Below are positions 1 through 58,863 of a stretch of DNA of 58,863 nucleotides, in pieces. Under the pieces are notes generated by a model, which saw nothing but the letters and a program-made list of their open reading frames with translations, made no database searches and was not told the origin of the DNA. The position numbers were made by a program, and so were the translations under genes. The stretch is from Saprospiraceae bacterium (GTDB lineage Bacteria; Bacteroidota; Bacteroidia; Chitinophagales; Saprospiraceae). Location: contig JANQQI010000077.1 of NCBI GenBank assembly GCA_028285085.1, positions 1-58,863 of the forward strand, written 5' to 3'. Within the stretch, counting starts at the first letter, position 1. Each line of letters begins with the position of its first letter.

Positions 1-224
1 GCTTACACTTCGGCTCTTTTTCGTTACGTAGCCTCCGGCTATGCTCCTCAAAAGGGGCCTCGTTTAAACAAAAAAATGTCAGTTTTCGACTGAAAGAACA
101 AATCCCAAACAAGCTCTTAGTTGTGCTAAATGAAATAAAAACGATTAAAGCTAAATGGATGATAGTTGAAGTGTTGATTCTCCTTGTCGTCATAATCATT
201 TTAAACGGAAGCTATATTGCTTGA
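1..224 (+). CDS. Partial open frame ending in a hydrophobic tail (gene end or remnant)
   Basis: Frame 3 is open from the left edge of the window to a TGA at 222-224. The only in-frame ATG is at 159, inside the hydrophobic part. The last 45 or so codons look like protein: a basic stretch (NKLLVVLNEIKTIKAKWM) followed by a membrane-like run (IVEVLILLVVIIIL) and the end NGSYIA. The first part of the frame runs through a repeat copy at 27-43, so this may be a remnant whose upstream half was replaced by the repeat, or the true end of a gene that starts outside the window. The function cannot be judged from what is visible. Confidence 0.3.
   Translation, partial: LHFGSFSLRSLRLCSSKGASFKQKNVSFRLKEQIPNKLLVVLNEIKTIKAKWMIVEVLILLVVIIILNGSYIA
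27..43. repeat. Spacer repeat family A, copy 1 (hairpin core)
   Basis: A 7-bp stem with a 3-nt loop: CGTAGCC, TCC, GGCTATG (with one G-T pair). The same core with compensating base changes occurs at 14361-14376 and 16662-16678. All three copies are followed by a similar C-rich and A-rich flank (GC-CC-T/G-AAAA). The left part of this copy lies at the window edge, so its ends are not visible. Confidence 0.6.
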
Positions 225-237
225 CTTTAATTGGTAA

Positions 238-774
238 TTAATTCTCCTCTTGCATTTTTTTGGCGGCCATTTCTTGCTTTATTCTTTTGTCGTATGCAAT
301 GGTTGGAATCATAATTCCAATGAATCCAGCCAGGATGGCAATAAACATTAAGCCTGCCCATAGTTTATTATCGGGAAATACGGCCAAGCCTTTGGGCACA
401 GTAACTTTAGTACTTTCTCCGACATCCACCAGTGTCTCTCTTAATTTGATGAGCACATTGGTGCGCTCTAAAGCACTTTCTGATTGTAGCGTTTGTAATT
501 CTAGTTGGCTGGCTTTTAAATTTCTGTACCAATAGTCGATATCTTCGTTGGGTGTTTTCCACAAAATAGAAGTATACCCACTCGTGATGTTATTGGCTTC
601 TAGGTAATTAATAACCTTCGTTAATTCTTGCTCCGCAAGTTCTATGGTATTGGCGTCTGCCGCTCTTTTTAAATAACCCGTGACATTTTGTTTCAATGTG
701 ACGCTTTTCGATATCCGTAGACCGAAAAGGACCACTGATATTAAGATCAGAACGACACTTATTACGTTTTTCAT
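238..774 (-). CDS. Hypothetical two-TM membrane protein
   Basis: The likely start is the ATG at 774 (MKNVISVVLILISVV), giving about 178 residues. An ATG at 819 would add 15 polar residues, and the longest frame begins only at a TTG. It has a TM segment or uncleaved signal at residues 1-20, a mostly helical, Glu/Leu-rich extracytoplasmic part of about 110 residues, a second TM (WAGLMFIAILAGFIGIMIP) and a short charged cytoplasmic tail ending KKMQEEN. The N-out/C-in loop arrangement recalls small sensor-like membrane proteins, but no family was recognised. It is a single gene with wide spacers on both sides. Confidence 0.6.
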   Translation of the reverse strand: MKNVISVVLILISVVLFGLRISKSVTLKQNVTGYLKRAADANTIELAEQELTKVINYLEANNITSGYTSILWKTPNEDIDYWYRNLKASQLELQTLQSESALERTNVLIKLRETLVDVGESTKVTVPKGLAVFPDNKLWAGLMFIAILAGFIGIMIPTIAYDKRIKQEMAAKKMQEEN

Positions 775-1070
775 ATCCCTAAATTTTGGTTGTTGTTTTG
801 ATGATGTTTCATGCTCCATCTCCCGAACTGAAAACCATGTACACTTTGCTCTGAGCAAAAAATATGGCAAAAAGGTGTTGTTTTCAATCAATAATAAAAT
901 GATGAATCAATATCTCCGCTGCTACCGCTACAATATAGTAAAGAATGGCTACACTTGATATGAAACCAGGGTTTCTAGTTGGTATCGCATTGTAATCCTA
1001 ATGTAGCTGAAGCGCTGCAAGAATGGATCAATACGAAAAATGTAATGGAAAGTACTCTTGTTGATTAGAC

Positions 1071-1703
1071 TTAATCGATTCTAAAATCAATGGTAAATGT
1101 TTTTTCAAATCCTTGGCAATCCTCTTTGTAGTATTGAAATTTTTCGATGAATTTTTTTATTCCTTTGAGTGCTTCTTGATCAAAGTCAGCGCCTAAGGAT
1201 TGTATGACTTTGCACGCCAATATTTCGCATTCGGTATCCAGCTTTACTTTTATTTTGACGATTCCCGCAATACCTGATTCTCTGGCCGCCGATGGGTATT
1301 GAACGGCTATTGGAATCTGAGGCATCACCCTTTCGTTTTTATCGTAGTCGAAGTAGTACAATTTTCCGTTTTGATCTACTTCTTTCCAGATACCGTGCTT
1401 GTTGTCTGAAATTAATTTTCCCTGCTCGTATATTCTGGTTCGTCTTAGCTCTCCATAAATGTTATACTCTTTCCACGCTTCATGCTTTTTGTTGTTGACG
1501 TAGGTGCCGTCTACTTTAATTTGGCCATTTTTAAAAAAGACTTGATACGCGCCGTGTTTGATGTGCTTCTTTTTCTTCAATACAGTATATGTTTTTTCAA
1601 TAACCTTACTGTTGGGAAACGTCTTCGTGACTTGTTTCAATTTTTGGGCACTCAAGAATAATGGAAATAGAGAGAATAGGACTAGTGAAAAATGCCATTT
1701 CAT
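1071..1703 (-). CDS. TonB C-terminal domain protein with YwqK/MORN-like repeats
   Basis: A 210-residue secreted protein. Signal peptide at residues 1-19 (MKWHFSLVLFSLFPLFLSAQ). Residues ~50-130 hold three YwqK-like repeats (KHGAYQVFFKNGQIKVDGTY, then KHEAWKEYNIYGEL, then KHGIWKEVDQNGKLYYFDYD). Residues ~135-210 match a TonB C-terminal domain (YPSAARESGIAGIVKIKVKL ... GADFDQEALKGIKKF). Such proteins are common in Bacteroidota and are usually annotated 'energy transducer TonB'. There is no N-terminal TM anchor or Pro-rich linker, so this one is probably periplasmic or surface-exposed rather than a classical energy transducer. It stands alone. Confidence 0.8.
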   Translation of the reverse strand: MKWHFSLVLFSLFPLFLSAQKLKQVTKTFPNSKVIEKTYTVLKKKKHIKHGAYQVFFKNGQIKVDGTYVNNKKHEAWKEYNIYGELRRTRIYEQGKLISDNKHGIWKEVDQNGKLYYFDYDKNERVMPQIPIAVQYPSAARESGIAGIVKIKVKLDTECEILACKVIQSLGADFDQEALKGIKKFIEKFQYYKEDCQGFEKTFTIDFRID

Positions 1704-1820
1704 TAAGCGAGGTACTTTGATTCTCTAATTAAGATGTGAGGGGAAAGGACTTTGGTGTATTGGTGATGAAGGGACTTTTTATAAAGAACTGAGGACGATG
1801 ACATTTCAAATAGCGTATTG

Positions 1821-1843
1821 AGTGGAAGTTGCAAACTTCCACT
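1821..1843. repeat. REP-like hairpin, family B copy 1
   Basis: A perfect inverted repeat: AGTGGAAGTT, loop GCA, AACTTCCACT. It is flanked by GTATTGAG and AACG. The same block with one compensated base pair occurs at 3365-3388. It lies just downstream of the amidohydrolase gene and has no T-tract, so it is more likely a REP-type element than a terminator. Confidence 0.7.
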
Positions 1844-1880
1844 AACGTTTAGTTTAGTAAAAAGCAGGAAAGCGGTCTTA

Positions 1881-3236
1881 TCAATTGAGACTCATCCTTT
1901 GCTGAATAACTCCATTTTTAATAATCAAATGGATAGACATCGTGTTTTCTATGGCGTCAAGCGGATTTCGATCAAGTAGAATCATGTCTGCCATTTTGCC
2001 GGACTCAATGGTTCCTAAATCATCAAGGATATTAAGCATTTTGGCGGCATTGTGGGTACCCATTTTAATGATGTCCGCAGGTGGCATGCCTCCCAATTCC
2101 AACAATTGCATCTCTTCGTGGAGGCTATGACCGTGGAAAATATACTTGTTTCCGGTATCCGTGCCCAGAACCATATTGACCCCGTTGTCGTACAGCGTTT
2201 TAATGTCCTCTACCTGAAAGGTGACGATGTCTTTAAGTGTCGGTGGTGTCGAGCTCTCTTCCGTTTTGAAAAAATTAAGATAGGCCTTGGCACGTACGAT
2301 GTCGTATGGATTTTTATAATCTCCGATTTTTGAAGCACTGTAAATAGTTCGAATATCTGATTGCTCAATCCACTCTGGATGCAGGGGATAAATAAAGCTC
2401 TTATCTATCATTAAGGTAGTGACCCAAGAGACATTAAGCTGATAAATGGAGTCTATTAAAGTCCGGTCAACTTCGAAATCTAAATCCACGCCGGTATAGT
2501 GGATAATGTTGTTAATGCCAGCTTTGATGGCCATTCTCAGTTCCGTGTTGTCGCTGACGTGCACAAATACCCTAGTCTTATTTTTTCGAGCTTCGGCCAC
2601 GACTTTGTCCACGAAAGTTTGGGGCATACGCGGTACGGGCGGTGGCATTGGCCCCTCTTCGATGGTCAACTTGATGCCCTGAATGGGAAATTGAACGACT
2701 TGTTGAACTAAAGATTCAATTTGTAAGGTATCTCTAAGATAAAAGACCGTTTCGCCTTCGACCCAGTTACTGGACTTGTAAGTCCTCACGGGATGTCGAC
2801 CTTCCATGGTGAAGTGCTGAGAGGTATGAAACACTCTGGGGGCAGGTAAAGAATCCTGGGCCCCCAATTCTCGTATTTGTTTGAAGTATTGATTCGAGCA
2901 AGTACTCCCGCCGGGGACAAAAATAGAAGTGACCCCATAGTGCATTAGCCTCGGCAAATCGTATTCATAATCACTGGTGTGGACATGACAATCGAAAAGA
3001 CCGGGAATGAGATATTTTCCGGTGCCGTCAATGACAGATGGATCCTCGGAGAGGTCGATAGAATCAATTTTGATGATCCGTCCTTCGTAGATGTAGATAT
3101 TTCTACCGGTCTGTATGGCGCCTCCATTCCCATCGATTAAATTGACATTGGCGATAATAATATCGAATGTTTCTTTGAGATTTTGCTGGCAGCTTAGTAA
3201 TATTAGGATACTTAGCCAAAGGGGAAACTTACTCAT
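1881..3236 (-). CDS. Amidohydrolase family lipoprotein (imidazolonepropionase-like)
   Basis: 451 residues. An SPII signal with lipobox LLSC at residues ~13-16 should anchor it to a membrane after export. The amidohydrolase fold is clear: HVH at 84-86, a candidate carboxylated Lys at 189 (GIKLTIEEG), His 226 (VFVHVSD), His 246 (NNIIHYTG) and Asp 360 (LGTDTG) form the expected binuclear metal site. The end has the usual beta-strand signature (GTIESGKMADMILLDRNPL). These enzymes hydrolyse amide or ester bonds in cyclic or peptide substrates; the substrate here cannot be read from sequence. It has no operon partner. Confidence 0.88.
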   Translation of the reverse strand: MSKFPLWLSILILLSCQQNLKETFDIIIANVNLIDGNGGAIQTGRNIYIYEGRIIKIDSIDLSEDPSVIDGTGKYLIPGLFDCHVHTSDYEYDLPRLMHYGVTSIFVPGGSTCSNQYFKQIRELGAQDSLPAPRVFHTSQHFTMEGRHPVRTYKSSNWVEGETVFYLRDTLQIESLVQQVVQFPIQGIKLTIEEGPMPPPVPRMPQTFVDKVVAEARKNKTRVFVHVSDNTELRMAIKAGINNIIHYTGVDLDFEVDRTLIDSIYQLNVSWVTTLMIDKSFIYPLHPEWIEQSDIRTIYSASKIGDYKNPYDIVRAKAYLNFFKTEESSTPPTLKDIVTFQVEDIKTLYDNGVNMVLGTDTGNKYIFHGHSLHEEMQLLELGGMPPADIIKMGTHNAAKMLNILDDLGTIESGKMADMILLDRNPLDAIENTMSIHLIIKNGVIQQRMSLN

Positions 3237-3364
3237 CTTAAGAGGGTTTGTGAGATGTTAAGATGCTGGAGAGCACCTTGAATTTAACCCTTTTGGCACT
3301 TAATTAAAAATATCGATAGTTTTGGAGACTTAAAAAGACTTGATGGAGCTCTAATCGTGTATTG

Positions 3365-3491
3365 AGTTGAAGTTGCAAAACTTCAACTAACAGATTGCTG
3401 AGTTTGGAGCAAAAAGAGGTTCATCGCAGTTACAAACTGCGACGGGCTATACGTCAAAATGGACGGGCGACTTTCTGATCGCACCGTCCAT
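3365..3491. repeat. Cluster of three REP-like hairpins
   Basis: Three perfect inverted repeats lie in a row in the 293-bp spacer between the amidohydrolase and CotH genes. The first is 3365-3388 (AGTTGAAGTT, GCAA, AACTTCAACT), the second copy of family B. The second is 3424-3442 (TCGCAGTT, ACA, AACTGCGA). The third is 3459-3466 paired with 3484-3491 (ATGGACGG / CCGTCCAT). The first two share the GTTRCAAAC-type tip with the copy at 1821. The rest of the spacer has no reading frame worth noting. Confidence 0.7.
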
Positions 3492-3529
3492 GGAGTTAGA
3501 TGAAATGATAAACTTCAGCTAAGACAATA

Positions 3530-5884
3530 TCAAGGGGTTAATAGCATAATTCTTCCGCTAAGTAATCGATCGTCAGTCAATACGCGAATGAGATAAATGC
3601 CACTTTCGAAGTTCAGCGTTATTTTTTCCCGTTTTGTGGTCTGCCCTCTTTGCAGGCATTGTCCATTTAGATTGTAAATTTCATAATCAATTTGATCGGC
3701 TTGCAAATTATAATCAAGCGAAATCTGATTGGTGTAACTTGGATTGGGAATGACCGTGAGTAATGCTTCGTTTGTAGGCCTGGCAAACGGTGATGTACTG
3801 GTGATGATGCCTTCTTCACAATCATAAATACCGGGATCAAAGTCTATATTAAATTGTTCCGAAATATGCGCAATGATGTGTGCTTGGCGGCCATCGGAAA
3901 AATTAATCAACTTGGAAGCAATACTGCTTTCCCAGCTGGCTAGAGAATTAGGATAATCCCAGCGGTCTATATGTTCATTGACACCATTAATATATTGACT
4001 TTTGAAATCGGCCACAATGGCATTGACGCGCTTTGGGGCAAAATCGTTCCGCATTAAGCAGGCCATTCGTTCGACGAATTGATCTATAAATTCTTGGGAT
4101 TCGATTAATTTTCTAAAAAGGAAAGTCCCGTCAGCTTGGGTTTGAATATAACAACCCGGCGTTTCGGAAATACAGCTCAAAATATTATTACTGACACCCA
4201 AATAACCCCAGCCACCATCTACATCAAATAGTACTTGTTTCCAAAGTCCTTTAGCACCGTAGCTCCATAATTTATTATTATATCTGGGCCAATCTTTATT
4301 ATTAAAATAAATTTCTGCGCAATAGTAATCGATGATGCTTTGAATATCTAAAAATGTTTTTACGTGTTGGTAATTGGCATCGTCGTATAAATCATGGCTT
4401 TCTAAAAAATCATAAAGTGCCGCATGACTTTCATTGCTGCCTTCGTCTGTTCCCCAATGTTCTGGTAAGGATTGGATACCGGACATATGTAAAACGACAT
4501 TAACGGAATCTTTGTCGAGGCCATATTTTTCGGCAATATGATAATGGTCAAAATATTCACGGATGTTTTGTATGCCCCAATATTCTCCATTGATGAATAC
4601 GATGGCGGGTTTTGAATCAAGGGATTCAAAATTTAAATTTTCACAAACTTTTGCGGTACACTCGTCTTTGAAAATCGTTTTATTCCAGCAACTCATGGAG
4701 TTTTTCAAGATCAGCTTATCAAAGACTCTTCTTTTCTGATCTTCAAAAAACGGATAATTCATTTTAGGGCTACCGTATTTCGAACGAGCATAAAGTCGAA
4801 AAGATTTTTGAGGATAATTTCGTCCTTTGCCACCGTGTATTCTTAAGCCTATCCCCTGATCCAAAACCATTTTCCCGTTGGGGGTAAAATATTGAACGTA
4901 TCCGGTCCTTTCCCATTCGACCCCCTTTTGAAAATAGTTGCCACTCCATACCGGATTGGAGGAGTCAAAATGAACGCCAGGAACGTAAATGCCTGTATCC
5001 TGATGAAATAAATTCGTTTGATCCGTAATAATGGAAATGAGATAAAAATCATCAAAGCGGGATTTAATTTCTGCATCAATAAAAAAAGTTTTATGGTAAG
5101 TTTTAGAACTCTTTTCACCATTATTAAAAGTGGCCGCTTTGATGACATGGGCGTTAAATTGATCGGTATTTGGTGAAGTCCAATAAGGGCTTGTGGGAAT
5201 ATTTGAAATAACATCGAGGTGGTCGTCTAAATAACCCAGTTCGATGCTTCCATTAAATAAGATGGAAGCCGTGCTGGGGTCAGAGCCATCGATGGTATAA
5301 TAAATGGGGTCGTTATTATTAGCAAGCATGTCGAAGATGATCGGGTCTGTGTAAAAACCTGATTGGTGGGAGAAGGTGATGCCATTTACGCTGGTATTTG
5401 AAGCGCCGGGACTGCTTGCAGATAAGGATTCGAGCTGTTCACCTCCATCTTTTGTTCGACCATAAGCAATATCGGTGCCTACCGAAACTGGCGGGGTTTG
5501 ATCGACTATGGATAAATCCGGGGCGGTGAGTTGGATGAGTTCTCCGTCTGATGTTAATTTAAAATTAGTATGCAAATGAACGCCTGAAATGCGGTTTTTC
5601 CCGGAAGCGAAAACCACAAGGAAACCTCCGGGGGGAATATCGACGGAGGGGAATACCCATTTGAGTGGATCCTCTCCGTCGTCAGATAATCCAAATCCCT
5701 CTAAATTTACCGAGATGTTATTAGCATTATAAATTTCAATCCAATCGGGATAATCATTATCCTCATCCGACAAAGTGACGTCATTGGACAACATAAATTC
5801 GTTGATGAAAATATCCTCGTATTGAGCGGAAAGGTTAAAGACACTGCACAGTGTAAAAACAAAGAATAGTATATTTTTTATCAT
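3530..5884 (-). CDS. CotH kinase family protein with lamin-tail domain and T9SS sorting domain
   Basis: 784 residues, secreted (signal peptide ending LSA at ~20). In order: a lamin-tail domain at ~25-115 (INEFMLSNDVT ... DYPDWIEIYN), a chitobiase/hexosaminidase C-terminal-like domain at ~170-215 (DPIYYTIDGSDPST), a CotH domain at ~300-640 (GIGLRIHGGKGRNYPQKSF, ending near LFRKLIES), and a T9SS type A sorting domain over the last ~75 residues (VIPNPS ... GIYLIRV). CotH proteins are atypical protein kinases related to spore-coat CotH; in Bacteroidota the LTD-CotH-T9SS architecture is a cell-surface or exported protein of unsettled substrate. Stand-alone gene. Confidence 0.9.
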   Translation of the reverse strand: MIKNILFFVFTLCSVFNLSAQYEDIFINEFMLSNDVTLSDEDNDYPDWIEIYNANNISVNLEGFGLSDDGEDPLKWVFPSVDIPPGGFLVVFASGKNRISGVHLHTNFKLTSDGELIQLTAPDLSIVDQTPPVSVGTDIAYGRTKDGGEQLESLSASSPGASNTSVNGITFSHQSGFYTDPIIFDMLANNNDPIYYTIDGSDPSTASILFNGSIELGYLDDHLDVISNIPTSPYWTSPNTDQFNAHVIKAATFNNGEKSSKTYHKTFFIDAEIKSRFDDFYLISIITDQTNLFHQDTGIYVPGVHFDSSNPVWSGNYFQKGVEWERTGYVQYFTPNGKMVLDQGIGLRIHGGKGRNYPQKSFRLYARSKYGSPKMNYPFFEDQKRRVFDKLILKNSMSCWNKTIFKDECTAKVCENLNFESLDSKPAIVFINGEYWGIQNIREYFDHYHIAEKYGLDKDSVNVVLHMSGIQSLPEHWGTDEGSNESHAALYDFLESHDLYDDANYQHVKTFLDIQSIIDYYCAEIYFNNKDWPRYNNKLWSYGAKGLWKQVLFDVDGGWGYLGVSNNILSCISETPGCYIQTQADGTFLFRKLIESQEFIDQFVERMACLMRNDFAPKRVNAIVADFKSQYINGVNEHIDRWDYPNSLASWESSIASKLINFSDGRQAHIIAHISEQFNIDFDPGIYDCEEGIITSTSPFARPTNEALLTVIPNPSYTNQISLDYNLQADQIDYEIYNLNGQCLQRGQTTKREKITLNFESGIYLIRVLTDDRLLSGRIMLLTP

Positions 5885-6065
5885 CTTGTACCTGGGTTTA
5901 TTAAATAACTATTTAGGCATTAGGGATTTCAACCCTAATGATGTAAAGGCATAGCTCTATCCCTATTCCGGGGGAATTGTAGTCGCTAGATCAGCGTGGA
6001 TACCAATAGATGAGCGTTACTCCAAAGCGAACGGCTCGAGAATAACCAGGAAAAAGTTATTTTAT

Positions 6066-6105
6066 ACTAGAAGCCATCAAAAACAATTTTAAAATAACTT
6101 CTAGT
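6066..6105. repeat. Short palindromic element, internally deleted relative of the 14286-14450 element
   Basis: Inverted ends ACTAGAAG (6066-6073) and CTTCTAGT (6098-6105) enclose 24 bases. The 17-mer GCCATCAAAAACAATTT is shared exactly with the right end of the element at 14286-14450. It therefore looks like the same element with its middle removed. Confidence 0.6.
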
Positions 6106-6183
6106 CGAAATGTGAGTTGAATAACCTCTGCGAAAATTAAAATCTAATAAATACTAAAATGAGTATTCTCCACGAGCAGGATA

Positions 6184-6200
6184 GCAATGCTAGGCATTGC
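6184..6200. repeat. Small perfect hairpin
   Basis: GCAATGC, TAG, GCATTGC: a 7-bp stem with a 3-nt loop, not followed by a T-tract. It resembles REP-type hairpins found elsewhere in the window, but no second copy was found. Confidence 0.5.
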
Positions 6201-6378
6201 CTTAACTTCAATTAGATTTTTTGTAAAATGTGGAAAGGGAACGGTGTCTAAAGTTCCTTATATTGAAGTGTTTTTGGAATTTGTTTTTTGGGTAAAAAAT
6301 AATGGTATATCGATAGAAAATGTATAACTCAATTGTTCAAAATAGGTTGACGTGTATTAGCTCGTGACTATTTTTAAA

Positions 6379-6492
6379 TCAATACAATACTTTAATAACT
6401 TCTCTATAATCAATAATGCAAAATCCTGAAGGCTTCTTATAAGGTTGTACTCTATATAATTCATTAAAGGTTGCTTTCGCTGCATCTGATTT
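6379..6492 (-). pseudogene. Remnant of an unidentified gene (C-terminal ~37 codons)
   Basis: The minus-strand frame is open from a TAA at 6493-6495 to a TGA at 6379-6381 and has no start codon. It reads as convincing protein (SDAAKATFNELYRVQPYKK then PSGFCIIDYREVIKVLY). The competing frame has an ATG (MQRKQPLMNY...) but a less protein-like composition. Probably the tail of a decayed gene; the family is unknown. Confidence 0.35.
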
Positions 6493-6612
6493 TTAATTTT
6501 TATTATTTTTTGTTTGATCAAATGTTGAAAGAACCTGTTTGTCAGGAAATAATACGGTAAACAAAAAATGAATCAGAGTCTAATTGACGGAGAGCATTTA
6601 AAAACTGGTCTT

Positions 6613-7260
6613 CTACTTCTCCGATACTTTCTCAAAAAAGTAAGACTCGGATTGCTCCACATCATCGTAAGTGTAGATATCTTTATCCTTATGGTTTTCG
6701 AGATAACTTAGTAAGCCAAAATCACCGGAGCAAAAGAGCGTGTGTGTGAAAAATAGGCCGATGGGTATAAAGCGCCAATATCCGGGCAGCAAAATGGCGA
6801 GTGATAAACAGACTATAGATATGCTGATAAATGGAGCCAGGATGACCACCCTGAATTGTCTGGCGTTGGCTACAAATTTGTCCGCCAAGGCCATGAAGTA
6901 GAATTTCCTAAGGTTCATCCCATAAGAGGTGTTTTTTGCCCCGACGTAGCGATAGGCTAAAACGTGAATATATTCGTGCAATGGAATGAGGAGGAAGGTG
7001 ATGAGTACGCCGTAAGAAAAATATTCGAACTCGGTGCTAAAGCGAAATTCACCGTGGAAGAATTCTTTGCACATCAAAGTAACGAGTATAATAGCAAAGA
7101 GGATATTAATGCTATTAAAAAAGTAAAAGACCTTATTCCTTTGTTTAAATGATTGGACAATAAAAGGAAGAAGGTCTTTTTGATCGATCTTATCCAAGAG
7201 CAAGAAGTCAGGTGCTTTTAGATCTTCTACGGTATAGTCTATTTGGCTTTTTTGTAGCAT
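6613..7260 (-). CDS. DUF3267 family putative zincin metallopeptidase (membrane)
   Basis: 215 residues. Four hydrophobic segments (around residues 44-63, 83-95, 135-160 and 162-178) make it an integral membrane protein. The zincin motif HEYIH is at residues 95-99, followed by VLAYRYVGAKN, which is typical of DUF3267 putative peptidases. A second metal ligand is not obvious. The substrate is unknown; DUF3267 proteins resemble site-2-protease-type membrane zincins in layout. It lies 50 bp downstream of an aldo/keto reductase gene on the same strand and may be co-transcribed. Confidence 0.8.
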   Translation of the reverse strand: MLQKSQIDYTVEDLKAPDFLLLDKIDQKDLLPFIVQSFKQRNKVFYFFNSINILFAIILVTLMCKEFFHGEFRFSTEFEYFSYGVLITFLLIPLHEYIHVLAYRYVGAKNTSYGMNLRKFYFMALADKFVANARQFRVVILAPFISISIVCLSLAILLPGYWRFIPIGLFFTHTLFCSGDFGLLSYLENHKDKDIYTYDDVEQSESYFFEKVSEK

Positions 7261-7311
7261 ATGTTCAAGTTATGCGCAACTTTGATCAATTGCCAAAAGG
7301 GTCGACCAAGA

Positions 7312-8142
7312 CTATTCGACGTGCGATAAATCTTCTCCCAATCTTCTATTTTGGTTTAAAGCCTCAATGGTAGCCATCTGCTCGTCGGTGAGCTCAAAGT
7401 CAAAGAGGCCGAAATTTTCAGCGATGCGTTTAGGTGTCACCGATTTGGGGATCACCGCGACGCCTCTTTGGATTAGCCAGCGCAGCGTAATCTGTACGGC
7501 GGACTTGTTGTAAAGCTTACCGAGTTCGACCAATTCGGGGATATCCAATACTTCGCCCATCATGATGGGGCGCCAGGCTTCGAGTTGAATGCGATGCGTA
7601 TGAGCAAAATGGCGTAATTCATTTTGACTCAGATGTGGATGCATTTCCACTTGGTTGAGCGCAGGGACGATATCGGAATGCGCCATCAGGTCTTCTAACT
7701 GTGAGATGCTAAAGTTGCAAACACCAATAGCCTTTACCCTACCGTCGGTGTAAAGTTTTTCCATGGCCCGATAGGTATCTTTATACTTGGCTTTTACCGG
7801 CCAGTGGATTAAGTATAAATCTACGTAGTCGGTTTGCAAGCGCGCGAGGCTTTGCTCGAAGGCTTGTAAGGTTTGGTCATAGCCCTGTTCGCTATTCCAT
7901 ACTTTGGTGGTCAGAAAAATATCTTCACGCGGAATGCCACTCTCAATGAGTCCCCTTCCTACGCCCTGTTCATTTTGGTAAGCGGAAGCGGTGTCGATTT
8001 TTCGATAGCCTGCTTGCAGTGCCGAGACGATCGCTTGCTCCACCTCACCGTCATTTTTAGCAAAGAGGACGCCGAGGCCAATGGCGGGCATGCTTAGATT
8101 GTTGTTCAGCGTAAAGTGTACTGGTTTATTTTGGTCCGTCAT
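7312..8142 (-). CDS. Aldo/keto reductase (AKR family)
   Basis: 276 residues, full length. The NAD(P)H-dependent AKR tetrad is at its standard positions: Asp50 and Tyr55 (DTASAY), Lys80 (TKVW) and His113 (LIHWP). The cofactor-binding end is present (VAVIPKSVTPKRIAENFGLF). It should reduce aldehydes or ketones such as methylglyoxal or 2,5-diketo-gluconate-type substrates in the cytoplasm; the exact substrate cannot be told. Confidence 0.93.
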   Translation of the reverse strand: MTDQNKPVHFTLNNNLSMPAIGLGVLFAKNDGEVEQAIVSALQAGYRKIDTASAYQNEQGVGRGLIESGIPREDIFLTTKVWNSEQGYDQTLQAFEQSLARLQTDYVDLYLIHWPVKAKYKDTYRAMEKLYTDGRVKAIGVCNFSISQLEDLMAHSDIVPALNQVEMHPHLSQNELRHFAHTHRIQLEAWRPIMMGEVLDIPELVELGKLYNKSAVQITLRWLIQRGVAVIPKSVTPKRIAENFGLFDFELTDEQMATIEALNQNRRLGEDLSHVE

Positions 8143-8223
8143 TTCGAATTAAGATTAGTAAGGAAAATATAAATTCGCAACGGCCAATTTTAAGTCATCT
8201 CAAATTTAGCTAAACTTTTTAGC

Positions 8224-9294
8224 TTAATGATTATAAACGCTAATCCTATTCTTGATCGCTTTCAGATCTTGGGGACCCAGCTTCAGATTTTGATTGTAAT
8301 TCAGCTTGAACTCCTGCAAATGACTCAGCGTGTTATACTCTTCAGGAATACGGACTAAATTGCCACAAGAGCTAATTTCCAGATATTCCAAGTTTCGAAG
8401 ACTAGTGACGAAAGCAGGTGCTGTTCTAAGCCCTAGATTGCCTTGTATTCTAAAGGCGACTAAATTTTGTAACTGCTTATATTCGAGAGGATATGTTTCG
8501 GCGGAATGATTGGTAAAAATAAGTCCCTTTAGATTTTGGAGGGTGCCTATTTCGGGAGCCGGAACATTTGTAACTAAAGTCTTTAATTGTGTAAGTTGGC
8601 TGATCCCTTTGATATCTTGGGGGGCTTCGAAATGAATCCACAAGGTTTTTAAATTAGATAAACTATAAATAGAAGCAAAAGGTAGTTGCCCGTAGTTCCA
8701 CTCAGCCAATTGTAGCGTTTCGAGTTTTTTTAGCTGACTAATTGAATTTGGTAATTGCACATTGCAAAAAAGCGAAACGTATTCCAAATCTTTCATTTCA
8801 AGTATTTCATCGGTGAGTGCCGCCTTCAAATAATGCGAAGCGATGAAAACGCGTAATTTTTTTAATTGATAGAATTCGTTTGGCAATTCTCTAAACCCAA
8901 TAATGCGCAGGTACTCTAAATTTTTGAAGTGCTTTATTTTTTTTATATCAATAGGATTTGACTGACTGAGAAATAGCGCTTTTACTTTTAGTGGGTCTTC
9001 ATTTTCTAATAAGCTGTCTAATTCGCTATTGGAGGTTAATTTCTCTAAAGGCTCGTAGCTCATCAATAAGGGATTCTTATAATCATACCATTGCATGATT
9101 TGTTTGGCTTCCTCTGAGAACGCTTTTTCGGCCAAGACTTGGGCTACTTTTGCTTCTTCTTTTTGGGCCATATCCTTTACCTCTTCAACGGCGTTTTCTG
9201 CAAAGCTCTTTTCCTGAGGCGGCGTGCAGTTGATAATAATGGTGCTCAAAAATAGTAGAAATAAAATCGGAGGTAGATGATTCATTTGTTTCAC
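8224..9294 (-). CDS. Leucine-rich repeat lipoprotein
   Basis: 356 residues. SPII signal with lipobox IINC at ~20-23. After a charged helical linker (~30-65) there is a run of about nine leucine-rich repeats from ~105 to 345 (for example LKHFKNLEYLRIIGFRELP, LKKLETLQLAEWNYGQLP, LRNLEYLEISSCGNLVRIP) in the disease-resistance-like plus ribosomal-inhibitor-like mixed spacing. It is likely a surface or periplasmic protein-binding lipoprotein. It is 33 bp downstream of the Ycf48-like gene and could be in the same transcript. Confidence 0.85.
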   Translation of the reverse strand: MKQMNHLPPILFLLFLSTIIINCTPPQEKSFAENAVEEVKDMAQKEEAKVAQVLAEKAFSEEAKQIMQWYDYKNPLLMSYEPLEKLTSNSELDSLLENEDPLKVKALFLSQSNPIDIKKIKHFKNLEYLRIIGFRELPNEFYQLKKLRVFIASHYLKAALTDEILEMKDLEYVSLFCNVQLPNSISQLKKLETLQLAEWNYGQLPFASIYSLSNLKTLWIHFEAPQDIKGISQLTQLKTLVTNVPAPEIGTLQNLKGLIFTNHSAETYPLEYKQLQNLVAFRIQGNLGLRTAPAFVTSLRNLEYLEISSCGNLVRIPEEYNTLSHLQEFKLNYNQNLKLGPQDLKAIKNRISVYNH

Positions 9295-9327
9295 ATTATT
9301 AAGCTATTAACACGTTTAAGTTACGAG

Positions 9328-10545
9328 TTATCGCTTTATTATTTTCTTGATGCCTTTTGAACTTTCCGAGTGAATCTCCAAGTAATAAATGTTTGGGGCT
9401 AAATCTGATAAGTTAAGGACTGACTGGGTTGAATAGGGCGACCATGCTTTTAAAACTTGACCGTTCGCATCATAAATTTTTACCGTTCTAATGAAGTGCT
9501 TTTCTTTTGATTCAATCGTTAAGCTATGAACCGTTGGATTGGGAAAAATCTTAAAATCGTCTCTTAATTCAGGTGCTTTAATCGAAGTGATGACGCCTCC
9601 CGATTCTGTCTTGATAACTGTGCCATTACCTCCCACGGCGTATCCGGTATGGAAAGAAGAAAAATGAATGGAGGTTAAGCCTTCTGCAATTGGGGGGCTA
9701 ATATCTTCCCAAATTGCTCCACCGTTTGTTGTTTTTTGCACTAGAGATTCATCGACTGATCCGCCAACAATGTAGCCCGTGTTGTCATCGGTGAAGACGA
9801 CTTCCAAATTGCCGGACATGTCTACCGAAGTCTGACTGGTCCACGACTCACCACAATCCTCGGTCTTGATGATTTCACCATTCCAACCGACCACATAAGC
9901 GGTTTCTGAGCTAGAGAAGAATACAGATTGTAGATTATTACTTGAGGGAGAATTAATTTGATTCCAATTGGCCCCGCCATCTTCTGTTTTCAAAATAATG
10001 GCATTGATGATATTACCACCAACGGCAAGTCCTACCATCTCATTGACGAAATAGATGGATTGAAGATTCGTTTCTGTTCCTGAGTTTAACGCTTGCCAAC
10101 TGTTCCCAGAGTCGGTTGATTTTAGAATGGTACCATCTCCACCGGAGCAATAGCCTACGCTGGCAGAAACAAAAAACACAGACTTTAATAATGCGGTACT
10201 TGTTATTGAAACATTCGTCCAATTGGCTCCGCCATTTTCAGTTTTCGTGATGACGGATTGATTGGTGTCAAAGTCTTTACCAACTGCGATAATGATGTCA
10301 TTATCAAGAGCAAAAACATCTTCATAAGACACCAAGTTGTCGTCAGAATGGCTCGTGCTCCAAGAGTTGCCGCCGTTTTCAGTTTTAAAGATCATACTAC
10401 CTCCGGTGACGAATCCTACTTCATCATCCAGAAAATCAACGCAGGACAAAACTGCATTAGTTGAAATACTTTTTTCTTCCCATTGGCAATAGCCAGTTAA
10501 TGGTAAGCATAAGATGAGCAGCAGGGTAAGTTTTGAGTTTAGCAT
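9328..10545 (-). CDS. Ycf48-like beta-propeller protein with T9SS type A sorting domain
   Basis: 405 residues, secreted (signal ends GYCQ). Six or seven tandem blades of the Ycf48/BNR kind (GGxxWxx ... SVxFxxxxxGYxxGxxGTIxKTxxGG) fill residues ~20-315. The last ~75 residues form a T9SS type A sorting domain (FPNPTVHSLTIES ... IYYLEIHSE). The blades are related to those of plant and cyanobacterial photosystem II assembly factor Ycf48, but in non-photosynthetic Bacteroidota this is a generic extracellular propeller. Substrate unknown. Confidence 0.9.
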   Translation of the reverse strand: MLNSKLTLLLILCLPLTGYCQWEEKSISTNAVLSCVDFLDDEVGFVTGGSMIFKTENGGNSWSTSHSDDNLVSYEDVFALDNDIIIAVGKDFDTNQSVITKTENGGANWTNVSITSTALLKSVFFVSASVGYCSGGDGTILKSTDSGNSWQALNSGTETNLQSIYFVNEMVGLAVGGNIINAIILKTEDGGANWNQINSPSSNNLQSVFFSSSETAYVVGWNGEIIKTEDCGESWTSQTSVDMSGNLEVVFTDDNTGYIVGGSVDESLVQKTTNGGAIWEDISPPIAEGLTSIHFSSFHTGYAVGGNGTVIKTESGGVITSIKAPELRDDFKIFPNPTVHSLTIESKEKHFIRTVKIYDANGQVLKAWSPYSTQSVLNLSDLAPNIYYLEIHSESSKGIKKIIKR

Positions 10546-10667
10546 AGTTTTTTTTGTTTGTATAGTTAGATGTTTTCGTACTCCTAATATAGATAACTCG
10601 ATCAGTGAGTCTCTACGATAAGCGTACTTGAAAGAGCAAAGATGATTGTAAGATTAGTTTTAGCGCT

Positions 10668-10766
10668 TTAGGTGAAGTAGCCATCAGAGGGATAATGTTT
10701 TAGTTTGTTGTTGCTTTTTTCTGTATGCTCAAATATAGCGAATTGATTGGTTTTGCATCCTCTCAT
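10668..10766 (-). CDS. Possible small ORF, 32 residues
   Basis: ATG at 10766, TAA at 10668-10670, reading MRGCKTNQFAIF then EHTEKSNNKLKHYPSDGYFT. The composition is protein-like, but there is no family, ribosome site or conservation to support it. It could be a chance ORF. Confidence 0.18.
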   Translation of the reverse strand: MRGCKTNQFAIFEHTEKSNNKLKHYPSDGYFT

Positions 10767-10939
10767 GATGTGTACTTCTGACTATTGTTGACTCATTAAC
10801 ATCATTAATGTTTAGCCAGTTACCATCTGCGATAAGGAATCATCAGGGAAACTTTCATCTTTTATATAATTTGATTTAAAAATATTACCTCAGGCATTTA
10901 CCAAAGCATTTGCTGCATTCAGTGGCTTTATCAAGTCGC

Positions 10940-11074
10940 TTAGGCTAAATGCGCTTTTAAAGTAAATACTTTTTGATATTCTTGTCTTTTTCTGGAGTAG
11001 GTATTCCAATTGCCGGTATAACCAGAATCAAAATACGATTGTAGATTCTCATGGCCTTGATGACAAAGCGTCAT
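10940..11074 (-). CDS. Possible small ORF or remnant, 44 residues
   Basis: ATG at 11074, TAA at 10940-10942. It reads MTLCHQGHENLQSYFDSGYT, then GNWNTYSRKRQEYQKVFTLK, ending AHLA: rich in aromatic and charged residues, as in a real protein. It starts only 14 bp from the divergent TlpA gene, leaving little room for two promoters, so a decayed remnant is more likely than a live gene. Confidence 0.25.
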   Translation of the reverse strand: MTLCHQGHENLQSYFDSGYTGNWNTYSRKRQEYQKVFTLKAHLA

Positions 11075-11088
11075 GTAAAATAATGTAA

Positions 11089-11712
11089 ATGAAAAAACGG
11101 AAGATACTATTTATCACCCTTGGTGCTCTGGCTGGTCTATGGTGTGTGTGGATGTGGCTAGTGGGCTTTGATACCGGAAAATACAGTCGTCAGGAAACAC
11201 CATTTAATGTTCCCGGACGAATTATTAAAAGTGCCAGGGAGAGTGCCGCAATAGAAAAGCATAAACCGGCCCTGGAGGCAAATTCAGCTGCCTTAACTGT
11301 TGGCAAGCAAGCGCCATCTTTTTCCTTACCTGGCCCGAATGGGCAGCAGATGGTGGCTTTGACTGATTTTCGAGGAAAAATGGTCTTGTTGGACTTTTGG
11401 GCATCATGGTGCGGTGATTGTCGGCAAGGTAATAGTTATCTGGTTGACCTCTACGAACGTCAGGATAGCACAGCATTTGAAATTATTCATATTTCGATGG
11501 ATCGCAATAAACGATCTTGGAAAAAGGCGATTAAAAAGGATGGTATGATCTGGCCACAAGTATGCGATGGAAAAGGCGTGGACTCACCCGTCATGCTTGA
11601 TTATGGCGTATCGGTACTTCCGACTAACTATCTGATTGACGAGGAGGGAGTCATCGTCGGAAAAAATATGAAAGCGAAAGCAATCGATAAATGGTTGGCC
11701 GAAAATCGGTGA
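11089..11712 (+). CDS. TlpA-like membrane-anchored thiol-disulfide oxidoreductase
   Basis: 207 residues. N-terminal TM anchor at residues ~5-26, then a thioredoxin-like domain at ~70-205 with the redox motif WCGDC (Cys108 and Cys111) inside DFWASWCGDCRQ. The segment VLPTNYLIDEEG supplies the cis-Pro and the following strand. TlpA/ResA-type proteins reduce disulfides in the periplasm, often for cytochrome c or stress functions. No partner is nearby, so the target is unknown. The next gene starts 182 bp downstream. Confidence 0.9.
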   Translation: MKKRKILFITLGALAGLWCVWMWLVGFDTGKYSRQETPFNVPGRIIKSARESAAIEKHKPALEANSAALTVGKQAPSFSLPGPNGQQMVALTDFRGKMVLLDFWASWCGDCRQGNSYLVDLYERQDSTAFEIIHISMDRNKRSWKKAIKKDGMIWPQVCDGKGVDSPVMLDYGVSVLPTNYLIDEEGVIVGKNMKAKAIDKWLAENR

Positions 11713-11894
11713 GTGAGGAGAAGAGAAAAGAATAAGTATGGCAGAAATGACGGATCGGACATTGGTTAATCTTACGCGCCTACGCATCATTATTTACCCA
11801 AAAAATGCACTTTATTGTAACTATTCCTAAAATGGTAAATAAATCATCATGTAAGCTTTGGTATTAATTGTTGATTTAAATTCACTCCACTGCC

Positions 11895-13157
11895 ATGATA
11901 AAAAATATACTTGTATTAGGGATTTTACTACTCGCTTTTTGGGTGGCAAAAAGTCAAGATAAAACGGAAAACGTACCCGAAAACGATTTAATTTTTCTTT
12001 ATGAAACCTTGGTTAAAGAGCACCCTAAGCTTCAGCTCATAAAATATAAGTCCGCCTTTGATAGTGTCTACAATAAAACCAGAATACATTTTTCTGAACT
12101 AGATCGAAACGAAGCCATTATGCGATTAATGAAATTAGTCGCCTCCTTAAACGATGGCCATACTTCCATTGCCAGATCTTGGGACGAGAAGGCTGATTTT
12201 AAAAAATTGCCGCTGCGCTTGTATTGGTTTCAAGAAGGTATTTATATTTCAAGGATTGCTCGAGATTTTGAGGAATATAAAGGAATGAAAGTGGAAGCAA
12301 TTGGAGGTGTTCCTATCGAAGACGTCATCAATAAAGCAAAGCCATATATTCATGGAGACAATGAGTCCGCTGTGAGAAATGTCTTACCGAGAAGATTATC
12401 CCAATTCAACTTTCTCAAGGGCTTAGGCCTGTTAAATCGGGATGAATTAGTCATCTTTAATTTGTTAAATCATGATGGCAAGGCGCATACTTTGACGCTG
12501 GATGCTTCTGTGATTGGCCGAGAAACAGAATTGATTTCTGCCAGAACCGCTAAAGCACCGCCACTTTATTTATCTAATTTTGAAGACCCTTATTGGTTTA
12601 CTTTTATGGCGGCCGAAAAATTGATGTATTTTCAATTTAACAGCGTTTCAGAGATGAAAGACAAACCGCTTAGTGTATTTGTGGATGAACTCTTTGGTGC
12701 TATCGATTCTTTGCCCGTAGAAAAACTAGTTATCGATATACGAAATAACAACGGCGGTGATAATTCCATATTAAACCCACTCATCCACGCATTAATTAAA
12801 TGTGATAAAATCAACCAGAAAGGAAAGCTGTTTACCGTCATCGGAAAGTTGACTTTTTCAGCTGCCGTTAGCTTAACCACAGAATTAGAAAAACACACTA
12901 ATACTATTTTCGTTGGGGAACCTACCTCAGCTTCGCCGAATCATTATGGTGAAACAAAATTAGGAGAATTGCCTACGACAGGGATCAAATTTCTGTATTC
13001 CTCACAATTTTGGCAAGGGTCAATCCCTTGGGATGACCGACCTTGGATTGCACCCTCTTTACCTGCGGTAGAGTCCATTGATGATTACATAAATGGCCGA
13101 GACCCTTGCTTAGAAGCAATCATGGAACTACAAGGGGAGGAAATGGATGAGTATTAA
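11895..13157 (+). CDS. S41 family peptidase (tail-specific protease-like)
   Basis: 420 residues with a signal peptide (~1-20). The N-terminal helical part contains the family signature LNDGHT at 85-90. A PDZ-like segment may span ~110-160. The protease core at ~235-420 has the strand VIDIRNNNGG, the candidate nucleophile Ser322 in KLTFSAAVSL and the following FVGEPTSASPNHYGE motif. Members cleave the C-terminal tails of exported proteins; the substrate here is unknown. Probably periplasmic. Confidence 0.88.
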   Translation: MIKNILVLGILLLAFWVAKSQDKTENVPENDLIFLYETLVKEHPKLQLIKYKSAFDSVYNKTRIHFSELDRNEAIMRLMKLVASLNDGHTSIARSWDEKADFKKLPLRLYWFQEGIYISRIARDFEEYKGMKVEAIGGVPIEDVINKAKPYIHGDNESAVRNVLPRRLSQFNFLKGLGLLNRDELVIFNLLNHDGKAHTLTLDASVIGRETELISARTAKAPPLYLSNFEDPYWFTFMAAEKLMYFQFNSVSEMKDKPLSVFVDELFGAIDSLPVEKLVIDIRNNNGGDNSILNPLIHALIKCDKINQKGKLFTVIGKLTFSAAVSLTTELEKHTNTIFVGEPTSASPNHYGETKLGELPTTGIKFLYSSQFWQGSIPWDDRPWIAPSLPAVESIDDYINGRDPCLEAIMELQGEEMDEY

Positions 13158-13200
13158 ATGCCCACTCAGGATATGTTTAGCCTTTGTAACAATGTTTTTT

Positions 13201-13217
13201 CTGTAGCCTGTCTACAG
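13201..13217 (+). terminator. Probable terminator of the S41 peptidase gene
   Basis: Stem CTGTAG / CTACAG with a 5-nt loop, followed by a T-rich stretch (ATTAATTTTTCTATTTTTTA). It lies 44 bp past the stop codon. The stem is short, so confidence is moderate. Confidence 0.45.
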
Positions 13218-13319
13218 CGTATTAATTTTTCTATTTTTTATAAAAAAGAAATTATCATGGTAGTTGAAATAAAAATCAGAAAAATTAATTAACACAAAAC
13301 ATATTAATAAAATAATTAC

Positions 13320-13327
13320 TATATTTG
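13320..13327 (+). promoter_or_regulatory. Candidate Bacteroidota -7 element
   Basis: TATATTTG matches the Bacteroidota consensus TAnnTTTG. No good -33 TTTG was found at the proper distance. If used, it gives a leader of about 400 nt for the lectin gene. Confidence 0.3.
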
Positions 13328-13462
13328 TGTTGATATTGTTAAGCTCTCCGCATTAGTATACAATTACTTCTGAACTGCACAAATTAAACCAGCCGCTACT
13401 CTCTGAATTTATAGCTCTCTTGTAATCTCTCATATTAATTTATTGTACAGAAATAAATAGGT

Positions 13463-13478
13463 TTATGCTATAGCATAA
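13463..13478. repeat. 16-bp perfect palindrome
   Basis: TTATGCTA / TAGCATAA with no spacer. It is placed upstream of the lectin gene and could be an operator, or simply a hairpin in the leader. Confidence 0.4.
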
Positions 13479-13648
13479 GCAGGAATAACCTTTACCCATA
13501 TTTCAAGAATTAGATAAATGATTCGGTGTATTTGCCGTGCGTGTTAGTTGGCGTAGCTTGCCGTTAACAACGGTGACTTCTTATATAATACACCACTGGA
13601 TGTATTTGAGTCTAAAAGCGTAAGACTCGAAAGGGAGGTGTCGTGTTC

Positions 13649-13705
13649 ATGATTAACCTCGTCCTAGATACCGCATTTATTAAATTTGGTAGACATAAAT
13701 TATAA
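13649..13705 (+). CDS. Possible leader peptide upstream of the lectin gene
   Basis: ATG at 13649, TAA at 13703-13705, 18 codons reading MINLVLDTAFIKFGRHKL. It is preceded by a purine-rich AAGGGAGGTG and ends 31 bp before the lectin ATG. The placement fits a leader peptide but nothing else supports it. Confidence 0.2.
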   Translation: MINLVLDTAFIKFGRHKL

Positions 13706-13736
13706 ATATTTTTTTAACCTTTAAAATCAATTAATT

Positions 13737-14144
13737 ATGGAAGTTTTAAATCAACCGATTACTGGGCTAAATATCCAGGACTTAATTACCGAAGAATTTG
13801 GTGGCGGTGGCGGAAGCCCTTTTTTGCAAACAGGTATCCGAACCATTGCTCTACGTCACGGTAAGAGAGTGGATGCGATCATTATCAATGGCCAACAATA
13901 TGGTGGCGATGGTGGTGAACTTACCAATACCCTTACGCTTGCGCCGGACGAATACATCGCTCGTATGGAAATTCGCCACGGTGCTAATATTGACCGTTTG
14001 GTAATCGTAACCAATAAGAATCGCATCATTCAAGGTGGTGGTGATGGCGGAACACTCAATACCGTTGAAGGTATCATTGTTGCCCTTGGTGGACGATCTG
14101 GTAAACTCCTCGATCAGCTACAAGTATTAGGAGATTTTAGATAA
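13737..14144 (+). CDS. Small jacalin-like lectin domain protein
   Basis: 135 residues made up of one jacalin-type beta-prism domain. Signs are a Gly-rich entry (EEFGGGGGSPF), IRTIALRHGKRVDAIIING, YGGDGGE, a second and third repeat of the G-x-DxLxI pattern (MEIRHGANIDRLVIVTNKNR, GGGDGG) and the sugar-site-like end GRSGKLLDQLQVLGDF. There is no signal peptide, so it is cytoplasmic or released by other means. Jacalin domains bind mannose- or galactose-type glycans. In bacteria they are found alone or fused to toxins or proteases; this one stands alone with its own long leader and terminator, suggesting abundant, separately regulated expression. Confidence 0.8.
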   Translation: MEVLNQPITGLNIQDLITEEFGGGGGSPFLQTGIRTIALRHGKRVDAIIINGQQYGGDGGELTNTLTLAPDEYIARMEIRHGANIDRLVIVTNKNRIIQGGGDGGTLNTVEGIIVALGGRSGKLLDQLQVLGDFR

Positions 14145-14174
14145 TTTTTTTTGATAAAAACAATAGTGAATAGA

Positions 14175-14207
14175 ATTGCCGCAGTCAATCAAAACGGCTG
14201 CGGCAAT
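14175..14207 (+). terminator. Rho-independent terminator of the lectin gene
   Basis: Perfect 10-bp stem ATTGCCGCAG / CTGCGGCAAT with a 13-nt loop, followed by CTTTGTTTTATTT. It starts 31 bp after the lectin stop codon. Confidence 0.85.
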
Positions 14208-14285
14208 CTTTGTTTTATTTAGAACCGTTTAGATCATTTTTAATGTCACGACTATACCTTTTAATTGGTCGTAATTTATATTGAC

Positions 14286-14450
14286 TAGAAGCCATTTCAA
14301 AACTATCCTTTGGGCTGCAAAAGTGTTTTTTGAATTCATGTTTCGTTGCAAAAAGCGGCACGTAGCTTAGGTTATGCTCCGTTTTCGCGCCTCATCTGAA
14401 ATCAAAATTCTTCTTTTTCGCCATCAAAAACAATTTCGATATGGCTTCTA
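14286..14450. mobile_element. 165-bp MITE-like element with terminal inverted repeats
   Basis: Ends TAGAAGCCAT (14286-14295) and ATGGCTTCTA (14441-14450) are exact inverted repeats. It has no coding capacity. The middle holds the family A hairpin core (14361-14376). The right end contains GCCATCAAAAACAATTT, also present in the short copy at 6066-6105. Reading on the minus strand, the terminal TAG is the stop codon of the metallopeptidase gene, so the element marks the exact end of that gene. No target-site duplication was identified. Confidence 0.6.
14361..14376. repeat. Spacer repeat family A, copy 2 (hairpin core)
   Basis: CGTAGC, TTAG, GTTATG: 6-bp stem with G-T pairs. Flanks GGCA on the left and CTCC on the right match the other copies. 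Confidence 0.6.
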
Positions 14451-15251
14451 AAATGATCGTGTCCATTCTTGTATTAATGTTTCTTCGGAGATATTTAAAA
14501 TGTCCAAAATTTCACTTGCTTTAGTATATGCAATTAACTTTACTAAAACGACTCTCCCGTATTTATTGTCAATGAATTTGACCATTGAACCCGCAAAGCC
14601 ATATTTATTTTGACCCTTCCAAATGTCCGCCAGCTTAGTAGGGAGTCCTTTTTCTGTAGCTTCGATTTTTGCACGATTTAATCGCTCTTCATTTAATTGT
14701 CCCGAAACATAAACAGCGAGTCCTTCAACCAACCAATCGATATTTTCCACATTTTCAAAAGTAGGAGATGGATTATTTTGCCCATGAAAAACGTGGACTA
14801 ATTCATGAATGATTAATTTTTTACTTTCGAGGGTATCACTATGATCATGCTCGCAAGCTTGCGTTTGCCAGACCCTGGGAGATAATATATCTAAACGATG
14901 CGCAATACCACTCGCCACCATCCAGCATTGCGATTTGAATTCCGGCATATTCCAATCCTTTTGCCATTGCTTATCCAGGCTATCCCTTTCACTGAAAATA
15001 TAGACATCATATTCGTGCTCAAATCCTCTATCAAAAAAAGCCTCGATGGTATCCTGTCCTTCATTGAGCCAAAGGGCTATCTGTTGAGCTTGTTGGATAT
15101 CGATGGAATCATGACGAATGTGGTAGGACGGACTTAGCTTTGTTTCCCGATCGGTTGTCGTTTCGGGATTGGTAGTTGTTTCTTGCTTTGGCGTATGCTG
15201 ACAACTATACACAATGGCAATAGTCATCATCATTATTATTAGTTTTTTCAT
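14448..15251 (-). CDS. Gluzincin-type metallopeptidase lipoprotein
   Basis: 267 residues, lipobox YSC at residue 17. Motif HELVH at 149-153 with a downstream Glu176 (WLVEGLAVY) gives the HExxH...E zinc site of the peptidase MA clan. The preceding part is a small alpha/beta region (VYIFSERDSLDK). Likely a surface-anchored peptidase or an inactive binding relative; the catalytic residues are intact. Its TAG stop is contributed by the end of the repeat element at 14286-14450, so the original C-terminus may have been different. Confidence 0.8.
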   Translation of the reverse strand: MKKLIIMMMTIAIVYSCQHTPKQETTTNPETTTDRETKLSPSYHIRHDSIDIQQAQQIALWLNEGQDTIEAFFDRGFEHEYDVYIFSERDSLDKQWQKDWNMPEFKSQCWMVASGIAHRLDILSPRVWQTQACEHDHSDTLESKKLIIHELVHVFHGQNNPSPTFENVENIDWLVEGLAVYVSGQLNEERLNRAKIEATEKGLPTKLADIWKGQNKYGFAGSMVKFIDNKYGRVVLVKLIAYTKASEILDILNISEETLIQEWTRSF

Positions 15252-15404
15252 GTCAGATCATTTAAACGAAGTTGTCCGATTGATACGGCTGGGCACCGCA
15301 ACAATTAAAAGAAGAGACAACTTACGTAATGACCTATTAAAAACTACTAACTTTTATCATCTGCGGCACAATCATTTATCAATTAACAATGTCCAAATAG
15401 GCAT

Positions 15405-16151
15405 CTAGATCGCCCCTCCGTTGACCTTAATATTTTGACCAGTCACCCAACTGGCTTCATCGCTGGCTAAAAAGGCGATTACATTCACGATTTCTTGGAC
15501 CTTGGCAATCCGCTGCATGGCCGACATCGCTGCTACGCGATCTTTGAGTGCCTGTGGGCGTGTTGCAAACTCCTTGGTTTCGGTGGCTCCGGGCGAGACC
15601 ACATTGACGGTAATATCCCTATGCCCGATTTCTTTGGAAAATACTCTGGTGATCTGCTCAACGGCTCCCTTGGTACCATCGTATAATCCATAGTTTGGAA
15701 AAAATAAAAAGGTGGTATGCGACGAAAGATTGATAATTCGGCCTCCGTTATTCATCATCTGTGCGCAGAGCTGCTGGGCAAAGAAGATGGATTTCACGTT
15801 GACGTTGAACATGGCATCAAACTCAGCCTCCGTCACTTCCGCAATGGGTTTGAGAACGGGCAAGACGGCGTTATTGATTAAAATATCGATGCCGCCAAAG
15901 CTTTTTTGTGCTTGCTCGAACATTGCTTTGAGTTGTGGGATTTGACTAACATCAGCCTGATAGGCCAACGCCTTTCCGCCATTTTTTTCAATGATTTTGA
16001 TACTCGCTTCGGCATTGGCCAGTTGCGCATCGGAGAAATAATTGATCAGTACATTTGCGCCATTTTTGCCGAGATACTCGGCCGCTGCCCGGCCAATGCC
16101 GGTACCCGCTCCGGTGATAATGGCCGTTTTATTTTGAAATGATTTAGACAT
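15405..16151 (-). CDS. SDR family NAD(P)-dependent oxidoreductase
   Basis: 248 residues, classical short-chain dehydrogenase. Cofactor loop TGAGTGIG at 13-20, NNAV at 93-96, catalytic Ser143/144, Tyr157 and Lys161 (YDGTK), and the end SWVTGQNIKVNGG. Similar to 3-oxoacyl-ACP reductase (FabG)-like enzymes. It follows the SnoaL-like gene after 45 bp on the same strand and belongs to the AraC-linked module at 15.4-18.2 kb. Confidence 0.92.
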   Translation of the reverse strand: MSKSFQNKTAIITGAGTGIGRAAAEYLGKNGANVLINYFSDAQLANAEASIKIIEKNGGKALAYQADVSQIPQLKAMFEQAQKSFGGIDILINNAVLPVLKPIAEVTEAEFDAMFNVNVKSIFFAQQLCAQMMNNGGRIINLSSHTTFLFFPNYGLYDGTKGAVEQITRVFSKEIGHRDITVNVVSPGATETKEFATRPQALKDRVAAMSAMQRIAKVQEIVNVIAFLASDEASWVTGQNIKVNGGAI

Positions 16152-16196
16152 CGATTTTTATGGTTAAACCCACTCCGGGTGTAATGAAAAAATGAT

Positions 16197-16571
16197 TTAG
16201 ACGATTGGGTTACCGCTAACCGTAGTTTCCGGAACATCGGCGGTAAGATCCCAGTGCTCCACGATTTTCCCAGCTTCAACGCGGAAAATATCGACGACGG
16301 CCATTCCCAAAGCGGCCGGATTAGGCTTCGCCAAACTGTGTACCACAACCATGTTGTCTTCGGCAATGATGCGCTTAACGGTCCAGGTTCCTTCGGGCAT
16401 GAGATTATTGAAAAGGTGAGGCAAGAAGCCTTGTAAAGCCTCCAGGCCATTGTCCAAATGAGGGTTGTGCTGGATAAAGGTATCCGCAGATACATATTTT
16501 GTTACCGCTTCGACCTTGCGGTTCACCCAAACGTCGGCCATATAGGCGCTTACTAATTCTTTTGTAGTCAT
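16197..16571 (-). CDS. SnoaL-like / NTF2-fold protein
   Basis: 124 residues. One cone-shaped alpha+beta barrel domain (LVSAYMADVWVNRKVEAV ... YIQHNPHL-like FIQHNPHLDNGLEALQGFL ... VDIFRVEAGKIVEHWDL), the usual layout of SnoaL-like polyketide cyclase relatives. In small redox modules these proteins often act as isomerases, hydrolases or binding proteins. Co-located with SDR, AraC and EthD genes. Confidence 0.85.
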   Translation of the reverse strand: MTTKELVSAYMADVWVNRKVEAVTKYVSADTFIQHNPHLDNGLEALQGFLPHLFNNLMPEGTWTVKRIIAEDNMVVVHSLAKPNPAALGMAVVDIFRVEAGKIVEHWDLTADVPETTVSGNPIV

Positions 16572-16661
16572 ATCAGTTGATTTTATTTTAGGCTCGTTCC
16601 TAAATAATAAATCATCATCTGGAAATATCTTTTCACTTTATGCTGCGTCAATTTTTCGGCA

Positions 16662-16678
16662 CGTACCTTTCAGGTATG
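16662..16678. repeat. Spacer repeat family A, copy 3 (hairpin core)
   Basis: CGTACCT, TTC, AGGTATG: 7-bp stem. Compared with copy 1, two stem pairs have changed with compensation (G-C to C-G, C-G to T-A). It sits in the 253-bp spacer between the AraC and SnoaL genes. The ends are degenerate; no clear terminal inverted repeat was found. Confidence 0.6.
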
Positions 16679-16824
16679 CACCTCAAAATGAGACTTGCCC
16701 AAAGCAAAAATCTAAATTCCATATCATAACATCTTATTCATGAACGACCCTATTATTAATACGACAAAGATGTGGCTTGCAAGCTCCTTTCTGCTAACCC
16801 AAAGCAGGGATAGAATGGCAAAAA

Positions 16825-17688
16825 TTACGGTTGTTTAGCTTGGAAGGCTTTTGGCGTCAGGCCCGTCTCTTTTTTGAAGAACTTACTGAAGTGGGTGGGC
16901 TCGGAGAATTGGAGGAGGTGGCTGATCTCGGCGATGTCCATCTCGGAATACCGCAGCAGGTTTTGTGCTTCCAAAAGGACGCGCTCGGAGATATGCCTTT
17001 TGGCGGAGCGACCCGTTTCGGTCTTAATCACTTCGTTGAGATAGTTAGGGGTGATATTGAGCAGCGAGGCATAGTAGTCCACGCTCTTATGCTCAATGAA
17101 GCAATTATTGATCAGATGTTTATACTTACGGACGAGCAGTGATTTCTTCGATAGGAATTGCTCCTCGGAGGCGTAAGTGGCGTAGAGTTGCTTGGACTTT
17201 TCCAGGAGTGCGATGAGCAGCGGCTTTACTACGACTGCATGATGGCGCTCCTGCAAGAGTAGTTCAAAAAGCCGTTCGAAAGCGGTTTTCTCACTATGAT
17301 TTAAGTGAAATAAATTTTGGTTGAGCACGCTAAAAAAAGGAAAATTCAGCTCAATATTTTCGCTGTAGGGTAGTAAAAAGAAGGGGTGAAAGAGGAGCAC
17401 TGAGCCTTCCACCGCGGCGTCGCGCACAAAGCTAAAGATATGCTCCGTCCCCTGAAAAAGCAGGGTATCACTCAGGGCTGTATGCTGCTTTTGGTTGATG
17501 TTGATTTGGCCGTCCTTTTGGTCTTGCATAAAAATGACGGTACAAAATCCTCGGCGGTGCGGCTGCATCATCTTTTTCACTTCCGCGCCCAGTTCATCGA
17601 AGAGGATCAGGTCGAAGGCCTCATTCGCTGGCCTTTTGGTGACCCCCGCCGCAGCATACAGCTCTGATATGGTCTTGAATTGAATCAA
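16825..17688 (-). CDS. AraC family transcriptional regulator
   Basis: 287 residues. N-terminal cupin-like sensing part (~1-180) and a C-terminal double HTH domain at ~190-285 (VDYYASLLNITPNYLNEVIK ... IAEISHLLQFSEPTHFSKFF). Likely regulates the adjacent EthD, SnoaL and SDR genes in response to a small molecule. It lies between them on the same strand. Confidence 0.92.
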   Translation of the reverse strand: MIQFKTISELYAAAGVTKRPANEAFDLILFDELGAEVKKMMQPHRRGFCTVIFMQDQKDGQININQKQHTALSDTLLFQGTEHIFSFVRDAAVEGSVLLFHPFFLLPYSENIELNFPFFSVLNQNLFHLNHSEKTAFERLFELLLQERHHAVVVKPLLIALLEKSKQLYATYASEEQFLSKKSLLVRKYKHLINNCFIEHKSVDYYASLLNITPNYLNEVIKTETGRSAKRHISERVLLEAQNLLRYSEMDIAEISHLLQFSEPTHFSKFFKKETGLTPKAFQAKQP

Positions 17689-17741
17689 AAATGGTATGAT
17701 TATTTTTTGAGCGATTACAATTCCAAGATAACGTTAACCTA

Positions 17742-18152
17742 TCAATGCACCACTTCGCTAATTTGCAAAACGGGCTGGATATTGGTATAGTTAGGAATAT
17801 CACCCAGGATTTGTTGCGCATTGGGCCCAAAGGCCTTTTCGTAATCCGCTAGCGTATTAAAATAAAAGTAGCCAATCGCTAAATATGGAATAGGCTCACT
17901 GGGCGTTCTGCCGGCCAGCCCTTTATCGATGGCGTAGCCCTGTAAGGCCTCACCGAATAAACCAGCGACCATTGGCATATGTTTATCGGCATAGTAGTCC
18001 ATATCGAAGGTCATTCCCACATTATTCGGATAAAGGATCGTCACTTTGATCATACCTTTTTTAAGACCGGCGGTACCGGAAGAGCTAGACGACTGGCAAC
18101 TGCCAAGGAGTGCGATTGCACCCAAGAGTAAAAAAGCGAATCTGATTTTCAA
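17742..18152 (-). CDS. EthD domain lipoprotein
   Basis: 136 residues. Lipobox LGSC at ~16-19, then an EthD-type ferredoxin-like fold domain at ~33-130 (VTILYPNNVGMTFDMDYYAD, KHMPMV, YFYFNTLADYEKAFG). EthD was first found in ethyl tert-butyl ether degradation and its role is unclear. It is the first gene of the module EthD - AraC - SnoaL - SDR, with 53 bp to the AraC gene. The lipid anchor on an EthD domain is less usual; most are cytoplasmic. Confidence 0.85.
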   Translation of the reverse strand: MKIRFAFLLLGAIALLGSCQSSSSSGTAGLKKGMIKVTILYPNNVGMTFDMDYYADKHMPMVAGLFGEALQGYAIDKGLAGRTPSEPIPYLAIGYFYFNTLADYEKAFGPNAQQILGDIPNYTNIQPVLQISEVVH

Positions 18153-18340
18153 TGTTTTGAGATTTAGAGGGTTGTAAAAATGAAGGTGTCGTTTATTCGT
18201 AGCCTAAGATAATGATAATTGGGAGATATGGAAGGGTAGATTTTTCGTTGTGGGATTTTGATGATTTGTATAGATAGAAATGTTAGGTTTTGAGTCAATT
18301 ATCCTATGCTCTGTAGGAGTTGATTAATAATCAGGATTGT

Positions 18341-19186
18341 TTAATACTGTCTTACTTTAATCAAAATACCATCTTCATCGAATTCATATTTAAAAGCGTT
18401 TTTCTGAAATACTTTTCTCTCTTTTTTTTCAAGCAAGAGTTTGTATCTACCAAAATTTATCTTTTGAAACTCGGATAAAAACATCTTTCTTCCATAATGA
18501 CAAACCAATAGCATGATGAAATCTACGTTTCCAAATTTCGATATATGCTGCTTTATATATTTATTATTAAATGCTTCTGGAGTAGATGCAAATGCATCTG
18601 CTTGGCTATTTATTTCATGGAAAATATTTTTATAATCGCCTTCCCAGTAATATTTAGCTTCTTCGGCATATCCAGCTATTATATCTGGATTGATTGATTT
18701 GATATATCTTGCCCATTTATTTAGATCATTATCATATTCAAAACTAGCTAAAACACCATTATTGAAAAATAACTTAACATCTATTTTTTCTGAATAGTAT
18801 ACTCCATTTTTATCCTTGCCATCAAAAGCTAATGTCCTGGCCAAATAATCAAGATCAAGAGATTTCTCTTTGATTCCTTTTAATAGTATGTCTTGTACTG
18901 TATAACTCGAATACTCATGATTGTAGTCAAAATCTTTCATTAAGCTGTTGACTTCTTTAATTGATAGAGAATGGACCTCTTTAAGAGTCATGACAGCAAT
19001 AACATTATCTGTAAATACCTCGAGTAAGATAACGTTTATATTATTACTTCTGTCAAAATCTATAAGGTAGGTGTGTAGCTTGATAGGTGAATATCCGATT
19101 GATTTCGCAGTACTATTTATTGAACCTGAATTAGTTTCATTAGCTAGTCTTGAAAAGGTTCTTCCTTTCTTTATGAAAGTTGCCAT
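18341..19186 (-). CDS. Orphan protein at the end of the TIR cluster
   Basis: 281 residues, soluble, no signal or TM. It begins 3 bp after the TIR-EAD11 gene, so the two are almost certainly translated together. The sequence is Asn/Lys/Tyr-rich with mixed alpha/beta character and two aromatic-rich parts (EEAKYYWEGDYKNIFHEINS near residue 180 and the basic end KYKLLLEKKERKVFQKN-like). No known motif was recognised. In TIR systems such a partner could be a sensor or regulator, but that is inference only. Confidence 0.7.
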   Translation of the reverse strand: MATFIKKGRTFSRLANETNSGSINSTAKSIGYSPIKLHTYLIDFDRSNNINVILLEVFTDNVIAVMTLKEVHSLSIKEVNSLMKDFDYNHEYSSYTVQDILLKGIKEKSLDLDYLARTLAFDGKDKNGVYYSEKIDVKLFFNNGVLASFEYDNDLNKWARYIKSINPDIIAGYAEEAKYYWEGDYKNIFHEINSQADAFASTPEAFNNKYIKQHISKFGNVDFIMLLVCHYGRKMFLSEFQKINFGRYKLLLEKKERKVFQKNAFKYEFDEDGILIKVRQY

Positions 19187-19189
19187 TTG

Positions 19190-19894
19190 TTACTTGTTCT
19201 CTAATAATTTAATGGTTTCTAAAATTGAAAATACTACTTTATTAGTACCCATTGCATAATCTTCTTGGGATATTAGGCCCAAGGTGTTATCATTTCTTAA
19301 TCGATTAAGACGAGATGATATTAAAGTCAGATTATCTAAATAATCAGTTTCATTTTCTTTTACATATTTTATCAATAATCTTAATGCTGTATCAGTCTTG
19401 CCGTTTCCTATTTCTTTTCTGATTTTATTGAAATTAGGATTTTCTTGTTTTTTAACCTCCTTGACAACGTTGATTTGCTTTTGTAGAAATTCAATTAGCT
19501 TATTCATTTCATTTTCATCATAAATCTTTATTGCTTGATAATCCGATAAGTTTATTGTACTGACTCTGATGTTAGGGAGTGGAACGTCTTCAATTAATGC
19601 TGGTATGAAATATATTGAATTAGGCGATTTTTGTTCAAGAGTGCTGAGAGCTATTTTAAGCTCTTTCTGAACATAACCATCTTTAGTTATACTATTTTTG
19701 GAAATGCAGGCAATAAAGAATCTGGATCTTTTAATGACTTGAATGATCTCATCATTCCATTTAATTCCAGGCATTAAATCTTCTTCGTCTAGCCAAGGGT
19801 TGAGTCCATTTTCTTTTAGCTTGTTATATAGTTTTCTGACAAAATATTTGTCCTCTGATGCGTGGGCTAGAAAAATAATGTCAGGAGATTTCAT
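19190..19894 (-). CDS. TIR domain protein with C-terminal effector-associated domain (EAD11-like)
   Basis: 234 residues. Residues ~4-135 form a TIR domain (DIIFLAHASEDKYFVRKLY, WLDEEDLMPG, FFIACISKNS), with the catalytic-type Glu78 in the VQKEL motif, as in NAD-cleaving bacterial TIRs. Residues ~155-234 (IRKEIGNGKTDTALRLLIKY ... ISSRLNRLRNDNTLGLISQE ... NKVVFSILETI) resemble effector-associated domain 11, a Bacteroidota adaptor domain thought to join effectors to sensors in conflict systems. Its ATG overlaps the stop of a small ORF (19891-20001). Confidence 0.85.
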   Translation of the reverse strand: MKSPDIIFLAHASEDKYFVRKLYNKLKENGLNPWLDEEDLMPGIKWNDEIIQVIKRSRFFIACISKNSITKDGYVQKELKIALSTLEQKSPNSIYFIPALIEDVPLPNIRVSTINLSDYQAIKIYDENEMNKLIEFLQKQINVVKEVKKQENPNFNKIRKEIGNGKTDTALRLLIKYVKENETDYLDNLTLISSRLNRLRNDNTLGLISQEDYAMGTNKVVFSILETIKLLENK

Positions 19895-20001
19895 AAGAAT
19901 TTTGTTCTTGTTGGTAATGAGTAGTAGTTGTTCATGATATATATAAATATTATAGCTGTAACTACAAATGCGCTGTAAAACGCAATTAGTTTAAATGATA
20001 C
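19891..20001 (-). CDS. Possible small single-TM ORF between cluster genes
   Basis: An open frame of 36 codons from a stop at 20002-20004 to a TGA at 19891-19893. The TGA overlaps the TIR-EAD11 ATG (ATGA). It encodes a hydrophobic run (FYSAFVVTAIIFIYIM) and a basic end (NNYYSLPTRTKFL). There is no standard start codon before the hydrophobic part; the only ATG (19935) comes after it. It may be part of the six-TM gene in another frame, or a chance AT-rich ORF. Confidence 0.2.
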   Translation of the reverse strand, partial: VSFKLIAFYSAFVVTAIIFIYIMNNYYSLPTRTKFL

Positions 20002-20611
20002 TTATGTTTTTTATCGGTCTATAAATTACTTTCCAATAATAAATGGAAATCAATAAGTAAGCTATAAGAATTTCAATAGTCCAGTTGATTCGATAAGTTT
20101 TTTCGGTAAAGCTTTGTGTTTTTTCAAAAAGACCTAGAAGGGATTCGTCGGGCATAAACCAAATTGAGACTGCTATTAGGCCAGCAAAGCCTAATCCAAT
20201 CACATAAGTCATTATTGATAAATTATGATCTAAACGCGAAATATTAATATAGCGTAAATATCTTAGATTTATTCCATCAATTTTAGACTCAAGACAGATT
20301 AATTTAGTAGAAATTCCTATTTGCCCTATTATCGAAATCATGATGACCGTTCCGATGAATATTAGGTGAGAAAACTGTTGTATCAATTGAGTAGATACGA
20401 TTGAGGAAATAGTAGCTGCCCACCATAAGAAATTGATTATGCTAAGATAACTTCTTTTATTTATTAGTAAAAGCCTGTTTGCAAGAAGAAAAACTACTCC
20501 AACTACTAATGGTGGAATCCAGAATTCTTCTCTCCAATCACCTGTCCTTATGTTTGCTTTTAATACGCCAAGAGCATTTAGAATAACTGATGTCAAAAAA
20601 AGCCAAATCAA
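19991..20611 (-). CDS. Six-TM protein, probably the C-terminal half of a TIR-TM fusion
   Basis: 206 residues if started at the TTG at 20609-20611. About six TM segments (around residues 1-15, 33-49, 60-78, 84-100, 128-150 and 178-197). The frame is open upstream as far as a TGA at 20678-20680 and holds no ATG or GTG there; it passes through the ten-T (plus strand) run at 20660-20669, where a -1 shift or one extra A joins it to the TIR gene. The upstream extension reads KFQILKQQISNKNHQWL, a normal-looking linker. So it is most likely translated as part of a ~365-residue TIR-TM protein. No family was recognised for the TM part. Confidence 0.6.
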   Translation of the reverse strand: MIWLFLTSVILNALGVLKANIRTGDWREEFWIPPLVVGVVFLLANRLLLINKRSYLSIINFLWWAATISSIVSTQLIQQFSHLIFIGTVIMISIIGQIGISTKLICLESKIDGINLRYLRYINISRLDHNLSIMTYVIGLGFAGLIAVSIWFMPDESLLGLFEKTQSFTEKTYRINWTIEILIAYLLISIYYWKVIYRPIKNISII

Positions 20612-20646
20612 TAACCATTGATGATTCTTGTTTGATATTTGTTGTT

Positions 20647-21087
20647 TTAAAATTTGGAATTTTTTTTTTCCTCCTCCTCATTTCTTATTCCAATTGTAGA
20701 TTCCAAACTTTTTTGGAGCTTTATTAAATATCCTTGCTTATATGTTTCAATATATTGAATGTTTTTCAGCTTTTCAGGTATAGGGCAATCATCAAATTTT
20801 ATTGGGATAATGAAAATTTTGTCTTCTGGATATTCGTACATTACTTCAAGTGCAGTTCTTAACTCTTTATGTGCATAAGACTTTGCATTTACCCAATTTG
20901 AAGATAGACAAACCATAACTATTAAAGCCTCCTCTATAGAATTTTTAATTTTTTGTTCCCAAATTTGACCTGGTAAGATATCGTCCTCGTCAAACCAAAC
21001 ACTATAGCCGAAATTTTCAAGTTCAGTTTTTATTTTTATTGCCTGATCTCGATCTTTCTTTGAGTGACATAGAAAAATATCTTTCAT
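20647..21087 (-). CDS. TIR domain protein (first gene of the cluster; probably fused to the next frame)
   Basis: 146 residues as read without frameshift. TIR signatures: DIFLCHSKKDRDQAIKIKTE, WFDEDDILPGQIWEQ, a hydrophobic strand ALIVMVCLSSNW and the catalytic-type Glu75 in YAHKEL. Ends in a Glu-rich stretch and ten A residues (EEEEKK, then NSKF and stop). The run is a slippery site of the A-AAA-AAN kind and the following frame encodes six TM helices without its own start. TIR domains of this type cleave NAD or make cyclic ADP-ribose signals in bacterial immunity. Confidence 0.85.
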   Translation of the reverse strand: MKDIFLCHSKKDRDQAIKIKTELENFGYSVWFDEDDILPGQIWEQKIKNSIEEALIVMVCLSSNWVNAKSYAHKELRTALEVMYEYPEDKIFIIPIKFDDCPIPEKLKNIQYIETYKQGYLIKLQKSLESTIGIRNEEEEKKNSKF

Positions 21088-21889
21088 ACTGGGTTACATT
21101 GGTTTTCTCAAATTATAATGAACGGAAACTTCGACAATAACTCTCTCCATCTTCATCTCTCACGCTTTCTGTAGGCTCCTGCCAATAGCTTTTTTATTAA
21201 GTGAATAACCTAATTCTCATATTATGGGCTGTTGTGGCGTAGCATACTGAAAAATAATCCAAAAATGGGTAAAATCAATACGTTTAGCGTCCTTTTTAGT
21301 CCATCGAATCTAAGTATGAATCTACTTTACTTGAGCTTGTAAGCTATGCAGATCATTCCATGCTTACTTACTATTATTTCTTTGTCCTAGAGTGAATTGT
21401 AGCTCATACTCTAAGATTACTTCGCCTCTCTCATACCCCGTTGTGATTCAGTCGCTTGAATGTTCCCTAGGTATTCTCACTTTGATAGAGACGACTCTTT
21501 TATAAAAACATGATCAATGATCTGCTGTCTCAATCGATAGAAGTATTTGTAGGGTGAGTAGGCGGATATTAATTTATAGATAACTGCTATTGTTTTTTCA
21601 AATGTAGTAATAAATCTTCAAATGATAACTAAATGTACACATTGTGCTTGGGTTCATTAACTTTCACTGTCACGTCACGCCCCGCCTTACTCAAGCAATA
21701 CCATAAAAACCATCACTATTAAGTTGTTAATCTGGCTACAACAGATAACTTCAGGAAACAACTTTACTAGACCTTTAATTCTGTTAGTGTTTTATGAAAA
21801 AGACGGATAAGGTATATGAACTAGGAAAGAGGTCATAATAGCTTGTAGGATAAGAACAAGATTAAAGTGATTTCTACATCCCATTCCCC
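21088..21889. other. 802-bp spacer upstream of the TIR cluster
   Basis: No complete gene. A protein-like remnant lies at 21477-21617. A 20-codon minus-strand ORF (21094-21156, reading MKMERVIVEVSVHYNLRKPM) ends 6 bp before the TIR ATG and could be a leader. The promoter of the TIR cluster must lie here but no confident -7/-33 pair was seen. Confidence 0.45.
21477..21617 (-). pseudogene. Remnant of an unidentified gene (46 codons)
   Basis: The minus-strand frame is open from a TGA at 21618-21620 to a TGA at 21477-21479 and has no ATG. It reads FITTFEKTIAVIYKLISAYS, then PYKYFYRLRQQIIDHVFIKE, then SSLSK: regular, protein-like composition. Probably a decayed gene of the same AT-rich island as the TIR cluster. 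Confidence 0.3.
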
Positions 21890-23311
21890 CTATTTAACAC
21901 GCAACGAATCGGGATAATCCGTAGTATTCAACCACAGATGGAGATTGTCCCCATAATTTGGAAGATATTGAATAACTAGACCTGCAAATTTATCATAGTC
22001 AATAGAATCGAATTGAAAGAGTGCCTTCAGGAATTGATCGTATTGCGCTTCGCCCATTTCGCGCCATAAATGATAAAGGAATAAGTTGGCGCGGTCCGAT
22101 AAGATGAATACATCTTTGTAGAGGCCAATTTCATCAAAGGTGATTTCCAGGATGGGTTTTTCGGGAGGGAGCTTATTGCCTCTTCGATCTTTGCCAGTCT
22201 CCTTTTTTGCGAGATAACTTTTTTCGACGCGCTGCATATAACGCTTAAGATCGAAGTCTTTAGTGTGATTGGAAATTTTGGTTAAACCATAGAGGTGAAA
22301 ATAACTGGGGAATCCTTCGACGACTAGTGCAGAGAATGGATTGTCTTTGGCGATCGGAATGGTCACATACGGATGTACCAATTCATGGGCTATGGTTAGT
22401 TGGGAGAATAAATCGGTATTGAAACCTTTGTAAAGATCAGATGAAATACCAATGACGTTTTGACTCGAAATATTGCCATATTCCGGCATTTCTATGATGT
22501 ACAAGGCGGCAGCATTTTGCACATTTCGAAAATTCGAATAAAATAGCTGTTTTAATTTTTGGGTAAAGTCAATGATGTTTTCACCACTTTGTCGGTCGTC
22601 TGTGTAATAAACAAAGATGTTATCTCTTGAGAGGATTTCGAATGGCTTTGCGGTGCATTGGATGTCCGAGAGTTTAATTTTTCCCGGTTGCCAGATGGCT
22701 GTGTAAATATCATCCTCAATCGTTTCGCCTAACAATTTTCCTGTGACCGCTGCGTGATACGCTTTGGGTAATTTTACCTGGATTTGCTTAAAATTAACTT
22801 CATAGTCATCATCGGCCGTATCGGATTTTTGGAAAACGGGAAACCAAAGCGAATAATAAAATCCTCGCAAAAAAACACCTTCCGCTTTATTGATACGCAT
22901 GTAATCCGAAAGACTGCGCGCTCTTGACGGATTCATGAAACCAGAATAGTATACCGTGAGGGTATGATCTGTAATCGCAGCGTGGGAGGTAATGGTTGTT
23001 TTTAAACCAACATTACTATAATCTATATCGTAAAATATTTTTTCTGAGTTGTATTCAAGAGTGGTATGATTGGAAGTGATCGAATCGATCTTTAATTCTC
23101 CGTGGAGATAAAAAGTGAGCACTTCATCATCGAGGGCGGAGAATTCAACCTTGGCCTGTCCCTTCATAAAGGATTTGTTGGCCACTGGGTAACCCCACAT
23201 TTGTGCGTCTTCGGGAAAGAAATGCACAGCAATGGTATAGTCACTGACTTTTTGTGCTTGTGTAATATAAAAATTGGTGATGACGAGGAGGCAGAGTAAT
23301 AATTTATTCAT
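21890..23311 (-). CDS. Secreted M1-like (gluzincin) metallopeptidase
   Basis: 473 residues, signal peptide ending TQAQ at ~20. An N-terminal beta-sandwich (~25-220) is followed by a peptidase part with HELVH at 309-313 and Glu332 (VVEGFPSYFHL), the HExxH...E signature of M1-type gluzincins. The length is about half that of a full M1 aminopeptidase, and the exopeptidase GAMEN motif is not seen, so the exact activity is open. Not in a clear operon. Confidence 0.8.
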   Translation of the reverse strand: MNKLLLCLLVITNFYITQAQKVSDYTIAVHFFPEDAQMWGYPVANKSFMKGQAKVEFSALDDEVLTFYLHGELKIDSITSNHTTLEYNSEKIFYDIDYSNVGLKTTITSHAAITDHTLTVYYSGFMNPSRARSLSDYMRINKAEGVFLRGFYYSLWFPVFQKSDTADDDYEVNFKQIQVKLPKAYHAAVTGKLLGETIEDDIYTAIWQPGKIKLSDIQCTAKPFEILSRDNIFVYYTDDRQSGENIIDFTQKLKQLFYSNFRNVQNAAALYIIEMPEYGNISSQNVIGISSDLYKGFNTDLFSQLTIAHELVHPYVTIPIAKDNPFSALVVEGFPSYFHLYGLTKISNHTKDFDLKRYMQRVEKSYLAKKETGKDRRGNKLPPEKPILEITFDEIGLYKDVFILSDRANLFLYHLWREMGEAQYDQFLKALFQFDSIDYDKFAGLVIQYLPNYGDNLHLWLNTTDYPDSLRVK

Positions 23312-23391
23312 GAGTCAAGCAAATTGTGGTTTGCTTAAAGGACTCTTACTGTCACCAATTGTTGCACGATAGACTCATGGATAAGTACCGA

Positions 23392-24459
23392 TTAGTACTT
23401 GTTGTTAATGTTCTTTTTTTTCATGTCCTTGACCATTTTTCCAAATACTTTATCTTTCTTGCGTTTCTCAGCCACCGTGGATGAGAAATGCTCTTTCTCT
23501 CTTTCTATCCTTAGGTAGTTTTCGTAGGCGGACAGGTCTATTTCACCATTTTCAACAGCGGAAAGAATAGCACAACCTACTTCGGAGGTGTGGGTGCAAT
23601 CTTTGAATCGACAGTCTGCTGACAAGCTGGTAATAGCGTCAAAGGTCATTTCTAATCCTTCCGTTGCATCAGTAACGCCCACCTCCCTCATGCCGGGATT
23701 ATCGATGATGATGCCGCCGTTTTCCAAAATCAATAATTCGCGGTGACTGGTAACGTGCCGGCCTTTGTTGGTGCTGGTGCTGATGGTATTCGTTTTCATG
23801 CTTTGTTTCCCCAAAAGGATATTGGAGAGCGTAGATTTTCCAACGCCGGATGAGCCTAGCAAGCAGTATGTTTTCCCTTTTTTGATGCAGCCTTTAATTT
23901 GCTCAATACCTTTTTGCGTTTTATTACTCAGGGTGTAAACCGGCACTTGCTTTACCCTTTTCTGAACTTGGTCAACGCGGCTTTTTAATGCCGTTTCATC
24001 TATCAGGTCAATCTTATTGAGCACGATCAGTGGAATGACGTTTGCCGCATAGCAAATGGTCAAGTATCGTTCAATCCGGTTGAGATTGAAATCACGGTCA
24101 ACCGCTTGCACGATAAACGCATAGTCGATATTCGTCGCAATGATTTGCTTCTCTCCTTGCTTCCCAACCGCTTGCCTTTCAATCACTGTCTTCCTGGGGA
24201 ATATGGCGTGAATAAGGGCGTGATCGTCATTGTATTCGGAAACGGCGACCCAGTCGCCGACCGCCGGAAAATCAGCTCGACTAGTTGCGGTAAATCGGAG
24301 CTTACCAATAATTTCGCTCTGGTATTCTTTTTCCGCCGTGTTGACGATATATCTATCTTTGTGCTCAGAAATGACTCGGCCTACCACAAAGGCGTCAAGG
24401 CTTTCCGCTTGGCGGTAATTTTCTAATTCGGGATGATATCCTAAGTCTTCGAGGGTCAT
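23392..24459 (-). CDS. rsgA: Ribosome small subunit-dependent GTPase A (RsgA)
   Basis: 355 residues. OB-fold at ~20-110, then a circularly permuted GTPase: NKIDLI (G4), GSSGVGKST (G1), DNPGMREVG (G3), with a C-terminal zinc site CRFKDCTH...EVGC. RsgA acts late in 30S assembly by releasing RbfA. The start overlaps the stop of a 41-codon ORF (TAATG), and upstream is a GNAT gene, so the three probably form an operon. Longer C-terminal tail ends in KKKNINNKY. Confidence 0.95.
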   Translation of the reverse strand: MTLEDLGYHPELENYRQAESLDAFVVGRVISEHKDRYIVNTAEKEYQSEIIGKLRFTATSRADFPAVGDWVAVSEYNDDHALIHAIFPRKTVIERQAVGKQGEKQIIATNIDYAFIVQAVDRDFNLNRIERYLTICYAANVIPLIVLNKIDLIDETALKSRVDQVQKRVKQVPVYTLSNKTQKGIEQIKGCIKKGKTYCLLGSSGVGKSTLSNILLGKQSMKTNTISTSTNKGRHVTSHRELLILENGGIIIDNPGMREVGVTDATEGLEMTFDAITSLSADCRFKDCTHTSEVGCAILSAVENGEIDLSAYENYLRIEREKEHFSSTVAEKRKKDKVFGKMVKDMKKKNINNKY

Positions 24460-24584
24460 TACTTTGGGGCTATTTTGAGCTTGGGAATAAGTTTTTGTGT
24501 CTGATTTTCAAAATGCTTTGACCTGCTTACCAATTGTAAGGTTTCATTAATTGATTCATCGCTAGTGGTAAAAGCTTTAGACAT
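24459..24584 (-). CDS. Small protein (41 residues) coupled to rsgA
   Basis: ATG at 24584, TAA at 24459-24461, overlapping the rsgA ATG by one base (TAATG). Reads MSKAFTTSDESINETLQLVS, then RSKHFENQTQKLIPKLKIAPK: charged and soluble, with regular codon use. It starts 9 bp after the GNAT stop. The tight packing between two genes suggests a real translated ORF, possibly coupling rsgA to the upstream gene. No family was recognised. Confidence 0.45.
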   Translation of the reverse strand: MSKAFTTSDESINETLQLVSRSKHFENQTQKLIPKLKIAPK

Positions 24585-24592
24585 AACAATTA

Positions 24593-25075
24593 TTATTGTA
24601 TTCTTTTTCTCATGGTCCAGGATGTCTCAGTTGCTGCAACAATGCTGTAGCCTAATCGCTGGTATAACTTGGCAGCACTATTGGCTTTATCGACACTCAG
24701 TGATAAATATTCAATGCCCAGCGACTTATATTCAGAAACAATGGTTTTAAGCAATATCGTTCCAATACCGCGATTACGGAATTCGGATTTGACCGCCATA
24801 CTTAATTCTGGGGTGTGGTGGTCTACAAATCCGTATCCTTTGTTTTCTGCGTTTAATAGGCGTCCCCAAATTGCTCCCACCAGTTGATTATTTATTTCAG
24901 CAACCAGCGCAATATCGTATTTATCCTTGCCCCAATTGTCGATGTATTTGGATAACGACTTATCCTTAATGATATCTTTAGGCAAGGATGCATGTCCTTC
25001 CGGGATGAAAATCGCTTCATAAAGCATCTCTGCCAAAAAAACTATTTCATCATTCTTAATTTTTCTAATATTCAT
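24593..25075 (-). CDS. GNAT family N-acetyltransferase
   Basis: 160 residues, one GNAT domain. The acetyl-CoA loop is SEFRNRGIGTILLKTIV (R/Q-x-x-G-x-G/A pattern) and the end has the strand-loop SLSVDKANSAAKLYQRLGY typical of this family. Substrate unknown. It is followed by the 41-residue ORF and rsgA; with the preceding gene it is 11 bp apart. Confidence 0.9.
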   Translation of the reverse strand: MNIRKIKNDEIVFLAEMLYEAIFIPEGHASLPKDIIKDKSLSKYIDNWGKDKYDIALVAEINNQLVGAIWGRLLNAENKGYGFVDHHTPELSMAVKSEFRNRGIGTILLKTIVSEYKSLGIEYLSLSVDKANSAAKLYQRLGYSIVAATETSWTMRKRIQ

Positions 25076-25086
25076 TGTCTTTTTTA

Positions 25087-25770
25087 CTAGTGATAAGTCA
25101 ACTCTCTTTCCTCAACGATGAGATGCCCACTTCGTTGGTATTTTCTGCTGATCCAGTGTCCACGTTTATTAAATACGTAATCGAAAAAATCTGTGACTAC
25201 ATCCTCTGATTTTGCAGGTTGGAACGGTGTCCAAATTGTTTGGATCACCACACCATTTTCAAAGATGCTTCGATAGGCTTGGATCGTATCACCTGCCGGG
25301 CTAAGGAGAATATTTGATTCTTCTTGGCAACCTTTGTACTCAAATATTTGGGAGGCTCCATCCGCATGTTTTAACTCTGCAGGCTCTCCATCTGGATGAT
25401 GCCTGACGATCATAGCGGTATCTTTTATTTCGCTGGAGTGGGCCAATAAAGAATCCAAGTCTTCAGCGGAGTAAAAATCAGATAAGTCTTTTCGAGTAGA
25501 AATCATCAATTGCAATTTTTTATTGCGATATTCTCTGCGATGTTCAGATCCATCCGGGCTATTTCTAATGAGGATTACCCTTCCTGCTGCATCATAATGT
25601 ACCTCTTGATAGTTATTATCTTTTTGGTTTATCTCATTATCGTCTGATACAAAACTCATAAAGGTCCTTGCCGTTTTGATCCCTTTATCCGGTAGACAAT
25701 TTGTCGAAATTTGGCCATGACTTACCGAGGAAAAGATAATAAAGGCTATGGTGAAGAGTAATGATTTCAT
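25087..25770 (-). CDS. Secreted hypothetical protein with YD-repeat-like segment
   Basis: 227 residues, signal peptide ending SHGQ at ~20. Residues ~57-85 (YDAAGRVILIRNSPDGSEHR) recall single RHS/YD-type repeats, which suggests an extracellular beta-rich protein. Nothing else was recognised. It is 13 bp downstream of the lipoprotein gene at 25784, so the two are probably co-transcribed. Confidence 0.6.
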   Translation of the reverse strand: MKSLLFTIAFIIFSSVSHGQISTNCLPDKGIKTARTFMSFVSDDNEINQKDNNYQEVHYDAAGRVILIRNSPDGSEHRREYRNKKLQLMISTRKDLSDFYSAEDLDSLLAHSSEIKDTAMIVRHHPDGEPAELKHADGASQIFEYKGCQEESNILLSPAGDTIQAYRSIFENGVVIQTIWTPFQPAKSEDVVTDFFDYVFNKRGHWISRKYQRSGHLIVEERELTYH

Positions 25771-25783
25771 GCTTTATCGTCCA

Positions 25784-26521
25784 TTATTTTTTCAAGGTTA
25801 ATGCTTCCTTGATCGAAATAGTTTCATCGAGTTCACAAAAATAGCCTTTTGGGTGCTCGTATTTTATATCGTAAACCTTGTTGCCAATGATCAGGTAATG
25901 ATTAGGTGTATTCCAATAATTATTTTTCTTTGCTACAAATTTAAACGTTGTTGACTGGAGAATGTCCAATTGATAAACGCCATAATTCGGGCAACCGTAA
26001 TAAATGCCATGCTTATCCTTACCGCCGCAAATATTTTCGAAAGGTTCAAAAGTCATAGGATCTGCACCATTGATGGGGATGATCAAATGGCCGTCTGAAT
26101 TGACCCACCAAAAGTTCACTTTGTTTTTGGTCGTGAAAAATCGGTCGTTATATGCTTTGTATGATTCTAGTTCTATTCGGTTAGTGAATTCCTGATAGTA
26201 TTCGACATCAATGAATTCTCCGTCACAATCTCTATGGGTTTTCGCCTTTTTGTATAGTTTGTCTTTTGCGGTTACGAACCCAAAAGTTGTGTCTTTAAAA
26301 TTCGAAAAATCATCAATTGGATCAATGAGTCTTTTACCAATTCTGATGGTATCGATCATCCTATTGCCTACATCTGCAAAATCTTGGATATAATCACAAT
26401 GCTTGGTTTCGGTTGAGAGGCCTTGTTTCGTTTCTTTTGAATCTTTCTTTTGTTGAGACGGATTTAAATTAGTGCAAGCACCTAAAAAAGTGAGCGTTAA
26501 TATTGCTAGAATTAATTTCAT
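25784..26521 (-). CDS. Hypothetical DKNYY-like lipoprotein
   Basis: 245 residues. SPII signal with lipobox LGAC at ~13-16. The body is rich in Tyr, Lys and Asp with a repeated short pattern around residues 70-130 (YKKAKTHRDCDGEFIDVEYY, ESYKAYNDRFFTTKNKVNFW) that resembles DKNYY-family repeats. Probably membrane-attached and periplasmic or surface exposed. Function unknown. Part of a run of three closely spaced genes. Confidence 0.6.
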   Translation of the reverse strand: MKLILAILTLTFLGACTNLNPSQQKKDSKETKQGLSTETKHCDYIQDFADVGNRMIDTIRIGKRLIDPIDDFSNFKDTTFGFVTAKDKLYKKAKTHRDCDGEFIDVEYYQEFTNRIELESYKAYNDRFFTTKNKVNFWWVNSDGHLIIPINGADPMTFEPFENICGGKDKHGIYYGCPNYGVYQLDILQSTTFKFVAKKNNYWNTPNHYLIIGNKVYDIKYEHPKGYFCELDETISIKEALTLKK

Positions 26522-26553
26522 TTTCTTAATTGGTTATAACAACTCAATCTTTC

Positions 26554-27357
26554 CTACAACGGATAACCAAAGATAAAATATCCAGCCTTTTTTCCATTAT
26601 TCTTCTTAGCCTGCGTCATTTCCCATTTATACGATTGGTTATCCTTTTTCTCGATTAACGTCTCTATATCCTTAAAAGTATAAGTTCTCATAATTGACGC
26701 CTGGCCATCCCAGGCGTACACAATCGGAATAATTGGAATGAGGTAGGTGAAAATGACCTGAGAAAAGGTTAATGGTCTCACAAATGGCGTCATTACGAGT
26801 GACATTAATATCAGGATGAGTAATGAAATAGGAAGCATGAGGCACCAGACTAACAGGGGGATATTATTTTCAGCTATTTCATAAATTAAAATGGGTTCTT
26901 TACTTTTTTCAGCGGAGGTAAGAATTTGTTTTGCCATGTGTGGCTGCATATGGTGAAAACTAGCAACCATAGTTTTAAGCCCTTTGGGCGTGTTTTCAAT
27001 TGCTGATGCATCTACTGACTGTTCAAGATATTTAATGTGTGGGATTTTTAAATCATTTATGGCATTAACCGTTTTAAGGTCTGGGTATTTATCCGTCAGT
27101 AATAAATTTATTGGGTGGTCTTCCGATTGGTTGTTGATGGTCTTGACCACATCAATCATCGGCCCTCCCGAGCCAGAACCTAAATCAATGATTTGAGAAA
27201 AACTTGTTTTCTTTTGGCAATTTAGGACGAGTTCAGCCAGGACATCTGATGTGCCAACCAATCTATGTAATACTTTAATGAGATTGGTCACCCCGGCTCG
27301 AATGAAGTTAGGTAACCAACCAAAGTCTTCAAATTCGAATAATTCTATTCTCTTCAT
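26554..27357 (-). CDS. Class I SAM-dependent methyltransferase with membrane segments
   Basis: 267 residues. Motif I is IIDLGSGSGGP at ~57-67, followed by a Rossmann-like part to ~170. Residues ~170-225 contain two strongly hydrophobic segments (LVWCLMLPISLLILILM and VIFTYLIPIIPIVYAW). A membrane-bound methyltransferase is therefore likely, perhaps acting on lipids or quinones. Substrate unknown. Confidence 0.8.
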   Translation of the reverse strand: MKRIELFEFEDFGWLPNFIRAGVTNLIKVLHRLVGTSDVLAELVLNCQKKTSFSQIIDLGSGSGGPMIDVVKTINNQSEDHPINLLLTDKYPDLKTVNAINDLKIPHIKYLEQSVDASAIENTPKGLKTMVASFHHMQPHMAKQILTSAEKSKEPILIYEIAENNIPLLVWCLMLPISLLILILMSLVMTPFVRPLTFSQVIFTYLIPIIPIVYAWDGQASIMRTYTFKDIETLIEKKDNQSYKWEMTQAKKNNGKKAGYFIFGYPL

Positions 27358-27890
27358 TGTTGTTTTTTGGAGTTAAAAAGTATTTCAAATGATGGCTCTC
27401 CAAAGATAACAACAAACCATTAAGGTTTGACGGGAAGACTCATCTCGCTTAGGTATTAGAGCGGTATTTTAATTCTTTTTTATGCTTTTTAATATTTGTT
27501 TGGAGATGACTGGTGGGGCAGTAGAAGATGGTGGTGGTTTTTAATGTCTTTGAAGAGTGAATGTAACTGATGATGACTCGACTCAAGTATGGACAATAAT
27601 TGTACTTAAAGATGTTATCTCTTTTTTTGAAAGAAAATGGCCAACGGTTTCTCAGCATAATGAAAGAATAACTATCCCTTTTTTAGCTAAAACCCTTGAT
27701 TTAGATGTATCCTGATTATCACCTTTCCTAATATAGGTAAAATAAGATTCGGTGGGTAAATCGATTTCCGTTCCAATAGTGGATGATTTATAATTCCATA
27801 ACTTCTAAATAGGTGCCATTAGTGATATACACTTATCTCTGGAGATTTCATCGTGCGGCATCCTCTATTCCTTATTTCTATACTTGAAAG
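27358..27890. other. 533-bp spacer with a stop-interrupted reading frame
   Basis: Contains the probable pseudogene 27652-27861. A 69-codon minus-strand ORF (27449-27658) is also present but has an unlikely composition and no family. Confidence 0.5.
27652..27861 (-). pseudogene. Probable pseudogene with one in-frame TAG
   Basis: From ATG at 27861 to TGA at 27652-27654 the frame is 70 codons long with a single TAG at 27805-27807. It reads MPHDEISRDKCISLMAPI before the stop, and KLWNYKSSTIGTEIDLPTES then YFTYIRKGDNQDTSKSRVLA after it. The second part is clearly protein-like. A neighbouring frame also reads NGTYLEVMEL around the stop, which suggests small indels as well. A decayed gene is the simplest reading. 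Confidence 0.4.
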
Positions 27891-28316
27891 TCAGTATTTA
27901 ACCAAAAAAATTCTTCCGAAATTAGGAGAATGAATTGTTAAATGCTCTTTATTGTAACTGTCTTTATAAAACTTACATATAAACATATCCTCTACTTTGC
28001 CATTCATTGGATGCATCTCATGTGAGTCACTAGAATTATTAAAGTTTAATGTAATTGTTCTTTCTTCAAACTCCCATCTACCTGATATAGCACCTTCAGA
28101 AAAAGAAGTATAAGTGAAAGTATCATTTGGGTTAAGTTGAAATTTCCCACCTTCTTTTTTCTTTGTGTTTCTCCATTTACTTCTCCATATGCCTCCCCAT
28201 GTACCAAGTAATATGCTTTTTTCTATTTCGATGTGCTCAGGACATTTTTCTGAACATGAGATAGTGAATAATAGTGTAATGCTTATAAACAAAAATAGAA
28301 ATCTATATTGTGTCAT
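27891..28316 (-). CDS. Hypothetical lipocalin-like lipoprotein
   Basis: About 141 residues from ATG at 28316 (MTQYRFLFLFISITLL); an 8-residue longer frame has only a TTG start. SPII signal with lipobox TISC at ~19. The remainder is a small beta-rich domain beginning LLGTWGGIWRS and continuing FQLNPNDTFTYTSFSEG, which resembles a lipocalin-like fold used by many Bacteroidota lipoproteins. Function unknown. Confidence 0.65.
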   Translation of the reverse strand: MTQYRFLFLFISITLLFTISCSEKCPEHIEIEKSILLGTWGGIWRSKWRNTKKKEGGKFQLNPNDTFTYTSFSEGAISGRWEFEERTITLNFNNSSDSHEMHPMNGKVEDMFICKFYKDSYNKEHLTIHSPNFGRIFLVKY

Positions 28317-28340
28317 CCTGTGAATTATTTTATTTGGCAA

Positions 28341-28805
28341 TCTAAATATTCGGGTTTGAAAATGAATTCAAATTTAAATATTTAATTTGACTTTAGTCTT
28401 GAATGCACCTAGCATTTGGTGCTCACGATGTAATGGCACAAAGTGGCTATGAGTGTTTTGTACTTTATTGTAGCCAGTTGTGTATCCTTCGATATATCAG
28501 GACATCATTCAATAATATTTGCTGCCTTAAAGATAGTGATAGGTTCTTTGAAAGTGATATATCATAACTTCTGTTGAGATGAGAGAGCATAAGTTTATTT
28601 TAAAATTTATATGACCTCTCGAATACGATTTAACGGGAAGAAGTATTCAATCCACCCTTGCGGTGCTTTCCTTTCACGGGACAGTACTGAGCGGCAAGGG
28701 GAAAGGCATGAAAACGTGTCAGAAGTAGATAGAGGAGTTGAACGAAAGTGAACCGGTTGATGAAGTGTCGAAACTAAGTGGAAAAGTTAGGAAAACTGAT
28801 TCATA
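28341..28805. other. 465-bp spacer with hairpins and an intron-like stretch
   Basis: Contains a small hairpin GCACC/GGTGC (28405-28422) and the group II intron-like segment described separately. No reading frame of note. Confidence 0.4.
28630..28795 (+). ncRNA. Group II intron-like RNA fragment (domain I remnant?)
   Basis: The plus strand folds and reads like part of a group II intron domain I: outer stem CCCTTGC ... GCAAGGG around 28654-28700, hairpin GGCATG-AAAA-CGTGTC, then GTGAACCGGTTGATGAAGTG and TCGAAACTAAGTGGAAAAGT, phrases of the kind seen in subdomain ID of bacterial group II introns. No reverse transcriptase, domain V or 5' GUGYG was found, so at best it is a truncated remnant. This rests on pattern memory rather than a model search. 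Confidence 0.3.
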
Positions 28806-29390
28806 TTATAGTCTAATTCCTAAACCTATGCTTGGAATAGGTACAATAGCATTAGATTTAATAGTTGAATTTCCTAATTGAACTTCTCCTTCTGAAATAA
28901 GTGGAATGGCGAAAACAACTTCCGACATGATATAAAATCTTTCCATTTTAAAAGGATACCACAGGTAGCCAATCCTTGGGCTGATATTCCAAAATTCATA
29001 GGTTATTTCTGTATCCGTATTTCGATCTTTTAAGATCCATGTCTCGTAACCGACGGGCAAGCTCAACTGCCAGCCTTTATGGGGGTGTTGTTTATTCAAG
29101 AAATATCGAAATGAAAAATTGATTGCAAAATCTTGAGAAGCCCTCAAATCAATAATAGCATCATCATAATCAAAACCAATCTGATTGAAAGCATCAGAAA
29201 GTTCAGAAGCAAAAACGTTAGCTCCAATATGCCAACGGTCATTTAAAGCATAATGCCCGACAACTGAATAACCTCCACTTAAAAACTGCAATGGCTTTAA
29301 TTCAACATAAATTCTTGGTACTCTTTTTTCTTGTGAATGAGCACTAAACGTTATTAGCGTAAGAGTTAATATGATTAAATGCTTTTTCAT
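28806..29390 (-). CDS. Hypothetical outer-membrane-type beta-barrel protein (small)
   Basis: 194 residues. Signal peptide ending AHSQ at ~20, then alternating hydrophobic/polar strands rich in aromatic residues (YVELKPLQFLSGGYSVVGHY, FAINFSFRYFLNK, WQLSLPVGYETWILK), as in 8-stranded outer-membrane barrels. The end (PSIGLGIRL) fits a C-terminal beta signal. Function unknown. It stands alone. Confidence 0.65.
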   Translation of the reverse strand: MKKHLIILTLTLITFSAHSQEKRVPRIYVELKPLQFLSGGYSVVGHYALNDRWHIGANVFASELSDAFNQIGFDYDDAIIDLRASQDFAINFSFRYFLNKQHPHKGWQLSLPVGYETWILKDRNTDTEITYEFWNISPRIGYLWYPFKMERFYIMSEVVFAIPLISEGEVQLGNSTIKSNAIVPIPSIGLGIRL

Positions 29391-29494
29391 ATTCAGATTG
29401 GGTTACATTTTTAAAATCTAAAAGGTATAAAGCATTTTTCTTTAAAACCTTGAATTAATTCAAGAAAATATCCTACTCAAAAAAGCTTAAAGCA

Positions 29495-29860
29495 TCATCT
29501 TTTTTTCTTAATCTTACTTAGCCACTTGGGAGAAGTACCGCAAAATTCAGCTATATATTTAGAAGAGACTATCTTAACAGCAGCAGGCATTTTTTCTATA
29601 ATGAAATTGTATCGCTCTTTAGTGGAAAAAGAAATAAGATTGGGTTTTAATTTATTTTCTTTTGTCATAAAAGTGCTTAGTGTGTCTCTATGAAATTTGT
29701 CGAAGTTTTCATCTGACTCCACAATGCATCCCTGAATGGAAGACCCAGGAGGGCACTCAAAGCCATTCCATAGGTTACGCATCCAAAAATATTCAATTGA
29801 TTGCTCAATGTAGATGGGAGCATTAGTGGTCAAGTCACCTATGCTGAAGCTAGTTTTCTT
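29495..29860 (-). pseudogene. Truncated Crp/Fnr-type regulator remnant
   Basis: The frame is open from a TAG at 29861-29863 to the stop at 29495. It has no ATG near its beginning; a TTG at 29833 is the first possible start. Residues before that read SFSIGDLTT as in the middle of a cNMP-binding domain. The C-terminal part (FSTKERYNFIIEKMPAAVKI, SSKYIAEFCGTSPKWLSKI) matches the winged helix-turn-helix end of Bacteroidota Crp/Fnr regulators. The N-terminal ~110 residues of a normal Crp are missing, and the DUF4345 gene ends 57 bp upstream. A decayed gene is the best call. Confidence 0.5.
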
Positions 29861-29919
29861 CTAAAACTGATAAAAGGTGCATCTACTAATGATTTCATAC
29901 AAAATGGTTGGATGTTCAT

Positions 29920-30300
29920 TTATTCACTTCCTTTGGATCTCGACAATAATACCAATCCAATAATTACAATAAGGACCTCGAGGGCTAAATTAATGTACAT
30001 CATTTCATTGGGCGAGCCATCTTGTATTATGCCTATTGTGCGTCCGACTGCCATTCCACCAACAACTAGTACAATCGCCTTTGTTCCTAATGAAAGCATT
30101 TGACTGTTTCTACTGGTGATACCTAAAAAGAGGGCAAAGCCTAAGGATATCCCGCCGTATGTTGCCCGCATATCAGTAGTGCCTGATGTGGTGGTCGGTG
30201 TCGAATCTGTAATATAAAGGCTAAGCACTTCGGGGAAAAACACAAAGCCTAATCCAAATAAAAGGAATACGACCGCATTTAGAAGAATGAGTGCTTTCAT
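29920..30300 (-). CDS. DUF4345-like small membrane protein
   Basis: 126 residues with four TM segments (around 3-24, 48-63, 72-88 and 101-120). The DUF4345 pattern is visible: MRATYGGISLGFALFLG in the second helix and GGMAVGRTIGIIQDG in the third. Function unknown; such proteins often sit near HxlR or TetR regulators. It follows the HxlR gene by about 190 bp on the same strand. Confidence 0.8.
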   Translation of the reverse strand: MKALILLNAVVFLLFGLGFVFFPEVLSLYITDSTPTTTSGTTDMRATYGGISLGFALFLGITSRNSQMLSLGTKAIVLVVGGMAVGRTIGIIQDGSPNEMMYINLALEVLIVIIGLVLLSRSKGSE

Positions 30301-30492
30301 TTTAATGATTTGCTTTAAAGTTATTTGAGCAAAGATATGTTGATCGCATTAAGGGTTTTAGACGCTACCGTCCAAGCGGGACGACGATATCTAAAATGAT
30401 TTACCATTCTAGGGATGTTTAAGAAATGCTGTCTGAGCTATTCTTGAAGCAAGGTTGAATTGATCGCTCAATGTAAGCGGAACACTGATGTG

Positions 30493-30948
30493 TCACTGGC
30501 CATCTTTGTAAGCAGCTAGTTTTTCCTCATAGCTCTCAATTAGTTTCTGGCAATAACTCTCCCTATTTGCTTTGATATGCTCGAGCTCTTCATAATCACC
30601 AATGTTTGGGTTGAGGACTCTCAGATTATTGTGGCTCCAAATGGCTAGGTCTATGATAACCGGCGTCAATTCAAGCGCCTCTTTGGTCAGGTGATAATAA
30701 TTCGTCTTGTTATTGTCCGGTCTCCTGGTTTTCGTGATCAGGCCAATCTCTTCAAGCCATTTTAGCCTTTTGGTCAACACATTTGTCGCAACGGCCTCCG
30801 GGCGTTCCATAAAATCTTTAAAGGTCTCTACATTTTCCATGAGCATCTGCTTGATGATCACCAATATCCACCGGTCACCCAACAGATCAAGGGAAGAGGT
30901 GATGGCACAACTGCACCGAAAGTCAATAGAATTTTTTGAATTCAACAT
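30493..30948 (-). CDS. HxlR family winged-helix regulator
   Basis: 151 residues. HxlR domain at ~10-105: CSCAITSSLDLLGDRWILVI, the recognition region NVLTKRLKWLEEIGLI, and the wing NKTNYYHLTKEALEL. The N-terminal Cys pair (RCSC) may sense reactive species, as in several HxlR/YodB-type regulators. It is divergent from the NTF2-like gene at 31066 and the shared 117-bp region holds two identical-type 21-bp palindromes, consistent with autoregulation. Confidence 0.92.
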   Translation of the reverse strand: MLNSKNSIDFRCSCAITSSLDLLGDRWILVIIKQMLMENVETFKDFMERPEAVATNVLTKRLKWLEEIGLITKTRRPDNNKTNYYHLTKEALELTPVIIDLAIWSHNNLRVLNPNIGDYEELEHIKANRESYCQKLIESYEEKLAAYKDGQ

Positions 30949-30982
30949 GAAATTACTTGTTGATGAAAACTAATTTTGATTA

Positions 30983-31003
30983 TTACTTGCTAGTAGAAAG
31001 TAA
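30983..31003. promoter_or_regulatory. Probable HxlR operator 1
   Basis: 21-bp inverted repeat TTACTTG-CTAGTAG-AAAGTAA, in the divergent intergenic region. It matches operator 2 at all outer positions, with the same arm spacing. Confidence 0.65.
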
Positions 31004-31013
31004 TTTGCTATCT

Positions 31014-31034
31014 TTACTTTCTCATCGAAAGTAA
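31014..31034. promoter_or_regulatory. Probable HxlR operator 2
   Basis: 21-bp inverted repeat TTACTTT-CTCATCG-AAAGTAA. It begins 31 bp after operator 1, about three helical turns, so two dimers could bind the same face of the DNA. It ends 31 bp before the ATG of the divergent gene. Confidence 0.65.
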
Positions 31035-31065
31035 TAATTATAAACCTAAAACACAGAATATTACC

Positions 31066-31449
31066 ATGAAAGAAAGTTCAAAACAGTCATTTCGAGAGTA
31101 TGAAGCCATCGAAAGCGCAATGACATCTTATCTCAAATCCGCTAAAACGGGCGATGCAAGCGGGTATGCAGAAGACTGGTACGAGCATACACGCGTTGTT
31201 GGAAGTCTTGATGGGCAGTTTTATAACATCACCCGAGATGAAACGATGCAGTTTGCCGAACAACTAGGTGGCTCGCCGGAGGTTGAAAGCCGGATCGCCT
31301 ACATTGATTATCAGGGAAGTGCAGCTGTCGTTCGGCTGGAGTCTTTAAACTGGGGTGGGGTCAGATATACTGATTTTTTTATCCTAAGCAAGGCCGAAGG
31401 TAAATGGAAAGTCAGCGGTAAAGTATTCGATGCTCACGATCGAAGTTAG
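31066..31449 (+). CDS. NTF2-like protein (putative lumazine-binding type)
   Basis: 127 residues, no signal peptide. One NTF2-fold domain: an N-terminal helix (YEAIESAMTSYLKSAKTGDA), ITRDETMQFAEQLGG and the strands AYIDYQGSAAVVRLES and YTDFFILSKAEGKWKVSGKV. The layout matches the 'putative lumazine-binding' group common next to transcription regulators. It is divergent from hxlR and shares its operators, so it is probably the HxlR target. Function unknown. Confidence 0.8.
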   Translation: MKESSKQSFREYEAIESAMTSYLKSAKTGDASGYAEDWYEHTRVVGSLDGQFYNITRDETMQFAEQLGGSPEVESRIAYIDYQGSAAVVRLESLNWGGVRYTDFFILSKAEGKWKVSGKVFDAHDRS

Positions 31450-31547
31450 ACCATAAGTATTGAGCTTGTTATTCGTTTTTGGACGGGTTTCTTTTTGTAA
31501 TAAGTTACAGCTAAGGTTCAACCTACACCATGCTGGTGGTTGGTCAT

Positions 31548-32447
31548 TTAGTCACTTTCTACCTCATAACTAATTGCTTTGACACTAGTGCGTTTCCTTC
31601 GATGCGCCATGGTTAGCACGCCTTTATATTTTTTCCCATCTCTATCATAAGATGTAAAGGAGATGTCTAGATCATGATCATCGCTGATTTGCACTTTAGT
31701 AATCACTAAATCATCAGAATCGGTAGCCCTATTTTTAAGACTAGAAAATACAATTTTGTCTTTCCATTTGATCTGGCCAAGGCTATTGGGGTGATAATTA
31801 TACCCTAGAATTGAAACATTGATCGTATCCTTTTTTGAATCCAAGAGTTCCTTGCTGAGTAATGCATTAATTGTCGTCTTTAGGTTGCTCTTTCTGAACT
31901 TAATGCGCGTTAATTTTTGCAGGTTTTTTAATTCTTCTTTATTGGCATATTTTGTTCCCGAACATAATCCGGTCCAAAAAGTATTCAGTGGATTTTTGAA
32001 TACAATATTTTTACTTTTAGAGCTATAAATAATAAATGTTTCACCTATTTCAAACCTTGAGTAACTACAGTAAACCCTATTACTGGTATAAATGGTGACA
32101 GTATCTGGTAATTGGTATTGATTCTTAAAAAAATCCAATACGACTATTTCAACTTTTGTTATCGATTTTTTATTGAGCGCGTCTAAATACCAATTATACC
32201 TAATGGTGGCGACTGAATCTGAGAAAGTTTTGGCCAATTTCTCTTTGTACCTTTGTTTTGCTTGTTCTAATTCTTTTGGATCTCTCAGACTACTTCTGGA
32301 AATAGAGGTCTTACTGATGACTTCCCCAAGAACAATCAAGGCATATTTATTAAATCGTTCTTCAACGGATTGAGAGGCACATACACACGCTTTTACATTT
32401 AGATGAAGAATAAGAAATAGTAAAATGGAAAGTATTGAAGTTTTCAT
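31548..32447 (-). CDS. Secreted hypothetical protein with N-terminal TIMP/NTR-like Cys motif
   Basis: 299 residues. Signal peptide at ~1-20; the mature N-terminus starts ACVCASQSVEERFNKYALIV, a C-x-C pattern followed by a Cys near 150 (VYCSYSRFEIGETFIIY) that recalls NTR/TIMP-like domains. The second half is charged and beta-rich without recognised family. Probably extracellular or periplasmic. Confidence 0.65.
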   Translation of the reverse strand: MKTSILSILLFLILHLNVKACVCASQSVEERFNKYALIVLGEVISKTSISRSSLRDPKELEQAKQRYKEKLAKTFSDSVATIRYNWYLDALNKKSITKVEIVVLDFFKNQYQLPDTVTIYTSNRVYCSYSRFEIGETFIIYSSKSKNIVFKNPLNTFWTGLCSGTKYANKEELKNLQKLTRIKFRKSNLKTTINALLSKELLDSKKDTINVSILGYNYHPNSLGQIKWKDKIVFSSLKNRATDSDDLVITKVQISDDHDLDISFTSYDRDGKKYKGVLTMAHRRKRTSVKAISYEVESD

Positions 32448-32576
32448 ATCAGTTTTATATTAAGACGGTTTTCTGATATAAAAATTGTATGCTTTATTGA
32501 CCACTAAGTCGCAGGTAAGTGCAGAATATAGTACATGTATGCTACTGATATTTTACGTTTTGATTTACGTTGTCAG

Positions 32577-32738
32577 TTATTTGTATTTCAAAAAGGATGC
32601 ACGGATCTGATTAGTTGAAGCGACACCTCCCTGGCCATTGATGGCAAACGTTTCTTTTCCAATACCTTTGATCAGGATAGCATCAGCTCCTTTTTGCTTA
32701 GCACGCTCAATGAGCTTATTCTTTATTTTTTCTACTTC
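32577..32738 (-). pseudogene. C-terminal fragment of an unidentified gene
   Basis: Minus-strand frame of 53 codons with no start codon, open from a TGA at 32739-32741 to TAA at 32577-32579. It reads KNKLIERAKQKGADAILIKG, then IGKETFAINGQGGVASTNQI, then RASFLKYK: clearly protein-like. It overlaps the last bases of the methyltransferase gene by 7 bp. Probably the tail of a gene whose start was lost. Confidence 0.45.
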
Positions 32739-33574
32739 TCACATTTTGTGAATACAACATTGTCACCATTCCATAAATCACCTTCGGGTAAGATATCTTC
32801 TCGACATTCAATATTCTTGAAATGTTGCTGTTGCAACATCACGGCGATATCATCTTGCGAGAAAAAGTGCGTCCAAAAACGATAATGATCCATAGCCCCG
32901 CCTTCTTCAATTATAGTATGCTGAAACAAAATGACTTTTTCTTTTTCGTAGAGGAAGGATTCTGATAAAGCTAAATAGGGAGTGGCTCTCCAAAATCCCG
33001 CTTCGTTGGCTTCCCAGGTTTTAGGAGTTAGTTTTTCGTTTAGATTCTGGTCTTTTAAAAGATCGAAAATGAAAACGCCCCCTTGCTTTAAAGCCAAAAA
33101 AACCTTTGCTAAGAGCTGTTCTCTTTCCGTTGGTGTCAGTACCCCCAAGTCCGTATAAATGAGTACGATTAAATCGTATTGTGCTTTCCCCAGATCAATA
33201 CTCAGATAATTGCCATTTTGATACGAGATGCTCAGCCCTTTTTCTTTTGCTGATTTGGTGGCATAATCAATCGAGTTTTCAGAAATATCTATCCCCATTA
33301 CTTGATGCCCCTGTTCTGCAAAAGCCTCCGTATAAAGGCCCGGGCCACAACCTAAATCTAGGATGCTCAACTTTTCGCTCGAATGACAGCTGTCTAAAAT
33401 CCACTTGGCCGTTTTTTCAATGGTCGTTTTCTTACGACTCGCAATGTCAACATCAGGATTGAGGTGGATTTTCAGTAATTGCTTAGAGATATAAGGATCC
33501 GTCCACATGAACGCAGTGCCTTTTTCGTAGAGAGGTGGTTTTGTGCTTTTTTTTAGGATTTGTTTGATGTGCAT
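32732..33574 (-). CDS. Class I SAM-dependent methyltransferase
   Basis: 280 residues, soluble. Motif I ILDLGCGPGLY at ~71-81, motif II GIDISENSIDYA, motif III-like QYDLIVLIYTDLGVL, then LKQGGVFIFDLL. The N-terminal extension (TDPYISKQLLKIHLNPD) is characteristic of a Bacteroidota/Firmicutes group of unknown substrate. Stands alone. Confidence 0.88.
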   Translation of the reverse strand: MHIKQILKKSTKPPLYEKGTAFMWTDPYISKQLLKIHLNPDVDIASRKKTTIEKTAKWILDSCHSSEKLSILDLGCGPGLYTEAFAEQGHQVMGIDISENSIDYATKSAKEKGLSISYQNGNYLSIDLGKAQYDLIVLIYTDLGVLTPTEREQLLAKVFLALKQGGVFIFDLLKDQNLNEKLTPKTWEANEAGFWRATPYLALSESFLYEKEKVILFQHTIIEEGGAMDHYRFWTHFFSQDDIAVMLQQQHFKNIECREDILPEGDLWNGDNVVFTKCEK

Positions 33575-33744
33575 TTGGGGGGGCTGTCTTTTTGTTGGGA
33601 AAGCTTGGTGTGTTGGACGAAGACTGGTGAAGTAATTTTGGTGCTTGGTATATGTGTGAATGTACGAAATTACGAAATGTTGGAGTGGTTTTATTTATTG
33701 TCCAGTGTTAGTTTGTTAGCTATTACCTTTGTTAATTATATTGT

Positions 33745-34854
33745 CTAATTTGTAATAATTGGCTTTATGATGCCTCCTATTAGTTCTCCAATTTGTCCAT
33801 AGTTAATTCTGACTTTTTGATTTTTAAGTTTACTAATTAATCTTCGAGTATTATTTTTATTCGACTTCCCTATTTCTATTAACTCAGGAAGACCAATTAA
33901 TAATTTCTCAGTTATGATATCCTTTTTTTCAATAGGGTAGATGCAAAAGAGTATATAGTTGCTTTCTAAGATGACTGGAAAAAATGTATAGTGTTCAGAG
34001 TTAAATATTGCTATATGCGATAAACCCAAAAGATAATCATGTTTAGAAATTTGTGAAGATGGAATATGGAAATCTTTTGGACTTCCCACTTTATCCAATT
34101 TTGTCGCATTGGATAATTTAGCCTCTAGCATTACGGTTAAGTAATTTGCTAATAACTTTGCAGGGCTATCATTGACACCTTTTGAGATTTCTTTTAATTT
34201 TTTCGTTGCATATTCCTTTAATCTGTAATCAATAACCCAACAAGCATAATCTTCAATTATATGAGCAAACCATACAGATTCTGATAACTCGTTTTGTGGG
34301 ATTAGGGTCCTTAAAAACCTATATATATTAGAAGCTAGATGGGTTTGTTCGCTAGATAAAATATCTATAATTTTTTCGTTTAACCATGCGTAAGATGTCT
34401 TGATGTTTAATATGATGAGTTCTTGAATAGACTTAATGTTAAATAAATTAGATTGGTCATGTATTAACAACTCAATTGAGTTGTATTTTCCTAGTATACT
34501 ATTAATGTCTATTTTGATTGGTTGAGGAATACTTAATTCTTGAGGGAGTTGTGGGAAAATAGCAATCAATAAAACTGATTCATCCATTACCTTTTCAGTA
34601 ACTGATATTTTATAATCGGTGTTATTTATTTTGATTTTTCCGTTAAATAGTTTCTCGACTTTGATTTTGTTATTTGCAACCCAATAGAGGGAACACTCAG
34701 TAAGTGTACTTTTAACTTGCGTTATAACAATTTGTTCAATGCATTCTGCTAAGTAATTGAGTTCTCCAATCTGTATGCTTTTAAATAGTAAATTGAGTTC
34801 TTTTACTAATTTTTGTGTAATAATTCCATGGATCTCAATTCTATTATTTTGCAT
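33745..34854 (-). CDS. Orphan AT-rich protein
   Basis: 369 residues, no signal peptide or clear TM segment. Ile/Leu/Asn/Lys-rich with long predicted helices (LYWVANNKIKVEKLFNGKIK is one strand-rich part, YACWVIDYRLKEYATKKLKE a helical one) and an end GQIGELIGGIIKPIITN. No family was recognised. The AT-rich composition and the decayed gene upstream suggest a recently acquired island. Confidence 0.65.
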   Translation of the reverse strand: MQNNRIEIHGIITQKLVKELNLLFKSIQIGELNYLAECIEQIVITQVKSTLTECSLYWVANNKIKVEKLFNGKIKINNTDYKISVTEKVMDESVLLIAIFPQLPQELSIPQPIKIDINSILGKYNSIELLIHDQSNLFNIKSIQELIILNIKTSYAWLNEKIIDILSSEQTHLASNIYRFLRTLIPQNELSESVWFAHIIEDYACWVIDYRLKEYATKKLKEISKGVNDSPAKLLANYLTVMLEAKLSNATKLDKVGSPKDFHIPSSQISKHDYLLGLSHIAIFNSEHYTFFPVILESNYILFCIYPIEKKDIITEKLLIGLPELIEIGKSNKNNTRRLISKLKNQKVRINYGQIGELIGGIIKPIITN

Positions 34855-35385
34855 AATTGTTTTGGTTAAGATGATTTTGTAAAATGCAAATTTGTGGAGA
34901 AAAATAATTAATTATTCGACTGATTACTTGTTTTTTAATCTTAATTACTGCTAATATCAGACAGACTGTTTACGGTAGGTGAGGGTTATCGGTGGCTATG
35001 CTTTGTTCCAGTTAGGTTTGTTTCTAGTTTTTGAAACATGGAAGATTTCTTTTGTTTGAATATATGGCTTTATGAAGCTACTTGTATTTGAAAGTTTAAT
35101 TCCGTGTTCCTTTAATGTTTTGGATCCATCTTTTACTCTAAATGTTTGTGTTTCGAAATTTTATTGGGCAAAATAGCCAACTAATATTGCTTTATCTATT
35201 TCGGAAATATCCTTTAGATCAGTGCTTAGTTATTCACCAAACGTTGCATTTAATCCTTCTGATTGTTTTTTCTGTTTTGGAATTAGCTATAGTAAGACCT
35301 CAGGTCTTTTCAAACCAGAATTAATCAGGACCAAGTCGTGCAGAGAGCTGAGCAGCTATGATAAGATAGAGACTATCGGCAGTAA
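34855..35385. other. 531-bp spacer with a decayed minus-strand gene
   Basis: Most of it is occupied by the stop-interrupted frame at 34996-35286. Plus-strand ORFs here are shadows. No promoter was identified. Confidence 0.5.
34996..35286 (-). pseudogene. Pseudogene with two in-frame TAA codons
   Basis: One frame stays protein-like for 97 codons across TAA codons at 35230-35232 and 35161-35163 and ends at TAG 34996-34998. Segments read IPKQKKQSEGLNATFGE, LSTDLKDISEIDKAILVGYF, NFETQTFRVKDGSKTLKEHG and IKLSNTSSFIKPYIQTKEIF. The constant frame points to nonsense mutations without indels. Family unknown; it lies directly upstream of the orphan gene at 33745 and may once have shared its operon. 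Confidence 0.45.
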
Positions 35386-36474
35386 CTATTCAATAATTTT
35401 ATTCGCTTTCAACCATGCGGCCATGGTGTCGTAATAATGATCACAAGCTTGCCAATTTAAGGCCGACAAATCTTCCTGCCAGCCGCAGGTGATGCACTTC
35501 TGCAAATTATGGTTGCAGTGGTCGAATACCTTTATGGTTAGTTTTGAGTTGGGGTTGGTAGCTATCGTTGTTTCGTATAACTTTTTCGTTTTGCGCCAAT
35601 CTACTTGTGAATCATTCGCTCCAAATAATGCCAAAACCGGGCAATCGATATTGGACAATATTTTGTCAAAATGAGCTAAGTAGACCCATAGACCACTTTT
35701 GGCATCGTAGTAGCCTTTGCTGGTATAGAGTTGCTGATTTTGTAAGTATTCTTTTCGACCCGCTTCAGTAATTTTGGAGGCATTGGTGTATCCGAATAAT
35801 CTTTGACAAGTACTATCCTGTGTTAAGGGCTGAATGGCGCTTAAATAATCTTCGTATTGACCTTGCGTACTAAAAATTTTGTGTCCCTGCATCCAGGCAT
35901 TGTATAGTTTATTTGCTTCTTCCTCTTCTTTTCCGGCAATGATCAAATTCGATTTCAGGAGATAACCAAAGTTTTCTTTATCATCAGTTCCACTGACGGA
36001 AACCCAAAAGTCAATTGGAAATTGCTCGTTGATCAATGGGACAATCCAACCGGCTCGACTTATTCCCCAAAATCCGATTTTTTCCGAGCCGGCAATTTTC
36101 AACTTTTTGATTTCCCGGATGGCGGCCATGGCCTCATCAGCTGAGTTTTCCACGGGTTGTTGTGCATTGAATTCACCGTCGCTCTTCCCACAGCCCATCT
36201 TATCCCAGAAACATACCGTTAATCCAGATGCGACTAATTTATTCCTGAGGGTAGAGAACCATTTGCCTTCCACAAAATCGGTTTTACCGTATCCGGGGAT
36301 GATGATGATAATTGCTTTGGACTTTTGGTGCTGTGGTTTTTCAATTAATCCCCTTAAGGTCTTTTTCTCGAATTGAAATTCGAAGGGCTCTGACAGTGTT
36401 TGACTGAATGTTTTTGGAATGACGAATAGTGAGGTGATTATTAGAATGAAGGTAAGAGCTATTAATTTTCTCAT
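35386..36474 (-). CDS. Secreted alpha/beta hydrolase (serine aminopeptidase-like)
   Basis: 362 residues, signal peptide at ~1-25. Alpha/beta hydrolase core with oxyanion strand IIIIIPGYGKTD, nucleophile Ser139 in FWGISRAGW, a candidate acid Asp in ALFGANDSQVDW and a His in FDHCNHNLQK. Similar to hydrolase_4/DLH-like esterases. Cys-rich end (CITCGWQEDL). The substrate is unknown. Confidence 0.85.
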   Translation of the reverse strand: MRKLIALTFILIITSLFVIPKTFSQTLSEPFEFQFEKKTLRGLIEKPQHQKSKAIIIIIPGYGKTDFVEGKWFSTLRNKLVASGLTVCFWDKMGCGKSDGEFNAQQPVENSADEAMAAIREIKKLKIAGSEKIGFWGISRAGWIVPLINEQFPIDFWVSVSGTDDKENFGYLLKSNLIIAGKEEEEANKLYNAWMQGHKIFSTQGQYEDYLSAIQPLTQDSTCQRLFGYTNASKITEAGRKEYLQNQQLYTSKGYYDAKSGLWVYLAHFDKILSNIDCPVLALFGANDSQVDWRKTKKLYETTIATNPNSKLTIKVFDHCNHNLQKCITCGWQEDLSALNWQACDHYYDTMAAWLKANKIIE

Positions 36475-36600
36475 TGGGATCCTACTATTTTTGTAATTGC
36501 TGTTAATGATTTACGGTAGAATTAGTCAGCATTTTTATAGCTGCATTGAGAATGAAATATTTAATTTGTAGAAATTCAATATTAAAAAGAACGAATTATT

Positions 36601-37179
36601 TTAATCCGTCGATTGATGACCTTTGACTCTCCAAAATTCTTCGTTCCAATTTAAATATAGTTTGTCATATAATGCTTTGACCGGCGGTTCAATCAATATC
36701 ACTCCTCTTAAAAAATGAAAGATATCGTCGCCCATTTTTAGAAACAATTCGTCTTTATCAATATCTAATAAAACGATATGATCTAAATTTTCCTTACCGT
36801 ATCCGACATTAATAATCATGTCATTGGATAGTTTTATTATCGGAAATAATTCTTCTTGCTTTAGATTAAATTCGCTATAGTTATTGAATCCTTGGATAGA
36901 CGTCTTTAAATCCATGAAGTATTCGAAAGTGGGCAGCTTATTTTTATCAAAATCATACCGCATTCCGCCCGGGAGACGAGATAGTTTATTGAATTTTGGA
37001 TTTAGAAAATATAGTGGATAGGTGCTGAAATATGAAGTAATATCAAAAGTTGTATAAAACAACTTATAGATTGGGGGCAAACTGATTTGCATCAATTCCT
37101 CAAATTCCTCTAACTCATGCGAAATATCTTCATTGAATCCTCTGACCTTCGTCTGATTTAAAAAGTTTACTTCTTTCAT
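36601..37179 (-). CDS. SUKH (SMI1/KNR4)-like family protein
   Basis: 192 residues, soluble. The N-terminal part has the SUKH pattern: an amphipathic helix (ISHELEEFEELMQISLPPIY) followed by KLFYTTFDI, as in SMI1/KNR4 relatives, and later GYGKENLDHIVLLDID. Many bacterial SUKH proteins are immunity proteins against polymorphic nuclease toxins. No cognate toxin is visible nearby; it sits 22 bp downstream of the S9 peptidase, which does not look like a toxin. Confidence 0.6.
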   Translation of the reverse strand: MKEVNFLNQTKVRGFNEDISHELEEFEELMQISLPPIYKLFYTTFDITSYFSTYPLYFLNPKFNKLSRLPGGMRYDFDKNKLPTFEYFMDLKTSIQGFNNYSEFNLKQEELFPIIKLSNDMIINVGYGKENLDHIVLLDIDKDELFLKMGDDIFHFLRGVILIEPPVKALYDKLYLNWNEEFWRVKGHQSTD

Positions 37180-37201
37180 GCATTAGTGAGTTTAGTCTTA
37201 T

Positions 37202-40075
37202 TTATTTCCACTTCGGCAATTTACTTTTTCCTTTCTCATCCTTGGCTTCTTTGTCAGGTACGTATGGCAGCTCTTCGGTCATCCATGGTTTCGCTTCTTT
37301 GCCTTTGAGATGATGATCAAAGAATTCTAGTAATCTCCGCTGAAAGTCAAGTCGGTTTGGCTCTTTTCGCAAGCCGTGTCCTTCACCTCGATACGAAAGG
37401 AAGACCACAGGTTTTTTCAGATAACGCAATAGATTATAGTAGCCGAAAGAATGCTCCCATTGCACGATTTTATCCTCGGTGCCGTGATACAGCAAAAGCG
37501 GGGTGTTCATATTTTGGGCATTGAAAACCGGTGACTCGCGGATGTACATTTCGGTATTGCTCGTCGGGTCGGCACCTAATCGACCTTGCGACGTCATATA
37601 ATAGTCCTGCTCGTTGCTGCCGTCTCGTACAATATCTACCGTGAAACCCTGCACAAGATTACTCACGCCCGCGCCCGCTGTAATGGCGGCAAATTTGTTA
37701 TCCTGCGTGGCTACATACATGCCCGTGTGTCCACCAAAGCTAAAGCCGTTGTACCCAATGCGATCTTCATCTACGTAGCCCAACTCGATGACCTTTTCAA
37801 TGGCAGCGTTGATGCTTTCGTGCATATCCGAATGTGGTGTGCCTACATTGAAATGAATATCCGGCTCCAGGAAAAGATAGCCGTTCGATACGTAAAACAT
37901 CGCAGAGGTCGTACTTCCCACGCGTGGCGAGCTATAGAAATAGCGTAAATAAGTCAGCTTTTCGTAGGAATAGACAATCATCGGTAGCTTCTCACCTTCC
38001 TGATAATTCTCCGGGATGGTTAAGGTGGCCTGCAAGGCTACACCATCGTCATTTGTGTAGTCAATCAAGATGCTCTTACCCCAGATATATTTTTCCTGTT
38101 GTGGATTGGTATTGGTCAGCTTCTTGGGATTTGAGAAATTCGTATCGGTCAGGTACGTCTCAAAGAAGTCCTCGACATTTCCTTTTCTAAAAAGCAGAGC
38201 ATCGGAATTCTTGGCTTTGAAAACCTGATTGGGATACCAGCCGGAATAGTAAAAGGCCGGCTCAAAAACCACCTTGCTCACTTCACCGTTTTTTAATTTA
38301 TAAAAACCACGATACTTGGTTTTTTTATCAAAGGCAATCAAAAAGTTGGATTTGGATAAGTCTAAATAGCGTTCTTCTGGTTCTGACTCATTGAACCGCT
38401 CTTGATCTTCCCAGCGGAAACGAATGGGAGCATCCTGTCTTGCAGGTTGAGTGAGGTTTTGTGCTTCTGAGCTTCCATCTGTGGGTAACAGCCATAGATC
38501 CAATTTATGGTTGACCATCACCACATTTTTATCTTTTACCCAACCAACAAAGCCATAATTTTTTACCCAGCCCCATTTATCATATTCGTCATCAACAAAG
38601 GAGACAGGAAGGTCTTTTGTAATATTTTTTTTCGTGTCTTTGGCTATATCATAGAGCCAGTAATCTTTTTCATCCCACAGAATGGCCTTGGTGCCATCGG
38701 GGGACATTTGAACTTGATTGCCAAAGCGAGAGCGATAACCTTGTTCGATGAGTTGCTTCTCACCGGTTTTAAGATTGATGCGGTAGAGGTCGTGCTGGTT
38801 CACGTTCCAGTCTGAGAGGTAAGCCCTGTTGTCCGTGCCAATGGCCCATTCATCTGTGCCCTCACTGTGGATATAATTCTGCATGTCCTCGCCGGTCAGC
38901 GGGACTATTTTTTTACTGTTGCGAAAAAAGATCGCTCGGTAGGTTTTATTTTTATCCTTTTCGGCATCCAGGATACGCTCGGACAAGAGTTTTTTATCTT
39001 TCCAATGCCACACTTGGACAGTTGGCGCTTCTTCCGCTTTATCGTTTTTGCCTGCCTCATCCTCCTCCATTTTTTTGAGCTTCACAAAAAGCCTATTGCC
39101 ATCCTTGCTCCAGACAAGGTCTAATCTATTATTTCCGGGTTCTACCGCAAAACCTCGATCGTCGGGCATATCTTTGATGTCCGTTACTGGATATTCTACT
39201 AATTCCGCATTCCCGGAGTCAATGTTTTTCGTGACGACGATGCTGACACTACTGTAGTCTGTTGCCTTTCCTTTTTTGTTGTACTTATAAGCAGCGAGTG
39301 CATTTTTACTGCTATCCCAAGCCAGATTGGAGAAAATGAAATTGCCGGTAGTTAACGTTCGGGTCGTTCGATTTTGTGGGTGATATAAGTAAATACCATT
39401 ACCGCGCTTGTCTTCACTATTGATGGTGTAGGCAATATATTCTGATTTTTTGTCAACCAGATATTCGCCCACGTTACCGATAAAATGTTCGGTGTTGCGA
39501 TCAAGGTCATAAATATGCAGGTTGTTGTCCTTCTCTGAAATAAAAAGCGCCTTATCCTCAGGAAATGTGTAGTTCGCATCGCTCTCGTACCTTAGGGTGA
39601 GGTCTGTCGCGAGTAGTTTGAGTTCAATGAAGGTCGTATCCTTTTTCTTATCGCTTTTATCATCTGATTCCTTGACGATTTTGTAGGCGATCCACTTGGA
39701 ATCATTGGAAAACATAGGCTGACTGGCATCTGGAATCTCATGCTTTAGCCCCTCTTTTACGCTGTGGATGTACAGCACATCCGTTTTATTATTGTCGATA
39801 TAATAGGTCTCGCTGGTCTCATCGATTAGCTTTTGCAAGACCGTATCCTGCTTCGATTCCGACTTGTCCTGCAGTCTGTAAAGGGTCGCGTACCACTGTC
39901 CATCATTGGATAACTCCACTGAACTCCTACGCCACAGTCGGGCATCATTAAACGACAATGGTTGCTTGGTCGTTTGGGCCAGCAGCTGATGACTTCCCAA
40001 TATGTTTAATGCGATGATGGTTAAGAGAACCGAAAGTTTCAAAAAAGTGGGCTCAATATTTTTCAGATCATTCAT
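37202..40075 (-). CDS. S9 family prolyl oligopeptidase-type peptidase
   Basis: About 957 residues from ATG at 40075; the frame extends to an ATG at 40186 but that start precedes a poor N-terminus, whereas MNDLKNIEPTFLKLSVLL gives a proper signal peptide ending LLAQ. An N-terminal beta-propeller part (~60-700) is followed by the hydrolase domain with nucleophile in NGFSFGGH, Asp in YHGTEDKIVQW and His in GEGHGLRKE. This is an exported dipeptidyl/oligopeptidase that trims peptides in the periplasm or outside. Confidence 0.9.
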   Translation of the reverse strand: MNDLKNIEPTFLKLSVLLTIIALNILGSHQLLAQTTKQPLSFNDARLWRRSSVELSNDGQWYATLYRLQDKSESKQDTVLQKLIDETSETYYIDNNKTDVLYIHSVKEGLKHEIPDASQPMFSNDSKWIAYKIVKESDDKSDKKKDTTFIELKLLATDLTLRYESDANYTFPEDKALFISEKDNNLHIYDLDRNTEHFIGNVGEYLVDKKSEYIAYTINSEDKRGNGIYLYHPQNRTTRTLTTGNFIFSNLAWDSSKNALAAYKYNKKGKATDYSSVSIVVTKNIDSGNAELVEYPVTDIKDMPDDRGFAVEPGNNRLDLVWSKDGNRLFVKLKKMEEDEAGKNDKAEEAPTVQVWHWKDKKLLSERILDAEKDKNKTYRAIFFRNSKKIVPLTGEDMQNYIHSEGTDEWAIGTDNRAYLSDWNVNQHDLYRINLKTGEKQLIEQGYRSRFGNQVQMSPDGTKAILWDEKDYWLYDIAKDTKKNITKDLPVSFVDDEYDKWGWVKNYGFVGWVKDKNVVMVNHKLDLWLLPTDGSSEAQNLTQPARQDAPIRFRWEDQERFNESEPEERYLDLSKSNFLIAFDKKTKYRGFYKLKNGEVSKVVFEPAFYYSGWYPNQVFKAKNSDALLFRKGNVEDFFETYLTDTNFSNPKKLTNTNPQQEKYIWGKSILIDYTNDDGVALQATLTIPENYQEGEKLPMIVYSYEKLTYLRYFYSSPRVGSTTSAMFYVSNGYLFLEPDIHFNVGTPHSDMHESINAAIEKVIELGYVDEDRIGYNGFSFGGHTGMYVATQDNKFAAITAGAGVSNLVQGFTVDIVRDGSNEQDYYMTSQGRLGADPTSNTEMYIRESPVFNAQNMNTPLLLYHGTEDKIVQWEHSFGYYNLLRYLKKPVVFLSYRGEGHGLRKEPNRLDFQRRLLEFFDHHLKGKEAKPWMTEELPYVPDKEAKDEKGKSKLPKWK

Positions 40076-40307
40076 GTTTTTCCTGTTTTTAGTTATAGTC
40101 GGCTGCTGGATACTTACTACATTATGGTTTAATGCTGCCTTTCCAAAGATAAGCACAAACCACAGATAAATGATCGAAAAGTACAACTCCTTTACTCTAT
40201 AATAAGTCTAACTAAGCAGGCTTTTCTTGGGTTGGCTAGAGGTGTTTTTTGGAGAGAGTAATGAGAGTGTTTAATTTAGAAAGGAAAGCTTAGTACATGT
40301 GTACATT

Positions 40308-40976
40308 CTACATTTTGTTAGTGGCTATTTTTTCTTCTTCTATTTGTTGCCAAGTCATTAATACGCCTTTGTTAAAACTATTCTTTATTGAATACTTTAG
40401 TTGTAAAATTGAGCGACTTGAAAAGATGAAAAATATAATCATGAAAATTCTAATTGGGATATTATTTTTTGAAAAGAATAGAAGAGGAAAATTTATAAGT
40501 GAAAAAGTGATGAGACCTAAGAAGACCATTTCACATAATCGAATTTCAGCTAACATCTTTAAAAGCCGATATCCTTCACTTGGTAATTTTACCCTTACAA
40601 TTGAGAGTAGTTTCCACGGTTCAGGAATGTCTTTGAATTTAGTTTTAATAACTTCTTTCTCTAGAAAATATCTTTCTGAATCTATAGTCTCTTGCTTTAT
40701 GAAAAAGATAGTTCTAAAAAACTTTCGTTCCGACAACCATTCTGATGGAATCTTTAAAATTAGTGATACTAGATAAGAAAATACGACGATACCCAGTGTT
40801 GACCATAAGTTTAAGTAGTTGCTTATGTTAAAGTCTTTACTTCCTAAAAAAGAAATTACTGAACTTTCAAGTTCTTTATTAAAGAGTATAATTGTTAAAC
40901 ATGCGAATGCTAAAATGCAAATTGCAGGTATGATTCTAGCTATTAAGTCATAGAATATTTGAGGAATTACATTCAT
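40308..40976 (-). CDS. Four-TM membrane protein of unknown function
   Basis: 222 residues. Hydrophobic segments at about 13-31, 54-73, 152-169 and 175-192. The N-terminus IFYDLIARIIPAICILAF resembles a recurrent 'DLIxRIIPG' start seen in small membrane proteins of mobile and defence-linked loci. Middle part is Lys/Glu-rich and cytoplasmic (ERYFLEKEVIKTKFKDIPEP). It lies 72 bp downstream of the ADP-ribosylglycohydrolase gene on the same strand. A functional link to it is conjecture. Confidence 0.6.
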   Translation of the reverse strand: MNVIPQIFYDLIARIIPAICILAFACLTIILFNKELESSVISFLGSKDFNISNYLNLWSTLGIVVFSYLVSLILKIPSEWLSERKFFRTIFFIKQETIDSERYFLEKEVIKTKFKDIPEPWKLLSIVRVKLPSEGYRLLKMLAEIRLCEMVFLGLITFSLINFPLLFFSKNNIPIRIFMIIFFIFSSRSILQLKYSIKNSFNKGVLMTWQQIEEEKIATNKM

Positions 40977-41048
40977 TCAATTAGCTGTTTTTAAAATTTC
41001 GTTAGATTACTAATTCTGAAACCAACACCATCTTTTCCTACCTGGTTC

Positions 41049-41942
41049 TTATTTTTTATAATTCTCTATCACTTTCTCGATCCAGCTATATTCTCTTAAC
41101 TCTTTCAGTTTTTCCATCAAACTTTCGGGAATATTTTCTGCGCCCAATAATGTCCCTGATATTTGACCTGATATTGAACAGTTGGTATCTGTGTCTCCTC
41201 CAAATTTAATAATTCTATTATACATTTCCTCTAATCCAATTTCTGTTACTCTATTTGCCATCGCTATTGATAAAGGAACTGAATCAACCACATATCCACT
41301 TGTTCCATGTTTTCCGATCTTATCTATATTTGCCCCTAATTTATTCAACTCTATTAATCGATCTCTTACTCTGGTATCGGGAATCTGATCTATTATTATT
41401 TCCAGTAGATTTTCGCTTCCCGTCCATCTGCCTTCCAGAACCATTCTAATAGAAAGAACTACACTTAAGGCTCCAATGTACGCTTCTTCATTATGGTGAG
41501 TTATTGAACAAATTTCTCGTATTCTTGACCTTTTTATGCCGCTATAAAATGCTATTGGTGCTATTCTCATTGCGGCTCCATTCCCTGCTGCATATTCCCC
41601 TCTTCGACCAACTTGGCTCCAATGACCTCCTAGTTCCAACTCGCGCATAGCCTTCAATGTACTTGATCCAACTCCTACTAATTGTCTTGTTTTATAGAAC
41701 GCTAAAAATCTGTTGGCTAATAATTCTGGGTCTCCTGCTTTGTCTTCTGCCAATACTTCACTTGTGATGAGGGTTAATTGAGTATCATCGGTAATTTGCC
41801 ATTTCGGGATTGGCTTCTCAGGCTTTCCAAATGGATGAAACAATTCAGTGTCTTCTTTTAATGCATTTTCATAACCACTTCCATAAGCATCGCCTATTGC
41901 TCCTCCTAAAATGCATCCTGCAAATTGATCTGAGTTTGACAT
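41049..41942 (-). CDS. ADP-ribosylglycohydrolase family protein (DraG-like)
   Basis: 297 residues, all-alpha ARH fold. Metal-binding motifs TDDTQ at 51-55 and GGDTDTN at 249-255 (Asp250 and Asp252), with the start CILGGAIGDAYG. These enzymes remove ADP-ribose from proteins or nucleic acids, reversing ADP-ribosylation. No ADP-ribosyltransferase is seen nearby; it may serve as an antitoxin-like guard or act in a general role. Confidence 0.92.
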   Translation of the reverse strand: MSNSDQFAGCILGGAIGDAYGSGYENALKEDTELFHPFGKPEKPIPKWQITDDTQLTLITSEVLAEDKAGDPELLANRFLAFYKTRQLVGVGSSTLKAMRELELGGHWSQVGRRGEYAAGNGAAMRIAPIAFYSGIKRSRIREICSITHHNEEAYIGALSVVLSIRMVLEGRWTGSENLLEIIIDQIPDTRVRDRLIELNKLGANIDKIGKHGTSGYVVDSVPLSIAMANRVTEIGLEEMYNRIIKFGGDTDTNCSISGQISGTLLGAENIPESLMEKLKELREYSWIEKVIENYKK

Positions 41943-41980
41943 TATGCGGGCTTGGATTTTTTAATTAAGTAGAACGCTTT

Positions 41981-42025
41981 GGCTAAACGCAATAGCGGCG
42001 CATAGCCGCTATTGCTGTTTTAGCC
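41981..42025. repeat. Large interrupted hairpin between bestrophin and ADP-ribosylglycohydrolase genes
   Basis: Inner perfect 11-bp stem GCAATAGCGGC / GCCGCTATTGC with loop GCATA (41989-42015), and outer arms GGCTAAA / TTTAGCC (41981-41987, 42019-42025). No strong T-tract follows on either strand, so it may be a REP-like element or a weak terminator of the bestrophin gene. Confidence 0.65.
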
Positions 42026-42081
42026 TTTGCTCTGTACTCGCTTTTCTTCATTCTTTTCAATAAATTCAACTGCTCCTTAAA

Positions 42082-43041
42082 CTAAAACAATACCCCCTTT
42101 ACCGCTACCTCTTTTTCAACCAATTCTTTATCGCCCCATTGTTCCATTAGGTTGCGCTCAATTGTTTTGCTAAGAGCTGTCATGGGGGTGTCTTCCATAC
42201 GATTTTCAAATGGGTCTTGTGTACGTTCACCAATAATGTCTAATGCAAGAAAGACGAATGAAATGAGAAACGAAATGGGTATCATCATCCAATCGAGTGC
42301 CTGTACAAGGACGAATGGTAAAATAGTAGCGTGAATGAAGATAAATATACGAGCAAAGTAACCATAATTTCGTGGCATTGGTGTATTTTTAATTCGTTCG
42401 CTGCGTCCCTGAATATTGTTGAATTCTACCAAAGTCTGGTCAAGCTGCATGAAACGGAAATCATTTATCCAACCTTTGTCTTGGGCAAATTTTAGATCTT
42501 TGCCTTGTTGCTGAATCAAAAAGTTTGGAGGATTATCTTTTTTCAAAAATTCGGTAAACTCATCAGCTTCCAGCAGATGTGCCAAGTCTTGGTAATCGTT
42601 GCTTCCTTTTATATATTCTTTTCTATTTCTATTATACGGATGTTTTTTTCGTAAAAAAATACGAAGGGCATGCACAAAAGCAGCGTGGCGGTCAATCATC
42701 CGTTTTTGTAAATCTTTGGCTTGCTGATTTGTCAAATCGCCATGATGAAAATCAAAAAAGGTGATAACTTGTCTGGCCCAAGCACGAGAGTAATTAACTA
42801 ATAAACCCCAAATTTTGCGTGCCTCCCACCAACGGTCATAGGCTTGATTATTATTGAATCCTAAAAATATGGCCAAGGCAGTACTTAAAATAGTGATTGT
42901 ATAAACAGGAATAGTTAAGTATGACAAATCAAAAATGTGAAATGCTACATAAACAGCAATGGCCAAAATTAGATAGTAAGATAAATGTTGCCAACTATAC
43001 AGTAGGGTGAGTTTCGGATCGAGGTTTCTTCTTAATATCAT
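42082..43041 (-). CDS. Bestrophin family ion channel
   Basis: 319 residues. Four TM regions: ~20-37, ~40-58, ~222-245 and ~248-268. The family signature is the stretch ALAIFLGFNNNQAYDRWWEA, RKIWGLLVNYSRAWARQ. Bestrophins form pentameric chloride/anion channels in the inner membrane; bacterial members (like KpBest) may conduct cations. Stand-alone. Confidence 0.92.
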   Translation of the reverse strand: MILRRNLDPKLTLLYSWQHLSYYLILAIAVYVAFHIFDLSYLTIPVYTITILSTALAIFLGFNNNQAYDRWWEARKIWGLLVNYSRAWARQVITFFDFHHGDLTNQQAKDLQKRMIDRHAAFVHALRIFLRKKHPYNRNRKEYIKGSNDYQDLAHLLEADEFTEFLKKDNPPNFLIQQQGKDLKFAQDKGWINDFRFMQLDQTLVEFNNIQGRSERIKNTPMPRNYGYFARIFIFIHATILPFVLVQALDWMMIPISFLISFVFLALDIIGERTQDPFENRMEDTPMTALSKTIERNLMEQWGDKELVEKEVAVKGVLF

Positions 43042-43130
43042 GATGGAATTGGTTTAAATTTTTGAAATAATTGGATAGGAAAAAATCTTCCTATTTCCTT
43101 AAGAGTACTTTTGAAAAAAACATGAAACCA

Positions 43131-43970
43131 TTAGGCAAGAGGTACTACATTAACCAATTCCATACTTCGTTGATATAGTTTTTGACGTGCCGTTGTATCA
43201 TATGCTTGTGCATTTGCTCGTGAAATAGTCTTTCCATCCAGATATAGACCTGTTTTGCTGTTTAGGTGGTGAGAAAGCGCCACATATTTTGTTGCCTCAA
43301 CACCTTGTCGAATAGATGCCATACCATATCCAAAGGCCTCAAGAGTCATTTTAGTAGGCATTAAAGTAGCAGGATGCAGGCTGTTAAGTGTGATGCCTGT
43401 GGATTCCAACTCTTTCGCTAATTCAAAACCAGACATTATCATTGCCAGCTTACTTTGACTGTAAGCATTTACACCTGAATAATTTTTTTCCAACATCAAA
43501 TCTGAAAAATCTAAACGACGTTGTCCAACCGATGCCACATTGACAATGCGAACATTATTATTGGTAACTGCTGTGCTTTTCATTAGCGGTAATAAAAGTT
43601 GCGTCAATAAAAAAGGACTCAAGTAATTGACCGCAAAACGCAATTCATAATGGTCATTACTTAACTGCCTTTTCGACTGAGGTCCACCGGCTCCAATACC
43701 AGCATTATTGATTAAAATGTCCAAACGAGCTTCATTTTGTAAAAACCTGGAAGCCATATCTCGTACATTTTGTAAATCAGCAAAGTCACCGAGGTAAGTC
43801 GTCATCTCTAAATTGGGATGATTTTGTTGTAATTCCTTTTGAAGTGCTGAAAGCTTGGTAGCATTTCTACCGTGTAGGAGTAATCTAAAATTTTCTTCCG
43901 CTAAGTCTTGCGCTAACATTTTTCCCAGTCCGTCGGTAGCACCTGTGATTAAAACGGTTCTCTTTGTCAT
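43131..43970 (-). CDS. SDR family oxidoreductase
   Basis: 279 residues. Cofactor loop TGATDGLGK near the N-terminus, NNAGIGAGG at ~88-96 and catalytic Tyr-xxx-Lys in NAYSQSKLAM. A retinol-dehydrogenase-like extended group. It is 86 bp downstream of an AraC gene on the same strand and is probably its target. Confidence 0.9.
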   Translation of the reverse strand: MTKRTVLITGATDGLGKMLAQDLAEENFRLLLHGRNATKLSALQKELQQNHPNLEMTTYLGDFADLQNVRDMASRFLQNEARLDILINNAGIGAGGPQSKRQLSNDHYELRFAVNYLSPFLLTQLLLPLMKSTAVTNNNVRIVNVASVGQRRLDFSDLMLEKNYSGVNAYSQSKLAMIMSGFELAKELESTGITLNSLHPATLMPTKMTLEAFGYGMASIRQGVEATKYVALSHHLNSKTGLYLDGKTISRANAQAYDTTARQKLYQRSMELVNVVPLA

Positions 43971-44056
43971 GTTAATTTATGTTTAATAATTAATCAATGA
44001 CACAAAGTTATGAGCGAACCAGTCCCAACCTCTTACACATTCTTCGGTAGATATTG

Positions 44057-44971
44057 TCAATTTTTAAGTTGCTGCTTAAATTTTGTAGGCGTTTGCCCTC
44101 CTGAATGCTTCTTAAAGAATTTAGAGAAATGAGCAGCAGAGCTAAAATCTAAGGTTTCAGCAATTTCTTTAGCACTTAAGTTACTGTGCGCTAAATAATA
44201 TTTGGATTCTAAATAAATACGTTGATGTAACCAGAAAATAGGACTTTGACCAGTTTGGTTTTTTACAATCTCAGACAGGTAAGGTGCGGAAATCAATAAC
44301 TCATCTGCATATTCAGCGATCAATTTTTTCTCAATAAAAAATTTATCTACGAGTTTTTTGAACCGTCGTACCAGCGCAGATTGATTGTCCGTCTTTGGAT
44401 TAGATAATTCTTCAACTACATTTTTTTGATAAAATCGTTTTGTCAAGAGGTGTATCTGTTGTAACCACGTCCAAATCAATTCATGGCTATCAACTTGTTG
44501 ATGCTTTTGTTCTTTATAAATATTTTGGAATAAGTGTTCAAGCGTGTCAAAATCATCGGTAGAAAGCTGAAAAAGAGGAATGCCTTCATTTTGATAAAAT
44601 GGCAGTTCGGATAGCCAATTTTGATTAATGCAGAACTTATAATAAAACTCAGGTGTGAAACAAATGTAGAAACCGTCAATATCAGTCGATAAATTGGTGA
44701 GTGTGTGAACTGTACTTGGGGCTAAAAAATGTATAGTCAAAGGCTGAATATCATATTCCAATAAGCCGATATTCTTTTTTGCGGTCCCGTTTCTATTCAA
44801 CGCAACCACATAAAAATTAAGCCGATTGGGAGCAAACTCTTCAACCAATCCTTTATTTTCAAATATCTGAATACCGTGAGTTGTTAAGTGCCAACTGTCT
44901 TTAGCCGTTTTACGATGTTTAAGGCTGGCATTTTCAGTATCTATTTGAAGTATTTTATTTTTTCGATTCAC
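44057..44971 (-). CDS. AraC family transcriptional regulator
   Basis: 304 residues with a GTG start at 44971 (no ATG is available in frame). N-terminal cupin-like sensing part (~25-170); C-terminal double HTH at ~205-300 (LIAEYADELLISAPYLSEIV, SAKEIAETLDFSSAAHFSKF). Likely regulates the adjacent SDR gene. Confidence 0.92.
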   Translation of the reverse strand: MNRKNKILQIDTENASLKHRKTAKDSWHLTTHGIQIFENKGLVEEFAPNRLNFYVVALNRNGTAKKNIGLLEYDIQPLTIHFLAPSTVHTLTNLSTDIDGFYICFTPEFYYKFCINQNWLSELPFYQNEGIPLFQLSTDDFDTLEHLFQNIYKEQKHQQVDSHELIWTWLQQIHLLTKRFYQKNVVEELSNPKTDNQSALVRRFKKLVDKFFIEKKLIAEYADELLISAPYLSEIVKNQTGQSPIFWLHQRIYLESKYYLAHSNLSAKEIAETLDFSSAAHFSKFFKKHSGGQTPTKFKQQLKN

Positions 44972-45046
44972 TTTGTAATTTCTTTTTTGCTTGCATAGAA
45001 CGTTTGCATATACGTCACCTTACTGCGTGTATCTGCATTGATGCTT

Positions 45047-45733
45047 TTAGTGGACAACTAATTTTTTTGCGTACCTGTTTTTCTCCGAGAAGACATAAAC
45101 GTAATATTGGCCTTTGGGCATATTGTCGATGCTTAATATTTCTCCACAAAATCCTTCTTTTGTATAAATACATCTTCCGACTAAGTCAAATATTTTTACA
45201 CTGACAGGATCCATAAAATGATCTATTCTAATTGTAAACTCGCCTTTTGAAGGGTTAGGAGATATCGTAAAATCATCATTCAGGTTTTCTTCCTGGAGTC
45301 CTACCGTGAGTGGCGCAAGTTTCATGACCCAGTAATCTATCATACCGTAATTTCCTCCTATGTCTCCATCATCTGATCTGGAGACACCTACCACAATGCA
45401 TCCACCATCGGTAGTATATTGTATCTGAACGGCGACATCAACATCTGATCCACCATAGTTTTTTTCCCATTCTATGCTTCCCGTTATATCCAGCTTCAAA
45501 AGCCAGTAATCTCGCTGCCCATAATTTTCTCCTATGTCTCCATCATCTGACTCACTAAATCCTGCCACAATATATCCGCCATCAGGGGTTTGTTGAATGG
45601 GCATGGCGTAATCCTCAGAAGAGCCACCAAAGTTTCTTACCCATTCTATGTTTGGTTGGGCAGATATTCTATTGCTGGACATTAATATTCCGATTAGTAA
45701 AATAGAAGTGATTATGATATTATCATTTTTCAT
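45047..45733 (-). CDS. Secreted protein with SDDGD repeats and T9SS type A sorting domain
   Basis: 228 residues. Signal peptide ending ISA at ~25. Two ~55-residue repeats: GGSSEDYAMPIQQTPDGGYI ... SESDDGDIGENYGQRDYWLLK and GGSDVDVAVQIQYTTDGG ... RSDDGDIGGNYGMIDYWVMK, followed by a T9SS sorting domain (SPNPSKGEFTIRI ... GQYYVYVFSE). Many relatives contain more repeats, so this is a short version. Function unknown; exported by T9SS. Confidence 0.85.
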   Translation of the reverse strand: MKNDNIIITSILLIGILMSSNRISAQPNIEWVRNFGGSSEDYAMPIQQTPDGGYIVAGFSESDDGDIGENYGQRDYWLLKLDITGSIEWEKNYGGSDVDVAVQIQYTTDGGCIVVGVSRSDDGDIGGNYGMIDYWVMKLAPLTVGLQEENLNDDFTISPNPSKGEFTIRIDHFMDPVSVKIFDLVGRCIYTKEGFCGEILSIDNMPKGQYYVYVFSEKNRYAKKLVVH

Positions 45734-45796
45734 TGGATCAACTTTGTTTTAGCTTATTACTAGTTGTACGGAATTAACCTTATTCTAACGGTCTGT

Positions 45797-45813
45797 GAGG
45801 AGGCAGGCTCCTC
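45797..45813. repeat. Small hairpin
   Basis: GAGGAG, GCAGG, CTCCTC. It sits in the spacer upstream of the SDDGD/T9SS gene. It shares GGCAGGCT with a hairpin at 47654-47669. Confidence 0.4.
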
Positions 45814-45932
45814 CAAAGAACAAATCCCGGGTAAGCTTTAATGCATCTAAAGATAATGACAAACCACAAAAGCGACAATGACATATCGAAGCCCAAACAG
45901 TACCTAAATGACACCCCAACCCTCGCTTACAC

Positions 45933-47402
45933 TCACCTTCTATCCTTCTTCGTCCAAGCAAGAATTTCCTCGACGCCTAGTTCCTGACTATCCCTAGCAA
46001 TGATCATAAGTTGTTCTTTTAATGCTTCGATTAAACGGAGGCGTGCTTTAGAGGAAGAAGCATAAAGTATTTTCTTGAACTCACTAATGGTGAGTTGTTC
46101 AAAGTTCGAAAGTGGGCTGTGGGGTTTATTTAGTTTTCGCTTAACGGAGGCGAGCAGGTGGTCTAATAGCTTAAAGTGGCCGAGCTCAAAATGATAAAAG
46201 AGTTGCAAAATATTGGAGAAACGCTGTATGTCTTTGCGGTGATCGGTTTTAGGATGGTTGATAATTTGGTTTAGCCAAAAAAGAGCCTTGTCATATTGAT
46301 CAAGAAGAAAATAAAGGACAGAGATGTTATAGTAAAAAGAGAATACTCGCGATGTGTTGATTTTGGCTAAGTACTTTTTGATCCCTACGGTAATTTCCGC
46401 AAGTGACGCTTCTGCGTGTTCCAACTGCTCGGTATTTAAAAAATACAATAACTCGTGATAAGCGGTGGCTTGAAAGGTTGCCGCTTCCTCGTGAAAATTT
46501 CGACTAGGTACGGCCTTTATTTTTTTGATCACCTCAAGGTAAACATCCCACTGCTTATTCGCAAAGTAGCAATTAAGAAGATTGGCTAAATGCAGTTTGT
46601 AAATATGCGGTTCTGCTTTGATGAAATGCGGGTGCGCTTCCCAAATGGCTATAGCCTTAAGATAGTGGGCCAATCGTTCTTCGGGGGCATGGTCCAATTT
46701 AGCAGCACTGGAATAAATACATTCTAAAATATAGGAAGAATAAAAAGACGATTTATCCCCTGTAGCGATCTCCGGTTGAAACAAATCCCATTCTTCCAAT
46801 ATGTTTTTTTTCTCCTCGGTCGAATAGCTATTCGTTCTTTCCAGCATGGCAAATTGATAATAAAAGGTGAACAACTCGGATTCGAGAGCAAAGGCATCAT
46901 TAAGTGTTTTTACCTCTTTGGTTAGAACTTTTAGCTGGGTAGGTAATTGCTTCTTATCAACAGAAAAGAGATAGCTGATTTTCTTTTTAAGAATAGGAAT
47001 CAATAGAGATAGTCGATGGTATTTAGACGCCAATTTATGGGCTTTATCCAGGGCTTTTTTAGCTTGGTGATACAAGCCTCTACTTTCCAGGAGCGTGACA
47101 TCAATCATGCAGTTATAAATTTGCTGATCAATGTTTTTCTTGGAATGAAAAGATCGTAATGTTTTTAGAATGAAGTGATAAAGGTAGTTTTTGACAACGG
47201 CAAAACTATCGTACAATTTTTCATCTTTCTGCAGTTGTGCTTTAATACTTCGCTCATTGTATACGGACTGATGATCGATTAGATCAAACACTTTCAAGTA
47301 CTTTTTCTCTCCTTTTTGTAATTGGCATTGGATTTTAAAGTAGCGTTTTTCGTGTGGAGATAAGCTTTTAATCAGCTCATGTAAATGGTCTGTGCCAGCC
47401 AT
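45933..47402 (-). CDS. Helical-repeat (TPR-like) protein conserved in Saprospiria
   Basis: 489 residues, soluble, almost all helical, no signal peptide. The beginning (HELIKSLSPHEKRYFKIQCQ) and helix-turn-helix spacing of ~34 residues (for example YHQAKKALDKAHKLASKYHR, QYDKALFWLNQIINHPKTDH) fit a TPR-like superhelix. Members of this group are common in Bacteroidota and of unknown role; a scaffold is likely. Confidence 0.7.
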   Translation of the reverse strand: MAGTDHLHELIKSLSPHEKRYFKIQCQLQKGEKKYLKVFDLIDHQSVYNERSIKAQLQKDEKLYDSFAVVKNYLYHFILKTLRSFHSKKNIDQQIYNCMIDVTLLESRGLYHQAKKALDKAHKLASKYHRLSLLIPILKKKISYLFSVDKKQLPTQLKVLTKEVKTLNDAFALESELFTFYYQFAMLERTNSYSTEEKKNILEEWDLFQPEIATGDKSSFYSSYILECIYSSAAKLDHAPEERLAHYLKAIAIWEAHPHFIKAEPHIYKLHLANLLNCYFANKQWDVYLEVIKKIKAVPSRNFHEEAATFQATAYHELLYFLNTEQLEHAEASLAEITVGIKKYLAKINTSRVFSFYYNISVLYFLLDQYDKALFWLNQIINHPKTDHRKDIQRFSNILQLFYHFELGHFKLLDHLLASVKRKLNKPHSPLSNFEQLTISEFKKILYASSSKARLRLIEALKEQLMIIARDSQELGVEEILAWTKKDRR

Positions 47403-47807
47403 GATAATCTATTTTACTGTCTTTGTGTGAAGTCGGGGATAAGAAATGACTTTGTTAGGATTTTAATAAAAATGAGGCACTTTTTAAAGTTTTTGCTAGG
47501 GTTTATCCTGGGTAAGTATTGAAGTGTATTGTAAAGTGTTTTTTGTTAGTGCATTGTGAAATTAAATTTATTATATGTGAATAAGATGATTTGAATCTCA
47601 TTCTAAAACAGATGGAATCAGCATTTTAATTTCCCTGTTTTTTTTCATTGTATGGCAGGCTTTCCTGTCTGTATCTTCGACCTAACGAAGACCGCGAAAA
47701 AGTTGAGGTCTAGTTAATTTAAGCATCAACGCTAGTCCAAACGCTTTAAATAAAAGGAGGAAGCTGAAAATCCTAAAAGAGTAAGCATAACCCTAAAACT
47801 AATAATC
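47403..47807. other. 405-bp spacer upstream of the two plus-strand orphan genes
   Basis: AT-rich. Contains the small hairpin at 47654-47669 (GGCAGG, CTTT, CCTGTC). It should carry the promoters of both flanking units. Nothing else was recognised. Confidence 0.4.
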
Positions 47808-48281
47808 ATGAATGTAGGATTTAAACCCGATGGTACTTGCGATGTCATCTTTTCGGCTACCGAAGCAGAAATAACTGTTGAGCATCTGCAAGATGATGAA
47901 ACAACCATAACGGACGTCTTCTCTTTTTTGGACACTTACTTACATATTCAGGTGAGGCCACTTGTCGAAGGTGATCCTAATAATCTGAGAAAAATTCTCA
48001 GTATACAAGAAGTGGCAGAACCGCTTGAGAATTTTTTAAGATTTAGCATGAGAAATACAGGTGGTCATCGCAACGAAATTGTCATTGAAAGAGAAAAACG
48101 TACGGATTGGTCTTGGGCCTTGAGATATATTGGCACTGAAGACACTAAGGTGGAAAGAACGACTCCGGTGAGCACTTGTACTTTTAATCTCGAAAATGGT
48201 ACCGGATATGATGTAATTCTCCACAGCAGTCGTGTTGGGGATCACCAAGACATCTTCATCTTTCACAGCCGAAATTCATAG
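47808..48281 (+). CDS. Orphan protein (pair member 1)
   Basis: 157 residues, acidic, no signal or TM. Beta-rich and polar: VEHLQDDETTITDVFSFLDT, a Trp/Arg part (REKRTDWSWALRYIGTEDTK) and an end VGDHQDIFIFHSRNS. No family was recognised. The next gene on the same strand begins 75 bp downstream, and together they are the only plus-strand pair in this region. Confidence 0.65.
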   Translation: MNVGFKPDGTCDVIFSATEAEITVEHLQDDETTITDVFSFLDTYLHIQVRPLVEGDPNNLRKILSIQEVAEPLENFLRFSMRNTGGHRNEIVIEREKRTDWSWALRYIGTEDTKVERTTPVSTCTFNLENGTGYDVILHSSRVGDHQDIFIFHSRNS

Positions 48282-48356
48282 CACCGATTACTTTTGACCT
48301 AAGTAAATAACTCCTCTTTTAATCATGAATTAATTACTCATTTTAAAACAAATATT

Positions 48357-48839
48357 ATGGCGACTATTTTTAATGGCCCAACGATTCGTTTGTTGGAGAC
48401 TGGCCCCCTATTGCATAGCCCGATTCTACTGGAAGTAGCGTATACGATAAGATTTACCCCCATGGAACGTCTACTCGTGGAATATGGATTAAGCATTTTT
48501 GAATACATCCGATTTTACGAAGTGGATGATCCGGTGGCAGATGTTGACACCGATGATTTTATTAGCTGGCTGGAGCCTCGGGAGCCTATCCCCTCGGAAG
48601 AAATTCTGAGTAGTCCGACTAATGAATTGACCCGCGTTCGACAAATGCGATTTGATCGATCGGAATTGCGAGGCCCCGATGACGAGGAAACAAATACAAG
48701 AATGAGACAACTAAGAGCTCACGTTATCATCGGGCCTAGCCCAAGTGATCCCACTGAGATTTCCTCGGATAGTTCATTTACCAATATTATTGAGGTGAAT
48801 ACTTCTGAGGGTGGATTCGAAGTGGCGACTTTACCTTAA
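48357..48839 (+). CDS. Orphan protein (pair member 2)
   Basis: 160 residues, acidic, no signal or TM. Features are an acidic mid-part (YEVDDPVADVDTDDFISWLE, PREPIPSEEI) and an Arg-rich patch (LTRVRQMRFDRSELRGPDDE). No family was recognised. Probably an operon with the gene at 47808, ending at the terminator 48875-48909. Confidence 0.65.
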   Translation: MATIFNGPTIRLLETGPLLHSPILLEVAYTIRFTPMERLLVEYGLSIFEYIRFYEVDDPVADVDTDDFISWLEPREPIPSEEILSSPTNELTRVRQMRFDRSELRGPDDEETNTRMRQLRAHVIIGPSPSDPTEISSDSSFTNIIEVNTSEGGFEVATLP

Positions 48840-48874
48840 CGGGAATCCTACGTTATCCGTGTAATTACGGATTT

Positions 48875-48909
48875 AGAAAGGAGTGTTACGCGAGTGGCGC
48901 TCCTTTTCT
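48875..48909 (+). terminator. Probable terminator of the plus-strand orphan pair
   Basis: Stem AGAAAGGAGTG paired with CGCTCCTTTTCT, 36 bp past the second stop codon. A second small hairpin ATCCGT/ACGGAT precedes it (48855-48872). Confidence 0.6.
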
Positions 48910-48960
48910 GTGCCTGGATGAGGCGAGAGGAGAGAAGAGAAAGCTTGAAATTGACATTAT

Positions 48961-50394
48961 TTACTTCACGACCAACTCTCCGTAATTTGAACGGACTAAC
49001 ACTTGGCGGCCACTGTTTTGCTTTTGGAGGTAGGCTTCGATCAAACGTTTGGACCCTTTGTTGGTATCGCTAACGACTTTGAAAGATTGCGGTAAAACGA
49101 AATCGCTTTTTTTATTACCGCGATAAGTGAAATCCAGAGATTCCGGTAATAGGTATAGCATGGCGGAGCCAAAATCCAGCATGAGGTCAAGTTGCTTCAA
49201 ATTACTACCGAGTTGTTTGATCTCCAAATCGCCGTAAGCGTTGTGAATTTCGCCAGAATTGAGAAGGGTACCGATAAGAATATCGGTACCTTGAGCATGA
49301 AGATTAATATTAGTAATTTTCTTAATCGTAATGTCGCGACAATGGTTGAGCTTGAGCTGACCGTTTTGCCAATGGTTGACAAAAATGGGCGCGTAAGCCG
49401 CCGAGATGTCTGTGTCTTTACCATTGATGGTCTTGGCCGATAAAGACGCATAATTCAGATCGGCGTTGATATTGCGCAGGTTTTCGGCCAGGGTGACTTC
49501 GCCGTAGCGAATGTTGAGATGCAGCTTGGCGTTCTTAGGCAATTTGATGTGGATGCGCTTTTTAGTATTCGAGCGATCCTGATCAAAGTAGTTGAACTGC
49601 TGGAATTGGCTGAAGTCCATGGCGTCAAGCTGTTCGGTCATTTTTTTCAATTGTTCGGCATTCGCCTCTTGCCATTTCTGCGCTTGCTCTTGCATCTGCT
49701 TACTCTGTTCGAGCGCTCGCTCTGTGAGTTCTTCTATTTCCTTTTGTGTTTCCTCGTCAAATTTGAATTTACTCGAAAATTCGTCCGCCCAGGTATTCAG
49801 ATCGGCTACCCACTTATCGGCTTCAGCGCGTGTAACATTCGTATTATATTTTGCATTGAGCTCTTTCAGATAAGCATCAGGATTCTCTTCGTACTCATCT
49901 CCATCAAAATTAATGTCCTTACCAAAAGGAGATTCGGGGAAGTCTTCATAATGCTCTAGATTACTTAGGCCTTCAAAATCGAAATCGGGCATATCGAATT
50001 GAAAATCTTCCATATCAAATTGGAAATCTTTCATATCAACCTCGAAGGGCTCCATGTTGAAGTCAAAATTGAAATTGGACATGTCAAAATCAAAGTTGAA
50101 ATTCGTTTTGGAATTCACGTTGACTTTGCTGCTATTTCCGGTGGCTTCAAATTTCCAGTTGGCGAAAGCTTCTTCTAAATTTTCTTCAGCCTCCATGGTA
50201 AAGGTGACTTCGATCTCGTTTTTATCCCAGGTTTCAATGGTGACATTCGTATGGGAGGTATTGATGTGGACATCTGCCCCCTCATTGATGGTGAATCTCT
50301 CGGTATGCTGTTTGGTGTTGTTTTGCGCAAAGCTTGTCAGACTGAGCAAGCAAAGGACCAGCACACTAAATATTGCCAGATGATTTTTTGCCAT
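48961..50394 (-). CDS. DUF4097-like secreted protein with F/D/M-rich insert (sigma operon gene 3)
   Basis: 477 residues. Signal peptide ending SFAQ at ~23. Residues ~30-95 and ~290-475 form a two-part beta-helix-like region typical of DUF4097 putative adhesins (VHINTSHTNVTIETWDKNEI ... IHIKLPKNAKLHLNIRYGEV ... AYGDLEIKQLG). Between them lies an insert with short tandem repeats of the kind FQFDMEDFQFDMPDFDFEG (~98-145) and a long Glu/Gln-rich helix (~190-270). It overlaps the anti-sigma-like gene by 29 bp. It is probably the envelope output of the sigma system. Confidence 0.75.
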   Translation of the reverse strand: MAKNHLAIFSVLVLCLLSLTSFAQNNTKQHTERFTINEGADVHINTSHTNVTIETWDKNEIEVTFTMEAEENLEEAFANWKFEATGNSSKVNVNSKTNFNFDFDMSNFNFDFNMEPFEVDMKDFQFDMEDFQFDMPDFDFEGLSNLEHYEDFPESPFGKDINFDGDEYEENPDAYLKELNAKYNTNVTRAEADKWVADLNTWADEFSSKFKFDEETQKEIEELTERALEQSKQMQEQAQKWQEANAEQLKKMTEQLDAMDFSQFQQFNYFDQDRSNTKKRIHIKLPKNAKLHLNIRYGEVTLAENLRNINADLNYASLSAKTINGKDTDISAAYAPIFVNHWQNGQLKLNHCRDITIKKITNINLHAQGTDILIGTLLNSGEIHNAYGDLEIKQLGSNLKQLDLMLDFGSAMLYLLPESLDFTYRGNKKSDFVLPQSFKVVSDTNKGSKRLIEAYLQKQNSGRQVLVRSNYGELVVK

Positions 50395-51076
50395 GATTTT
50401 CTTTTTTTGAATGATTTAAATTCTTTTTCAGTCGATGTAGCAATTGCAATCGCATTTTTAAATTTTCGATCAGCGCGGTGATGGTCATATCGTTGACGCC
50501 AATCGTATTGAGCTCATAATTTAAATTATCGTATTCTTTGCCTAGCTTTTCAATTTGGACTAGGTAAGCATCCACCATTTCTTGCTCTTCCTCGGAAGTA
50601 TCTAAACTCGCCAACTCGGCATTAATGGAAGAAATGAAATAGGTTTCCACTTTTTTTAGATCAGGGGAAAGATCCGAAAGGGTCAGCTGTGGCTTTTCTA
50701 CAGCAGCAGGACTTTGGTTCGTCCTGGGCTTTCGCTGGTTCGTCTTGGGAGCTTCCTCGGGAGTAACCGCCACCTCTTCTATTGCATGGTTTTCTATCGG
50801 CGGAGTATTTACCGGAGGGGCTTGCTCAACAATGGTCGGCGTATTCGGGACTTGTGCTGTCCCATTTTGCCAAAAGTAGTACACACTCCAGCTGACCAGC
50901 AAAAAGATAACCGCCGCCGCTATTCCACGAATCCAAAAGACACCGATAGAACGCGATGGCTGATGTGGTAGACGATCCTCCAACTTTTGCAAAAAGCGAT
51001 CTTCGTGGCCTTCGGAGAGCTTGGGCTGTGATCGCTGCCGCTCCTGCTCAAACAAATCTCTAATATCCCGAGCCAT
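50366..51076 (-). CDS. Membrane-anchored anti-sigma-factor-like protein (sigma operon gene 2)
   Basis: 236 residues. A cytoplasmic N-terminus (~1-47, RDIRDLFEQERQRSQPKLSE), one TM at ~48-68 (IRGIAAAVIFLLVSWSVYYF), and a Pro/Glu/Thr-rich then helical periplasmic part (~75-225). The layout fits an anti-sigma factor, and its gene overlaps the ECF sigma gene by 17 bp and the downstream gene by 29 bp. No named anti-sigma domain is obvious, so the call rests mainly on context. Confidence 0.7.
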   Translation of the reverse strand: MARDIRDLFEQERQRSQPKLSEGHEDRFLQKLEDRLPHQPSRSIGVFWIRGIAAAVIFLLVSWSVYYFWQNGTAQVPNTPTIVEQAPPVNTPPIENHAIEEVAVTPEEAPKTNQRKPRTNQSPAAVEKPQLTLSDLSPDLKKVETYFISSINAELASLDTSEEEQEMVDAYLVQIEKLGKEYDNLNYELNTIGVNDMTITALIENLKMRLQLLHRLKKNLNHSKKENHGKKSSGNI

Positions 51077-51614
51077 AATATTGCTGTTTTAAAAGTGTTT
51101 TTAATTTTTGCTTGCCGCGCATCAATTGTGTCCGCGATGCAATCACCGAGATGTCCAAAATTTGTGCAATCTCTTCGTGAGCGTATCCTTCGATCAGATA
51201 GAGCATCACCACACTACGGTATTTGTCGGGCAAGGTGTACATCGCCTTCTTTATCTCTTCGATCGATATGTTACTTTCGACCTCCCAGTCGTCGTCTTCT
51301 ACGGGGGCTTCGGCGATAGAATCCTGTTCCAGTTGTCGCCTCTTTTTTTTGCGCTTGATGGCATCCAGCGATTTGTTGATCACAATTTTTTTCAGCCAGG
51401 CCCCAAAGGTGACCTCGCCCCGATACTGGGTGATTTTCTGGAAAGCATTGATAAAAGCTTCTTGGGTCACGTCTTCTGCGTCCTCGACATTATCCAGTAG
51501 TCGGTAAGCAATGCGAAACATACCTTCGCAGTACTGCTTGTACAACCGGAGCTGTGCACTCCGATTATTTTGCCGACATCGCTCAATCAATTGATGCTGT
51601 GCGCTAGAATCCAT
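51060..51614 (-). CDS. ECF-type RNA polymerase sigma factor
   Basis: 184 residues. Region 2 at ~12-80 (LYKQYCEGMFRIAYRLLDNV, EDAEDVTQEAFINAFQKI) and region 4 at ~118-175 (TLPDKYRSVVMLYLIEGYAH, EEIAQILDISVIASRTQLMR). First gene of a three-gene overlapping operon with an anti-sigma-like protein and a DUF4097-like protein, so it likely controls an envelope response. Confidence 0.93.
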   Translation of the reverse strand: MDSSAQHQLIERCRQNNRSAQLRLYKQYCEGMFRIAYRLLDNVEDAEDVTQEAFINAFQKITQYRGEVTFGAWLKKIVINKSLDAIKRKKKRRQLEQDSIAEAPVEDDDWEVESNISIEEIKKAMYTLPDKYRSVVMLYLIEGYAHEEIAQILDISVIASRTQLMRGKQKLKTLLKQQYYGSGY

Positions 51615-51777
51615 GTAATGTTTTTCCGAAGCTTGTTTGACCTAAAGACGATGGAAGGTGAATGGCGTTGCAAAAAATATTCTTGTTAAGTAATATTTTA
51701 AAAATACGACTTTAAATCTATTCAAAGGAAGGGGAAATGTATCGGATAGGTAGGATTAGGCGGGAAAGGAAAAAAAG

Positions 51778-51810
51778 AAGCCAAAGTCAGCTCTTTCGCG
51801 ACTTTGGCTT
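51778..51810 (-). terminator. Rho-independent terminator of the discoidin/T9SS gene
   Basis: Perfect 11-bp stem AAGCCAAAGTC / GACTTTGGCTT with an 11-nt loop; on the minus strand it is followed by CTTTTTTTCC. It is 55 bp past the stop codon of the T9SS gene. Confidence 0.85.
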
Positions 51811-51865
51811 TCCGGACTTCTCATATTAGGCAATTCAAAATGTTCCTGCTATTTCAGCCAGGGCA

Positions 51866-52897
51866 TTATTTCAGCACCATTAGCTTTTTGGTCATCGACC
51901 GATTGTCTTCAGTAAGCAAGGTGACGAAATAGACCCCACTGGCTAAGCCGGAGGTTACAAAAGTGAAATTGTTAGTACCAAAAATGATTTGAATGTCTTG
52001 AGATTGAACCAGAGTGCCGTAGGCGGTGCTCAGTTGTATATCCGCCTTAGTATTGAGTTCGCTGTTGAAAACGATGTTTACTTGCTCCCTCGCCGGATTA
52101 GGGAATAACATGAAATCAATCGCCGAATCTTCTTCGGGTTCAACCGTCCTGGTGGTGCCAGTAGTAAAGGAGAAAAAGGTGGCTTCAGATTCATTTTCCC
52201 CACAGAGGGTGAGAATTTCTACCTCGTAAAGTGTATTGGCGGCCAGTTCATCCAGGAAGATGGAGGGATCGTCTACTTCGACTTCTTCGATCTCATCACC
52301 CCAGAGCAAAATCACTAGATAACCATCGGCACTTTCAACTGGTTCCCATTCTAACTCAATGAAATCTTCTTCCATTTCTGCTACAAAAACATCCTCCGGT
52401 GGCGGACAGAATTCTCCGCAGGGCGGATCATCACAAGGCTTGACGACGAAAGATAGATTGAATTTGACTTCGGCTAGGCCAAAGCAGTCACCACCCCAAT
52501 TGGAGGTCGCGGTGATGAGCACGTATCGGGCCGTTTGCCCGGCAAAATCAAAGCCGGGAAATCCACCGTAAACGGGTGTTTCGGGCGCTTGCGGAAATTC
52601 AAAGGCGCCCAACTCTGTCCATTCCACCCCGTCAGTGGAATAATCCACCGTGACGTTTCGGAAGCCATTATTGGACTGTCCGCTGGCGTTGGTATTCCAA
52701 ATGTGGGTTTTGGACAACGTATAGATTTCGCCCAAATCGTATTGAATCCAATGACTCGCATCTCGGTTAGGATTGGGATTGGGGGAAATATCGCAAGAGG
52801 TCCAGGTGTTGTCCCAAATACTCATAGATGGTTCTCCGCATTGCGCGTTCAATTGGAGCGCGAAGCAGCTTAAAAGGGCAAGTATTAAGAATCTCAT
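51866..52897 (-). CDS. Secreted discoidin-like/FN3 protein with T9SS type A sorting domain
   Basis: About 343 residues from ATG at 52897 (MRFLILALLSCFALQLNAQ is the signal peptide); the longer frame to 52987 has no signal. Discoidin (F5/8 type C)-like domain at ~25-165 (SHWIQYDLGEIYTLSKTHIW ... RYVLITATSNWGGDCFGLAE), a fibronectin type III-like domain at ~185-265 (DFIELEWEPVESADGYLVIL), and a T9SS sorting domain over the last ~75 residues (LFPNPAREQVNIVF ... SGVYFVTLLTED). Probably binds extracellular glycans or surfaces. Confidence 0.88.
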   Translation of the reverse strand: MRFLILALLSCFALQLNAQCGEPSMSIWDNTWTSCDISPNPNPNRDASHWIQYDLGEIYTLSKTHIWNTNASGQSNNGFRNVTVDYSTDGVEWTELGAFEFPQAPETPVYGGFPGFDFAGQTARYVLITATSNWGGDCFGLAEVKFNLSFVVKPCDDPPCGEFCPPPEDVFVAEMEEDFIELEWEPVESADGYLVILLWGDEIEEVEVDDPSIFLDELAANTLYEVEILTLCGENESEATFFSFTTGTTRTVEPEEDSAIDFMLFPNPAREQVNIVFNSELNTKADIQLSTAYGTLVQSQDIQIIFGTNNFTFVTSGLASGVYFVTLLTEDNRSMTKKLMVLK

Positions 52898-52999
52898 TTT
52901 TATCGTTTTTATCAGGTGCAAGAGTTTGGAAAAGGTACTCCTGTATTTAGTGAGAAAATGGATGGAAGATGTCGTCGGTTGAAACAAGCGAAGTTCTGA

Positions 53000-54394
53000 T
53001 TAGACTTGCATGAAACCGATAGGTGGACTAGTGCTCGGGCTGTAAAAATTGAGTAGGTTGGGGAAAATGTTTTGCAAATCGGTATTTGAGACCCCAAACC
53101 ATTGTGCCAGTTCAGCAAAGTACTCATCCGTCGAAGTAGTAGGAATTAAGACCCCGTTGCCCACATCCAATGAGCTATCCAGAGCTAGCGTAGGATACTC
53201 TCCGAATATCTGTCCACCGTTTACTGATCCACCCATGACCATCACATTACCACCCCAAGCGTGATCCGTTCCATTACCGTTGGAGGTCAGGGTACGGGCA
53301 AAATCTGAGATCGTAAAAGTGGTGACGTCGTTGGCCAATCCGAGTTCCTCCATCGCTGTGTTGAATTCATTCAGAGCCTGACTTACCACCGCGAGCATGG
53401 CATTTTGGTTATTCAATAATTCATCGTGATGATCCCAACCACCGAAGGTGACAAAGAAGGTCTGTCGGCACACATCCAGAGTATCTTTAGCGGCAATGGT
53501 CTTGGCAATCATGTTCATGCTCTGCGACAAATAACTGGGCGAAAAGGTGGTGTTTAGATTGACCCCACTAATCGCCGAGCTGAATAACTCGTGCGTATCC
53601 TGCGCATTGCTAACCACGTCCGCGTAGGTCTTTTTGAAAATATCGGTGTACTGCTGTTCCATGAGACTACTGACCGCCGAAGTCTTAATCTGATCGATAG
53701 CCGAAGGGCCGTCGTAGCCATTAATGCCGATACTGCCGGTACCGCTTGGTTTAATGGTGTATTCCGCGGTGGTGTTTCCCGATTGAAATACATTTCGGCC
53801 GGAGAGCGAGATGCTCATGGAGATATTTTGATTGTTATTCATGCTCTGCAGAATGTCGGCCATTCGGCCTCCCCAACCGTAGGCCGACCGACTCTGCGGA
53901 ATAGATGTTTGCCATTGCTGAATTTGATCAGCATGAGAAAATAAACCCAAGGGTAAAGTCACTGCACCATTGTTATATTGTGCTAAGGTCGTCGGTTCGA
54001 TCAGCGTACCAATATTAGAAATGAAGGACAAGCGCCCGGCGTTAAAAAGCTGCTGCACCTCCGGCATGGCGGGGTGTACCCCCAGAGGTGGTGCACTGCC
54101 ACCTAGTGGCGTGAGATTCAATAAGGTGTTTTGTGCCAAAGCCTGATTGGAACGCGTAGTCGCATAGTCCGCATAAGCGGAATTCTCAGTTGGCACCAGC
54201 ATATTAAAAGAATCATTACCTCCGGCCAGTAGAATGCAGACGAGGGCTTTATAGTTCCCGGTCGCGGCGTTGGCTTGCTTTGCGGTTCGGGCCGCGGCAG
54301 CATTGGCCATTCCTAGGTTAAAAAGCGTAGAGAAAAAAGTCGTAGTGCCGATCGCTGCGCAGCTTGCGGTGCCCAGAAATTTTCGGCGATTCAT
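53000..54394 (-). CDS. DUF1501 domain protein (Tat-exported)
   Basis: About 464 residues from ATG at 54394. A twin-arginine signal (MNRRKFLGTASCAAIGTTTF) directs folded export. DUF1501 features: VCILLAGGNDSFNMLVP, FGGWDHHDELLNN, and DFARTLTSNGNGTDHAWGGN, which is an alkaline-phosphatase-like fold. It is 50 bp downstream of DUF1800; DUF1800 and DUF1501 genes are nearly always paired in Bacteroidota and Planctomycetota, but their activity is not established. Confidence 0.92.
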   Translation of the reverse strand: MNRRKFLGTASCAAIGTTTFFSTLFNLGMANAAAARTAKQANAATGNYKALVCILLAGGNDSFNMLVPTENSAYADYATTRSNQALAQNTLLNLTPLGGSAPPLGVHPAMPEVQQLFNAGRLSFISNIGTLIEPTTLAQYNNGAVTLPLGLFSHADQIQQWQTSIPQSRSAYGWGGRMADILQSMNNNQNISMSISLSGRNVFQSGNTTAEYTIKPSGTGSIGINGYDGPSAIDQIKTSAVSSLMEQQYTDIFKKTYADVVSNAQDTHELFSSAISGVNLNTTFSPSYLSQSMNMIAKTIAAKDTLDVCRQTFFVTFGGWDHHDELLNNQNAMLAVVSQALNEFNTAMEELGLANDVTTFTISDFARTLTSNGNGTDHAWGGNVMVMGGSVNGGQIFGEYPTLALDSSLDVGNGVLIPTTSTDEYFAELAQWFGVSNTDLQNIFPNLLNFYSPSTSPPIGFMQV

Positions 54395-54444
54395 TTTATG
54401 TTTTTTATTACACATGGTGGTCTTTTTTAGCAGTGAAGTAAGGG

Positions 54445-56217
54445 TTACTTGAGGATAGCGTAATCCGGGGAAATCAAAACCAGATAAATCGCCAAGTCTA
54501 CTCTTTCGGCGGGATCCGTCAAGGAAGTGATGGCATCGATAATGATGGTCTTGGTGTTGTCTGACAATTGCCCCGCCGCGAGCAGGATATTGAGCCGATC
54601 TACTAGCGCGGTGGGATCATTGGCAATAGCGATTTCTGCAGATAAATCAACGATGGCACTAGCCTCTTCTTCCTCGGGGTCGTCTGGATTGGCTTCGAAA
54701 ACCATAGGGGCATCTCTAAATACCCAGTCATCTACTTTATTGATGTAGCCAATGGAGGTCGAAGAATTGTGAATTTGAAAAACGGGAGCAAACAGGTCTT
54801 GACTAGCAATGGGGCCGTTCGGTTGAAATTCCGGCTGATAAAAATTAAAAACGCTGGGCGAAAACAAAGGAATTTGGCCCGTGCTACCGTGCCAACCATT
54901 CATGAAGGAATTGAATGTTAGCTCGATAGGGGCGACATTGAAAGCGGATAGAAAATTAGTATAGCGGATGATAGGTTCTCTTAGTTTGCCACTCGTTGGT
55001 TGGTTGATGGCATTACAATCTCTGGCCTCCGGGTCCAACAAAATGGCTTTCACCACAGCTTGCATATCACCCCGGATGCCCTGACCGTTGTCATTGAAGA
55101 CCTCGGTGATACGTCCAACAAATTCGGGGCTCGGATTGGAGCTGATCAGAAACTGGATCATCGCTTTGCCGATGAACGGACCGATATTAGGATGGTTGTG
55201 TAAATTATCTATCGCATCACTGAAATCTTGCGTCCCACTTTGGCCGGCCGGCACCACTTGTCCATTGAGCAAATACTTGGGCCCCGTTTCGTGGTACTCC
55301 GGATACAACTTCATCGGAATAGTTGCCGCTTCCGATATATTTCCTTCGCTGAATGCACCCCATGCGCCTTCGGGATGTCCGTCGCCAAAGCCCGTAAAGA
55401 CCTTTGCGAATTCCCGGATATCATTATTGTTGTAAGTCGGAATGAAATTATCGTCGCCATCCAATATTCGCGTGCCGTCGGGATTGAGTTCGTAAAGGCC
55501 AATCGAAAATAATTGCATCACCTCTCGGGCGTAGTTTTCGTCGGGGTGAATATTATTGGCGGGATCAGATTTGGGGTTGTTCATATGATTGAGGTACAAG
55601 CCCATCGAAGGGTGTAAGCTCACATCATTTAATAGATTGCGATAATTGCCAAAAGCGTGTTGGCCGAGCACGTCATAATAAGAGGCTGATAATTGACCAA
55701 TATCTTCGAAAAGGTCACTGCCAAAAGCGGAGATGACAAAGATTTGGCTCAAGGCATAATTGATTTTATGGCGCAGGGCGTCAGGATTCCGCATGGATTG
55801 TTCCCACCAGGCCGAGCGGAAAGTATACATGGATGCGGTGATATTGCCTTCGTCATCGAATTCGGGCTCCGTGTTAGCTACGGCGAGCATGTGATCCATC
55901 ATCGATAGTCGGGGCAAGCTAAACTGCTCGTCCAACCAGGCTTCGTACCCCATCGCGGCCGTCATTTGGATCATTTCGTAGTTGTATCCCAGCGTGGCTT
56001 GCGCCAAAAAGCGCGAAGCATCGGCGAGTGCATCGGGATTAGTAACCGGGAAGCCATCAACGGAGGTACTACCGTCGTTGTTTGGATTTTGATCATGACT
56101 AGTGGTGACGGTCACTCCGATATTATGACCAGCGCCGACATAGTCTGTGTAGGTTTGGGCATTAACCAAACAACATACAAAGCAAGAGCATAGGAGGATG
56201 AGAATTTTGTTTTTCAT
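54445..56217 (-). CDS. DUF1800 domain protein
   Basis: About 590 residues from ATG at 56217 (MKNKILILLCSCFVCCLVNA is the signal peptide). DUF1800 hallmark at mid-length: DENYAREVMQLFSIGLYELN. The preceding part contains ASRFLAQATLGYNYEMIQM and the later part NFYQPEFQPNGPIASQDLF. First gene of the unit DUF1800 - DUF1501 - discoidin/T9SS. Proposed to help assemble or export surface material, not proven. Confidence 0.92.
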   Translation of the reverse strand: MKNKILILLCSCFVCCLVNAQTYTDYVGAGHNIGVTVTTSHDQNPNNDGSTSVDGFPVTNPDALADASRFLAQATLGYNYEMIQMTAAMGYEAWLDEQFSLPRLSMMDHMLAVANTEPEFDDEGNITASMYTFRSAWWEQSMRNPDALRHKINYALSQIFVISAFGSDLFEDIGQLSASYYDVLGQHAFGNYRNLLNDVSLHPSMGLYLNHMNNPKSDPANNIHPDENYAREVMQLFSIGLYELNPDGTRILDGDDNFIPTYNNNDIREFAKVFTGFGDGHPEGAWGAFSEGNISEAATIPMKLYPEYHETGPKYLLNGQVVPAGQSGTQDFSDAIDNLHNHPNIGPFIGKAMIQFLISSNPSPEFVGRITEVFNDNGQGIRGDMQAVVKAILLDPEARDCNAINQPTSGKLREPIIRYTNFLSAFNVAPIELTFNSFMNGWHGSTGQIPLFSPSVFNFYQPEFQPNGPIASQDLFAPVFQIHNSSTSIGYINKVDDWVFRDAPMVFEANPDDPEEEEASAIVDLSAEIAIANDPTALVDRLNILLAAGQLSDNTKTIIIDAITSLTDPAERVDLAIYLVLISPDYAILK

Positions 56218-56329
56218 AAGGCTTTTTTTTAGAGTTTGCAGCATACTTCAGACTGGTGTTTTTTAATAGAAAGACTAAGGCCGATTTTACCCTACCGGGT
56301 TTTTGAAAAAAATCTGAAGACATACTTTT

Positions 56330-57487
56330 TTAAAATCGATATTTTATCCCTGCACTAAGGATACCTCGAGTATAAGGCAAAAAGGTGCTGGCGTTTTCGG
56401 CTTCATTGCGCCATCGCTGTCGGTAGTTCGCTTGAACCATGATAGACCAATGGGCATCGAGGGCATAGTCGAAGTTGAAGCTGGCCCGTAAATATTGGTG
56501 TCGGAGTAAAACGCTGGAGGTTTTGCTGGCTGATAAGTGCGTAAATTGACGGAAGATGCCTTCAATCTTCCAGTTGGCTGAGACTTTGCCTTTTTTTAAT
56601 TCCATCTTGATATAAGGCTGCCACTGTTGGTAGCCAAATCTTTGATCCCGGATATCTTGACGATTTTGCCATAGCAATCCGGTTTTCCAACGCAGCGCTT
56701 TGTTGAACGCAAATGAATATTCGACTTTTGCGGTGAGGTATTGCCAGGTGCGATAATTAATGATGAGCTCTGCGAATTCTTCCTCTTCTTCCATGTCTTC
56801 CTCCTCCACATCTTCAAAAATCCATCGCTCATCCACGTACTGCCTGCGGGTGAAGTCAAATTCCAGGGATAAATAGTTGGAAGGCTTCCCTTTTCTTTTG
56901 AAGCGTTGTTTCGTTTCGGCATTGATTTGAAATGCATTATAACGGAGGCTCCGATCTTCATCGGAGAAATAGGCTTTTCGGAAGAAGGTCGCCCGAAGTT
57001 GAGATTTGTTGTATTTAAACGGTCGGAACTTTACCCCAAGATCTGCTTGTCCCCGATTGTAAGATTGTGGTGGGAGAAGCACATTGGTGTCGTCAGGAAT
57101 ACGATTGGTTTGGTATTTTAAGAATCGACCTTTAAAGAAAATCGCCGTCTTCTTATTGATTGAATAAGCATATCCGACCTGGAGTTCCGGACGAAATAAA
57201 CTCGCTGTGGATAACTCAGGAAAATACGCATATCGACCTCTGGCTTTGAAGCTCAACTGATGGGCCTTTATTTCCTTTTTCCAGCCGACTTGCATACCAA
57301 AGTGCTGAAAAAAACCACTCTGTACCGCCGAACTGGTATCTCCTTCTTCAGAAATGAAAACTCTGTTTTCGTTGGCATTAAATATATTGTATTCGTAGCC
57401 ACTACGCGTATCGAATTCGATCTGCCACGGACTTTGGGCCTGCGCAAAAAGCGGCAGGAAGAGTATTAAAATTGGTATTCGTTTCAT
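56330..57487 (-). CDS. Outer-membrane beta-barrel-like protein
   Basis: 385 residues. Signal peptide ending QAQS at ~18. Alternating strands with aromatic girdles across the length (WQIEFDTRSGYEYNIF, LSFKARGRYAYFPEL, YLSLEFDFTRRQYVDERWIF) and the terminal ...AGIKYRF, the Phe-ended beta signal of an outer-membrane barrel. An acidic loop EDVEEEDMEEEEEF lies near residue 228. Likely in one operon with the genes at 57495, 57697 and the window edge, so it may be the outer-membrane part of that system. Confidence 0.7.
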   Translation of the reverse strand: MKRIPILILFLPLFAQAQSPWQIEFDTRSGYEYNIFNANENRVFISEEGDTSSAVQSGFFQHFGMQVGWKKEIKAHQLSFKARGRYAYFPELSTASLFRPELQVGYAYSINKKTAIFFKGRFLKYQTNRIPDDTNVLLPPQSYNRGQADLGVKFRPFKYNKSQLRATFFRKAYFSDEDRSLRYNAFQINAETKQRFKRKGKPSNYLSLEFDFTRRQYVDERWIFEDVEEEDMEEEEEFAELIINYRTWQYLTAKVEYSFAFNKALRWKTGLLWQNRQDIRDQRFGYQQWQPYIKMELKKGKVSANWKIEGIFRQFTHLSASKTSSVLLRHQYLRASFNFDYALDAHWSIMVQANYRQRWRNEAENASTFLPYTRGILSAGIKYRF

Positions 57488-57494
57488 GGGTGAC

Positions 57495-57692
57495 CTATTT
57501 TGCCGGTGTAATAAATAAGGTAATCTCTTGGACCTGTTTCGATTGTGCGAGGGGTATTTCGTCTGCTCCCGGTAATTCGATCACGACTTCCAATTGTTGC
57601 TGTTTCTGCATTTGGTGATTCGCGAAAGGAATACCCACAATGAGCAAAGCGAGGATCGCGAGATAGGGGAATGATGATTGACAATATTTCAT
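57495..57692 (-). CDS. Small single-pass membrane protein
   Basis: 65 residues: TM at ~9-24 (YLAILALLIVGIPFA), then a soluble part (LEVVIELPGADEIPLAQSKQ) ending ITLFITPAK. It is only 4 bp from the ATP-grasp gene and 7 bp from the barrel gene, so it is probably translated with them. The alternative frame 57484-57684 is less protein-like. No family was recognised. Confidence 0.55.
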   Translation of the reverse strand: MKYCQSSFPYLAILALLIVGIPFANHQMQKQQQLEVVIELPGADEIPLAQSKQVQEITLFITPAK

Positions 57693-57696
57693 GAGA

Positions 57697-58572
57697 TTAA
57701 ATTTTTATGTTTTTAAGAATAGGTTTAAGTCCTTTTTGATTAGCTAGCTGGATACCCAGCCCCGGGCGGACATTGATTTCCAAGACCATCGGCCCGGCAT
57801 TTTTATCTAGAACAATGTCGACGCCGAGATACTGGAGCGGAAAAGCCTCGGAGGTTTGCCGAGCAAGCTGTAGAATGGCCGACCATTGCGGAATCTGTTT
57901 ATTTAGAATGGGGCAGTGATTATCGGGATGGACATCGAAATATCGCTCTCCGTCGTAGGCCTTTTGCAGACAACCCTTTTGCATATCGATCCCGATGCCT
58001 AGCCCGCCTTGGTGGAGATTGGCCTTCCCATCCGATTTGTTGGTAGGCATGCGGAGCATGCTCATGACCGGCTGATCGTGCAATAAAATGACTCTGAAAT
58101 CCGGTACACCGATTGGGAAGATCTCTTGGAAAAATGGATGTGGTTCAATACACTGCTCGATTAACACCTGATCACTGGAGCCCAAAGAATACATTCCCAT
58201 GATGATGCGTGCCAAATGGGTGAAAATCTGCTGCTCCGATTTTTTCTTTCCACCACTGACCCAATCGCCATCGTCATCCTTTTTTAAAATCATAATCCCT
58301 CCACCTCCTGATCCATTAGCCGGTTTGATCGCTAGTTTTTGCTGATGATTTACGGTGGCCCAGATCGCGGTGATATCTCCAATGCGCTCGATTACTCCGT
58401 AGGTCTCCGGGCAAGCGATTTGGGCTTTGTGCAATTGTTTTTTACAGAGCACTTTATTGTCCGCAAGAGGAAAATGAATTCTGGGGTTCTTGGGATAGAC
58501 GTAAGCCAGATTACGCTCGTTGATCCCCAGAATTTCATTTTCAATGCGTCGTCTTTTTATGAAATTAAACAT
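57697..58572 (-). CDS. Alpha-L-glutamate ligase-like ATP-grasp protein (RimK-related)
   Basis: About 291 residues from ATG at 58572 (MFNFIKRRRIENEILGINER); the frame extends upstream without support. ATP-grasp features: VLCKKQLHKAQIACPETYGV, the Gly-rich loop KPANGSGGGGIMIL, the phosphate and Mg ligands in PMVLEINVRPGLGIQLANQK. This group occurs with a 7TM protein carrying an inactive transglutaminase domain in many Gram-negatives, and is predicted to add amino acids to a peptide or protein substrate. That partner lies next to it at the window edge. Confidence 0.9.
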   Translation of the reverse strand: MFNFIKRRRIENEILGINERNLAYVYPKNPRIHFPLADNKVLCKKQLHKAQIACPETYGVIERIGDITAIWATVNHQQKLAIKPANGSGGGGIMILKKDDDGDWVSGGKKKSEQQIFTHLARIIMGMYSLGSSDQVLIEQCIEPHPFFQEIFPIGVPDFRVILLHDQPVMSMLRMPTNKSDGKANLHQGGLGIGIDMQKGCLQKAYDGERYFDVHPDNHCPILNKQIPQWSAILQLARQTSEAFPLQYLGVDIVLDKNAGPMVLEINVRPGLGIQLANQKGLKPILKNIKI

Positions 58573-58612
58573 ACCGTTGATTGATTTTTGATGATGAACT
58601 GATAGGGCTGAA

Positions 58613-58863
58613 CTAGCTGGCAAAGGCTGAAAATCTTCGATATTCCAGTACCCGCATACCGATCCATCGGCCGAGCAGGAGCATGAGTCCGAGAATCGAT
58701 AAATAAAATTCCGGGTAGGTCAGGAAAAAGCCCACTAATAAAGTCGATTGAAAAAGAGGGATGCAAAGTAGAGCGATCAAAAAGGTGTTGCCGAGTATTT
58801 TCAATGCTTCGCCGAGATGTTCCTCGACCAGCGTTTTGGCGAATCTTTCAGCGGTGATTGACA
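58613..58863 (-). CDS. C-terminal end of a 7TM inactive-transglutaminase membrane protein (partial)
   Basis: The frame is open through the right window edge. The last ~80 residues read SITAERFAKTLVEEHLGEAL, then KILGNTFLIALLCIPLFQST and LLVGFFLTYPEFYLSILGLM, then LLLGRWIGMRVLEYRRF, which matches the end of proteins annotated as 'inactive transglutaminase fused to 7 transmembrane helices'. It is followed 40 bp later by the ATP-grasp gene, as in Proteobacteria. The gene start lies outside the window. Confidence 0.8.
   Translation of the reverse strand, partial: SITAERFAKTLVEEHLGEALKILGNTFLIALLCIPLFQSTLLVGFFLTYPEFYLSILGLMLLLGRWIGMRVLEYRRFSAFAS

Follow-up and report, generated by a model that had tools for sequence, protein, structure and literature searches.

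Slippage on a run of A residues is known to make two proteins from one bacterial gene. In Citrobacter rodentium, slippage on eleven A residues (A11) in the gene for TssM1 is reported to give two products, both of which are required (PMC4256274). In Thermus thermophilus dnaX, polymerase slippage on A9 is described as yielding two products from one gene (PMC1088944, PMC5009743), the same economy that is proposed below for a TIR gene. Insertions are reported to predominate in A/T runs (PMC5574713), and in many bacteria selection against such runs is said to be evident from a length of nine (PMC1088944). Frame transitions have been surveyed on a genome scale by Antonov et al. 2013 (PMC3711429), in whose main text PspC does not appear. 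Our search of one literature collection returned nothing that joins transcriptional slippage with a TIR domain, or a PspC domain with frameshift and slippage; the same collection gave nothing on TIR-TM with TIR domain, transmembrane and defense, or on Saprospiraceae with slippage. Both A-run slippage and TIR proteins are known; their combination, and the set of junctions described here, were not found in the literature searched, which is no proof of their absence.

The locus lies in the window, by which we mean the whole stretch of 58,863 nt that was analysed. The source genome is labelled G000, three genomes of the same genus are labelled G001-G003, and L-numbers denote single loci. In the window, a gene for a TIR domain ends in an A10 run, and a -1 frame encoding transmembrane (TM) segments continues from it. 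The features of the locus are:

20647..21087, minus strand: TIR-domain ORF, 146 aa (ORF translation; PF13676, E=1.9e-25)
20670..20679, minus strand: GAGGAGGAGG, Shine-Dalgarno-like, directly 5' of the A10 run (sequence)
20660..20669, minus strand: A10 slippery run with A_AAA_AAA in the TIR phase (sequence)
19991..20659, minus strand: -1 frame 3' of A10, 222 codons plus stop, about six TM segments (translation, hydropathy)
20609..20611, minus strand: TTG, the earliest candidate for an independent start of the TM frame under a rival account
19190..19894, minus strand: next gene, TIR plus Effector-associated domain 11, 234 aa (PF13676, E=4.1e-25; PF19964, E=7.5e-17)
18341..19186, minus strand: 281-aa ORF, 3 nt past the TIR-EAD11 ORF and a possible operon member (no family match at E<=0.1)

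An earlier note on this DNA had placed ten A residues at 20660-20669, and exactly ten T residues stand there on the plus strand, that is, A10 on the minus strand. The TIR gene reads GAG GAG GAG GAA AAA AAA AAT TCC AAA TTT TAA, as that note had it, and a -1 shift in the run leads into the next frame, giving FQILKQQISNKNHQWL; past the run this frame stays open for 222 codons and ends with a stop at 19993-19991. Since the TM frame is already open from 8 nt 5' of A10 and the TIR stop (TAA) does not begin until 10 nt 3' of it, the run lies in a short stretch that the two frames share. Both kinds of slippage that had been suggested fit this arrangement: the heptamer A_AAA_AAA stands in the TIR phase within A10, in keeping with ribosomal slippage on A-AAA-AAN, and a run of at least nine A, as polymerase slippage would use, sits where both frames are open. 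In the window, A9 has two matches, both within the A10 run, compared with 10.95 in shuffles.

We conclude that A10 is probably a real -1 recoding site. RNA polymerase would add one A in a fraction of transcripts, which would then encode a TIR-6TM fusion, and the remaining transcripts would encode TIR alone; a less likely step is a -1 slip of the ribosome on A_AAA_AAA. One gene would thus give rise to two products, a soluble TIR protein of 146 aa and a TIR-6TM fusion with its TIR domain in the cytosol, for which the -1 reading predicts about 365 residues, the size given earlier. That the fusion is made we infer from the sequence. The A10 site would be one of a set of -1 inter-domain junctions at A9-A11 across several genes of the genus.

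The properties of the TM frame itself bear on whether it needs the run to be translated. Of the six helices claimed earlier, six segments are predicted at a looser threshold but five at the strict Kyte-Doolittle threshold; with six segments and N-in topology, the cytosolic loops carry 11 K/R residues and the remaining loops 6. The codon score of the frame is weak, at -0.10 bits per codon versus -1.69 and -0.65 in its other frames. The frame had also been described as having no start of its own, which holds for ATG and GTG but passes over TTG codons 48 and 63 nt past the run (20611, 20596). These TTG codons allow an account with two separate genes in one operon, in which translation of the TM protein begins at TTG 20611 or 20596 and the A-run is incidental. 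We regard this account as unlikely. TTG is a legal, though weaker, start, and TTG 20611, which is 35 nt past the TIR stop, would open an ORF of 206 aa; yet it is codon 17 of the TM frame and the first predicted helix starts at residue 15, and ATG and GTG are absent from the frame for 318 nt past the run. The 16 codons from the run to this TTG score alike in two of the three frames, which leaves room for separate genes, as does the lack of relatives in which conservation of the TIR-TM pair could be seen.

A census of A-runs in the four genomes speaks to the same question. Runs of at least ten A are rare in the source genome (14 in 7.47 Mb, from 17 overlapping matches). The sample comprised the A10 site, 13 other A>=10 sites of G000 and 34 A>=10 sites of G001-G003, together with the A9 runs of G000, of which 103 were counted and 100 classed. 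A start-less junction was taken to have an upstream ORF with ATG, a downstream frame of at least 100 codons and no ATG or GTG until 60 nt past the run; 80 codons were needed on either side for the in-frame class, and the count leaves out one G003 run that lies close to the end of a contig. Control windows were placed every 7 nt in the G000 loci, away from runs, and 108 of 85,796 (0.13%) pass the junction rules, 71 of these 108 being -1.

Start-less junctions make up 8 of the 47 A>=10 runs on the A strand; the TIR-TM site is among them, and all eight are -1. They are distributed as 3/14 in G000 (TIR-TM site included), 1/4 in G001, 2/19 in G002 and 2/10 in G003. Relative to control windows, whose A content was unmatched, A>=10 runs are enriched about 135-fold in such junctions. 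The probability of 8 or more of 47 is 1.9e-15 and that of 3 or more of 14 is 7e-7, figures in which orthologues and overlapping windows are not independent; the eight junctions represent five distinct genes, and orthologues make the counts non-independent as well. The uniform -1 direction is weak evidence (null share 66%, 0.12 for five genes). The enrichment of start-less junctions (8/47 versus 108/85,796 windows) argues against separate genes with an incidental run.

The strand on which the junctions lie is informative for another reading, that what is or was one plain TIR-TM ORF has had its run altered, either by a mistake in sequencing or assembly or by a genuine recent indel. None of the 47 A>=10 runs is a start-less junction on the T strand (A versus T, p=0.006), and such confinement to the A strand speaks against error or indel. 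In-frame runs number four on each strand, and among coding runs alone the ratio of junction to in-frame is 8:4 for the A strand and 0:4 for the T strand (p=0.08). On the A strand, the 100 classed A9 runs comprise 1 junction, 14 in frame, 2 overlaps with a start and 83 that are none of these. Two A9 loci, L125 and L149, were dropped as junctions because an ATG stands just after the run; L195 was also dropped, as ambiguous.

PspC, a polyketide-type synthase, RibF-GT2 and OmpA-DUF1573 are the genes whose parts meet at the other junctions. In PspC, PF04024 lies upstream of the junction and LiaI-LiaF-TM_PspC, Toast-rack and DUF2807 lie downstream (L017, L076-L079, L084, L085, L097). PspC has a match in 38 of 59 genomes, and 24 loci were examined, L094 and L095 being counted among them. 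Seven of the 24 carry the -1 split, each with A9 or A10: it falls at A10 in G000, G001, G002, G003, G032 and G013 and at A9 in G030 (a 25% identical match), so that all four genus genomes examined are included. In other PspC relatives the run is kept in frame. A run of at least nine A lies near the PspC junction in 18 of the 24 loci, including L077, with A10 at the junction. Among the PspC and RibF loci, the A9 of L099 is 17 nt off, the run of L095 is 136 nt from the expected place and L094 is without the upstream part.

In the polyketide-type synthase, a PP-binding part is followed by KR across the junction (L013, L220-L226). The -1 split occurs at A10 in G000 and G003 and at A9 in G018, G022 and G012, which makes five of the nine genomes that have a match. 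In G006 and G032 the two frames are likewise related by -1, at an in-phase A_AAA_AAG and without a long run; G023 is cut by its contig, and G013 differs. In G000 an ATG stands 44 nt past the run, which places this junction outside the 8/47; in G003 neither ATG nor GTG occurs for 239 nt. The OmpA-DUF1573 junction is -1 at A9 in G000 (L162) and at A11 in G002 (L275), the parts being 66% and 56% identical, and its second frame has no early ATG or GTG. RibF-GT2 has a match in 58 of 59 genomes; of its 24 loci (L196-L219), 9 carry a run of at least nine A close to the junction.

In G000 the RibF and GT2 parts are out of frame with each other at A10, but in 17 of the 24 loci they form a single open frame, so an indel or run error is possible in the source genome, and homopolymers are where such errors fall. 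The earlier note had named homopolymer error as the main alternative to slippage. It is a poor general account, since PspC and the synthase keep the run and the -1 relation across species: in four congeneric species the PspC split is a -1 junction at A10, and the synthase is split at A9 or A10 in five genomes. A real run of at least ten A would, moreover, be expected to slip anyway. The junction census and the recurring PspC and synthase junctions thus make recoding likelier than sequencing error or a pseudogene, and we consider error or indel in the TIR gene quite improbable. The constancy of the PspC run also bears on whether A10 is a contingency (phase-variable) tract, in which replication slippage would toggle cells between TIR alone and TIR-TM. 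Long A-tracts are reported to be able to mutate during replication (PMC1088944) and TIR genes would be plausible targets, but a run that stays A10 and -1 in four species is too constant for a switching tract, and phase variation seems very improbable indeed.

The sister junctions (A9-A11, -1, start-less) in the same genome and genus lend indirect support to the proposal that the TIR and TM frames are joined by slippage. As to which machine slips, we lean towards the polymerase. All seven PspC splits and five of seven synthase splits have 9-10 A, above what a ribosomal heptamer needs; the prevalence of insertions in A/T runs (PMC5574713) and the TssM1 precedent (PMC4256274), as reported, point in the same direction. 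Within recoding, a minor share falls to dnaX-type -1 ribosomal frameshifting on A_AAA_AAA, aided by GAGGAGGAGG. The heptamer is in the TIR phase, and the two synthase splits without a long run, in which A_AAA_AAG replaces it, speak for the ribosome. The Shine-Dalgarno-like GAGGAGGAGG abuts the run, but ribosomes of Bacteroidia reportedly fail to recognise Shine-Dalgarno sequences (PMC9976891), and no RNA structure was found at the A10 site (z -0.11). We place the organism in Bacteroidota on the strength of its gene content and of matches to its GT2 protein in one collection (47% to Parabacteroides and Phocaeicola records); a placement in Saprospiraceae would be conjecture. Rfam at gathering thresholds gave no match at the site, and AGGAGG is absent from the 21 nt 5' of the run at 15 other junctions.

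Relatives of the TM part were sought in several sets. Its own genome is the sole match in 395 phylum genomes and 398 family genomes (overlapping sets), and viral contigs, plasmids and phages gave none. In 59 related genomes, two weak matches beyond its own genome (E 0.008-0.009) were set aside; L010 is a 208-aa membrane-type ORF without an adjoining TIR ORF, and L011 lies within a 1325-codon frame. Because the TM part has no relatives in the sets searched, the A10 run at the TIR-TM site is not checkable by orthologues, and a homopolymer error is a possibility at this site in particular.

The TIR part has relatives at E<=1e-9 in 27 of 395 phylum and 11 of 396 order genomes, its own genome being counted in both, and these are 25-37% identical. 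Peptide patterns gave one match (34%) in genome contigs of close relatives; plasmids contributed 5 records (30-39% identical), and viral contigs and phages had no matches. The loci checked were 28 (phylum) and 12 (order) other than its own, two phylum matches being without a locus. At least three TM segments in the TIR frame were found in 0 of these 28 + 12, as far as each locus reaches; in other frames of the 40 loci, at least three TM segments occur in five (L037, L040, L041, L059, L070). A run of at least nine A at the TIR end is absent in all 40, including the five with a TM frame. In both L040 and L041 an ordinary ATG stands just 3' of the TIR stop, and in L038, L057 and L072 such runs lie about 1 kb or more beyond the TIR match. 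On the cyanobacterial plasmid NC_014503.1 (L293), a 146-aa solo TIR gene stands directly before a 395-aa TIR gene, an order that resembles that of the window, with no run or TM frame in between. This solo gene indicates that a 146-aa TIR can stand alone.

The TIR ORF matches Pfam TIR_2 (PF13676) with 90.1 bits against a curated cut-off of 28. Its Glu75 aligns with the Glu of YEL in AbTIR (chain 7uxr), which we take to be the NADase catalytic glutamate, and Glu75 is thus a putative catalytic residue. Matches to ThsB models of Thoeris reach E 4.4e-8 at best (PADLOC); among the neighbours scanned (18344-19186 and 19193-19894) there is no PADLOC match to ThsA. The best PADLOC match of the TIR ORF is a short-Argonaute TIR protein (E 1.6e-17, residues 3-131), an assignment that was rejected: it covers model positions 5-135 of 430, and the TM part matches no PADLOC model of this type (TIR + APAZ/PNTD). 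The source genome has 16 TIR_2 matches, 15 of them above the cut-off; two, at C130, are in ORFs whose N-terminal halves resemble pentapeptide repeats by eye. Elsewhere in the window, Rfam matches a group II intron, D1D4-2, at 28613-28723 (47 bits) and DUF805b RNA at 47754-47787 (45.1 bits).

We infer for the gene an immune-type TIR protein, partly membrane-tethered, that would serve as an enzyme or adaptor and act with TIR-EAD11. Membrane TIR, free TIR and the neighbouring TIR-EAD11 protein may perhaps form mixed complexes. If the fusion is made, slippage, and not a second gene, would govern the membrane attachment of this bacterial TIR protein.

The recurrence of A-run junctions in PspC, the synthase, OmpA-DUF1573 and RibF-GT2 suggests that, in this lineage, genes that seem broken or seem to be two neighbours are single genes with two products. 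It is conceivable, and we hold it tentatively, that the genus, and perhaps much of the family, uses genome-wide recoding, in which A9-A11 runs stand at domain boundaries and polymerase slippage sets the ratio of short to fused product; in the TIR gene it would set the membrane-tethered share. If true, the scheme would span envelope, polyketide-type, flavin/glycosyltransferase and immune-type genes. For the TIR gene it would mean dosage control of an immune-type effector, of which no description was found in the literature searched.

Several described systems resemble the locus in part. The PADLOC TIR-TM system is similar in name, a TIR plus membrane segments, but neither the TIR part nor the TM part matches its model at E<=0.1, and the neighbouring TIR-EAD11 protein matches it weakly (E 0.012). 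That neighbour (19190-19894) is itself one of the TIR-EAD11 proteins (PF19964), whereas the slippage gene has no EAD match. In TssM1 of the Citrobacter rodentium T6SS, as in the TIR gene, an A-run just before the stop of the shorter ORF is reported to lead to a short and a long protein (PMC4256274). Slippage in TssM1 restores a canonical membrane protein, whereas the TIR gene would gain a predicted 6-TM part. The Thermus thermophilus dnaX gene differs in the direction of the outcome: its long product is described as the unshifted one, whereas in the TIR gene the long product would be the shifted one.
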